DNA of 37,625 nucleotides from Actinomycetota bacterium (lineage in GTDB: Bacteria; Actinomycetota; Acidimicrobiia; Acidimicrobiales; Microtrichaceae): positions 1-37,625 of the forward strand of contig CAUJEC010000126.1 in the NCBI GenBank assembly GCA_963169245.1, read 5' to 3'. The stretch's first letter is position 1. Each line of letters starts with the position of its first letter. This document shows, piece after piece, positions 1 to 37,625 of the stretch. Below the pieces are notes generated by a model. It was not told the origin of the DNA. It worked only from the letters and a program-made list of their open reading frames with translations, and searched no databases. Made by a program: the position numbers and the translations under genes.

Positions 1-938
1 AACTCCACGAGCTGATCCTCGCCGGCGATGTCCTAGTCGTCAACGAGACCAGGGTCTTGCCTGCCCGGATCGCCATACATCGACTAACCGGGGCAGCGGG
101 TGAGGTTCTCCTGTTGAAGGTTCATAGCGGGGCCGATCACAGTTGGGAGGCCCTGTGTCGACCGAGTCGCAAACTCGCGGTGGGTGAGATAGTCACTGCT
201 GATGCCGGAGACCTCCAACTGCGAATGGAGACGGATCTGGGCGAGGGCCGCTGGATCGTGACGCCATTACAGGATGGTGTCGCCATTGGAGGAGACCGCC
301 TGCTCGACGCGCTGGCCGTATCCGGCGTGATGCCGCTTCCCCCGTATATAACCGAGGTCCTTGAAGATCAGGATCGTTACCAGACTCTGTTCGCGAATCG
401 TGTGGCATCTGCTGCCGCGCCAACCGCCGGACTGCATTTCACTGGCACTGTCATCGACGCGGTCACAGCGCAGGGTGCATCGATTCACACGGTTGAACTG
501 GTCGTGGGGCTCGACACATTTCGGCCCATCACCGCTAAGACCGTAGAGGATCACGAGATCCACACCGAGTGGTACCGGGTGCCCGAGCAGACATGGACCG
601 CAGTCGAAGAGGCAAAGCGTTCCGGGGGGCGAGTCGTCGCCGTTGGGACAACGTCTGTACGGGCACTCGAGTCAAGGGCGACATCGGGCAGATCTTCCGG
701 GGATACCGCGCTGTTCATCTACCCGGGATACGACTTCAAGGTCGTCGACGTGATGCTCACCAACTTCCACATGCCTAGAACCTCGCTTCTGGCGATGATC
801 GAGGCTTTCGTCGGACCACGCTGGCGTGACATCTACGGTGCTGCGGTGGAGCGCCGCTACCGATTCCTCTCCTTCGGTGATGCGATGATTCTCCAGCGGT
901 CATCCAACGGGGCCTCATCCGCAGGTGTCGCCTCGTGA
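1..938 (+). CDS. queA: S-adenosylmethionine:tRNA ribosyltransferase-isomerase QueA (5' truncated)
   Basis: QueA transfers and isomerises the ribosyl group of S-adenosylmethionine onto 7-aminomethyl-7-deazaguanine in tRNA to give epoxyqueuosine, the penultimate cytoplasmic step of queuosine synthesis. The reading frame is already open at base 3 and the first visible residues (GDVLVVNETRVLPARI) are a typical QueA N-terminal region. The true start therefore lies upstream and roughly 30-40 residues are missing. About 311 residues are visible. Conserved stretches include AAPTAGLHFT, EDHEIHTEWY, VGTTSVRALES and the C-terminal LTNFHMPRTSLLAMIEAF. The stop overlaps the GTG start of tgt (GTGA), indicating translational coupling, as expected because Tgt inserts the precursor base that QueA modifies. 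Family assignment is secure. Confidence 0.97.
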   Translation, partial: LHELILAGDVLVVNETRVLPARIAIHRLTGAAGEVLLLKVHSGADHSWEALCRPSRKLAVGEIVTADAGDLQLRMETDLGEGRWIVTPLQDGVAIGGDRLLDALAVSGVMPLPPYITEVLEDQDRYQTLFANRVASAAAPTAGLHFTGTVIDAVTAQGASIHTVELVVGLDTFRPITAKTVEDHEIHTEWYRVPEQTWTAVEEAKRSGGRVVAVGTTSVRALESRATSGRSSGDTALFIYPGYDFKVVDVMLTNFHMPRTSLLAMIEAFVGPRWRDIYGAAVERRYRFLSFGDAMILQRSSNGASSAGVAS

Positions 939-2092
939 GGCTCAACATAAAGGTCTCAGCAACCGATGGACAGGCCCGTCGTGGTCAGGTCACAACCGCC
1001 CGCGGCTCGTTTCAGACCCCGGTGTTCATGCCAGTCGCCACCCGTGGCGCGATTCGTGGACTCTCCACCCATGAACTCGCCTCGCTGTCAGCAAAGGGCG
1101 GCACCCGCGCTGAGATCCTCCTGGCCAACACCTACCACCTGATGCTGCGGCCCACCGCTGATGTCGTAGAGCAACTAGGAGGACTCCACGACTTCACCGG
1201 GTGGGGAGACCGTCACATGCTCACAGACTCCGGTGGCTTCCAGGTCTTCTCTCTGCAACCGAAGACCGATGATGAGGGTGCAACCTTTCGGTCCACTTAC
1301 GACGGGGCGAAGGTCAAGCTCACCCCAGAACTAGCAGTACGGATCCAGGAACGCCTTGGTGCTGACATCCAGATGGTTCTTGACGTATGCGCAGGCCTGC
1401 CCGCCTCGACGACTGTGCTTCGCGAGGCGCTGGAGCGCACAGTGGACTGGGCCGCCCGGGCCAAAGCTGCGCATCGTCGGATCGAGGATCAGTCACTCTT
1501 CGGAATCGTTCAGGGCGGCGACAACCTTGAACTGCGCCGTGAGTCGGCTCAACGAACAGTCGAGATCGACTTCGATGGATACGCGGTCGGGGGACTTTCA
1601 GTCGGCGAGACCCGGGAGCAGATGATGGAGTCGCTCGAAGCAGCCATTGAGCATCTGCCGTCGGACCAGCCCCGCTACCTGATGGGTGTGGGGGACCCAC
1701 TTTCGATCATCGAGGCTGTCGCCAGGGGAGTCGACATGTTCGACTGTGTGCTGCCAACACGGCTCGCCCGACACGGGACACTGCTCACCAGTGAGGGGCG
1801 ACTCAACATCAAGCGTGCCGAATACGCTCGAGTCACTGACCCTGTGGACCCCGACTGCAACTGCGCCACGTGTGTCAACTATCCGCGCGGACTGCTCCGG
1901 CACTTGACCACTCAGGGCGAACTGACCGCTCAGATCCTGTGCACCATTCACAATCTGACCTGGATCCTGAGCTTCGTGGAGGACATCAGATCTGCCATCG
2001 AATCCGGGACCCTGGAGACGCTTCGTGCTGCTACCGTGCAGACCTGGCAGCAGATGTCACCTGAGCGTAAAGGTGAGGGTTTCCCGCAATGA
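935..2092 (+). CDS. tgt: Queuine/preQ1 tRNA-guanine transglycosylase
   Basis: Tgt exchanges guanine-34 in the anticodon of GUN tRNAs for preQ1, the precursor of queuosine. The 385-residue length is normal for the bacterial enzyme. Motif DSGGFQVFSL begins with Asp98, the expected general acid/base. FDCVLPTR carries Asp270, matching the nucleophile of well-studied Tgt enzymes. A structural zinc site is visible as Cys308, Cys310, Cys313 and His339 (CNCATC...IHN). The GTG start overlaps the queA stop and is the only start that gives the family N-terminus. Tgt acts directly before QueA. The order queA-tgt-yajC-secD-secF is the same as in many proteobacteria. Confidence 0.98.
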   Translation: MRLNIKVSATDGQARRGQVTTARGSFQTPVFMPVATRGAIRGLSTHELASLSAKGGTRAEILLANTYHLMLRPTADVVEQLGGLHDFTGWGDRHMLTDSGGFQVFSLQPKTDDEGATFRSTYDGAKVKLTPELAVRIQERLGADIQMVLDVCAGLPASTTVLREALERTVDWAARAKAAHRRIEDQSLFGIVQGGDNLELRRESAQRTVEIDFDGYAVGGLSVGETREQMMESLEAAIEHLPSDQPRYLMGVGDPLSIIEAVARGVDMFDCVLPTRLARHGTLLTSEGRLNIKRAEYARVTDPVDPDCNCATCVNYPRGLLRHLTTQGELTAQILCTIHNLTWILSFVEDIRSAIESGTLETLRAATVQTWQQMSPERKGEGFPQ

Positions 2093-2120
2093 GCGGAGCG
2101 CGCAATAGAGTTGTCGCCCT

Positions 2121-2579
2121 GTGACCATCTCCACAATCTCCTTCATTCTCGCTGAGACCAAAAACCAGTCCGGTGGCGGTCTACTCAGCATCCTGATCCT
2201 CGTCCTGCCGATGGCGGCGCTCGTGTACCTGATGACGGTTCCCCAGCGGAAGCAGCGCCAGAAGCAGGCCGACATGGTCCGCAAGGTCGAGGTTGGCGAC
2301 GAGGTGCTGACCAACAGCGGGATCATCGGAACCATCACCTACGTCGAGGACGAACTATTTCACCTCGAGGTCGACGATGACGTCGTCATCCGGATTGCGA
2401 AGAACGCGATCTCAAAGAATCTGAACGTTCCGGCCGCGGAAGCAACGCCAGCGAAGTCCCGCAAGGGAGGACTTCTAGAAGGTGCGCTCGGCGGCGGCGC
2501 AAAGGGTGGGGACAAGGCCGACAAGTCCGAATCATCGAACGCTGAGACCAGCGGATCCAAGAAGGGCAAAGATGCATAG
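2121..2579 (+). CDS. yajC: Preprotein translocase accessory subunit YajC
   Basis: YajC is the small single-span membrane subunit that associates with SecD and SecF in the Sec translocon. The protein (152 residues from the GTG start) has a short N-terminus and one membrane helix (about residues 15-36, LLSILILVLPMAALVYLM). The conserved cytoplasmic patch follows (QRKQRQKQADMVRKVEVGDE, then LTNSGIIGTI). The last 45 residues are a Gly/Ala/Lys/Ser-rich charged tail (about residues 105-152) that is probably disordered and longer than in enteric YajC. Its end overlaps the start of secD by 8 bases, so the two are almost certainly cotranscribed and coupled. Confidence 0.93.
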   Translation: MTISTISFILAETKNQSGGGLLSILILVLPMAALVYLMTVPQRKQRQKQADMVRKVEVGDEVLTNSGIIGTITYVEDELFHLEVDDDVVIRIAKNAISKNLNVPAAEATPAKSRKGGLLEGALGGGAKGGDKADKSESSNAETSGSKKGKDA

Positions 2580-4350
2580 GCGTCCGGTATTGACGATGAC
2601 GGTGTCGCTCGCTGTCGTCGTCGTGATGGTCCTGGCGACCTTCATCTTCGACAAACAGCCGAAACTCGGCCTCGACTTGCAGGGCGGCGTTTCGGTCAAC
2701 CTGCAGCCCGTCAAGGATGGCAAGGTCGACAATAAGGTCAGCTCGGCCAGCCTCGATCAGTCCGTCGAGATCATCCGGCGACGCGTTGATGCACTCGGTG
2801 TGGCCGAACCAGAGGTCTCCCGCCAGGGAAACACGATCCTCGTCCAACTCCCCGGAGCCAAGGATCAAAAGGAAGTTCTGGCTGTCGTCGGCTCAACCGC
2901 TCGTCTCGAGTTCCGTCCGGTTCTCTCCGCAGTCGGCCAGATCCCCAAGGGTGCCGACCGAAAGAAGGCAGAGGCCCAGATCAAGAAGCTCCGCGCCGAG
3001 CTGAAGATTCCCGAGGGCGTGACTGCAGCCCAGATCCTCGCTGATGAGCAAGCCAAGACGCCCGCCACGCCCACCAACCCCGATGGAACTCCGGGCACCA
3101 CAACTCCGGATTCGCCCAAGGGTCCCTTCAACCAATGGGGCGTGGACATCTCATCCAAGTCCTTCGCGGACCTCTACACGACCGAGAACCAACTCAACAC
3201 ACAGGTGACCCCGATCGAGGACGCCAAGGATGACCAGGAGGCCACCTTCGCCGATGAGGACGGCGCTGTGTATCGACTTGGGCCAGTCGCAGTCGACGGA
3301 CGTGCTGTCAAGACCGCGTCGGCCGGACTGTCACAGACGGGTGAGTGGCAGGTCAATCCGGTGTTCCGCAAGGGCAAGGACAACATCGACAAGTTCAACG
3401 AGATCGCAGGAAAGTGCTACTCCAATGCTCCCGAGTGTCCGGACCTGGGTGGCGGCAAGGGTCAGTTGGCGATCGTGCTCGATGGCGAGATCCTCTCGGC
3501 TCCGACTATCAACACACCCTCGTTCTCTCCGGATCAGATATCCATCTCCGGTTCGTTCAACCAGGAGAGCGCCGAGCGTCTCGCTGTGTCGCTGAGATAC
3601 GGTTCGCTACCCATTCAGCTCAAGCCCCAGCAGGCCGAGACCGTCTCTCCGACTCTCGGTAAGGGTGCACTCGAGGCTGGCATCATCTGTGGACTCATCG
3701 GTCTGGTCCTGGTGCTCACCTATCTGATGGTCTACTACCGACTGCTCGGCCTTGTCACCGCAATCGGCACTCTCATGTTGGGTGGAATGCTATGGACGGT
3801 GATGTCCACGCTGAATGCGACGGTGACGCTCGCGGGGGTGGTCGGCATCGTCGTTTCGATTGGAACATCGCTCGACTCGAACATCATCTACTTCGAGGTG
3901 CTCAAGGAGGATGTAATAAACGGGATGCCTTTCCGTACCGCCGCGGACAAGTCGTTCAACAATGCATGGTCGACGATTCTGGCGTCGGACTTCGCATCGC
4001 TCATCGGTGCCGGGGTGCTCTACTGGCTCGCGATCGGTCCTGTGCGTGGGTTCGCCTTCTATCTGGGTGCAGTGACCATCCTCGACCTCCTGATTGTGTA
4101 CTTCGTACTTCGTCCGGCGGTCTACTGGATCGCCCATTCCGAGTGGGGACACAACCCGCGACTGTTCGGTATCCCGGTCTCCTACGGCGACGACCGCGAT
4201 CCCGACTCTGGCGTGGGTCGACGATCGAAGGCCTCTCGATCCGCTGAGCGCTTGTCCACGGAGCGGTCATCGGTTGACAGTCCGCCAGCCGGTGAGGGTG
4301 ACTCAGTGGATGTGGCTTCGGCTTCGGGTGCAAAGGGAGGTGACGCATGA
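2572..4350 (+). CDS. secD: Protein translocase subunit SecD
   Basis: SecD is an RND-type membrane subunit that uses the proton-motive force to help pull proteins out of the SecYEG channel. I chose ATG 2572 (592 residues) rather than upstream in-frame starts because the N-terminal helix follows at once (LTMTVSLAVVVVMVLATFIF) and the longer version would run through yajC. Next comes LGLDLQGGVSVNLQP, the SecD signature, then a large extracytoplasmic region with a Pro/Thr-rich insert near residues 160-180. Five C-terminal helices include the TSLDSNIIYFEVLKEDVINGMP motif region (shown here in part: SLDSNIIYFEVLKED). A charged Ser-rich cytoplasmic tail follows GIPVSYGDDRD. The stop overlaps the secF start (ATGA). 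Confidence 0.97.
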   Translation: MHRRPVLTMTVSLAVVVVMVLATFIFDKQPKLGLDLQGGVSVNLQPVKDGKVDNKVSSASLDQSVEIIRRRVDALGVAEPEVSRQGNTILVQLPGAKDQKEVLAVVGSTARLEFRPVLSAVGQIPKGADRKKAEAQIKKLRAELKIPEGVTAAQILADEQAKTPATPTNPDGTPGTTTPDSPKGPFNQWGVDISSKSFADLYTTENQLNTQVTPIEDAKDDQEATFADEDGAVYRLGPVAVDGRAVKTASAGLSQTGEWQVNPVFRKGKDNIDKFNEIAGKCYSNAPECPDLGGGKGQLAIVLDGEILSAPTINTPSFSPDQISISGSFNQESAERLAVSLRYGSLPIQLKPQQAETVSPTLGKGALEAGIICGLIGLVLVLTYLMVYYRLLGLVTAIGTLMLGGMLWTVMSTLNATVTLAGVVGIVVSIGTSLDSNIIYFEVLKEDVINGMPFRTAADKSFNNAWSTILASDFASLIGAGVLYWLAIGPVRGFAFYLGAVTILDLLIVYFVLRPAVYWIAHSEWGHNPRLFGIPVSYGDDRDPDSGVGRRSKASRSAERLSTERSSVDSPPAGEGDSVDVASASGAKGGDA

Positions 4351-5471
4351 GTATGTTCTCTGACGCATACGCCGGGCGGAATGACTTCAACTTCGTCCGC
4401 ACATGGAAGAGTGTCGGGATCGTCTCCACGGTTCTCGTGTTGATCTCGATTGTCCTGTTGATGCTCAATGGCCTCAATCTGTCCATCGATTTCGAAGGTG
4501 GCTCAATCTGGGAGGTTCCCTCCAAGACGCTCTCGATTGCCGAGGCCCAGAAGGTGATGGCCGGGGTTGGCAAGGACGTCGGCGAGAAGTATCAGGAGGC
4601 GACCACCAGCGAAGGTGTGCGAGTCCTTCGTGTATCGGGTCGGGTCTCTTCGATCGAACAGAGCAACGAGGTCGCCGCCAAACTCGCAGATGCCGCGGGG
4701 ATTGACCGAACCGATGTTGCTATCACGACGGTCGGCCCATCGTGGGGCAAGGACATCACCCGAACTGCTCGGAACTCGCTGATCATCTTCTTCATCGTCG
4801 TGGCCCTCTATATCGGCCTGCGGCTGGAACCGAAGATGGCTGTCTCCGCTCTCATCGGCGTGATCCACGACATCCTCATCACGGTCGGGTTCTATGCGCT
4901 GTTCCAGTTCGAGGTGTCACCAGCGACCATGGTTGCGTTCCTCACGATCCTGGGATTCTCGCTCTATGACACGATCGTCGTGGACGACCGGCTCAAGGAG
5001 AACGCCACCAAGTTCGGCCGGACAGGCAAGTACACCTATACGACACTCGTGCGTCGTTCGCTGAACGAGGTGATCATGCGGTCGGTGAATACGACCTTGG
5101 TGACCATCGTCCCTGTCTTGGTCATGCTAATTCTCGGCAGTGGGGTCTTCGGCGAGAAGATTCTTGGTGACTTCTCCCTGGCACTGCTGGTCGGGCTGAC
5201 CCTCGGTGCGTACTCGTCGCTCTATGTCTCGACGCCGCTCACAGCAGTCCTCAAGGAACGTGAGGAGCGTTGGATCGAGATCCGTCGCCGGATCGAGGCC
5301 AAGGGTGGCGATCCCGACGACACCCGGTGGGTCACCGAGGCCGATGAGACTGTGGAACGCAAGGTTGCTGTCGCCTCCGGAGTTGCTCGCCAGCCGGATG
5401 CCTCGGCAGCACCGCCACTGACCACCAACATCGGCGGTCATCCACCGCGTCCGCGAAAGAAGCGCCGCTGA
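4347..5471 (+). CDS. secF: Protein translocase subunit SecF
   Basis: SecF is the partner of SecD in the proton-driven translocon auxiliary complex. It has 374 residues. The N-terminal helix (VGIVSTVLVLISIVLLMLNG) is followed by LSIDFEGGSIWEV, the SecF counterpart of the SecD GLDLxGG motif, and a periplasmic domain. Five further helices follow, with the conserved ILGFSLYDTIVVDDRLKEN and RSVNTTLVTIVPVLVMLIL regions. The C-terminal 60 residues are basic and cytoplasmic, ending in PRPRKKRR. Start ATG 4347 overlaps the secD stop, so the pair is translationally coupled. A short inverted repeat (5495-5512) follows the gene. Confidence 0.97.
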   Translation: MSMFSDAYAGRNDFNFVRTWKSVGIVSTVLVLISIVLLMLNGLNLSIDFEGGSIWEVPSKTLSIAEAQKVMAGVGKDVGEKYQEATTSEGVRVLRVSGRVSSIEQSNEVAAKLADAAGIDRTDVAITTVGPSWGKDITRTARNSLIIFFIVVALYIGLRLEPKMAVSALIGVIHDILITVGFYALFQFEVSPATMVAFLTILGFSLYDTIVVDDRLKENATKFGRTGKYTYTTLVRRSLNEVIMRSVNTTLVTIVPVLVMLILGSGVFGEKILGDFSLALLVGLTLGAYSSLYVSTPLTAVLKEREERWIEIRRRIEAKGGDPDDTRWVTEADETVERKVAVASGVARQPDASAAPPLTTNIGGHPPRPRKKRR

Positions 5472-5494
5472 TCGACTCGGCACGTCCAGCCGAT

Positions 5495-5512
5495 GCCATT
5501 TTGGTCAATGGC
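5495..5512 (+). terminator. Possible weak stem-loop after secF
   Basis: GCCATT and AATGGC form a 6-bp stem around a 6-base loop, 24 bases after the secF stop and 70 bases before rel. There is no clear T-run, so this is only a candidate terminator or pause site closing the yajC-secD-secF transcript. Confidence 0.35.
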
Positions 5513-5583
5513 GCCACAGACGCGCCTGATTGATGGTCAATTAGTCGATAGGTTAGGAGTATGGCTCTGACGGCTGGTGACTC

Positions 5584-7866
5584 ATGGCTACGGTGACTCG
5601 GGTCCTGCCATGGCGTCGCCATACCCAGCCGCCTGCGATGGAGTTGGAGGAGATCCTCAAGGATTTCCGCCACAACCATCCAAAGGAGTCCACCTCGGTG
5701 ATCTCCGAGGCGTACCGGATGGCCGCTGGTGCTCACAAGGGTCAGCTTCGACGCTCGGGCGAGCCCTACATCACCCACCCCCTGGCAGTGGCCGGAATCG
5801 TCGCGTCATATGGGATGGACGATGTCAGCATCTGCGCTGCTCTGCTTCACGACGCGGTCGAGGACACGGTCATCACTGTTCCCGAGTTGCAGGAGAAGTT
5901 CGGTTCCGAGATCGCTGAGATCGTCGATGGAGTGACCAAACTGGAGCGGTTGCATTTTGATTCCAAGGAGGCTCAGCAGGCAGCGACGATGCGCAAGATG
6001 CTCGTCGCGATGGCCAAGGATCTGCGAGTCCTGGTCATAAAGCTCGCGGATCGTCTCCACAACATGCGAACCCTGGCTGCGATGCCCGAGTGGAAACAAC
6101 AGCGGACCGCTCAGGAGACCCTCGACATCTACGCCCCGCTCGCTCACAGGCTCGGGATGCAGGAGGTCAAACAACAACTCGAGGACCTGTGTTTCGCGTC
6201 CCTCCACCCCAAGCGTTACGCCGAGGTGGACCATATGGTTGCCGAACGTGCACCTGAGCGGGCGATCTACATACAGGCCGTGATCGACGAGGTTCGAGCG
6301 AAGCTGGCGTCTGTCAACGTGTCCGCCGAAGTCACGGGCAGGCCGAAGCATCTCTGGTCCATATACGAGAAGATGGTTGTCAAAGGACGGGCTTTCGAGG
6401 ACATCTACGACCTTGTGGGAATAAGACTTCTAGTAGCGTCCAGCAAGGACTGTTACGCGGCGCTAGGGACAATTCACGCGATCTGGACACCTGTGCCGGG
6501 CAGGTTCAAGGATTACATCGCAATGCCCAAGTTCAACCTGTATCAATCGTTGCATACGACGGTGATCGGTCCCGGTGGAAAGCCGATAGAAGTCCAGATC
6601 AGAACCCCCGAGATGCATTTCCGGGCGGAGTTCGGAGTGGCGGCCCACTTTGCCTACAAGGAGTCGGTGGGCAACGAGGCCAAGAACGGAAACGGCCGCG
6701 GTGCCAACAAGGGCAGTGTCCCAAGGGGCGGCTCCAGGGACAAGGCCGAGGAGATGCCCTGGTTGAGTCGGATCGTTGACTGGCAACAGGAGATGACCGA
6801 TCCCGGCGAGTTCATGGAGAACCTCAAGATCGATCTCGATCAGGAAGAGGTCTTTGTCTTCACGCCCAACGGTGATGTCATCACTCTCCCTGTTGGAGCG
6901 ACTCCAGTGGATTTCGCCTACATGATCCACACCGACGTCGGCCATCGCTGTATCGGTGCCCGCGTCGCCGGCAAGCTCGTTCCGCTCGACACCAAGCTCG
7001 AGTCGGGCGAGACGGTCGAGATCTTCACCTCCAAGAGTGAGACTTCCGGGCCGAGTCAGGACTGGCTGGGGTTTGTTGCGACGAGGTCTGCTGCTTCGAA
7101 GATCAGGCACTGGTTCACGCGTGAACGACGTGAGGATGCCACCGAGTCAGGTCGTGAGGCGCTCATCAAGGCGATGCGACGAGAGGGGCTGCCGGTCCAG
7201 AAGATCCAGTCCGGCCCAGTCCTCGCCGAGGTCGCCGAGGAACTCAAGTATTCGAATCTCGACGCCATGTATGTCGCTATCGGCGAACATCATCTGACCC
7301 CAGAGGCGGTGGCTGGGCGAGTTGCAGCCAGGATGCGGGGAGTCGACCCGGACCGGGAGGAGGTCGTGGCACGAGCCCCGACAACTCGGGCCCGTCGACC
7401 TGGTCAGCCGGTGGGGGTATATGTAGAGGGCTACGAGGATCTTCTCGTGCGCATGGCACGGTGCTGCACGCCTGTTCCCGGTGATCAGATCGTGGGATTC
7501 GTCACACGTGGTCGGGGAGTGTCGGTCCACCGAGCAGATTGTGCCAACGCTCTGTCTCTGGTGAGTGGCCAAGGCGAGCGGATGATCGATGTCAACTGGG
7601 ACTCTGAGTCATCGGGGCAGTTCGTCGCCTCAGTGGAGGTGAAAGCACTCGATCGACCGCGGCTTCTCCAGGATGTCACAGCTGTTCTCTCCGAGAGCCA
7701 TGTGAACATCGTGGATGCCCGCACACACGTGGGGCGCGATCGGATCACGAACATGAGATTCGAGTTCGAGTTGAGCGACCCGGTGCATCTCGACCTCCTG
7801 CTCGGACGGTTGAGAGCCGTAGACAGCGTCTATGACGCATTCCGAGTCGTTCCCGGCGCCAAGTAG
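5584..7866 (+). CDS. rel: Bifunctional (p)ppGpp synthetase/hydrolase (Rel/SpoT family)
   Basis: This long RSH enzyme makes and degrades the alarmone (p)ppGpp in the stringent response. It has 760 residues. The N-terminal HD hydrolase domain has His89-Asp90 in LLHDAVEDT, plus KLADRLHNMRTL, so the hydrolase looks intact. The synthetase domain has KDYIAMPKFNLYQSLHTTV and EVQIRT (residues 336-341). A TGS domain follows (VFVFTPNGDVITLPVGATPVDFAY shown in part: VFTPNGDVITLPVGATPVDF). Then come a Cys-containing conserved region (MARCCTPVPGDQIVGFVTRG) and a C-terminal ACT domain (about residues 685-758). Start 5584 gives the actinobacterial-looking RVLPWRR N-terminus; ATG 5638 is an alternative. It stands apart from secF by 112 bases and probably has its own promoter. 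Confidence 0.97.
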   Translation: MATVTRVLPWRRHTQPPAMELEEILKDFRHNHPKESTSVISEAYRMAAGAHKGQLRRSGEPYITHPLAVAGIVASYGMDDVSICAALLHDAVEDTVITVPELQEKFGSEIAEIVDGVTKLERLHFDSKEAQQAATMRKMLVAMAKDLRVLVIKLADRLHNMRTLAAMPEWKQQRTAQETLDIYAPLAHRLGMQEVKQQLEDLCFASLHPKRYAEVDHMVAERAPERAIYIQAVIDEVRAKLASVNVSAEVTGRPKHLWSIYEKMVVKGRAFEDIYDLVGIRLLVASSKDCYAALGTIHAIWTPVPGRFKDYIAMPKFNLYQSLHTTVIGPGGKPIEVQIRTPEMHFRAEFGVAAHFAYKESVGNEAKNGNGRGANKGSVPRGGSRDKAEEMPWLSRIVDWQQEMTDPGEFMENLKIDLDQEEVFVFTPNGDVITLPVGATPVDFAYMIHTDVGHRCIGARVAGKLVPLDTKLESGETVEIFTSKSETSGPSQDWLGFVATRSAASKIRHWFTRERREDATESGREALIKAMRREGLPVQKIQSGPVLAEVAEELKYSNLDAMYVAIGEHHLTPEAVAGRVAARMRGVDPDREEVVARAPTTRARRPGQPVGVYVEGYEDLLVRMARCCTPVPGDQIVGFVTRGRGVSVHRADCANALSLVSGQGERMIDVNWDSESSGQFVASVEVKALDRPRLLQDVTAVLSESHVNIVDARTHVGRDRITNMRFEFELSDPVHLDLLLGRLRAVDSVYDAFRVVPGAK

Positions 7867-7867
7867 G

Positions 7868-7882
7868 TGGCCACGGTGGCCA
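7868..7882 (+). terminator. Short tight stem-loop after rel
   Basis: TGGCCA, a 3-base CGG loop and TGGCCA directly follow the rel stop codon. TGGCCA is self-complementary, giving a 6-bp GC-rich hairpin. No T-run follows, so intrinsic termination is only a guess. Confidence 0.3.
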
Positions 7883-7986
7883 AAGCGCTAACCAATGACG
7901 GCCGGATCGTGGGCGCTCATCGGGCAGCCTCTCAGGCCAGGGTCGACTCGATTATCAGAGTTAGATTTCGGTAACCCGGAGACACA

Positions 7987-9399
7987 ATGAGTGGTCGAAG
8001 AAAGGACATGGATCCGAGCGAACTGCCAAGCGAAGCCTCAGATGGGCCCCGGATATTCTCGATCATCCGAGGCGGGGCGGGTCCGGGAGCCGAGCCGATC
8101 GATGATGAGCGGGGAAACGGGGACCCACAGGGTGTGGCCGACGACTCTGCGGGTGACACCGCAGCCGCTGGACGCGTGGACGACGGAACGGGGGCCGCTG
8201 CTTTTGGTGAGGCTCATAAGGGCAGCAGTCCGATCAACGACGGTGACGGGCAACCAGCCGACGATATTGGCGAGCAAGGCGTAGATGATTCTGACGGGCG
8301 GCCTGTCGAGGAGGGTCTCACCATCCCCTCCGACTCCATCGACCCCGACGAACTCGATGCGGTGGAGGCGATAGTCGCACAGGCCACGGCGCTACTTGAT
8401 GATGCTGATCCGCTTGTCTACTACCGAGCCGTGAAATCGTTGGTGCGCGAGGGTCACTCCCAGGTTCTCGGCCCGCTCGACTATTCGCCGGACTTCCCCT
8501 TCCATTCGCCATCGACGGTGTTCGTCGACCCTGCGGCATCGAATACCGAGACTGCGCAACTCTACGCACATGCTGCCTATCCAGATTTCGACCAGGTGCT
8601 GTTGGCCCAGTTCACCGACCCGGTCAGGGCCGATCTGCTGGTTGCGCTCTACGACCTGTTGTTCGTTGAAGGGCGCAATGTTGCCCTGATCACCAATCAC
8701 GGACAGATAATCGACATCGCTCTCGTGGTAGCGGCTCTCTTCATAGCGATGTCTGCCGAGGGCCAGACCTTCGGAGTTCTAGGCGATTCGGTCACCCCAC
8801 AGGAGATGGCGGATCGCTGCAACACCCTGGTCTCACGCATGGTTGCCACGCGTCAGGCGTTTGGGATTCCCGCAGTCCAGGTACTCCAGAGCGTCACCAG
8901 GGTCTATCTGTCGGTCCCACAGACAGCATCACGCCGTCGAGCGAAGATGGACCCGAGTCTGGTCAAGGCGAACAATGCACTCATGCGCTTTGAACTCGAG
9001 AAGCGGTTGACCGAGGGAGGCCAGATCCTCGCGATGGCAGCGAGTGGCACCCAGGACCTGACGATTCCACAGTTGATGAACCGTGCACGAGCGGCTTGGC
9101 GAACCCGCCGTGGAGATGACCCCGGCGAGCAGCCGACGCTTCACCTTCAACCACTGTTCAACGGGACGATCTCACTAATGCGCTCCTGTGAGTACGTGTT
9201 GCCCGTAGCGGTATCTCTCGACTCCCGGACCCCGGCCATGCGGGTCGGATCGCTGACCCGGCTGCGCGAGGACGAGGATTGTCACCGGGTCATGGACTGG
9301 ATCGCGCTCACACATCAGGAGGCGACGGGCATACCCACCATCTACCATCGCCCCGGTGATGATCTGCTCACCCAGGTCAAAGCTCTGATCGGCAGGTGA
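7987..9399 (+). CDS. Unrecognised protein with acidic N-terminus and an acyltransferase-like HX4D motif
   Basis: I do not recognise this 470-residue protein with confidence. The first 120 residues are Asp/Gly/Glu-rich and look disordered. From about residue 120 it becomes a folded, helix-rich domain. NHGQIID has His238 followed by four residues and Asp243, the spacing of the catalytic HX4D motif of glycerolipid acyltransferases (PlsB/PlsC type). It is followed by a hydrophobic helix (IALVVAALFIAM). Further on, LTEGGQILAMAASGTQD could correspond to the substrate-binding EG block, but the match is loose. There is no signal peptide or obvious transmembrane set. It lies between rel and hisS, followed by a small hairpin. 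The acyltransferase idea is inference only; it could equally be a novel family. Confidence 0.6.
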   Translation: MSGRRKDMDPSELPSEASDGPRIFSIIRGGAGPGAEPIDDERGNGDPQGVADDSAGDTAAAGRVDDGTGAAAFGEAHKGSSPINDGDGQPADDIGEQGVDDSDGRPVEEGLTIPSDSIDPDELDAVEAIVAQATALLDDADPLVYYRAVKSLVREGHSQVLGPLDYSPDFPFHSPSTVFVDPAASNTETAQLYAHAAYPDFDQVLLAQFTDPVRADLLVALYDLLFVEGRNVALITNHGQIIDIALVVAALFIAMSAEGQTFGVLGDSVTPQEMADRCNTLVSRMVATRQAFGIPAVQVLQSVTRVYLSVPQTASRRRAKMDPSLVKANNALMRFELEKRLTEGGQILAMAASGTQDLTIPQLMNRARAAWRTRRGDDPGEQPTLHLQPLFNGTISLMRSCEYVLPVAVSLDSRTPAMRVGSLTRLREDEDCHRVMDWIALTHQEATGIPTIYHRPGDDLLTQVKALIGR

Positions 9400-9414
9400 G
9401 CCGTTTCGGACGGC
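9400..9414 (+). terminator. Small hairpin overlapping the end of the HX4D gene
   Basis: GCCGT, loop TTCGG, ACGGC sits immediately after the stop codon (9397-9399). It is GC-rich and compact but lacks a T-run; hisS starts 28 bases downstream. Confidence 0.3.
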
Positions 9415-9442
9415 AGCTGTCGCTCCGATAACTTGGTAGGTC

Positions 9443-10741
9443 GTGGCTGACGGCAAGCGACAGAAATTTCAGGCTCTGCGCGGGATGCGAGACGTTCTCG
9501 CGCCCGAGTCCGCCCGTCGGCGCCTGCTCGTGGACCGTTTCGCGCAAGTGGCCTCACTTGCGGGCTACGACGAGATGACCCCGCCGCTCGTGGAGGACCT
9601 CGATGTCTTTCGCCGTGTGGGCGACGCCACCGACGTGGTCACCAAGGAGATGTACGACTTCGTCGATCGCGACGGGTCACGCATAGCTCTTCGTCCCGAG
9701 ATGACCGCCGGAGTGGTCCGGGCGTTCGTACAGCACAATCCGCTGGTGCCATGGAAGGTCTGGTACTCGGGCACCAACTTTCGACATGAGCGGCCGCAGA
9801 AGGGTCGCTATCGGATGTTCGACCAACTCGGCGTCGAGGTGCTCGGAGTGGACGATCCGGATCTCGACGTCGAAGTGATCGCTCTCGCTGCTGACTTCTT
9901 CGGCAATGTCGGCTTGAACGACGTCACACTGTTGGTCAACTCCCTCGGTGAGCAGGGCGACCGGCAGGCCTACACCGAGGCTTTGCGGGCGTACTTCGAG
10001 TCGAATATCGATGGGCTCTCTGAGGCGTCTCGTGAGACTCTCAAGCGCAACCCGCTTCGTGTCCTCGACTCCAAGCGTGGTGAGGATCGAGCATTGGTGG
10101 CAGCAGCGCCCAACATCGACGAGTTCCTTTCGGATGCCGCGAGGGGGCACTTCGATCGTGTGCTCGCTGGGCTTGATTCGCTCGACATCGCCTACGAACG
10201 CACGCCCCGGCTCGTCCGAGGCCTGGACTACTACCGTCGGACCACCTTCGAGTTCACCTCCGGGGCGCTTGACTCTGCGCAGAACGCTGTTGGTGGGGGA
10301 GGTCGCTACGACGGCCTGAGCGAGGCAATGGGAGGCTCTCCGACCGATGGCATCGGGTTCGCGCTCGGCGTGGATCGCATCCTGCTCGCTGCCGATGCTG
10401 AAGGGGCCTTCCCGGCTCCCGAGTCCTCGGTGGACACGTTCGTGGTCGACATGGTCGACGGCACCCATGCTCTTGCCATCACTCACGAACTGAGGCGGGC
10501 GGGCATCTCTTCGGAACGTCGATTCGGTGGCGGATCGGTCAAGGCTCAGATGCGTTCCGCTGACCGTTCGGGCGCCCGATTTGCCTTAATCGTGGGAGAA
10601 GACGAAGTTGCGGAGGGTACGGTCACACTACGACCGATGCGCGGTATCGCGTCCGACGGCGAACAACGCCGCATACCAAGACACTCGATCGCCGGCGAGA
10701 TCCGCGGGCTCATGGATTCAGAACACCGAGGGGACCAGTAA
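9443..10741 (+). CDS. hisS: Histidyl-tRNA synthetase
   Basis: HisRS charges tRNA-His with histidine. The 432-residue length is normal for this class II synthetase. Visible signatures are RGMRDVLAPE at the N-terminus (family KGxxD block), motif 2 as FRHERPQKGRYRMFDQLGVE, the histidine-binding GLDYYRRTTFEF block, and motif 3 around GIGFALGVDRILLA. A C-terminal anticodon-binding domain follows. Start GTG 9443 leaves the expected N-terminus (MADGKRQKFQALRGMRD). The stop TAA is followed directly by the GTG start of aspS with no intervening base. This is the common hisS-aspS pair and must be one transcript. Confidence 0.97.
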   Translation: MADGKRQKFQALRGMRDVLAPESARRRLLVDRFAQVASLAGYDEMTPPLVEDLDVFRRVGDATDVVTKEMYDFVDRDGSRIALRPEMTAGVVRAFVQHNPLVPWKVWYSGTNFRHERPQKGRYRMFDQLGVEVLGVDDPDLDVEVIALAADFFGNVGLNDVTLLVNSLGEQGDRQAYTEALRAYFESNIDGLSEASRETLKRNPLRVLDSKRGEDRALVAAAPNIDEFLSDAARGHFDRVLAGLDSLDIAYERTPRLVRGLDYYRRTTFEFTSGALDSAQNAVGGGGRYDGLSEAMGGSPTDGIGFALGVDRILLAADAEGAFPAPESSVDTFVVDMVDGTHALAITHELRRAGISSERRFGGGSVKAQMRSADRSGARFALIVGEDEVAEGTVTLRPMRGIASDGEQRRIPRHSIAGEIRGLMDSEHRGDQ

Positions 10742-12514
10742 GTGAACCCAGACACATCCACCCATCTGAGGACAGTGCAGTGCGGCCATCTCCGCGCCGA
10801 CAATGTCGGCGAGACGGTCATCCTGTGCGGTTGGGTGGCAAAGCGTCGTGAACACGGTGATCATCTGGCGTTCATAGATCTGCGGGACCACACGGGAATC
10901 ATCCAGTGTGTCGTCGATGGGGCAGCCGATCTGCGCAGCGAGTACGTGGTTCGAGTGACCGGAGTTGTGCGTCATCGCCCCGAGGGAACAGTCAACGACC
11001 ATCTCGACACAGGCGAGGTGGAGGTGGGCGACTGCTCAGTGGAGATTCTGGCATCCGCCGAAGCCCCTCCGTTCCCGCTCGATGAGAGAGCAGCAGACGT
11101 GGATGAGAACATCCGCCTCCGATACCGATACCTCGACATCCGGCGTCCCGAGATGCAGCGGAACCTGCGTACCCGTGCGAAGGTGAACACCGCCATCCGT
11201 CAGGCGATGAACTCCCAGGGGTTTGTTGAGATCGAGACACCGATGCTGATCGCGTCGACACCCGAGGGGGCACGCGACTTTGTTGTTCCTGCAAGGTCGC
11301 GTCCGGGTAGTTTCTACGCGCTGCCACAGAGCCCACAGCTCTTCAAACAGCTCTGCATGGTCGGCGGGATAGACCGCTACTACCAACTCGCCCGGTGCTT
11401 CCGCGACGAGGACCTTCGGGCAGACCGACAGTTCGAGTTCACACAACTCGATGCCGAGATGAGCTTCGCGTCACAAGCAGACGTCATCGAGGCGATAACA
11501 AAGGTCATCGGACACGTTGTTGACTCGCTCACTGGCGAGAAGCTGGGCGAGGTACCCCAGATCGCTTGGCGCGAAGCCATGGATCGCTACGGCTCGGACA
11601 AGCCCGACATCCGATTCGGCATGGAACTCGTCGAACTTACCGACGTCTTTGCCGACACCGGTTTCAACGCCTTCAAGGCATCGTCGATCAAGGGCCTTCG
11701 CCACTCGGGGGGTTCCGATGTCACCACTCGCAGCCGACTCGACGATCTGACCAACACTGCCAAGCGCTGGGGAGCCAAGGGCCTGGTCTGGATGCGCGTC
11801 GAAGCCGGTGAAGACGGCTCGGTCACACTCAACTCACCAGTCGCGAAGTTCCTGAGCGACACCGAGAAGTCGGATCTGATCACCCGATTCGATGCTCAGG
11901 TAGGCGACATCCTGTACCTGGTGGCGGACGATTGGCTGAGCGTATGCCACGTTCTGGGCCTACTGCGTCTGGCCCTTGGACGGCCACCGGTCAACGAAGG
12001 CGGCCTGCATTTCCTGTGGGTGGTCGACTTCCCGCTCTTCGAGTCGGTGGACCCCGAAAACGGACGTCCGGTTCCGGCTCACCATCCATTCACAATGCCG
12101 AATGAGGACGACTGGGATCTGCTCGATGGTACCGGCCAAGAACTTCTCCAGGTCCGCTCACAGGCCTATGACCTGGTCCTCAACGGGTGGGAACTCGGCT
12201 CGGGCAGCGTACGAATCCATCGTTCGGACATACAGAGCCGAATACTCGAGCTTCTGGGCATCGGAGAGGAGGAGGCGCATGAGAAGTTCGGCTTCCTTCT
12301 CGACGCCTTCCGTTACGGTGCGCCACCGCATGCAGGCTTCGCGTTCGGAGTCGACCGTGTCGTTGCGCTGCTGCTGGGTGAGGAGAACATCCGAGAGGTG
12401 ATCGCGTTCCCCAAGACCCAGTCGGGCTCGGACCCACTCACCGGTGCGCCGTCGACGATCGACCCGGCCCACCTGAACGAACTCGGCCTTCGCTTGTCTC
12501 CGCTGACCGACTGA
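10742..12514 (+). CDS. aspS: Aspartyl-tRNA synthetase (bacterial type)
   Basis: AspRS charges tRNA-Asp. The 590-residue protein has the full bacterial layout. An N-terminal OB-fold anticodon-binding domain (GWVAKRREHGDHLAFIDLRD) leads into the class II core, with motif 2 FRDEDLRADRQFEFTQLD. The inserted GAD domain spans about residues 290-420, and motif 3 is GFAFGVDRVVALLLG. LRYRYLDIRRPEMQ is also characteristic. The GTG start abuts the hisS stop. Whether it also charges tRNA-Asn cannot be decided by eye. The cobalamin riboswitch begins about 12 bases after its stop, so termination must occur in a very short space or the transcript reads into the next unit. Confidence 0.97.
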   Translation: MNPDTSTHLRTVQCGHLRADNVGETVILCGWVAKRREHGDHLAFIDLRDHTGIIQCVVDGAADLRSEYVVRVTGVVRHRPEGTVNDHLDTGEVEVGDCSVEILASAEAPPFPLDERAADVDENIRLRYRYLDIRRPEMQRNLRTRAKVNTAIRQAMNSQGFVEIETPMLIASTPEGARDFVVPARSRPGSFYALPQSPQLFKQLCMVGGIDRYYQLARCFRDEDLRADRQFEFTQLDAEMSFASQADVIEAITKVIGHVVDSLTGEKLGEVPQIAWREAMDRYGSDKPDIRFGMELVELTDVFADTGFNAFKASSIKGLRHSGGSDVTTRSRLDDLTNTAKRWGAKGLVWMRVEAGEDGSVTLNSPVAKFLSDTEKSDLITRFDAQVGDILYLVADDWLSVCHVLGLLRLALGRPPVNEGGLHFLWVVDFPLFESVDPENGRPVPAHHPFTMPNEDDWDLLDGTGQELLQVRSQAYDLVLNGWELGSGSVRIHRSDIQSRILELLGIGEEEAHEKFGFLLDAFRYGAPPHAGFAFGVDRVVALLLGEENIREVIAFPKTQSGSDPLTGAPSTIDPAHLNELGLRLSPLTD

Positions 12515-12525
12515 CGTACTCTCGG

Positions 12526-12623
12526 TCCACTGTTCCCTGTCGGGGGAAGCCGGTCAGATCCCGGCACTGTCCCGCAGCCGTAGGTGCCACTGGCACGAGT
12601 CGGAATACCCAATGGGGAATGGA
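12526..12623 (+). ncRNA. Cobalamin (vitamin B12) riboswitch aptamer
   Basis: The core elements of the cobalamin riboswitch family appear in the right order. GGGGAAGCCGGT begins at 12543. The stem GCCGG (12549-12553) pairs with CCGGC (12561-12565), followed by the conserved block CACTGTCCCGCAGCCGTAG (12565-12583). The hairpin GTGCC/GGCAC (12584-12596) is next, then the B12 box GAGTCGGAATACC (12597-12609). The closing stem is TCCA-N3-TTCCC (12526-12537) with GGGAA-TGGA (12615-12623). The version with CCCGCAGCCGTA is like those of other Actinomycetota. It sits 91 bases upstream of the transcobalamin-like gene and should turn that gene off when cobalamin is plentiful. The assignment comes from sequence pattern; exact ends are approximate. 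Confidence 0.93.
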
Positions 12624-12648
12624 TTCCAAATAACCGTCGAGGCAAGCG

Positions 12649-12714
12649 GTTCGGAATCCGGAGATGCGGACCCATCGGTTTTCTCCCCGGCCCGAACGGC
12701 AAGGGAGAACTGGG
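12649..12714 (+). promoter_or_regulatory. Expression platform: ribosome-binding-site sequestering hairpin
   Basis: TTCTCCC (12681-12687) is perfectly complementary to GGGAGAA (12703-12709), which contains the ribosome binding site AGGGAG just before ATG 12715. A competing pairing, GTTCGG (12649-12654) with CCGAAC (12692-12697), crosses it, so both cannot form simply together. This is the layout of a translational riboswitch switch: one fold hides the ribosome site, the other exposes it. There is no T-run suggesting transcription termination. Confidence 0.6.
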
Positions 12715-13983
12715 ATGAAAATCTCCGAAGCGGGCGTAAAGCCATCAACCGGGTCCAATGGGCCCTCAACTGTGCGAACCATCATCGGGGCCGCTGCGTT
12801 CATTGCAATGGTGCTGTCGTTCGCCCCAGGTGCGAGCGCCAAGCCGGCGGACTCCGCTCAGCGAGCCGCGGCGGGAGCAGCCTGGCTCACCTCGCAGTTG
12901 GAGGACGGAATCCCGATCGAACAGTGGGGTTCGCCTGACTGGGGTACCACGATCGAAGCAGCGTCGGCTCTGGCCGCAGCGGATGCGACCAACCCGAAGA
13001 TCACAGCCGTGTGGGATGCACTCGTCGCCGATCGAGACAACGTGGTGGCGAAAGGTGGTGCCGATGTTCCCGGCACGCTAGCCAAGGTCATCCTTCTCGC
13101 ACACTCGATCGACAAGAACCCTCGCGCCGTTGGGACCGCGCCTGGAGCAGACCTGGTTCAACGACTTGTTGACACAATGCAGGGGAGTGGCCTCTACGGC
13201 TCACAGTCCCCCAACTATGACGGCGTCTACCGCCAGGGACTTGCGCTCGCGGCCCTTGCATCAGCAGGAGTCTCACCAGATGAACGAGCCGTCAGCTGGC
13301 TCGTCGACCAGCAGTGCACCAACGATGCCTTCGATGGCGCATTCGTGCCTTTCCGCTCGGACACCTCTGTCCCTTGTTCGGATGACCCCGAGAGCTGGTT
13401 CGGGGCAGACACGAACGCGACTGCGCTCGCAATCACAGGCCTGAACGCAGCGGCCAAGGGGAATGCTGGTGCTGACGGTTCAGTGGCCAAGGCTCTCTCG
13501 TGGCTTGCATCTGTGCAGGAGGATGCCGACGGTTGGGCAGCCAACTCGTGGAGTCCGGTGGACCCCAACTCGACCGCCGTGGTCATACAGGCGCTAATCG
13601 CCACCGGCCATCTTGATGACGATGACCTGAACGGAGAAGGCGGAGGCCCACTGGCAGCCCTAGGTGGATTCCAGAGCGATAAGCAGGGTGATGGCGAGCA
13701 GAGTGCCGGATGGTTCTTCTTCCCTGGCATGGAAGGCCCCAACGTCATGGCGACTGTTCAGGCCGTACCAGCGCTCGCTTCCAAGCCGCTGATCTTCAAG
13801 GCCGTCTCCTCACCGACGACGCCCACCACGTCGACGCCCACTACATCCGTTCCAACTACGACCGCACCTCCCACCTCGACAACCACCACGGTTGCTGAGG
13901 TCAAGGGCGTCACCTCTGTCGCCGGTAACACCGGAGCAGCCGCGGCGGGCGTCAACGAACGACCGATCAGCTTCACCGGCTAA
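12715..13983 (+). CDS. Secreted transcobalamin/intrinsic-factor alpha-domain-like protein (alpha/alpha barrel)
   Basis: This is a predicted extracytoplasmic cobalamin-binding protein. From ATG 12715, preceded by AGGGAG, it has 422 residues with a clear signal peptide (helix about residues 21-36, cleavage likely after Ala42 in GASA-K). The mature part has repeated helical units of the terpenoid-cyclase/prenyltransferase alpha-alpha barrel type: AAAGAAWLTSQLEDG, YRQGLALAALASAG, AVSWLVDQQ, DTNATALAITGLNAA, ALSWLASVQEDADGW, DPNSTAVVIQALIATG. This fold forms the alpha domain of animal transcobalamin and intrinsic factor. A Thr/Pro-rich linker (about residues 363-385) leads to a tail ending in ISFTG. 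The B12 riboswitch upstream and the DUF4430-like gene 4 bases downstream make cobalamin the likely ligand. A plain prenyltransferase is unlikely because the protein is secreted. Binding itself is inferred. Confidence 0.82.
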   Translation: MKISEAGVKPSTGSNGPSTVRTIIGAAAFIAMVLSFAPGASAKPADSAQRAAAGAAWLTSQLEDGIPIEQWGSPDWGTTIEAASALAAADATNPKITAVWDALVADRDNVVAKGGADVPGTLAKVILLAHSIDKNPRAVGTAPGADLVQRLVDTMQGSGLYGSQSPNYDGVYRQGLALAALASAGVSPDERAVSWLVDQQCTNDAFDGAFVPFRSDTSVPCSDDPESWFGADTNATALAITGLNAAAKGNAGADGSVAKALSWLASVQEDADGWAANSWSPVDPNSTAVVIQALIATGHLDDDDLNGEGGGPLAALGGFQSDKQGDGEQSAGWFFFPGMEGPNVMATVQAVPALASKPLIFKAVSSPTTPTTSTPTTSVPTTTAPPTSTTTTVAEVKGVTSVAGNTGAAAAGVNERPISFTG

Positions 13984-13987
13984 AGGG

Positions 13988-15079
13988 ATGGCAGACTTGG
14001 CTGGCCGTCGCCTGACCCTCGCTGCCTGTGGCATTCTGCTGCTCGCTGCGAGTCTGGTCGGCGGTCTGGCAGGGATCTCCACTGCTGGCGCCATCTCCAG
14101 TGCCGGTTCCACATCCAGAGCTGCGGCCGCTCCTGCGGTTGTCGCAGCCGCATCTGGGGCCACCGCATCTCTCACCGGCGGGGTCACCTGTACAGCCTCC
14201 TCAGGACGGGTGGCTGTTGCTGTCGTGGTGATGTTTGGCGAGAACGACCAGCCGAGTCCGCGATGTGGGGATGTCGCTCCCGGAGCCAACGGTATGGACG
14301 CTCTCCGGTCCACGGGCTTCACACTCCGACTCGACGCCGGTTTCGTGTGTGCCATAAACGCCGTACCTGAAACGGGATGTGCCAATGGTGGTGGTTTCGA
14401 CGGGACCTACTGGAGGTATTTCCGTGCGCTGCCCGGCGGCACATGGGAGTACTCCAGAACGGGTGCGGGTTTCCCGCTCAAGACATCAGGCGGATGTGCC
14501 ATCGAGGGGTGGATCTGGTCCGGAGCTCAGAAGGTGACCCCACCAGTCGTGCCCGTTGGTTCCATTGCCTGTTCCCACACACCTCCACCAACTACTCCAC
14601 CGGTTCCAACCACAAATGTGCCGCCCGTGACCTCTGCGCCATCAACGCCGGCGATCCCCTCTGATGGTGGAGGCTCACCCTCGTCGTCGGGAGTGGGGTC
14701 GGGGGGCAACGGCGGTAGCGGGCCGACCCCCGGCGTTCCGGGTGCAGGACCATCGGTCACAAGTGTTCCCACAGAGGTGGCCTCTGGTGGTGACAACGGT
14801 TCTGTAGAGGGCTCGGTGGATTCCGGTTCGGAGCCGACCGGGACTGTGGATCCCGGTCGGGCCGACGTCGATAGCGTCGATGGCGACCGAGGTGAATCGT
14901 CGAGGAACAACTCGAAGCGCGACGAGGTCGCAAGCGGAACCGTCGCTGGAGCAGCTGTTCCCAATGCGGGTGGAGGGTCGCCCGTCGGTCTCATCGTGGC
15001 CCTGTGTCTTGTCGGGATACTCGGTGCGGGAACCCTGTTCCTTCGACAACATCGGAGAAGTTCCTCCCCAAATCCTTGA
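13988..15079 (+). CDS. Membrane-anchored DUF4430-like (transcobalamin beta-domain-like) protein
   Basis: The start ATG 13988 follows AAAGGG and lies 4 bases after the previous stop, so the two genes are an operon. Of 363 residues, about 1-40 form a signal peptide (LTLAACGILLLAASLVGGLA). Residues about 60-185 resemble DUF4430, the fold of the transcobalamin beta domain: VAVAVVVMFGE, GANGMDALRSTGFTL, FVCAINAVPETGC, YWRYFRALPGGTWEYSRTGA and GGCAIEGWIWSG. Several cysteines suit disulphides outside the cell. A long Pro/Thr then Gly/Ser/Asp-rich spacer follows, and a C-terminal helix (VGLIVALCLVGILGAGTLFL) with a basic tail (RQHRR) anchors it. It probably forms the second half of a B12-binding clamp at the cell surface. 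No transporter genes are adjacent, so delivery into the cell is unexplained. Confidence 0.8.
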   Translation: MADLAGRRLTLAACGILLLAASLVGGLAGISTAGAISSAGSTSRAAAAPAVVAAASGATASLTGGVTCTASSGRVAVAVVVMFGENDQPSPRCGDVAPGANGMDALRSTGFTLRLDAGFVCAINAVPETGCANGGGFDGTYWRYFRALPGGTWEYSRTGAGFPLKTSGGCAIEGWIWSGAQKVTPPVVPVGSIACSHTPPPTTPPVPTTNVPPVTSAPSTPAIPSDGGGSPSSSGVGSGGNGGSGPTPGVPGAGPSVTSVPTEVASGGDNGSVEGSVDSGSEPTGTVDPGRADVDSVDGDRGESSRNNSKRDEVASGTVAGAAVPNAGGGSPVGLIVALCLVGILGAGTLFLRQHRRSSSPNP

Positions 15080-15104
15080 GCGAACGTCTGTTCGCAATTA
15101 CAGT
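15076..15104 (+). promoter_or_regulatory. SOS promoter of recA with LexA box between -35 and -10
   Basis: The LexA operator CGAACGTCTGTTCG (15081-15094) is a perfect GAAC-N4-GTTC site. It lies between a -35 element TTGAGC (15076-15081) and a -10 element TACAGT (15099-15104) separated by exactly 17 bases. LexA bound here would block RNA polymerase. The -35 element overlaps the stop codon of the DUF4430-like gene. The next gene, recA, starts 268 bases further on, giving a long leader. Confidence 0.8.
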
Positions 15105-15280
15105 GGTGTAACACGCCATACGGCGTCGGTATGCACACGTCGAGGTGGGCATCCTCGGACACTGATGACCGCCACTTGGTCCACAGGGTTCTGGTCCCCC
15201 CTCAAAATGTCACACCGGGTCTGTAGCGTCAGGAACATTCACCGAAGGCCCTTCGTCAAGCCGGGAATCTTCGGAATATC

Positions 15281-15311
15281 GGTTCAAGGGATCAGCCCGA
15301 TCCGTTGAACC
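15281..15311 (+). terminator. Strong hairpin in the recA leader
   Basis: GGTTCAA-G-GGATC, loop AGCCC, GATCC-G-TTGAACC forms a 12-bp stem with a single G/G mismatch. It lies downstream of the SOS promoter and 60 bases before the recA start. No T-run follows. It may end the upstream operon, protect the mRNA or attenuate recA; the sequence alone does not decide. Confidence 0.5.
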
Positions 15312-15371
15312 CTCCCTAAGACCAACCCAGTCGACACACCACTCGATGGAACCCACAGGACAGGACACACA

Positions 15372-16421
<1,050 letters not shown>

Positions 16422-16430
16422 TCGGCTGTG

Positions 16431-16461
16431 CGCCGGGCCAAGGGTGAACTGAGGCCCGGCG
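16431..16461 (+). terminator. recA terminator-like hairpin
   Basis: CGCCGGGCC and GGCCCGGCG form a perfect 9-bp GC stem around a 13-base loop, 10 bases after the recA stop. There is no T-run, as often in high-GC Actinomycetota. The downstream -10 element of miaB begins 13 bases later, which supports a transcript boundary here. Confidence 0.6.
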
Positions 16462-16473
16462 ATAGCACCCGCT

Positions 16474-16479
16474 TAGAAT
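16474..16479 (+). promoter_or_regulatory. -10 element for a probably leaderless miaB transcript
   Basis: TAGAAT matches the -10 consensus well and lies 7 bases before ATG 16487, so transcription would begin at or next to that ATG. No convincing -35 is seen and no Shine-Dalgarno precedes the ATG. Leaderless mRNAs are common in Actinomycetota. This favours 16487 over the ATG at 16478, which overlaps the -10 itself. Confidence 0.5.
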
Positions 16480-16486
16480 GGTCAGC

Positions 16487-18040
16487 ATGAGCCGCAAGTA
16501 TCTGGTGCGCACCTTCGGGTGTCAGATGAATGAGCACGACTCAGAACGCATCGCCGGCCTACTGGAGGCCGACGGTATGGAGGCTGTCTCGGACGCCGAG
16601 CAGGCTGACGTCGTCGTCCTGAACACATGCTGTATACGGGAGAACGCGGACAACAAGCTCTACGGGACTCTCGGCCATCTCAAGAGCATCAAGGACGCGA
16701 ACCCCAGCATGGAGATTGTCGTCGCAGGCTGTCTGTCACAGAAGGACAGGGGCTCGATCGCTGAGCGGGCCCCATTCGTCAATGTTGTGATGGGTACCCA
16801 CAACGTGCATCGAGCCGTCGACCTGCTGGAGGAGAGTCGCCGTCGCGGTGGCGATCCGGTGGTCGAGATTCTGGAGGAGACAGTCGCAGAGGATCGCGAC
16901 CTGTTCCCTTCTGCCCTTCCCGTGGTCCGGAATTCCGGGTACGCGGGCTGGGTCACCGTCCAGATGGGTTGCGATAACAACTGTGCCTTCTGCATAGTCC
17001 CAGCGGTCCGTGGACCCGAGATCAGCCGCCCATTCGCGGACATCGTTCGCGAGGTTCAGGCGGCGAGTGAACAGGGAGTCACAGAGATCACCCTTCTCGG
17101 CCAGAACGTCAACTCCTACGGGCGGGACCTAACACTCAGGGCTCGCACGCTTTCGGGTGGTGGGTCGATTGTCGACGGCGCTGGCATCGGTGGCGGCGAC
17201 TCGGCTGACGCTTCGGGGTTCAACCGCTTTGATGACGTCGAACTCGCTGACCTAGTCGGTGAAGCATGGTTGGATTCGGAGACCAATGGCGCTGGCAGGG
17301 CTCGGCCGCTGTTCGCCGACCTGTTGCGAGCACTTGGCGAAGTCCCCGGCATCAGACGCATCCGCTATACAAGTCCTCACCCCAAGGACTTTCGAACCGA
17401 GACGATTGCGGCAATGGCTGAGGTTGCATCGGTATGTGAACACCTTCACCTGCCATTGCAGTCGGGCAGCGACACGATTCTCGCCGCTATGCATCGTGGC
17501 TACACCGCTGAGCGCTACCTCGAACGTCTCAAGGTCGCTCGGGATTCCATAACCGATCTGGCTGTGTCCACCGACATCATCGTCGGTTTCCCCGGCGAGA
17601 CAGACGCAGACGCAGACGCCACCCTCGAGGTGGCTGCCGAGGCCCGTTACGACAGTGCCTTTACTTTCATCTACTCACCTCGCCCCGGTACCGAGGCCGC
17701 GGAGTTGGTCGACCGGTTCGTGGATCATTCCAAGGCGGTTGAGCGCATGGAGAAGCTTCGCCAGGTAGTCGAGCGTTCATCACTGCTCGCAAATCAGGCG
17801 CGAATAGGAATGACTGAGGAAGTGCTTGTGGTTGGGCCCTCCAAAAGGGATCCAGGGCGGTTGACCGGGCGTACGCGCCAGAACCGTCTGGTGCATTTCG
17901 AGACCACTCAGCAACTGAGAGCCGGAACCTACGCAACCACTCAGATAACAGCGGCGACCACGACCAGCCTTCTGGGAGAGCTGCTAGAGGTCGTGGCCGT
18001 GCCCACGCACAGGACACGAATTGCCGTTACGGCCGGCTGA
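16487..18040 (+). CDS. miaB: tRNA-2-methylthio-N6-dimethylallyladenosine synthase MiaB
   Basis: MiaB is a radical-SAM methylthiotransferase that adds the 2-methylthio group to i6A37 of tRNAs, after MiaA. The N-terminal domain carries YLVRTFGCQMNEHDSERIAG, VVVLNTCCIRENADNKLYG and VAGCLSQ, giving the three auxiliary-cluster cysteines. The radical SAM CxxxCxxC motif is in MGCDNNCAFCIVP. A C-terminal TRAM domain closes the protein (EEVLVVGPSKRDPGRLTGRT). Between YGRDL and ARPLFADLLRAL (about bases 17130-17305) there is an insertion of some 50-60 residues, rich in Gly, Asp and Ser, where most MiaB proteins have a short loop. The frame is intact. A small APH-like gene separates it from miaA. Confidence 0.96.
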   Translation: MSRKYLVRTFGCQMNEHDSERIAGLLEADGMEAVSDAEQADVVVLNTCCIRENADNKLYGTLGHLKSIKDANPSMEIVVAGCLSQKDRGSIAERAPFVNVVMGTHNVHRAVDLLEESRRRGGDPVVEILEETVAEDRDLFPSALPVVRNSGYAGWVTVQMGCDNNCAFCIVPAVRGPEISRPFADIVREVQAASEQGVTEITLLGQNVNSYGRDLTLRARTLSGGGSIVDGAGIGGGDSADASGFNRFDDVELADLVGEAWLDSETNGAGRARPLFADLLRALGEVPGIRRIRYTSPHPKDFRTETIAAMAEVASVCEHLHLPLQSGSDTILAAMHRGYTAERYLERLKVARDSITDLAVSTDIIVGFPGETDADADATLEVAAEARYDSAFTFIYSPRPGTEAAELVDRFVDHSKAVERMEKLRQVVERSSLLANQARIGMTEEVLVVGPSKRDPGRLTGRTRQNRLVHFETTQQLRAGTYATTQITAATTTSLLGELLEVVAVPTHRTRIAVTAG

Positions 18041-18044
18041 GACC

Positions 18045-18767
18045 GTGCTGGTGGCCGACTTCCCGACCGATCAGGACCAGCGAGTCCAACTGCTGAGTCT
18101 GGTCGAGGAACACGGGCTGCTCTGTGCCGATCCCGGCGCGAGTGTTGCGATCGGAGGTGAGTACCTGATGATGATCGAGTCGACTCTCGGTCGATTCGCC
18201 TCCGAGGTGGCCAGGGTTCACTTGGTTCCACTGGATGGAGTGACGCACACAGGGCCAGCAGGTCGTGTACTAAATAGCGACGAACCCGGGGGAGCCGCAT
18301 CGATCGTTGAGCCACTTGGGGTCGTTGGTCCTAGGAGCATCGCGACTGTTATTCAGAACGGGGAAGTCGGCGACCGCGATCTGGGAGTGCGGGTGGCCGA
18401 TGCCGATGTCGGGCCGCGTGCTGGCGGGCCTGTCAACCCATATGGCCACATGACACGACGCGAACTGGTTGAGGTTCTTCGCGACGGACTCGACCGGGTT
18501 CTCGAGCGTGGTGATTCACCGGTGCTCCAACAGGGCGCGCCAGTGTTCGCGAATCTGCAGATGAGCGGGCCCAATGTCTGTGGATTCAGGGATTGGGCTG
18601 CGATCCACGTCGGCGACCGGCATTGGGACCTGGCGGTCGCGAGCAGGGACATAGTCAGGGTCTGTGGACCCAATGGTCTGGCGGTCTTCTTTGAGTCCTA
18701 CGGCCATGATCTGGTCGACCCGATCCGGCTCGACTGGTACTCGCTCGCCGTGGAACTCCTGAGTTGA
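18045..18767 (+). CDS. Aminoglycoside-phosphotransferase-like protein lacking the catalytic Asp
   Basis: This protein has 240 residues if GTG 18045 is used; TTG 18021 would overlap miaB. The C-terminal third resembles APH/choline-kinase-fold enzymes. VCGFRDWAAIHVGDRHWDLAV matches the family block with the metal-binding Asp and the GDRxxDLA helix (shown to 20 residues: CGFRDWAAIHVGDRHWDLAV), and FESYGHDLVDPIRLDWYSL matches the end of the fold. The catalytic loop HGD-x4-N aligns with QGAPVFAN, so His becomes Gln163 and the catalytic Asp becomes Ala165, while Asn170 stays. If the alignment is right it cannot phosphorylate by the usual mechanism. The N-terminal half is not recognisable. Its stop overlaps the miaA start, so it is cotranscribed with the tRNA i6A genes; its role there is unknown. 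Confidence 0.6.
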   Translation: MLVADFPTDQDQRVQLLSLVEEHGLLCADPGASVAIGGEYLMMIESTLGRFASEVARVHLVPLDGVTHTGPAGRVLNSDEPGGAASIVEPLGVVGPRSIATVIQNGEVGDRDLGVRVADADVGPRAGGPVNPYGHMTRRELVEVLRDGLDRVLERGDSPVLQQGAPVFANLQMSGPNVCGFRDWAAIHVGDRHWDLAVASRDIVRVCGPNGLAVFFESYGHDLVDPIRLDWYSLAVELLS

Positions 18768-19732
18768 TCGACGACCTGCCAGCGGGGGACCGGGGCCTCA
18801 CTTGGCCCCCACCCGAACCGCTCGTAATCGTGGGACCCACAGCGAGCGGTAAGTCAGCGCTCGCGATGAGCCTTGCTGAACGACTCATGGAATCGGGTAG
18901 GCCAGTGGAACTGATCACCGCGGACTCCATGCAGGTCTATCGAGGCATGGACATCGGTACAGCCAAGCCGACGGCCTCTGATCAGTCCCGTGTCATCCAC
19001 CACCTGATCGACATCGTCGACCCTCATCAGGAGTTCTCGGTAGCGGAGTTTCAGACACTTGCGAGAGCAGCGATCGACGGAGCCCGATCCCGAGGCGCGG
19101 GCTCCATAGTCGTTGGCGGTACGGGCCTGTACATCCAAGCGCTCGTCGACGGGCTGAGTATTCCGGGCCAGTTCCCCGATGTGAGAGCCAGCGTGGAGTC
19201 CGAACCCGATACATCGGCGCTCTATGAGCGGGTTTGTGAACTCGATCCGGTAGCGGCGACGAGAATCGATCCTCTGAACAGGCGCAGAATCGTTCGGGCG
19301 CTGGAGGTGACCATCGGTTCCGGGCGACCGTTCTCGTCCTATGGGCCAGGACTTGATCAATTCCCACCCCGGCCGTTTCGAATTGTCGGCCTCGACATCG
19401 ACCGTGAGGTGCTCACGTCTCGAATCCGCGAGCGGTTGGAGGGTCAACTCGAAGAGGGGTTCCTGGATGAGACAAGACGCCTCCTTGAGCGGGGCAACAT
19501 ATCGCGCACCGCAGCCCAGGCCCTCGGGTACAATGAACTCCATGAAGTCCTGATCGGCACACTGACCCTAGACGAGGCGCTTGAACTGGCGGCTCTGCGA
19601 ACCAGAAAGTTCGCCATCAGGCAGATCAGATGGTTCAGGCGTGACCCACGTATCACCTGGTTCCGTTACGACACTGAGCCCACTGAGGTGACCGGGGCCC
19701 TGTCGGAGCTGTGGTTGACCTCGGATTCCTGA
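18764..19732 (+). CDS. miaA: tRNA dimethylallyltransferase MiaA
   Basis: MiaA transfers a dimethylallyl group to A37 of tRNAs reading codons that begin with U, producing the substrate of MiaB. It has 322 residues. The P-loop is GPTASGKS (residues 24-31). Further family blocks are ELITADSMQVYRGMDIGTAK, HHLIDIVDP, SIVVGGTGLYIQALVDGL, RRRIVRALEV and the C-terminal RQIRWFRRDPRITWF. The start is TTG 18764, overlapping the stop of the previous gene (TTGA); no ATG or GTG lies between it and the P-loop at a better place. It closes a miaB-X-miaA unit. Confidence 0.96.
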   Translation: MIDDLPAGDRGLTWPPPEPLVIVGPTASGKSALAMSLAERLMESGRPVELITADSMQVYRGMDIGTAKPTASDQSRVIHHLIDIVDPHQEFSVAEFQTLARAAIDGARSRGAGSIVVGGTGLYIQALVDGLSIPGQFPDVRASVESEPDTSALYERVCELDPVAATRIDPLNRRRIVRALEVTIGSGRPFSSYGPGLDQFPPRPFRIVGLDIDREVLTSRIRERLEGQLEEGFLDETRRLLERGNISRTAAQALGYNELHEVLIGTLTLDEALELAALRTRKFAIRQIRWFRRDPRITWFRYDTEPTEVTGALSELWLTSDS

Positions 19733-19766
19733 CGACCTGCCATAGCAGTGCACCCCACTTCAGAGT

Positions 19767-19787
19767 CATTCACCCGAGCGGTGAATG
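19767..19787 (+). other. Perfect inverted repeat before hflX
   Basis: CATTCACC, loop CGAGC, GGTGAATG forms an 8-bp perfect stem between miaA and hflX. The right arm contains an in-frame ATG (19785) of the hflX frame. This makes the next ATG (19806) the more likely start. It could be a terminator for miaA without T-run or an operator. Confidence 0.5.
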
Positions 19788-19805
19788 CTCGACCGATCGG
19801 AACCC

Positions 19806-21239
19806 ATGACAAACAAGAACACCCCACAGCAGGAACCCCATGATTCGGCAGACGACGCCGACTTGGTTTCATCTCATGAGGAGACCCACCGCGGCGCATT
19901 CGGCGAGTTCGGTGGTGAGACATCCGCTTTCATCGAGCGCACCTTCCGGGAGCGGATCCTCATAGTCGGAGTCAGCTTTCCACCACACGACGACGAGTTG
20001 CTCGACGAGTCTCTCGACGAACTCGAACTTCTCGTCAACACAGCGGACGCCGATGTTGTCGGTCGAATCGTGCAGCGTCGTGATCATCCCGACCGAACGA
20101 CATATGTCGGCAAGGGCAAGGTGCAGGAGATCCGACAACTCGCCGAGGCCAATGATGTCGACACGGTCGTCTTCGATGATGAACTGACTCCGGCTCAGCA
20201 GTTCAACCTGGAAAAACAACTGGGTCGAACGGCCATCGACCGGACAGCTGTGATCCTCGACATCTTCGCCCAGAACGCGACCAGCCAGGAGGGTAAGGCA
20301 CAGGTGCAACTCGCCATGTACCGCTACCGACTTCCAAGGCTCCGTGGTGCGGGTGCGTCGATGTCACAACAGGCGGGTGGTATCGGTACTCGCCGCGGCC
20401 CCGGCGAGACCCAACTTGAGATCGATCGTCGCCGGATCATGCGATCGGTTCACAGGCTCGAGGCAGAACTGCGCTCGATCGCGAAGCATCGTGAGACTCA
20501 ACGCAAGGCCCAGAAGCGGTCCCGTATCGGCCATGTGGTCATCGTCGGATACACCAACGCAGGAAAGTCGACGCTGTTGAATCGCCTGACCGAGTCGGGC
20601 GTGCTGGTCGAGGACAAACTTTTCGCGACGCTCGACGCGACCACACGGCGGCTACAGCTTCCCGGTGGAGAGACCGTCCTGTTGACCGACACTGTCGGAT
20701 TCATCCGCAAGCTTCCACATCAACTCGTCGAGGCCTTCGCTTCGACCCTCGATGTCGTCAACGACGGTGATCTGCTCATCCATCTTGTCGACGGATCAGC
20801 ACCCGACCCCGAAGGCAACATTCGAGCGGTCAGAGAGGTCATCGATGAGATCGGTGGCTCGAAGGTTCCCGAGATGCTCGTCATCAACAAGGCGGACGCC
20901 GGAGACGCACCAGCGCGTCTGGCGAGAGCCCATGAGGGATCGCTGCTGATCTCCGCCGCGACCGGAGAGGGCGTGGAGGACCTTGTGCTCAGGGTGGGGG
21001 ACAGGCTGCGGTCGATGCAGGAACCCGTCGACTTATTTGTTCCCTACGCAAGGGCTGATGTCATGGCTGCACTTCACCGCAGCGGAGAAGTCCTCACCGA
21101 GACCAGTTTCGAAGAGGGCATGATGCTTCGCGTTCGGTTACCCGAACGCGAACTCGGAAGGTTCAACGAATATCGAAGGGATCATCCAGTCACCGAAGGC
21201 GGACAGCCCGTCGGACAGTTGCCCGAACAGTTCAGCTAG
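19806..21239 (+). CDS. hflX: Ribosome-associated GTPase HflX
   Basis: HflX is an Obg/Era-class GTPase that splits stalled 70S ribosomes, notably under stress. It has 477 residues from ATG 19806. The N-terminal HflX domain has LVNTADADVVGRIVQRR, TYVGKGKVQEI and DDELTPAQQFNLEKQLG, followed by the glycine-rich GPGETQLEIDRRRI linker. The G domain has G1 GYTNAGKST (residues 248-256), G2/G3 around FATLDATTRR and LLTDTVGFIRKLPHQLVEAF, and NKAD as G4. The C-terminal extension is short. The miaA-hflX neighbourhood is common in bacteria. An alternative start at 19785 adds seven residues. Confidence 0.96.
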   Translation: MTNKNTPQQEPHDSADDADLVSSHEETHRGAFGEFGGETSAFIERTFRERILIVGVSFPPHDDELLDESLDELELLVNTADADVVGRIVQRRDHPDRTTYVGKGKVQEIRQLAEANDVDTVVFDDELTPAQQFNLEKQLGRTAIDRTAVILDIFAQNATSQEGKAQVQLAMYRYRLPRLRGAGASMSQQAGGIGTRRGPGETQLEIDRRRIMRSVHRLEAELRSIAKHRETQRKAQKRSRIGHVVIVGYTNAGKSTLLNRLTESGVLVEDKLFATLDATTRRLQLPGGETVLLTDTVGFIRKLPHQLVEAFASTLDVVNDGDLLIHLVDGSAPDPEGNIRAVREVIDEIGGSKVPEMLVINKADAGDAPARLARAHEGSLLISAATGEGVEDLVLRVGDRLRSMQEPVDLFVPYARADVMAALHRSGEVLTETSFEEGMMLRVRLPERELGRFNEYRRDHPVTEGGQPVGQLPEQFS

Positions 21240-21251
21240 GTTCTGGCGCTG

Positions 21252-22397
21252 ATGACCGTTGAGCCGTTCGTTCCTCCGCCGTATCCCCATGACCGGCTCA
21301 AGCCGATCATCGAATCCGCCAGGGCAGCCCATGGCGAGGTCATCGACCTGTCCATCGGAACGCCATGTGACCCGCCTCCATCAGCGGTTCTTGATGCTCT
21401 CTACAGCGGAGATGCTGCGAAGTCCTATCCGCCATCGGTGGGTACCGTGGCGTTCCGTGAGGCGGCATCGGGCTGGTTCGCTCGACGACTGGGCGCGAAG
21501 GTTCCGGTCGAACAGATAGGTGCATGTGTCGGGACCAAGGAACTCGTGGCCGGCGTGCCGCATTGGCTTCGACTTCGACAACCTGACCGTGACACGGTTC
21601 TCTATCCTGCGATCAGCTATCCGACCTACGCGATGGGTGCCCAACTGGCCGGATGTAGAGCCGTTTCGGTCCCGCTCGATCAGAGGGGCGGGCTTGATCT
21701 CGAAGCTATCGATGCCGGGGACGCGGACCGTGCCCTCTGCCTGTGGTCGAACTCGCCCTCCAATCCGACGGGCGCACTTGATGACCTTGGTGCTGTTGCG
21801 AAATGGGGACGCTCACACGGGGTGCCGGTGTTCTCGGATGAGTGCTACATCGATTTCACCTGGAGTGATCGACGTGGTGGTTCAAATGACGCATCGGGCG
21901 AGTCCGTCCTGAACCATGGGACCGATGGGGTTGTGGCTCTGAACTCTTTGTCGAAGCGGTCGAACCTGGCCGGTCTGCGCGTCGGGTTCTACGCAGGCGA
22001 CGCCGAGATCGTCCACTTTCTCAACGAGGTCCGCAAGCACTCAGGCCTGATGGTTCCCGGACCGGCTCAACTCGCTGGAATTGTCGCCTTGGAGGATCAG
22101 AGCCATGTGGAGATGCAGCGGGAGCGGTATCTGAAGAGGATGCGGCGGCTGGCGGCCGTGCTCTCCGACCGAGGACTGGAGGCGAACCTTCCCGAGGGAG
22201 GGTTCTATCTGTGGATTGACTGCGGTGAGCGTGACGGTTGGTCGGTCACCGACGAACTTGCGAGGGAACTGGGTGTAATAGTGAGTCCAGGTGACTTCTA
22301 CGGACACAGTGTCGCCAATTTCGTTCGTGTCGCAGCGGTCCAGCCTGATGATCTGATCGACGAGATTGAGCGCCGTCAGCGGGGAGTTAGTGGCTGA
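21252..22397 (+). CDS. dapC: Succinyldiaminopimelate aminotransferase-like PLP enzyme
   Basis: This is a class I/II fold-type I aminotransferase of 381 residues. It most resembles the actinobacterial N-succinyl-LL-diaminopimelate aminotransferase, which acts in lysine and peptidoglycan precursor synthesis. Visible signatures are PPYPHDRLKPI and VIDLSIGTPCDPPP at the N-terminus, the ISYPTYAMGAQLAG block, the cofactor-binding SNSPSNPTGA, SDECYIDF with the pyridine-N Asp, and LNSLSKRSNLAGLRVGF with the Schiff-base Lys235. Arg in FVRVAAVQPDD binds the substrate carboxylate. It begins 12 bases after the hflX stop. The exact substrate cannot be fixed by eye; other aminotransferases of the family are possible. 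Confidence 0.85.
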   Translation: MTVEPFVPPPYPHDRLKPIIESARAAHGEVIDLSIGTPCDPPPSAVLDALYSGDAAKSYPPSVGTVAFREAASGWFARRLGAKVPVEQIGACVGTKELVAGVPHWLRLRQPDRDTVLYPAISYPTYAMGAQLAGCRAVSVPLDQRGGLDLEAIDAGDADRALCLWSNSPSNPTGALDDLGAVAKWGRSHGVPVFSDECYIDFTWSDRRGGSNDASGESVLNHGTDGVVALNSLSKRSNLAGLRVGFYAGDAEIVHFLNEVRKHSGLMVPGPAQLAGIVALEDQSHVEMQRERYLKRMRRLAAVLSDRGLEANLPEGGFYLWIDCGERDGWSVTDELARELGVIVSPGDFYGHSVANFVRVAAVQPDDLIDEIERRQRGVSG

Positions 22398-22458
22398 CAG
22401 CGAGATAGGCCTCGTTGCGGGACCGTTCTCGCAACGATCTATTGACTACGGTGTGCCC

Positions 22459-23421
22459 ATGAGCGACTTCCCCCCGAGCGCACCACCCCCGGGCCAGTTC
22501 CCATCTGGCCAGTTCCCCCCGGGTCAGTTTCCCCCGGGTCAATCTCCTGGTGGTTCCCCGGTAGGCACGCCTCCAGCGAACAAGGTCCAAGCGGATAAGG
22601 CACCACGAACGGTGCTGATCGTTGGAATCGTGCTTCTCCTGTTTTCGCTCGGAGGATGTGGGTTCGGTGCGTTCAAGATGGTGAGCGCTGTGACAGAAAT
22701 CGCCAGAGCGCTCGACTCGGCCCAGACACAGCCGTCCGGATCGGTAGTTGAGTTGACCAATGCGGAAGGCAAGGCCCTCATCTTCGGGACCAGGCACGAC
22801 CTCGTGTGTGAGGTAATAGATCAAGATGGGAGAACAGTCAGGTCTTCGGCAACCTCGCCCGAGGCGACTATCGAAAGGAACAATGCGGAGACGCAGTTCT
22901 TCCTTCAGGGGTTCGATGCTGACCCCTCCTTCACCTATCAGGTGAGTTGCGGGAACCCCGATCTGACCGGTGAATTCTCGGTTGTGACCATCGCGGGCTT
23001 CGGGTCACTTGCCGGAGGCCTGGCAGGATTCGTCTCCGGCGGGCTGTTGTTCCTCCTCGGAGGGATCTTCTTCATCGTCGGCCTGATCCAACGCGGTAAG
23101 TGGAAGCGGAACCAGCGTGAGATTGCTCCGTCGTCCTCCTATGGAGGAGGGGCACCTCAGCAGAGCACATGGAATGCTCCGCCCTCGCCTTCAATGCCAC
23201 CAGCTCCCGGTCAGGCGACTGCTCCTGTGCCACCTGCACCGAGCGGTTTCCCACCCCCATCTGGACAATCGGCCCCACCTCCACCGATGCCACCCGCGTC
23301 TCCGTCACCTCAGCCGCCGCCGTACGGCGGAACCGTACCCAATGAGCCACAGGATCAGGGGCCAATCCCTCCGGTGTCACCCGGACAGTTCGAGCCTCCG
23401 TCACCGCCCGGCCAAGGCTGA
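22459..23421 (+). CDS. Proline-rich two-helix membrane protein of unknown function
   Basis: I do not recognise the family. From ATG 22459 (320 residues) the first 45 residues are low-complexity with repeated P-P-G-Q-F units (four near-copies between residues 11 and 28). Membrane helix 1 covers about residues 51-72. An extracytoplasmic segment of some 115 residues contains two cysteines (Cys117 and Cys164) and is beta-like. Helix 2 spans about 188-211, followed by a basic stretch (RGKWKRNQR). The last 100 residues are Pro/Ser/Gly-rich cytoplasmic low complexity. This topology resembles actinobacterial small membrane proteins carried next to unrelated genes. It lies downstream of the aminotransferase and converges on lexA. 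An upstream in-frame start (22366) would overlap the aminotransferase gene. Confidence 0.75.
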   Translation: MSDFPPSAPPPGQFPSGQFPPGQFPPGQSPGGSPVGTPPANKVQADKAPRTVLIVGIVLLLFSLGGCGFGAFKMVSAVTEIARALDSAQTQPSGSVVELTNAEGKALIFGTRHDLVCEVIDQDGRTVRSSATSPEATIERNNAETQFFLQGFDADPSFTYQVSCGNPDLTGEFSVVTIAGFGSLAGGLAGFVSGGLLFLLGGIFFIVGLIQRGKWKRNQREIAPSSSYGGGAPQQSTWNAPPSPSMPPAPGQATAPVPPAPSGFPPPSGQSAPPPPMPPASPSPQPPPYGGTVPNEPQDQGPIPPVSPGQFEPPSPPGQG

Positions 23422-23439
23422 AACACGAAGCTGGAAGTA

Positions 23440-23458
23440 AACAACAAGGCTAGTTGTT
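23440..23458. other. Inverted repeat between convergent genes
   Basis: AACAAC, spacer AAGGCTA, GTTGTT lies about 20 bases after the membrane-protein stop, in the 164-base gap before the end of lexA. It could act as a weak bidirectional terminator or protein site. The rest of the gap shows nothing else I can name. Confidence 0.3.
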
Positions 23459-23585
23459 AAGCGCTCGGGAATGCCCTGGACCCAGTGCCCTTGCCGATCC
23501 GCTCATGCCGGGCGGACTCGACGCGTTCATCGCGACATGGTTCAACGCGCCACGTTCTCCCTGACGTCGCCGTGGCAGTCCGTCT

Positions 23586-24218
23586 TCAGAGTTTTCGGAT
23601 GACTGAAACAACCTTGCCGTAGATCTCGACCTCCTCGCTGTTGAAGGTCATCGGTTTCATTTCAGAATTCGCTGGCTCGAGGATGACGGTCGACGATTCG
23701 CGCCGAAGAGTCTTGACCGTTGCTTCCTCTCCGGGGATCCCGGCTACGACAGTGTCGCCGGTCCTCGTGGCTGGCTCGACACGGGCGACCACGAAATCGC
23801 CATCGAGGATGCCGGCCTCGATCATTGACTGTCCTCGGACGCGAAGCATGAACAACTCGCCGTCGCCGGTGAAGTCTGCAGGCAGCGGAAGAAGTTCCTC
23901 TACCTGCTCCTGCGCGAGTACGCCCGTACCTGCTGCCACGTCACCAATGAGGGGGACATGTCGAGTGGGTCGGCGCTCGGCGGTCGTCCCACCTGCTGAG
24001 TCCGAGGTGACCTCGATGGCCCGGGGTTTGGTGGGATCACGTCGCAGATAGCCCAGGTTCTGGAGAGAGCGCAGATGGCTGTGGACAGTTGAGGGTGACG
24101 CCAGTCCAACGGCCTCGGCGATTTCGCGGACCGATGGTGGGTAGCCCCTCTCGCTGACGCTCTTCTCGATGAACAGGAGGATGTCCTTCTGTCGCTTGGT
24201 CAGTTCCGACTTACCCAT
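23586..24218 (-). CDS. lexA: SOS repressor LexA
   Basis: LexA represses SOS genes and cleaves itself when RecA filaments form. The 210-residue protein has an N-terminal winged-helix domain (KRQKDILLFIEKSVSERGYP, then SVREIAEAVGLASPSTVHSH). The self-cleavage site is Ala96-Gly97 in DVAAGTG. The S24 peptidase-like domain has catalytic Ser131 in RGQSM and Lys169 in EATVKT. Start ATG (24216-24218) is preceded by AGGAG at good spacing. It is divergent from the LysM gene, and the shared 166-base spacer carries four LexA boxes, so LexA regulates itself. The operators match those of Gram-positive LexA proteins. Confidence 0.98.
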   Translation of the reverse strand: MGKSELTKRQKDILLFIEKSVSERGYPPSVREIAEAVGLASPSTVHSHLRSLQNLGYLRRDPTKPRAIEVTSDSAGGTTAERRPTRHVPLIGDVAAGTGVLAQEQVEELLPLPADFTGDGELFMLRVRGQSMIEAGILDGDFVVARVEPATRTGDTVVAGIPGEEATVKTLRRESSTVILEPANSEMKPMTFNSEEVEIYGKVVSVIRKL

Positions 24219-24232
24219 CGCTTGCTCCTACT

Positions 24233-24344
24233 CGAACAGATGTTTGAACGATAGCTCACCCCGGTGGCAGTAAGGAACATTTGTTCGAAAATTCTTGACA
24301 TAGAACGGTTGTTCGTTCAGAGTGGACAATCCGAACAGACGTTC
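24233..24344. promoter_or_regulatory. Cluster of four LexA operators and the divergent promoter
   Basis: Four sites occur: CGAACAGATGTTTG (24233-24246, nearest lexA, one mismatch in GTTC), GAACATTTGTTC (24275-24286), GAACGGTTGTTC (24303-24314) and GAACAGACGTTC (24333-24344). The last three are perfect GAAC-N4-GTTC. A rightward -35 TTGACA (24295-24300) with a weak -10 CAGAGT (24318-24323) at 17-base spacing encloses the third site. Site one lies between lexA and its likely promoter. The clustering suggests tight repression of both directions. Confidence 0.85.
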
Positions 24345-24384
24345 TAGGACCAGAATGTCACACCGGCCCGGGAGGATGTACTTC

Positions 24385-24831
24385 ATGGCAGCAGTAATCG
24401 ACTATCAGACCGGCTATCGGATCGATGAGGACCTTCGACCCGAACTGACCCTTATTGAGGGTGGGGTCGCACGAGAACCAAGAGTCCGGATGCCCAGCAC
24501 CCGGATATTCCTGCCCCTCGTAGGGGTGGCCAGGGTGTATCTCCTCAGGCGCCTGATGGTGACCCTGGCGGCACTCGGTGTTGTAGTGATCGCAGGTGTG
24601 ATCGGCTCGAGTGTCGTGGGCACGTTTTCGGCCGATCCGCCGATGATCTCGACCCACGTGGTCACTTCCGGTGAGACCCTCTGGTCGATTGCTCTTATAG
24701 CGAAGCCCAACGGAGACCCTCGTCACACAATTGATCAGATCGTGGCCATAAACAGTGATACGCCAATGAGCTTCAACCCATCTGAACCCCTTTCAGTGGG
24801 TCAGGAGATCCTCGTTCCGCTGGAGCTGTAG
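24385..24831 (+). CDS. LysM membrane protein, likely SOS cell-division inhibitor (YneA/ChiZ type)
   Basis: The gene is divergent from lexA and lies under three perfect LexA boxes. ATG 24385 is preferred because GGGAGG lies 9 bases before it (148 residues). The cytoplasmic N-terminus is about 55 residues. One membrane helix (about 56-78, VTLAALGVVVIAGVIGSSVV) follows. A LysM peptidoglycan-binding domain covers about residues 91-148 (HVVTSGETLWSIA ... LSVGQEILVPLEL). This architecture and position match Bacillus YneA, mycobacterial Rv2719c/ChiZ and corynebacterial DivS, which halt division during DNA damage. Sequence similarity outside LysM is not obvious, so the role is inferred from layout and regulation. 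Confidence 0.82.
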   Translation: MAAVIDYQTGYRIDEDLRPELTLIEGGVAREPRVRMPSTRIFLPLVGVARVYLLRRLMVTLAALGVVVIAGVIGSSVVGTFSADPPMISTHVVTSGETLWSIALIAKPNGDPRHTIDQIVAINSDTPMSFNPSEPLSVGQEILVPLEL

Positions 24832-24846
24832 CACTAGGTTCGACCC

Positions 24847-25299
24847 ATGAGGTGCCCTGCATGCGGTGGACTTGAGGACAAGGTCATCGACTCGCGGTCG
24901 GCCGAGGAAGGTTCTGTCATCAGGCGTCGCCGTCAGTGCGACAGTTGTTCGACACGCTTCACGACGCTCGAACGAATCGAAGCGTATGGATTCCATGTGA
25001 TCAAGCGTGATGCTCGCCGCGTTCCATACGACCGACTGAAGGTCGAGTCCGGAGTGTTGGCGGCATGTAAGGGTCGTCCAGTACAGGCCGCTGCTGTCGC
25101 TGCGTTGGCCGATCGACTCGAGGAGCACCTCAGCTCGCTGAAGCGGGACGCGACCGCGGACGAGGTCGGCCAATTCGTCCTTTCGGGGTTGCGGGAGCTT
25201 GATCAGGTCGCCGCAGTCCGTTTCGCAAGCGTCTATAAGTCGTTCGAGGACCCACAGGATTTCGAGAGGGAGGTGAAGTTGCTTGAGAGCGAAGCGTGA
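24847..25299 (+). CDS. nrdR: Transcriptional repressor NrdR
   Basis: NrdR is a zinc-finger/ATP-cone repressor that senses dATP/ATP and controls ribonucleotide reductase genes. It has 150 residues. The zinc ribbon uses Cys3, Cys6, Cys31 and Cys34 (MRCPACGG ... CDSCSTRF). The ATP-cone follows (VIKRDARRVPYDRLKVESGV, then LRELDQVAAVRFASVYKSF), which is diagnostic. It starts 16 bases after the LysM stop and lies 1.4 kb from nrdJ, its probable target. The order lexA-LysM-nrdR is widespread in Actinomycetota. Confidence 0.97.
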   Translation: MRCPACGGLEDKVIDSRSAEEGSVIRRRRQCDSCSTRFTTLERIEAYGFHVIKRDARRVPYDRLKVESGVLAACKGRPVQAAAVAALADRLEEHLSSLKRDATADEVGQFVLSGLRELDQVAAVRFASVYKSFEDPQDFEREVKLLESEA

Positions 25300-25306
25300 C
25301 TCGATG

Positions 25307-26122
25307 TCAGTAGAGAACGTGATAGTTGAGCATCAGGAAACCGTCCGCCTCGAGGGCGCCCCGGAGACTGAGTTCGGCCGAGCCAGTGGCTCCACGACCA
25401 AGCAGGCCGGTGGTCTCGCCCCCCGCCAGACGAGGAGCAAGGGTGAGAAACAGTTGATCCAACATCTGCTCCTCGACGAGTTGGCCGAGCAGGTGCGGGC
25501 CTCCCTCACAGAGAATCGTCCGGCACCCCTCCGCCGACAGATTCTGGATGACAGGTCCGATTCGGAAGGGTTCATTGACATCAGTGCCCGTCAGCCTGAA
25601 TCTGAGTCCGTGGCTCAACAGTTCCGCGTCCGCAGCCGCACCGTTGCTGGTGAACACAATCGGTTCCGGACCTTCGCCCTCGCGGAACGGTTGATCAACT
25701 GGAAACACCCCCGAACCCGATACGACCGCCAGAACGGGTCGTTCGGGCTGGCCGCGAGCCGAGCGTTGAGCTCTGGTGGTGTCATCGGCAGAGGGCCTTC
25801 GATAGCGCTCCTCCCTGGCTGTGGATGCCCCGACGAGGATCGCGTCTGCAAGGCCCCGCAGAGTGTTGAACACAGCCTTGTCCGCTTGGCCGCTGAGCCC
25901 GCCAGAGCGGCCCTGCACCGAGTAGGCGCCGTCGGCACTCATGACCATGTTCGCCATGACCCAGGGCCGCTCGTTGGTTGTTCGCTCGTTGTTGGAACGC
26001 CAGCTGATGGCTCCGGGGTTGATCGTCTCTGCAATCCGGGTGGCCAGAGTCTGGTCATCGATCATTTGATGAGCGGGATCAGCATCGGATTCGGGAGTAT
26101 CGGTTGGGAACAGTCGGCGCAC
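25307..26122 (-). CDS. RibD C-terminal-type pyrimidine reductase
   Basis: This is a dihydrofolate-reductase-fold protein related to the reductase half of RibD in riboflavin synthesis. In Actinomycetota it occurs as a free-standing 'pyrimidine reductase family' protein. It has 271 residues from GTG (26120-26122), giving the characteristic MRRLFP start. Family blocks are RPWVMANMVMSADGAYSVQG, DKAVFNTLRGLADAILVGAS, ILCEGGPHLLGQLVEEQMLD and LFLTLAPRLAGG. The substrate is not certain: riboflavin intermediates or another NAD(P)H reduction are possible. It is convergent with nrdR, leaving 7 bases between the two stops. Confidence 0.87.
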   Translation of the reverse strand: MRRLFPTDTPESDADPAHQMIDDQTLATRIAETINPGAISWRSNNERTTNERPWVMANMVMSADGAYSVQGRSGGLSGQADKAVFNTLRGLADAILVGASTAREERYRRPSADDTTRAQRSARGQPERPVLAVVSGSGVFPVDQPFREGEGPEPIVFTSNGAAADAELLSHGLRFRLTGTDVNEPFRIGPVIQNLSAEGCRTILCEGGPHLLGQLVEEQMLDQLFLTLAPRLAGGETTGLLGRGATGSAELSLRGALEADGFLMLNYHVLY

Positions 26123-26143
26123 CTGCGAAGTTTACGTTGGGGG

Positions 26144-26165
26144 TCGCCCGAGACGTCGCGGGCGA
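26144..26165. other. Short GC-rich inverted repeat upstream of the pyrimidine reductase
   Basis: TCGCCCG, 8-base spacer, CGGGCGA is a 7-bp perfect inverted repeat between the divergent reductase and nrdJ units, 22 bases before the reductase start. It could be an operator or a hairpin in the reductase leader. Confidence 0.35.
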
Positions 26166-26209
26166 ATCGTCGAGTAGTTCCCGTGCGTATCAACAGTGTT
26201 CCCCAACAT

Positions 26210-26249
26210 CTGTGCATAACTTTTCCGAAATCCACACCGTTGTCCCCTT
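26210..26249. promoter_or_regulatory. Possible DnaA-binding region upstream of the nrdJ promoter
   Basis: TGTGCATAA (26210-26218) is the reverse complement of TTATGCACA, which fits the TTATNCACA DnaA box. AAATCCACA (26229-26237) and TTGTCCCCT (26240-26248) each match a DnaA-box form at seven of nine positions. DnaA controls ribonucleotide reductase genes in some bacteria. Only the first site is strong. Confidence 0.35.
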
Positions 26250-26277
26250 TTGACTCACAGGCGAAGTTTCATAGTGT
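26250..26277 (+). promoter_or_regulatory. Candidate nrdJ promoter
   Basis: -35 TTGACT (26250-26255) and -10 TAGTGT (26272-26277) are 16 bases apart. Transcription would begin about 26284, just before the first long stem of the leader, which fits an mRNA leader of about 400 bases. Confidence 0.5.
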
Positions 26278-26283
26278 TCAAAG

Positions 26284-26691
26284 CGGTGGTTGCGTGGGCG
26301 ATCGGAACGGTGGTGACGGCGTCTGCTCTCCAGTTGGATGTCAAGCCTGTGGGTCAGCGTTGAGGGAAGGGACGATCTCACCCAGACACGCCTTGGCTGC
26401 ACCTGATCGCCCACGCAGATCCGCCCACTCTCAAAACCCACTCTCAAAGGCTGTCGGCAACGGGTTTGGCCGTCGCGCCGATCAGCCCCATCGGTGGCGA
26501 TCGTGGCCAGCGAGTCGAGTTCACCAAGATGTGCCCGCATATCGGGTGCCCGCCATCTGGCGGTGAGTTGGTCCAGTCGCAGCGCTACCAAGCCGGTCCC
26601 TCTCAACCACCAGACAGTAAGTCAGCAGTTCAACCAATTAGCCATCTTCCCCCGCCGGCAATACCGGTACTAGTCAACCGAGGTTCCCGAA
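26284..26691 (+). ncRNA. Long structured 5' leader of nrdJ, possible cis-regulatory RNA
   Basis: No convincing gene occupies this stretch, but it folds densely. TGCGTGGGCGATC (26291-26303) pairs perfectly with 26405-26417 and extends to 15 bp with one G-U. Inside lie GGCGTCTG (26318-26325) with 26383-26392 and TGAG (26361-26364) with CTCA (26377-26380). A second extended hairpin spans 26468-26508: GGCC/GGCC, GTCGC/GCGAT and CCGAT/ATCGG. Small hairpins follow at 26531-26549, 26550-26563 and 26655-26667. Two copies of CCCACTCTCAAA (26424-26435, 26437-26448) sit single-stranded between the big stems. A regulatory RNA for the B12-dependent reductase is plausible; the class is unknown to me by sequence. 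Confidence 0.55.
26424..26448 (+). repeat. 12-base tandem direct repeat in the nrdJ leader
   Basis: CCCACTCTCAAA occurs twice with one base between (period 13). A related CCCTCTCAACC occurs at 26598-26608. The copies lie in the linker between the two large stems and could be protein-binding sites or alternative pairing partners. Confidence 0.6.
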
Positions 26692-29523
26692 GTGACAATC
26701 ACATCCTCCCCGAACGACATCACCAGCGAGATCGACATTCGGTCGTCGACACCGCATTCTGAAGGGGTGGCACCTCTTGAGCGGTTCTTCACTCGGCCGG
26801 GTGAGTCGGCCTATGACGCGTTGGAATGGGAACGTCGGGACTCGCGTCTGACCGACTATCGCACCGGCGAGGTGGCCTTCGAACAGATCGGAGTCGAGTT
26901 CCCAACGACCTGGTCACTCACAGCGTCGAATATCGTCGCCCAGAAGTACTTCCGGGGACACTTCGGATCACCTGACCGGGAATGGTCGCTTCGCCAGATC
27001 ATCGACAGGGTGGCGATCACCATCCGGAACTGGGGAGAGGCTGGGGGATACTTCCAAGGTCCAGGAGAGGCCGACACCTTCGAGGAGGAACTGCGTTACC
27101 TGCTCGTGAACCAGATGCTGTCGTTCAACTCGCCGGTCTGGTTCAACATCGGTGTCCCAGGTCGCTCTCAGCAGGCCTCGGCGTGTTTCATTCTCGATGT
27201 CGAGGACGAGTTGCGTTCCATCCTCAACTGGTACACAGAGGAAGGTCTCATCTTCAAGGGGGGCTCCGGATCTGGGGCGAACATATCCAAGATCCGCTCA
27301 TCCTTCGAGTCGCTCAAGGGTGGCGGCACCGCATCGGGCCCGGTCAGCTTCATGAGGGGAGCGGACTCATCAGCGGGAACCATAAAGAGCGGTGGAACAA
27401 CCCGGCGTGCCGCGAAGATGGTGATTCTCGATGTCGACCATCCGGACGTCGAGGAGTTCATCTGGTGCAAGGCGCGTGAGGAACAGAAGGCCAGAGTCCT
27501 CAAGGAAGCCGGCTTCGATATGGACCTCGATGGCGCCGACTCGATCTCTCTGCAATACCAGAATGCAAACAACTCGGTACGACTCAGCGACGAGTTCATG
27601 CAGGCAGCGATCGATGGCGGGACATGGGACCTGACCGCCCGAACCGACGGCAGCGTCATCAACACCGTCTCGGCTCGCGAACTTCTCCACCAGATAGCTG
27701 AGGCAGCGTGGGAGTGTGCCGATCCGGGAGTCCATTTCTCCGGGACCATCAACCGCTGGAACACAACCCCCAATGCTGGGGAGATCGTGGCCAGTAACCC
27801 ATGTTCTGAGCACCTTCGTCTGGCGAACAGTGCCTGCAATCTCGCGTCGTTGAATCTCTTGAAGTTCCTCGACGACGACGCACAATTCGATGTGGCCGCG
27901 TTTGTTCATTCGGTCAAGGTGGTTACGACCGCACAGGACATCCTCGTCGGTTTCTCCGACTACCCAACCGACCCGATCGCCAAGCAGACGGCCCGGGCGC
28001 GTGACATCGGAATCGGCTACACCAACCTCGGCGCCTCACTCATGGCTCTGGGCTATCCATACGACTCTTCCCAGGCCAGATCGTGGGCAGCGGCGGTGAC
28101 CGCACTGCTGACTGGTGCATCAGCGATCCGGTCGACCGAACTTGCTTCCCGACTGGGCCCAGCGCCCCTCTACGAGGGTGACTCCGACGCTTGGCAGAAC
28201 GTCTATGCCATGCACCTCGACGCCGCCCGGTCCATTCCCCAAGTAGCTGTGCAACCGGATATGAACGATCTTGCGGTCGAGGCCTGGCGGATCGCCAATG
28301 AGCAGATAGCGCTCTTCGGTGCACGAAACGCGGAGTTGAGCGTGGCCGCCCCAACGGGAACGATCTCGTTCATGATGGACGCCGATACCACCGGCATCGA
28401 ACCCGACCTCGGTCTGGTGAAGACGAAGAAGCTCGTCGGTGGTGGAACCCTCCAGATTGTCAACCAGACGGTGCCCAAAGCCCTGAGCAGACTGGGATAC
28501 ACCGCAGATCAGTCACAGGAGATCTCCGAGTACATCACAGAGAACCATTCGATCCTCGGTGCCCCGCACATCAAGCCAGAACACATCTCGGTCTTCGCGT
28601 GTGCCATGGGTGACAACACGATCTCCTACGGCGGTCACCTACGCATGATGAGCGCGATCCAGCCGTTCTTCTCCGGAGCGATGTCAAAGACCGTCAATGT
28701 TCCCGAGGACACAACTGTCGAGGAGATCGAACAACTCCTGATCGAGTCGTGGCAGTCGGGGCTCAAGTGCGTTGCCCTCTACCGTGACAACTGCAAGGTC
28801 GCCCAACCGCTCAGCACCGGCAAGAAGACCGAGTCGAGCCCAACCGGGACAACAGATGAGGATGTCTCCGAACTCGTCGCACGTGAGGTTCAGGCGGCTC
28901 TGGAAGCCGTTGAGAGCCGCCCTGTCAGAGAGAAGCTCCCACGCTCGCGCAGTTCGAGGACCTTCGAGTTCCGTGTGGCTGACTGCAAGGGTTTTGTGAC
29001 AGTCGGCGAGTACTCCGACGGGCGTCCGGGGGAGATCTACATCCGGATCTCCAAGCAGGGATCGACACTCGCCGGAATCATGGACGCCTTTGCCATCTCG
29101 GTCAGTCATGGTCTCCAGTACGGTGTTCCACTGAGTGCGTTCGTCCATGCGTTCGTTGGGATGAGATTCGAACCGGCTGGAATCACAGACGACCCAGAGG
29201 TCCGAATCGCCAACTCTCTCATCGACTATCTGTTCCGTCGTCTGGCTGTCGACTACCTAAGCTTTGAGGAACGCTCCGCCATCGGTGTCCTTGCCAACTC
29301 CGAACGTTCACAGCCGACGCTTCCCGGTGTGGAGGAACATTCGGTGGGTGCCCAGACATCCATGGATCTCACGCCGCCGCCGGTTCCGGTCACCTTCAAC
29401 GGTGAGGCGCCACTGACCAAGGCCGTAGAGGCCCCGCTTTGCATGCAGTGCGGGGTCAGGATGAACAGGGCAGGGTCCTGCTACGTCTGTGGAGAGTGTG
29501 GGACAACCAGCGGCTGTTCCTGA
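26692..29523 (+). CDS. nrdJ: Class II (adenosylcobalamin-dependent) ribonucleotide reductase
   Basis: NrdJ reduces ribonucleotides to deoxyribonucleotides using adenosylcobalamin as radical source, without a separate radical subunit. Its 943 residues and motifs fit the long actinobacterial form. Three catalytic cysteines are visible: Cys165 in ASACFIL, the thiyl-radical Cys371 in SNPCSEH and Cys382 in SACNLASLN. Other blocks are SFNSPVWFNIG, GSGSGANISKIRSS, APTGTISFMMDADTTGIEPD and a C-terminal cysteine-rich ribbon (CMQCGVRMN ... CYVCGECG) that likely relays electrons. The start is GTG 26692 with GAGG 9 bases before. nrdR lies nearby, and the long leader probably regulates it. The enzyme makes the cell dependent on B12 unless another reductase exists. 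Confidence 0.97.
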   Translation: MTITSSPNDITSEIDIRSSTPHSEGVAPLERFFTRPGESAYDALEWERRDSRLTDYRTGEVAFEQIGVEFPTTWSLTASNIVAQKYFRGHFGSPDREWSLRQIIDRVAITIRNWGEAGGYFQGPGEADTFEEELRYLLVNQMLSFNSPVWFNIGVPGRSQQASACFILDVEDELRSILNWYTEEGLIFKGGSGSGANISKIRSSFESLKGGGTASGPVSFMRGADSSAGTIKSGGTTRRAAKMVILDVDHPDVEEFIWCKAREEQKARVLKEAGFDMDLDGADSISLQYQNANNSVRLSDEFMQAAIDGGTWDLTARTDGSVINTVSARELLHQIAEAAWECADPGVHFSGTINRWNTTPNAGEIVASNPCSEHLRLANSACNLASLNLLKFLDDDAQFDVAAFVHSVKVVTTAQDILVGFSDYPTDPIAKQTARARDIGIGYTNLGASLMALGYPYDSSQARSWAAAVTALLTGASAIRSTELASRLGPAPLYEGDSDAWQNVYAMHLDAARSIPQVAVQPDMNDLAVEAWRIANEQIALFGARNAELSVAAPTGTISFMMDADTTGIEPDLGLVKTKKLVGGGTLQIVNQTVPKALSRLGYTADQSQEISEYITENHSILGAPHIKPEHISVFACAMGDNTISYGGHLRMMSAIQPFFSGAMSKTVNVPEDTTVEEIEQLLIESWQSGLKCVALYRDNCKVAQPLSTGKKTESSPTGTTDEDVSELVAREVQAALEAVESRPVREKLPRSRSSRTFEFRVADCKGFVTVGEYSDGRPGEIYIRISKQGSTLAGIMDAFAISVSHGLQYGVPLSAFVHAFVGMRFEPAGITDDPEVRIANSLIDYLFRRLAVDYLSFEERSAIGVLANSERSQPTLPGVEEHSVGAQTSMDLTPPPVPVTFNGEAPLTKAVEAPLCMQCGVRMNRAGSCYVCGECGTTSGCS

Positions 29524-29535
29524 TCTCAATCGGTT

Positions 29536-29586
29536 GGGTGATCGGACGGTCCGCGGAAAGCCTTCTGTGGACCGTCCATGTCACCC
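29536..29586 (+). terminator. Very strong hairpin after nrdJ
   Basis: The inner stem runs 29544-29558 with 29563-29577 (15 bp, core GGACGGTCC/GGACCGTCC, loop AGCC). After a small internal loop it is extended by GGGTGA (29536-29541) with TCACCC (29581-29586). No T-run follows. It starts 13 bases after the nrdJ stop and most likely ends or stabilises that mRNA. Confidence 0.65.
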
Positions 29587-29663
29587 AGGACAGGCGAGAC
29601 CCTCGGGCCACGCCAACTCACACAGGCCATGACGGGTCAATAGTCCTTCCGGCGCAGTTTCCA

Positions 29664-29702
29664 ACCCTTCTCAAGTGGGTGAATCCACCTTGGTTGAAGG
29701 GT
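29664..29702 (+). terminator. Second hairpin in the nrdJ to DUF4262 gap
   Basis: ACCCTTC (29664-29670) pairs with GAAGGGT (29696-29702), and CAAG and GTGG pair with CTTG and CCAC inside. It is another GC-rich stem without a T-run, 46 bases before the next gene. Its purpose is unclear: a second terminator or a leader element. Confidence 0.45.
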
Positions 29703-29748
29703 CCGTGGGCCCATAGCCACGGTCAGGTCCCAGGCGCACCATGGACAC

Positions 29749-30222
29749 GTGGCACTTGAACCGATAATCCAAATCTTCAAAGACGACATCGACAACGGGG
29801 AGTTCAACATCGCGGCTCTTGACGCTGGCGACCATGCCTGCGACTGGGCCTATTCGATTGGGCTCAATAGGCTCTACGGACACCCTGAACTGCTCATAGT
29901 CGGGCTCGATGCAACCTTCACCGGCATGCTCCTCGAACACCTTGGCAACCAGGTGGCGAGCGGAATGGTCATTGAACCCGGCGATGAGATCGAGGTCGCT
30001 GATGGCCTCACTCTGCGCGCTCAGCCGGTTGACGAGCTGTTTGCAACAAGGGGTGACTGGTTCTCCCTGGGGCAGACCGTCATGGAGACCTGGGGTGCTC
30101 GCTGGCCCCAGACCATCCAGCTTCTTTGGTGCGATGGCGACGGCCGTTACCCTGAGGAGCCACATGACAACGGGTGGATGCTCCGACAGCCTTTGCTCTC
30201 AGTTGCCTCCTGCAACGTATAG
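29749..30222 (+). CDS. DUF4262 family protein
   Basis: This 157-residue cytoplasmic protein matches the DUF4262 pattern: an N-terminal block with HACDWAYSIGLNRLYGHPELL, here in the usual form of 'ayTiGL ... hPEl', then LDATFTGMLLEHLG and a C-terminal QLLWCDGDGRYP. The molecular role of DUF4262 is not known to me. The GTG start gives the expected short N-terminus; the nearby ATG 29741 is out of frame. It has no signal peptide or membrane helix. It stands alone between nrdJ and carD, 110 bases before the latter. Confidence 0.8.
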   Translation: MALEPIIQIFKDDIDNGEFNIAALDAGDHACDWAYSIGLNRLYGHPELLIVGLDATFTGMLLEHLGNQVASGMVIEPGDEIEVADGLTLRAQPVDELFATRGDWFSLGQTVMETWGARWPQTIQLLWCDGDGRYPEEPHDNGWMLRQPLLSVASCNV

Positions 30223-30271
30223 ATCGTGGGACCCAATAGACGGCGCTTAAATGCCAGTCCCTTCGATCTGG

Positions 30272-30307
30272 TAGAATCTCTCGGCCAAGTGCTCCCTCCT
30301 GGAGCAC
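30272..30307 (+). promoter_or_regulatory. carD promoter -10 and leader hairpin
   Basis: -10 TAGAAT (30272-30277) has a weak TTAAAT (30247-30252) upstream at an over-long 19-base spacing. The short leader holds GTGCTCC (30289-30295), loop CTCCT, GGAGCAC (30301-30307), a perfect 7-bp hairpin, followed by GAGGG before the GTG start of carD. Confidence 0.5.
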
Positions 30308-30332
30308 ATCTAGCCGGGTAGCGAGGGAAACA

Positions 30333-30812
30333 GTGACATTCGATGTTGGGGACCGCGTCGTCTATCCGCACCACGGTGCAGCGATCATCGTGCGTCGCGA
30401 GAAGCGCAAGACCGACAACGGTCCAGTCGAATACCTCGTCCTGGAGATGGCGCACGGTGAGCTGACACTGTCGGTACCGGTCGACAAGGTCGACGATGTG
30501 GGCATGCGCCCGCCGATCGGTTCAGAGGAAGTTCAGGACCTGTTCGAACTCCTCGCCAAGAAGGACGTTCGAGAGCCCGCCAACTGGAGCCGTAGGTTCA
30601 AGAACCATCAGGAGAAACTGAAGTCGGGCGACGTCTATCAGGTCGCCGAGGTCGTCCGGAACCTCGCACTGCGTGATCAGTCCAAGGGCCTCTCCGCTGG
30701 AGAGAAATCCATGTTCGTGAAGGCCCGCAGCGTGTTGGTCTCGGAGTTGAGCTTCGCCCTCGATGTCACCGAGGACGAAGCGCTCTCACAGGTCGAAACC
30801 CAGTTGTCCTGA
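30333..30812 (+). CDS. carD: CarD-family transcriptional regulator
   Basis: CarD binds the RNA polymerase beta subunit and stabilises open promoter complexes, controlling rRNA and many housekeeping genes in Actinomycetota. The 159-residue protein has the N-terminal polymerase-interacting Tudor-like domain (FDVGDRVVYPHHGAAIIV ... LVLEMAHGELTLSVPVDK, shown in parts). The C-terminal helical DNA-binding domain is recognisable by NWSRRFKNHQEKLKSGDVYQ, where the tryptophan that wedges into DNA would be expected, and by VVRNLALRDQSKGLSAGEK. The start is GTG 30333. In many relatives ispD and ispF follow; here a glycosyltransferase-like gene does. Confidence 0.95.
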   Translation: MTFDVGDRVVYPHHGAAIIVRREKRKTDNGPVEYLVLEMAHGELTLSVPVDKVDDVGMRPPIGSEEVQDLFELLAKKDVREPANWSRRFKNHQEKLKSGDVYQVAEVVRNLALRDQSKGLSAGEKSMFVKARSVLVSELSFALDVTEDEALSQVETQLS

Positions 30813-31008
30813 CCGGCCACACTGATAACGACTGGCCCTTTCGCAATCCGCCACACGAGGCACGCTGACGCTGGCCGAAGAATCCTCCCCACCGAACGCG
30901 GCCCTTCGTGTACTGCAGGTACTCGCAGATACCGCTGATTCGCCACAGAATCTGACTGCTCTTCGTTTCCACGAGAATCTCTCTCGTCACGCAAACCCGG
31001 TTCGCACG

Positions 31009-32142
31009 TTGGCGCTGGGCCCGGGTTCTGGGCCGACAGTGACCACGCTGGTGCCGACCATGGGCCCAACCTCTCGGTCCTTGACTTCCATGATCCAACT
31101 GCGACGCGAAGCGAAGTGGGCCGATGTGGTAGTCCTCTCCGATGTCATTCCCTGGGCGATGCTGCGAATGGGTCGTCGGTTCCTCGGGTCGACTCCCGTG
31201 ATCATTCGGGTCAGCGAATTCGACAAGGACGCCGGCCCCGATGCCAAGGGCCTTCTTGCCAAGGCCGTGCGCCTGATTGGTAGCAGTGACCGTGGTGGGC
31301 TATTAGGTGTAATAACCCCGGACCCTGCGTTAAGGATCTGGTTGAGCAGTGAACTCGAACAAAGCCTGCCAGTTTTCGTTGTCAGCACTCCGCTCTCCCG
31401 TGACCTGGAGAACAGTGCTCATCTTGAACGGGCTCGTCGGTCTGCTCGATCCCAACTGGGTCTGAGGGCAGATGACGTGGCGATCGTGGATTTCGACCTC
31501 TCCACAGGTGCCGTCAGGCCTACAGGCGATGATGCCTCGACAGCCGCGATCAACGGCGTCGACGATCCGGTCAGTTGTGCTGATCTGGCTGATGGGGCCA
31601 ACGCCATGCTCCAGGACCTGGGGGAACCGACTCGTCGCATGGTGAGTTTGCGTTTGGCAGAAGGACACACCGCTGCGCCAGAGTGGAAGCGGAACGTGAT
31701 TCAGACCACCGATGCACAACTTGCCATTCACGCTTCTGACCTGGCTCTGATCCATGGCGAGGTCTGTGTTGGGTCGGTGGGGCTGGTCGATCTGATGGCA
31801 ACCGGGGTGATCCCCGTGGTTGGACTCATCCACGCCGCCGATGGTGCCGCCGACTCTGCCGCTGACAAGGTCGCTGACAAGGCCGCTGACAGTGCCACTG
31901 TCGGAGAGAGTGTCCCAGAGCCCGGGCTCGTCGTCGACGGTCTCAATGCCGTGGCCATCCCACTCGGTGGCAGATCCATCTCAGAAGCTGCCCGTCGGCT
32001 GGCAAATCTGATAGCCGAGCCGGGGCGGATCGACGAGCTCTCAGTCGAGGCAAGGCGCACTGCGATGGCAACCTCATCGTCTCAGGAGTCCCATGCACAG
32101 TGGTTGAGATGTCTGTTGAAGGCGCTACCCTCGCTCCCATGA
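31009..32142 (+). CDS. Glycosyltransferase-like protein (degenerate GT4 pattern)
   Basis: The first permitted start is TTG 31009 (377 residues), but the frame stays open upstream to 30829. Those upstream codons encode ALRVLQVLADTADSPQNL and HANPVRTLALGPG, which look like the first strands of a Rossmann-fold glycosyltransferase. The real start may thus be a CTG near 30865 or 30871. The body has WADVVVLSDVIPWAML, TPVIIRVSEFD and HASDLALIHGEVCVGSVGLVDLMATGVIPVV (in part LVDLMATGVIPVV). The latter resembles the GT4 donor-site end without the usual E-x7-E pair. Residues about 278-300 are an Ala/Asp repeat (AADSAADKVADKAADSA). It overlaps the next gene by 4 bases (ATGA). Function is uncertain. Confidence 0.6.
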   Translation: MALGPGSGPTVTTLVPTMGPTSRSLTSMIQLRREAKWADVVVLSDVIPWAMLRMGRRFLGSTPVIIRVSEFDKDAGPDAKGLLAKAVRLIGSSDRGGLLGVITPDPALRIWLSSELEQSLPVFVVSTPLSRDLENSAHLERARRSARSQLGLRADDVAIVDFDLSTGAVRPTGDDASTAAINGVDDPVSCADLADGANAMLQDLGEPTRRMVSLRLAEGHTAAPEWKRNVIQTTDAQLAIHASDLALIHGEVCVGSVGLVDLMATGVIPVVGLIHAADGAADSAADKVADKAADSATVGESVPEPGLVVDGLNAVAIPLGGRSISEAARRLANLIAEPGRIDELSVEARRTAMATSSSQESHAQWLRCLLKALPSLP

Positions 32143-32876
32143 ATCGGCTCCGATCGGTGCCACTTGCTCTGGTGGCAATCGTTGTGATGTGCACCTTGGT
32201 CGGATGCATCCCGCGCCAGCGTGGTGAGAGCACCGAGGTTCGTCGCGACTCCGATACGCGAGGTGAGGTGGCACCCGTCCTTCCGGCGAATCCGCCAAAG
32301 GGTCTTGTGGTCGAGGCCATACGTTTCGACCTGACCTATCGGCCCGACGATCAGGACTTCTGGACTCCCACTCGCTCGGAGTCGAAGTGTGTGGCCGAGA
32401 AGATCGTCACCGGGGTGGGATACCAGCGACTTTCGGAACTCGGCTACCAGCCCGGTACCCCCGGCGCGGGTCTGCCTGATCTGGCGTTCACGCCTGAAGA
32501 GGATCAACTGGTGCTCGCAGCGTTCCAGGAATGCGTTGACTATCGCGAAGCCGCGGCGGCGATCCTCTTTGGTAAAGGCCGGATCTCAAACAGTTCGGCC
32601 AAATGCCTGGCGAAGGTACTCTACGAGGCGGGCGTGATCGGTGAGATCTTCGAGTCCTGGCTGAGTAAGACTCCGATCGATCCGTTCGCTAACGACGGCC
32701 TGTTCGCCAGCCGACTCTCCGCCGGTGCTCAGGTGTGTCTCACCCCCAACGACTTGAACTGGCCGACGCTCAAGTCGCCCAGTGACGACCAGGATCTGAT
32801 CGACGCGGACGCTCCAGCAGGATCCTCCGACTCCAATCATCCAGATGACCGCCGTCCAAGAGAGGAAGGCAATTGA
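32139..32876 (+). CDS. Predicted lipoprotein of unknown function
   Basis: A lipoprotein signal peptide is clear: MNRLR, a hydrophobic stretch and a lipobox LVGC with Cys23. The mature part (about 220 residues) is acidic. It contains two similar segments, SESKCVAEKIVTGVGYQRLSELG and SSAKCLAKVLYEAGVIGEIF (first shown to 20: KCVAEKIVTGVGYQRLSELG), each starting with a Cys followed by a helical 'CvaekiV/Llakvl' pattern. This suggests a duplicated helical unit of about 90 residues. No enzymatic motif is seen. It overlaps the preceding gene by 4 bases and its stop overlaps the lgt start, so it sits in the same transcript as the enzyme that would lipidate it. Confidence 0.8.
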   Translation: MNRLRSVPLALVAIVVMCTLVGCIPRQRGESTEVRRDSDTRGEVAPVLPANPPKGLVVEAIRFDLTYRPDDQDFWTPTRSESKCVAEKIVTGVGYQRLSELGYQPGTPGAGLPDLAFTPEEDQLVLAAFQECVDYREAAAAILFGKGRISNSSAKCLAKVLYEAGVIGEIFESWLSKTPIDPFANDGLFASRLSAGAQVCLTPNDLNWPTLKSPSDDQDLIDADAPAGSSDSNHPDDRRPREEGN

Positions 32877-33922
32877 TGCTCTCCACGCTGGCCCCAGCCC
32901 TCGCGTCGATACCGAGTCCGCCGTTCAAATTCCTGAGCATCGGACCGCTCAGTTTCCACATCTACGGTCTCTGCATCGCTCTCGGGGCCCTCGCAGGAGT
33001 CGAACTTGCTCGTAGACGGTGGGCGGCAGGCGGAAGAGACCCAGAACAGATCACCTCGGTGGCACTCATAGCCGTGCCATCGGGACTCATCGGCGCGCGC
33101 ATCTACCACGTCATCACCGATTTCCCCGACCTCTACTCCGATGGACGCTGGTGGCCGAACGCCTTCTTCATCTGGCAGGGAGGTCTGGGCATACCCGGCG
33201 GTGTGCTCGGTGGTGTGATCGGTGCACTGATAGCGGCCCGGTACAAGAAGATGCCCTGGCGCGAGATGGGCGACGCCGTCGCTCCAGCCATGCCTCTTGC
33301 TCAGGCAATCGGCCGATTCGGCAACTACTTCAACCAGGAACTCTTCGGTGGGCCGACGAAGCTCCCGTGGGGACTACAGGTCGACATGGACGTTCGCGCC
33401 CGCCCAATCGGAGCCTCTCCAGAGACGCTCTTTCACCCGACCTTCCTCTACGAGGCGCTCTGGAACTTCGGTCTGTGTGCAGCGATTGTCATAGCAAGCG
33501 GGAAGATTCGCCTCAAGCCGGGACGATGGTTCCCCGTCTACATAGCCGGATACGGGCTGGGTCGGCTCTGGGTCGAGTCACTTCGAATCGATGCGGCCAA
33601 CGAGATTCTCGGGCTTAGGGTCAACACGTGGACATCACTGTTGGCGATAATCGGAGGCCTGGGCTGGTTGTTCTGGGGTGGAAGCCCGATTGACCACTCC
33701 CCGGTCGGAGTCGGGAACGATGAAGCCGTATCGACCGGCGGCGGGGCGCTCGACGCCGACTCAGCCGACTCAGCCGAGGTCGATTCAGTCGAAGCTGGCT
33801 CTGACGGCAACTCTGAGGTCGTCGGAGAATCGGGGCCAGGCGTTCACAGCCCAGTCATCGAAGGCCCGATCAGTGGCCACGACACACCCGAATCCGGCGT
33901 CGGGATCGACCCACAGGAATGA
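32876..33922 (+). CDS. lgt: Prolipoprotein diacylglyceryl transferase Lgt
   Basis: Lgt transfers a diacylglyceryl group from phosphatidylglycerol to the lipobox cysteine of prolipoproteins, in the cytoplasmic membrane. The 348-residue protein starts at ATG 32876, overlapping the TGA of the lipoprotein gene; TTG 32873 is less likely. Motifs are FHIYGLCIALGALAG, GLIGARIYHVITDF, WQGGLGIPGGVLGG and the signature QAIGRFGNYFNQELFGGPT with the essential Arg-Phe-Gly-Asn. Also seen are HPTFLYEALWNFGL and RLWVESLRIDA. After the last helix (ending FWGGSP) there is a 75-residue acidic Ser/Asp/Gly tail, common in actinobacterial Lgt. That tail (bases 33785-33922) overlaps the end of the gene on the other strand. 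Confidence 0.95.
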   Translation: MLSTLAPALASIPSPPFKFLSIGPLSFHIYGLCIALGALAGVELARRRWAAGGRDPEQITSVALIAVPSGLIGARIYHVITDFPDLYSDGRWWPNAFFIWQGGLGIPGGVLGGVIGALIAARYKKMPWREMGDAVAPAMPLAQAIGRFGNYFNQELFGGPTKLPWGLQVDMDVRARPIGASPETLFHPTFLYEALWNFGLCAAIVIASGKIRLKPGRWFPVYIAGYGLGRLWVESLRIDAANEILGLRVNTWTSLLAIIGGLGWLFWGGSPIDHSPVGVGNDEAVSTGGGALDADSADSAEVDSVEAGSDGNSEVVGESGPGVHSPVIEGPISGHDTPESGVGIDPQE

Positions 33923-34630
33923 TCCGCGGCCACCAAAATGGCCAAAGGTGCTCGCCGGTGCTGTTTCACCCATCCAGTGCGGTGTCTTGGTGCCCCTGAT
34001 CTCTGGGCCAAGTCCCCAGGCGCAGTCCTCGTAGCTGCCCCAGCCCGGTAGCACACCTGCGAGACCTGCCATGTTCACAGATGTGGCCATTGCATGTGTG
34101 GACGGATCGATGACCCTCGGTGTCAGGAGTTCAATCCCAAGGCTGACGATGTCCTCGAGAGTCGACTGAAGTCCAGCGGCAGCGCCGTCCACGAGAGCCG
34201 AGGCTCCCATGCCCAGTGGCTCCAGAACAGCCTCGGCCATGTAATCGCGGAAGCTCATCCCGGTCCGACCCTCAAGATGTTCCGCGAGCGCGAAGTAGCC
34301 GGAATTCGAGTAGATCCGTCGTTGCCCCGGGCCGGCGATCGGATCGAAACCCTCGAATGGAAGGCCGCTCGCGTGGCACAACAGGTGACGGACCGTCGAG
34401 CCTTCTGGACCGGCAGGGTCATCTAGTCGAACAGACTGCTCCTCGATCGCGACCAGTACGGCCCAGGCGCTCACGATCTTGGTTATCGATGCAACAGCGA
34501 AGTTTCTGTCGGTGCTTCCGTGGCTGACCAGGATTCCACTGTGGTCAAAGACAGCGGCCGCTGCGTGGGGTGCAGACCAGTTGTCAACCCTCTCGAGCAC
34601 TGTCGAAATCGCATCGGGGTTCCTGAGCAT
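33785..34630 (-). CDS. Serine beta-lactamase-fold hydrolase (class C/penicillin-binding-protein-like)
   Basis: This 281-residue protein has no signal peptide. The nucleophile motif SxxK is Ser48-Ile-Thr-Lys51 within ASITKIVSAWAV. The second motif YxN is Tyr107-Ser-Asn109. The third box near the C-terminus is His231-Phe-Gly233-Gly, corresponding to the KTG/HxG of the family. LCHASGLPFEG and LEPLGMG are further family blocks. Such proteins are usually esterases or D-amino-acid-type peptidases, rarely true beta-lactamases, and its cytoplasmic location fits an esterase. The gene is convergent with lgt and overlaps its 3' end by 138 bases. It is divergent from the helicase gene, with 80 bases between starts. 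Confidence 0.9.
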   Translation of the reverse strand: MLRNPDAISTVLERVDNWSAPHAAAAVFDHSGILVSHGSTDRNFAVASITKIVSAWAVLVAIEEQSVRLDDPAGPEGSTVRHLLCHASGLPFEGFDPIAGPGQRRIYSNSGYFALAEHLEGRTGMSFRDYMAEAVLEPLGMGASALVDGAAAGLQSTLEDIVSLGIELLTPRVIDPSTHAMATSVNMAGLAGVLPGWGSYEDCAWGLGPEIRGTKTPHWMGETAPASTFGHFGGRGSFLWVDPDAGFGCVVATDRAFDDWAVNAWPRFSDDLRVAVRASFD

Positions 34631-34710
34631 GTACCCGACGGTAGCGCCTTCGATCGCGGGGCTCTGAGCGCCAAGAACTACGATGTCTGGTAATCAAAGC
34701 AAAGAAGAGC

Positions 34711-35871
34711 ATGGAAAGAACCTTCAGCGAACTAGGGATAGACGACGACATATGCGCCGCGCTGGCGGAACGGGGAATCTCAAAGGCATTTCCCGTCCAG
34801 TCGATGACAATCCCAGACATCCTCAAAGGCCGCGACGTCTGCGGCAAGGCCAAGACCGGTTCCGGTAAGACACTCGCGTTCGGCCTGCCGATGGTGCAGT
34901 TGCTTGAGCGGTCCCAGCCGGGGCTGCCACACGGGCTGATCTTGGTCCCCACCCGCGAGTTGGCCATCCAGGTGCGAAATGAACTTGTTGACGCTGCGCA
35001 CGTCAAGGGCGTGCGGCTGGCGTCTATTTATGGCGGTGACCAGATCGACAAACAGATCAAGGCGCTCAAGTCCGGGGTGGACATCGCGGTATGTACCCCG
35101 GGACGAGCCATAGATCTGATCGACCGTGGAGACCTCTCGGTCACGGCGGTTACCCATGTGGTGATCGATGAAGCCGACCGGATGGCGGACATGGGTTTTC
35201 TCACCCAGGTCGAGTGGATCCTGCGCAACGTCGACTCGTCGGCGCAGACCCTGTTGTTCTCGGCGACCCTCGATGGGGCCGTCGACGCTCTGGTGCGTAG
35301 ATACCAGACCGACCCCGCCCGCCATGAAGTCGTCTCCAGTACGGTCACCGTCGAGAAGATGACGCATCGTTTCGTTGCAGTACATCAGATGGACAGGGCA
35401 AAGGTTGCTGCCAAGATCATTTCGGCCAGCAACCGGACGATGATCTTCTGCAACACCAAGCATTGGGTCGATCGACTCGTCGATGATCTGATTGGGCTCG
35501 ACATTAGGGCGCAAGCAATACATGGCGATCTTCGCCAACAGAACCGTGAGCGTGCGCTAGGCGCGTTCAAGAACGGGAAACTTCAGGCGCTCGTCGCGAC
35601 CGAAGTCGCAGCCCGAGGGATCCACATCGACGAGGTCGACACCGTCATCCACTACGACCCTCCCCAGGACCACAAGAGCTACCTGCATCGCTCGGGCAGG
35701 ACCGCTCGGGCAGGGGAGCAGGGCCTTGTCGTCTCGCTGGTGCTCTGGAACCAGGAGCTCGAGGTCAAGAGACTCCAAAAGCGTCTGGGCCTAGACATCC
35801 CAATCGTTGAGATGTTCTCCAATGACGTCCGACTCGATGACCTCGCTGCGTGGGATCCAAACGCAGGCTGA
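34711..35871 (+). CDS. DEAD-box RNA helicase
   Basis: This ATP-dependent RNA helicase has 386 residues and a compact core without long tails. Motifs in order are the Q motif (ISKAFPVQSMTIPDIL), I (AKTGSGKT), Ia (PTRELAIQ), II (DEAD in VVIDEADRMADMGF), III (SAT), IV (TMIFCNTKHW), V (ATEVAARGIHIDEVDTVIHY) and VI (HRSGRTARAG). It thus looks fully active. Such helicases assist ribosome assembly, RNA decay or cold adaptation. The short form resembles actinobacterial RhlE-like proteins, but a specific name cannot be given. ATG 34711 is used; an out-of-frame ATG lies upstream at 34683. A hairpin (35909-35932) follows the gene. Confidence 0.95.
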   Translation: MERTFSELGIDDDICAALAERGISKAFPVQSMTIPDILKGRDVCGKAKTGSGKTLAFGLPMVQLLERSQPGLPHGLILVPTRELAIQVRNELVDAAHVKGVRLASIYGGDQIDKQIKALKSGVDIAVCTPGRAIDLIDRGDLSVTAVTHVVIDEADRMADMGFLTQVEWILRNVDSSAQTLLFSATLDGAVDALVRRYQTDPARHEVVSSTVTVEKMTHRFVAVHQMDRAKVAAKIISASNRTMIFCNTKHWVDRLVDDLIGLDIRAQAIHGDLRQQNRERALGAFKNGKLQALVATEVAARGIHIDEVDTVIHYDPPQDHKSYLHRSGRTARAGEQGLVVSLVLWNQELEVKRLQKRLGLDIPIVEMFSNDVRLDDLAAWDPNAG

Positions 35872-35908
35872 GCGACCCGACCTGCCACACGGGAGCGTCG
35901 TTCAACAG

Positions 35909-35932
35909 AGACCTTCCTGAGGAAGTCGGTCT
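35909..35932 (+). terminator. Hairpin after the DEAD-box helicase gene
   Basis: AGACC-TTCC, loop TGA, GGAA-GTC-GGTCT forms a 9-bp stem with a 3-base bulge, 38 bases after the stop and 12 bases before the methyltransferase start. There is no T-run. Confidence 0.45.
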
Positions 35933-35944
35933 GGGGAAATCGCC

Positions 35945-37625
35945 TTGAGTTTGACCGACAGTGCCGTCATCTGGGGCTCGATCGAGGCTTTTGAGTCAGG
36001 CCTGATGGAGGGTCCACGTCGTCAGCGAGGGGTGCACTACACACCTCGCGTTCTGGCGGAATACCTGGCCGCCCGCGCCATCGACGCTGCTACCGCCTCG
36101 CTCGGTCGACCGGTGGAGTCGGTCTGTGACCCAGCGTGTGGCGCGGGTGCATTCCTCGTCGCCGCGGCCGATCGACTCCACGAGATCGGACTCGACCCGG
36201 TCGATATCGTCTCTGCTCGGCTCCGTGGCTTCGACGTCGACCCGTCTGCGGTCGCGGTCGCTCGTGAGGTTCTCGTCTCGTGGGCGAGGATGCGCGTACG
36301 AGATGAGTCGCTTCAGGTCGAGCCGAACATTCAGCTCAGAGACGGCCTCGATCCCGACCTGATCGAGTCGAGCGACATCTACGACCTCGTGATCGGCAAC
36401 CCGCCGTTTCTCTCCCAACTGCGTTCGGATACCTCGATCGATCGGCAGCGAATGGAACGGCTCTCTGAGCATCTCGGGGGTCTCGACCCGTATGTGGATG
36501 CGAGCGCGCTGTTCCTCGCGCTCGCTTCCCGCTCGACAGCGCAGGGAGGCATCGTGAGCCTGATCCAACCACAGTCGTTCCTGTCGGTGAAGGGGAGCCA
36601 GGGTGTACGGGACTCCCTACTGGAGGATTGCGAGCTGGTCTCGATCTGGTCAAGCGCCGCGAGCTTCTTCAAGGCCTCGGTCAGGGTTTGTGCGGTGACA
36701 GTCAGGTCGGTTGGCGAGCGTCGAACCTTCGCTGCGAGCGAGCCGTCGCCGTCGGCTGTCAAGGTCTCCTGGGGAGGGGATCGCCGGTCGATGTCACAGG
36801 TCGTCGATTCAAGCGTTGACAGTCCTGCCAGGGGCGCCAGTTGGGGGCCGCTACTGGCCGAGTCAGTCGGCATCCCATCTGTCGATACACAGCCGCTCCA
36901 CACAATGTGGAAGGGCTCGGTGGAACCGGCCAACTCGTCCACGGTCCCATTCGCAGATCTGAGGCTCAGCGATATCGCCACGGCCACGGCAGGATTTCGC
37001 GACGAGTACTACGCACTCGTTGATTCATGTGTGGAACAGAACCCCGGTGACATGGGAGATTCATCACCGCGGCTCGTGACAGTCGGAATGCTCACTCCGT
37101 TCCGTTCAGATTGGGGCTCGGTTACAGCCAGAATCGGCGGTCGGCAATGGACCCGACCCGCAGTCGACACAGACAGGCTCGACCATGCGAGTCACCGGGT
37201 GGCCCGCTGGGCGCGCCGGCGGATGGTTCCCAAGGTCCTTGTCGCCACCCAGAGCCGTGTGGTCGAAGCTGCTGCGGATCCAGATGGCCGCGATGTTCCG
37301 CTCACACCGCTGATAGCAGTTGAGCCCTTACCCGACTGGCTCGACAAGCTTCCGGGAGAAACACCGGAGACTGGCCTGTGGTGGATCGTCGCAGCACTTT
37401 CTGCTCCACCTGTGAGCGCGATCGCCTTGGCAGCGAACCTCGGCTCCGGTCTGTCGGTGCAGTCGCTGCGCTGGTCTGCGAAGGCGATACTCGATCTGTC
37501 GCTTCCCTCCGAGGCCCAGCACTGGGCAGCGGGTGCGGAACTCGCACAGCAACTGTCGACCGTGGAACAGCCGGAACGTCGGGCGCTGCTCGAGCAGTTC
37601 GGTCGTTCCATGTGTTTGGCGTACC
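35945..37625 (+). CDS. N6-adenine DNA methyltransferase (3' end beyond the window)
   Basis: The frame is open from TTG 35945 to the window edge, giving at least 560 residues; the stop lies outside. The N-terminal block RRQRGVHYTPRVLAEYLAAR is the usual entry of type I/IIG-like adenine methyltransferases. Motif I is DPACGAGAF (residues 62-70), binding S-adenosylmethionine. Motif IV is NPPF (152-155), the catalytic motif for adenine N6 methylation. SLIQPQSFLSVKGSQGVRD matches the region after motif VIII. The C-terminal half (from about residue 340, with ATAGFRDEYYALVD) probably recognises the target sequence. No endonuclease domain is visible in the part seen. It follows the helicase gene by 74 bases. 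It could be an orphan methylase or part of a restriction or BREX-like system beyond the window. Confidence 0.9.
   Translation, partial: MSLTDSAVIWGSIEAFESGLMEGPRRQRGVHYTPRVLAEYLAARAIDAATASLGRPVESVCDPACGAGAFLVAAADRLHEIGLDPVDIVSARLRGFDVDPSAVAVAREVLVSWARMRVRDESLQVEPNIQLRDGLDPDLIESSDIYDLVIGNPPFLSQLRSDTSIDRQRMERLSEHLGGLDPYVDASALFLALASRSTAQGGIVSLIQPQSFLSVKGSQGVRDSLLEDCELVSIWSSAASFFKASVRVCAVTVRSVGERRTFAASEPSPSAVKVSWGGDRRSMSQVVDSSVDSPARGASWGPLLAESVGIPSVDTQPLHTMWKGSVEPANSSTVPFADLRLSDIATATAGFRDEYYALVDSCVEQNPGDMGDSSPRLVTVGMLTPFRSDWGSVTARIGGRQWTRPAVDTDRLDHASHRVARWARRRMVPKVLVATQSRVVEAAADPDGRDVPLTPLIAVEPLPDWLDKLPGETPETGLWWIVAALSAPPVSAIALAANLGSGLSVQSLRWSAKAILDLSLPSEAQHWAAGAELAQQLSTVEQPERRALLEQFGRSMCLAY

Follow-up and report, generated by a model that had tools for sequence, protein, structure and literature searches.

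A cobalamin riboswitch and a gene pair for a predicted split transcobalamin-like clamp in an actinobacterial genome

Features of the locus

A stretch of 37,625 nucleotides from a genome of the family Microtrichaceae (Actinomycetota), hereafter the window, was used for the analysis. In the window a cobalamin riboswitch stands before two genes, P1 and P2, whose features are listed in Table 1. The stop codon of P1 is followed by AGGG and then by the P2 start codon ATG at 13988, in agreement with the 4-base gap given in an earlier sequence-only reading of this DNA. The TTG at 13997 is better placed behind a Shine-Dalgarno sequence than this ATG and may be an alternative start of P2.

Table 1. Positions of the riboswitch, the control hairpin and the two genes in the window.
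Feature	Position	Strand	Basis
Cobalamin riboswitch aptamer	12520..12660	+	cmscan and DNA conservation; outer limits are a reading of the alignment
Rfam core of the riboswitch (RF00174)	12543-12610	+	cmscan
Conserved 3' hairpin of the aptamer, GGATTCC..AACCG/CGGTT..GGAATCC	12621-12659
Hairpin UUCUCCC/GGGAGAA	12681..12709	+	Folding; 3' arm holds Shine-Dalgarno
Shine-Dalgarno of P1, AAGGGAG	12701-12707
P1: secreted alpha/alpha toroid, transcobalamin alpha-domain-like, SCO2321 family relative	12715..13983	+	Translation, NCBIfam, AlphaFold2 model, PDB comparison
Toroid part of P1	about 12844-13788
P2: secreted, C-terminally membrane-anchored, transcobalamin-type beta-grasp, SCO2322 family relative	13988..15079	+	Translation, NCBIfam, AlphaFold2 model, PDB comparison
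Beta domain of P2	about 14183-14530
C-terminal transmembrane helix of P2	about 14985-15047

Riboswitch and control region

The match to RF00174 scored 37.5 bits against a gathering threshold of 31.5 bits (E 3.7e-6) and was the only above-threshold cmscan match in the window. In the closest relative (locus L038, HKST-UBA20) a riboswitch was found at the orthologous place, covering the full model with 49.3 bits. These results uphold the claim that a cobalamin riboswitch directly precedes the pair. Comparison with L038 also revealed DNA conservation well past the Rfam core, to about 12660, and a conserved hairpin at the 3' end of the aptamer.

The Shine-Dalgarno of P1 lies inside the 3' arm of the hairpin that follows the aptamer. 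The local fold of this region reached -16.5 kcal/mol, with 8 of 200 shuffled sequences folding equally well, and the equivalent CTCCC/GGGAG pair is readable in the L038 alignment. This hairpin is probably an expression platform that would act on translation.

The toroid protein P1

P1 consists of 422 amino acids with a hydrophobic, signal-like N-terminus, no transmembrane anchor and a Thr/Pro-rich tail ending in ERPISFTG, consistent with the earlier description of two secreted proteins of which the first has no obvious anchor. The same tail ending occurs in another large, secreted-looking protein of the genome. Comparison of the AlphaFold2 model of P1 (pLDDT 79.6) with the PDB showed that it covers the whole alpha domain of transcobalamin and intrinsic factor (Z 21.5-22 over 246-261 residues), with model residues 44-365 mapping onto carrier chain 6-290. 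This toroid fold is common to many enzymes and is not diagnostic, and terpene cyclases scored above transcobalamin (Z 26 against about 22). The assignment of P1 as a transcobalamin alpha domain holds for the extent and shape of the fold, but the toroid alone does not single out the carriers. Among PDB sequences, the P1 profile matched squalene-hopene cyclase (E 2e-24), and transcobalamin was absent from its matches.

P1 matched the NCBIfam model SCO2321_fam (NF053823) with 170.7 bits (E 4.7e-50), below the equivalog cut-off of 300, and its sequence places it as a homologue outside the SCO2321 equivalog. The animal carriers combine a PF01122 (Cobalamin_bind) alpha domain with a DUF4430-type beta domain. 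Membership of P1 in PF01122 was not borne out: no match was found for P1, and one of 22 members of its family matched at E 0.014, under the cut-off. The genome has a single copy of P1, the one in the window.

The beta-grasp protein P2

P2 has a signal-like N-terminus, the beta domain, a long spacer, a C-terminal transmembrane helix and a basic tail, in agreement with the anchoring described earlier. The AlphaFold2 model of the P2 core (pLDDT 81.5) gave a PDB ranking in which each of the top 14 entries was a beta domain of transcobalamin, haptocorrin or intrinsic factor, aligned over 93-97 residues with Z 9.4-10.5 and an rmsd mostly of 2.0-2.6; the bacterial protein 3u7z (Z 9.4) came after these, and the next fold fell to Z 6.4. 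This ranking supports the view of P2 as a transcobalamin-type beta domain. The transcobalamin clade of the SLBB beta-grasp is defined by a beta-hairpin after the helix (PMC1796856), and the predicted model of P2 shows this insertion, with a helix at residues 74-80 followed by hairpin strands at 85-88 and 91-95.

P2 matched SCO2322_fam (NF040672) with 26.1 bits (E 8.9e-6), below the subfamily cut-off of 85. Its proposed membership in DUF4430 (PF14478) was not supported by HMM, as neither P2 nor 17 members of its family matched this model, and the search of its own genome was also negative. The P2 profile found only short photosystem PsaF matches among PDB sequences, with E above 0.01, and they were judged to be chance. 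P2 occurs once in the genome, inside the window.

For neither protein did a Pfam model reach its cut-off. The structural identity of P1 and P2 rests on the predicted models. When the two profiles were aligned by hhalign to human transcobalamin (identical to 2bb5) and intrinsic factor, no significant match resulted, and a global run against the animal carriers gave a corner alignment only. The sequence link to the animal carriers is therefore left unproven. Short likenesses to the carriers seen by eye (DTxxxxA, NST..QAL, Q..P.L) were excluded as evidence.

ECF importer and B12 need of the genome

Analysis of the other contigs revealed a second cobalamin riboswitch ahead of EcfT on contig C24, with 27.5 bits, under the gathering score. 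Contigs C24 and C165 overlap at their ends by 141 identical bases, and joining them gives a single operon in the order riboswitch, T, A, S with the make-up of an ECF vitamin importer: EcfT belongs to PF02361 (CbiQ), the A component carries two ABC_tran stretches as the paired ATPase, and the S-component matched PF12822 with 34.4 bits. The statement that no ECF transporter adjoins the pair is correct locally, but the genome as a whole encodes one, and the idea of a stand-alone scavenger is thereby contradicted. A genome without a transporter was considered and rejected on the same rebuilt operon. The S-component showed no sequence match to CbrT, the solved B12 S-component, and no match to CbiM. 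A FecCD-type ABC permease is present on contig C192 and could be another B12 route.

Three tetrapyrrole methylases (PF00590) were found, and the set for de novo B12 synthesis was not found in this genome, which is 87% complete, so that the absence of the pathway is not proof. The window itself encodes NrdJ, a B12-dependent class II ribonucleotide reductase, and three more proteins with B12-binding domains occur in the genome.

Conservation of the pair among relatives

The P1-P2 neighbourhood recurs across Actinomycetota. Upstream DNA was available for 28 distinct related loci, and at 21 of them a riboswitch of the cobalamin clan lies directly upstream. Single operons of P1, P2, T, A and S, usually preceded by a cobalamin riboswitch, are present at loci L048, L050, L051, L053 and L056-L058 and at the Streptomyces-type loci L104-L106, L110 and L111, and both domains are naturally fused in one open reading frame at L022. 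Some relatives have P1 with no P2 nearby, where P1 may act alone.

Proposed mechanism and alternatives

The analysis shows the riboswitch, the gene order, the folds as predicted by modelling, the ECF operon encoded in trans and the linkage conserved in relatives. We consider it likely that P1 and P2 form a cobalamin-repressed extracellular cobamide clamp that feeds the unlinked ECF importer; the ligand, the order of binding, the handover and the switching are what we infer. In this view a transcobalamin-like clamp is divided between two polypeptides, with the P1 toroid as one half and the P2 beta-grasp as the other. The C-terminal helix would tether P2 to the outside of the membrane, where P2 would probably be the first to bind the cobamide; P1 would then cover the opposite side of the ligand, which would thereby bridge the two chains. 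Isolated alpha and beta domains of animal carriers bind cobalamin and associate only with cobalamin, the beta domain binding first (PMC11107200). The loaded clamp would pass the cobamide to the ECF-type ABC importer, with its EcfT, duplicated EcfA ATPase and PF12822-type S-component. With plentiful intracellular cobalamin both riboswitches would shut their units, that of the pair probably by hiding the P1 Shine-Dalgarno in its hairpin. The system would serve a cell that lacks the set for de novo synthesis and needs B12, for example for NrdJ. A bolder version, which we regard as unlikely, is that the split halves meet only through the vitamin, and that unanchored P1, either set free or only weakly attached, works as a diffusible B12 catcher that docks back on P2 for import. 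If true, such a P1 would be a protein counterpart of a siderophore.

The same architecture might carry another corrinoid, salvaging cobinamide or incomplete or alternative cobamides and not B12 as such. This reading has a small but real share of the probability. The riboswitch reports cobamide status only; ECF-CbrT is reported to carry cobinamide, a precursor of cobalamin, as well as cobalamin itself (PMC5997447), and haptocorrin, a top structural match of P2, is reported to bind varied cobalamin analogues (PMC3360681). The present data accommodate these cargoes and B12 alike. Storage or shielding of the ligand at the surface, as a B12 buffer or public good, appears improbable as an alternative to feeding the importer: the pair is uncoupled from the ECF operon in the family of the host and P1 has no membrane anchor, but many relatives link the two and cobalamin riboswitches precede both units.

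Transport of cobalt ions by the pair and the ECF components, in the manner of CbiMNQO and with the B12 riboswitch as end-product control, is very improbable. The T component is the CbiQ of Pfam, and control by a cobalamin riboswitch is common among cobalt importers, which would suit such a function. The S-component, however, is of the vitamin type and did not match CbiM, the genome lacks the synthesis set that would use the cobalt (three PF00590 matches), and a transcobalamin-type beta domain would be unexpected for a bare metal ion. Hardly any probability was given to P1 as a secreted enzyme, with a toroid like that of class II terpene cyclases or glycosidases and P2 an incidental neighbour. 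The best structural fit and the squalene-hopene cyclase profile match speak for it, but in the profile alignment cyclase PDVDDTA aligns with PDTNSTA of the P1 family, so that DTNS replaces the catalytic DxDD. P1 is furthermore secreted, and P1 and P2 are neighbours phylum-wide, behind cobalamin riboswitches and fused in L022. The clamp that feeds the ECF importer is accordingly the preferred reading.

Comparison with known systems

Extracellular B12 catching by Gram-positive auxotrophs is so far largely predicted. The literature search, within the papers accessible to it, found no experimental test of bacterial transcobalamin-like proteins and no paper linking DUF4430, transcobalamin and bacteria, and SCO2321 was found in one unrelated paper only. 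Operons of P1, P2, EcfT, EcfA and S, including those of cultivable Streptomyces-type genomes, make the questions of scavenging and of the origin of transcobalamin directly testable, and the naturally split version offers a ready two-component, ligand-joined system for the study of the clamp and for B12 sensors.

Like transcobalamin, intrinsic factor and haptocorrin of animals, the pair has a toroid followed by a beta-grasp with a hairpin after the helix, is secreted, and has predicted folds that match both domains in order. Unlike them, P1 and P2 are separate chains with P2 anchored in the membrane and without a significant sequence or profile match; they are bacterial, controlled by a riboswitch and paired with an ABC importer in place of a receptor. 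ECF-CbrT of Lactobacillus delbrueckii likewise has EcfT, ATPases and an S-component in an organism with B12-dependent NrdJ, whereas the excerpt of its description mentions no transcobalamin-like partner (PMC5997447), and the S-component found here does not match CbrT in sequence.

The kind of system had already been predicted: Burroughs et al. proposed in 2007 that bacterial proteins with a toroid and a transcobalamin-type beta-grasp, encoded beside CbiO/CbiQ genes, scavenge B12 and gave rise to animal transcobalamin (PMC1796856), and NCBIfam has named the families as SCO2321/SCO2322. These proteins were described from low-GC Gram-positives, planctomycetes and some archaea, hosts usually without B12 synthesis (PMC1796856). 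The pair resembles these SLBB proteins in its domains, its predicted surface scavenging, the CbiQ and CbiO-like genes and the usual lack of B12 synthesis in the host; it differs in belonging to an actinobacterial branch below PF14478 detection, in its two genes, in the unlinked ECF operon and in its own riboswitch, a word absent from PMC1796856. With the Streptomyces-type SCO2321/SCO2322 operon (L104-L106) it shares the two-gene order, the T-A-S partners and significant HMM matches below the cut-offs, whereas the Streptomyces-type P1 has a C-terminal transmembrane helix and, in that type, P1 and P2 are linked to the ECF genes. What is new is a divergent actinobacterial branch with two chains, uncoupled from the transporter and with a riboswitch for each unit.

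Gene order and riboswitch at the pair

The source genome is a draft of 2.7 Mb in 239 contigs (87% complete, 3.8% contaminated), and the closest named relative found was the Microthrixaceae MAG HKST-UBA20 (86% identity for aspS, 94% for recA). Most likely, therefore, the host belongs to Microthrixaceae or lies close to it (Acidimicrobiia, Actinomycetota). The gene order at the locus is hisS, aspS, riboswitch, P1 (the secreted alpha/alpha-toroid protein), P2 (the secreted beta-grasp protein with a C-terminal membrane helix) and recA. For P2, Shine-Dalgarno spacing makes TTG the more plausible start than ATG.

The cobalamin riboswitch that the sequence-only reading placed ahead of the pair was found by cmscan of the whole window, directly after aspS, as the single Rfam family over threshold. 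The orthologous place in HKST-UBA20 scored 49.3 bits across the full RF00174 model, and alignment of the two DNAs revealed conservation that includes a hairpin beyond the Rfam core match. The P1 Shine-Dalgarno sequence (AAGGGAG) is part of the 3' arm of another hairpin; therefore the riboswitch likely controls translation.

Coordinates of features at the pair and elsewhere in the source genome
Feature	Contig	Position	Detail
DNA conserved with HKST-UBA20	C126 (window)	~12515 to 12660	
Cobalamin riboswitch	C126	12543-12610	RF00174
Hairpin beyond Rfam core	C126	12621-12659	
Hairpin with P1 Shine-Dalgarno	C126	12681-12709	
P1 Shine-Dalgarno	C126	12701-12707	
P1	C126	12715-13983	start ATG 12715
P1 C-terminus	C126	13960-13983	...NERPISFTG
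P2	C126	13988-15079	start ATG 13988 or TTG 13997
NrdR	C126	24847-25299	
NrdJ	C126	26692-29523	1283 bits
Weaker cobalamin riboswitch	C24	868-1020	27.5 bits
BioY-family gene (L002)	C24	1160-1792 (+)	PF02632
Large secreted-looking protein, C-terminus (L121/L130)	C90	6504-6527 (-)	...DERGITFTG
FecCD-type permease (L063)	C192 (G000)	2091-3044	

Predicted structures of P1 and P2

No Pfam model matched P1 or P2 at its cut-off, and the proposed memberships in Cobalamin_bind (PF01122) and DUF4430 (PF14478), respectively, were thus not borne out. Scores against NCBIfam families were below cut-off for P1 (SCO2321 family, 170.7 bits, E 4.7e-50, cut-off 300) and P2 (SCO2322 family, 26.1 bits, E 8.9e-6, cut-off 85). 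The alignments comprised 22 sequences for P1 and 17 for P2, from related loci. Because profile-profile comparison of P1 and P2 with the animal carriers gave no significant match, their tie to transcobalamin is one of predicted fold, pairing and context, not of sequence.

Analysis of the predicted P2 core (pLDDT 81.5, pTM 0.74) revealed that its best PDB matches were all cobalamin-carrier beta domains: haptocorrin (4kki; Z 10.5, rmsd 2.0, 93 residues), transcobalamin (7qbe; Z 10.2) and intrinsic factor (3kq4; Z 10.0). A Ruminococcus gnavus protein (3u7z; Z 9.4) ranked after these, and Z fell to 6.4 at the next fold. The model thus supports the earlier assignment of the second protein as transcobalamin beta-domain-like. 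It also has a beta-hairpin after the helix, the feature that sets the transcobalamin clade apart among soluble-ligand-binding beta-grasp domains (PMC1796856).

P1 is predicted to be an alpha/alpha toroid (pLDDT 79.6, pTM 0.75). The claim that it is the transcobalamin alpha-barrel stands in part: the model spans the alpha domains of transcobalamin and intrinsic factor in full (Z 21.5-22), yet lies closer to drimenyl diphosphate synthase and squalene-hopene cyclase (Z 26). A class II cyclase reaction is nevertheless unlikely, since DTNS in the P1 profile aligns with the catalytic DxDD of the cyclases.

Occurrence across Actinomycetota

Pairing of P1 and P2 is conserved. Many related loci have the order P1, P2, EcfT (CbiQ family), EcfA (two ATPase halves) and S-component (PF12822), the last three being the parts of an ECF-type importer. 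A cobalamin-clan riboswitch lies directly upstream in 21 of the 28 distinct related loci of the class with upstream DNA, a tally assembled by hand from riboswitch scan outputs. The operon also occurs in other actinomycetes (L110, L111) and in Streptomyces-type genomes (L104-L106), the latter with no riboswitch at threshold. A variant in further families (L107-L109) has S-component and P1 at the end, a DUF4430 gene upstream and strong riboswitches ahead (72-108 bits). Of 396 Actinomycetota genomes sampled, 114 contain homologues of SCO2321_fam; most of these are weak matches, and other toroids may be among them. In one locus (L022), where two pairs precede EcfT, the first has its P1 and P2 domains in a single ORF. 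This fused ORF (G111 contig C34) lacks an obvious anchor and is followed by an LPATG-bearing P1 and a TM-anchored P2.

Surface attachment

Among the homologues surveyed (L021, L022, L054, L077, L078, L026, L086, L087), P1 attachment differs: LPXTG-like motifs (LPRTG, LPATG, LPETG), TM helices (Streptomyces type), SLH-like repeats or an FTG tail. Most P2 homologues end in a TM helix and basic tail. In the source genome the FTG tail closes P1 and a second protein, which is large and looks secreted; HKST-UBA20 P1 ends in DRSISFTG, and other P1 relatives have a Thr/Pro-rich spacer ahead of a terminal PTFTG, PRFTG, PAFTG or PRYTG. Two copies of the codon pattern R-x-I-[ST]-[FY]-T-G-stop are present in the source genome, against 0 for the control, and among the 248 genomes of the order only two others contain it. 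The tail is possibly an undescribed C-terminal sorting tag.

B12 demand and the ECF importer

The window that holds the pair also encodes a B12 consumer, NrdJ, a class II ribonucleotide reductase dependent on AdoCbl, and NrdR lies close by; three further B12-binding-domain proteins occur in the genome. Only three tetrapyrrole methylases were found in this 87% complete genome, fewer than de novo synthesis of cobamides requires.

The sequence-only reading that no transporter adjoins the pair holds for the neighbourhood but not genome-wide. A second, weaker cobalamin riboswitch, below the gathering score, immediately precedes an EcfT gene (PF02361, 45.3 bits) that runs off contig C24. The 141 bases at the C24 start are identical to the C165 end, and C165 holds the remainder of EcfT, then EcfA and S-component. 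A divergently oriented BioY-family gene (biotin S-component) adjoins this operon at its riboswitch. Contamination as the source of C24/C165 is argued against by similar identities to HKST-UBA20, whose corresponding T/A/S proteins (L054) are 74-79% identical. In that genome both arrangements occur: one pair sits unlinked between aspS and recA, as in the window (L038), and another is linked before the ECF operon (L054). Because the window holds the source genome's single P1 and single P2, and no pair accompanies its ECF operon, the partner of this importer, if it uses one, must be the window's pair, acting in trans (genome 87% complete). Elsewhere, a FecCD-type ABC permease could be a siderophore importer or a second B12 importer; across 20 kb of its contig, no cobalamin riboswitch reached threshold.

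Proposed mechanism and comparison with known systems

Isolated alpha and beta domains of animal carriers each bind cobalamin, beta first, and associate only with cobalamin present (PMC11107200); a two-chain clamp is therefore mechanistically plausible by analogy. Building on the riboswitch, gene arrangement, predicted folds and ECF operon in trans, we propose that membrane-anchored P2 would capture the ligand, presumably cobalamin, that P1 would then close, and that the complex would serve the ECF S-component, with the riboswitch probably switching expression. ECF-type B12 import is proven for ECF-CbrT (PMC5997447).

Systems of this kind have already been predicted. Burroughs et al. (2007) predicted bacterial proteins that combine an alpha/alpha toroid and a transcobalamin-type beta-grasp domain, encoded with CbiO and CbiQ, to be B12 scavengers, and bacteria of this sort to be the source of animal transcobalamin; the hosts they named are low-GC Gram-positives, planctomycetes and some archaea (PMC1796856). 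New in this study is a divergent branch in Actinomycetota, missed by Pfam. Also new are its control by cobalamin riboswitches, the division of the capture pair into two chains and, in Microthrixaceae, the separation of the pair from the ECF operon.
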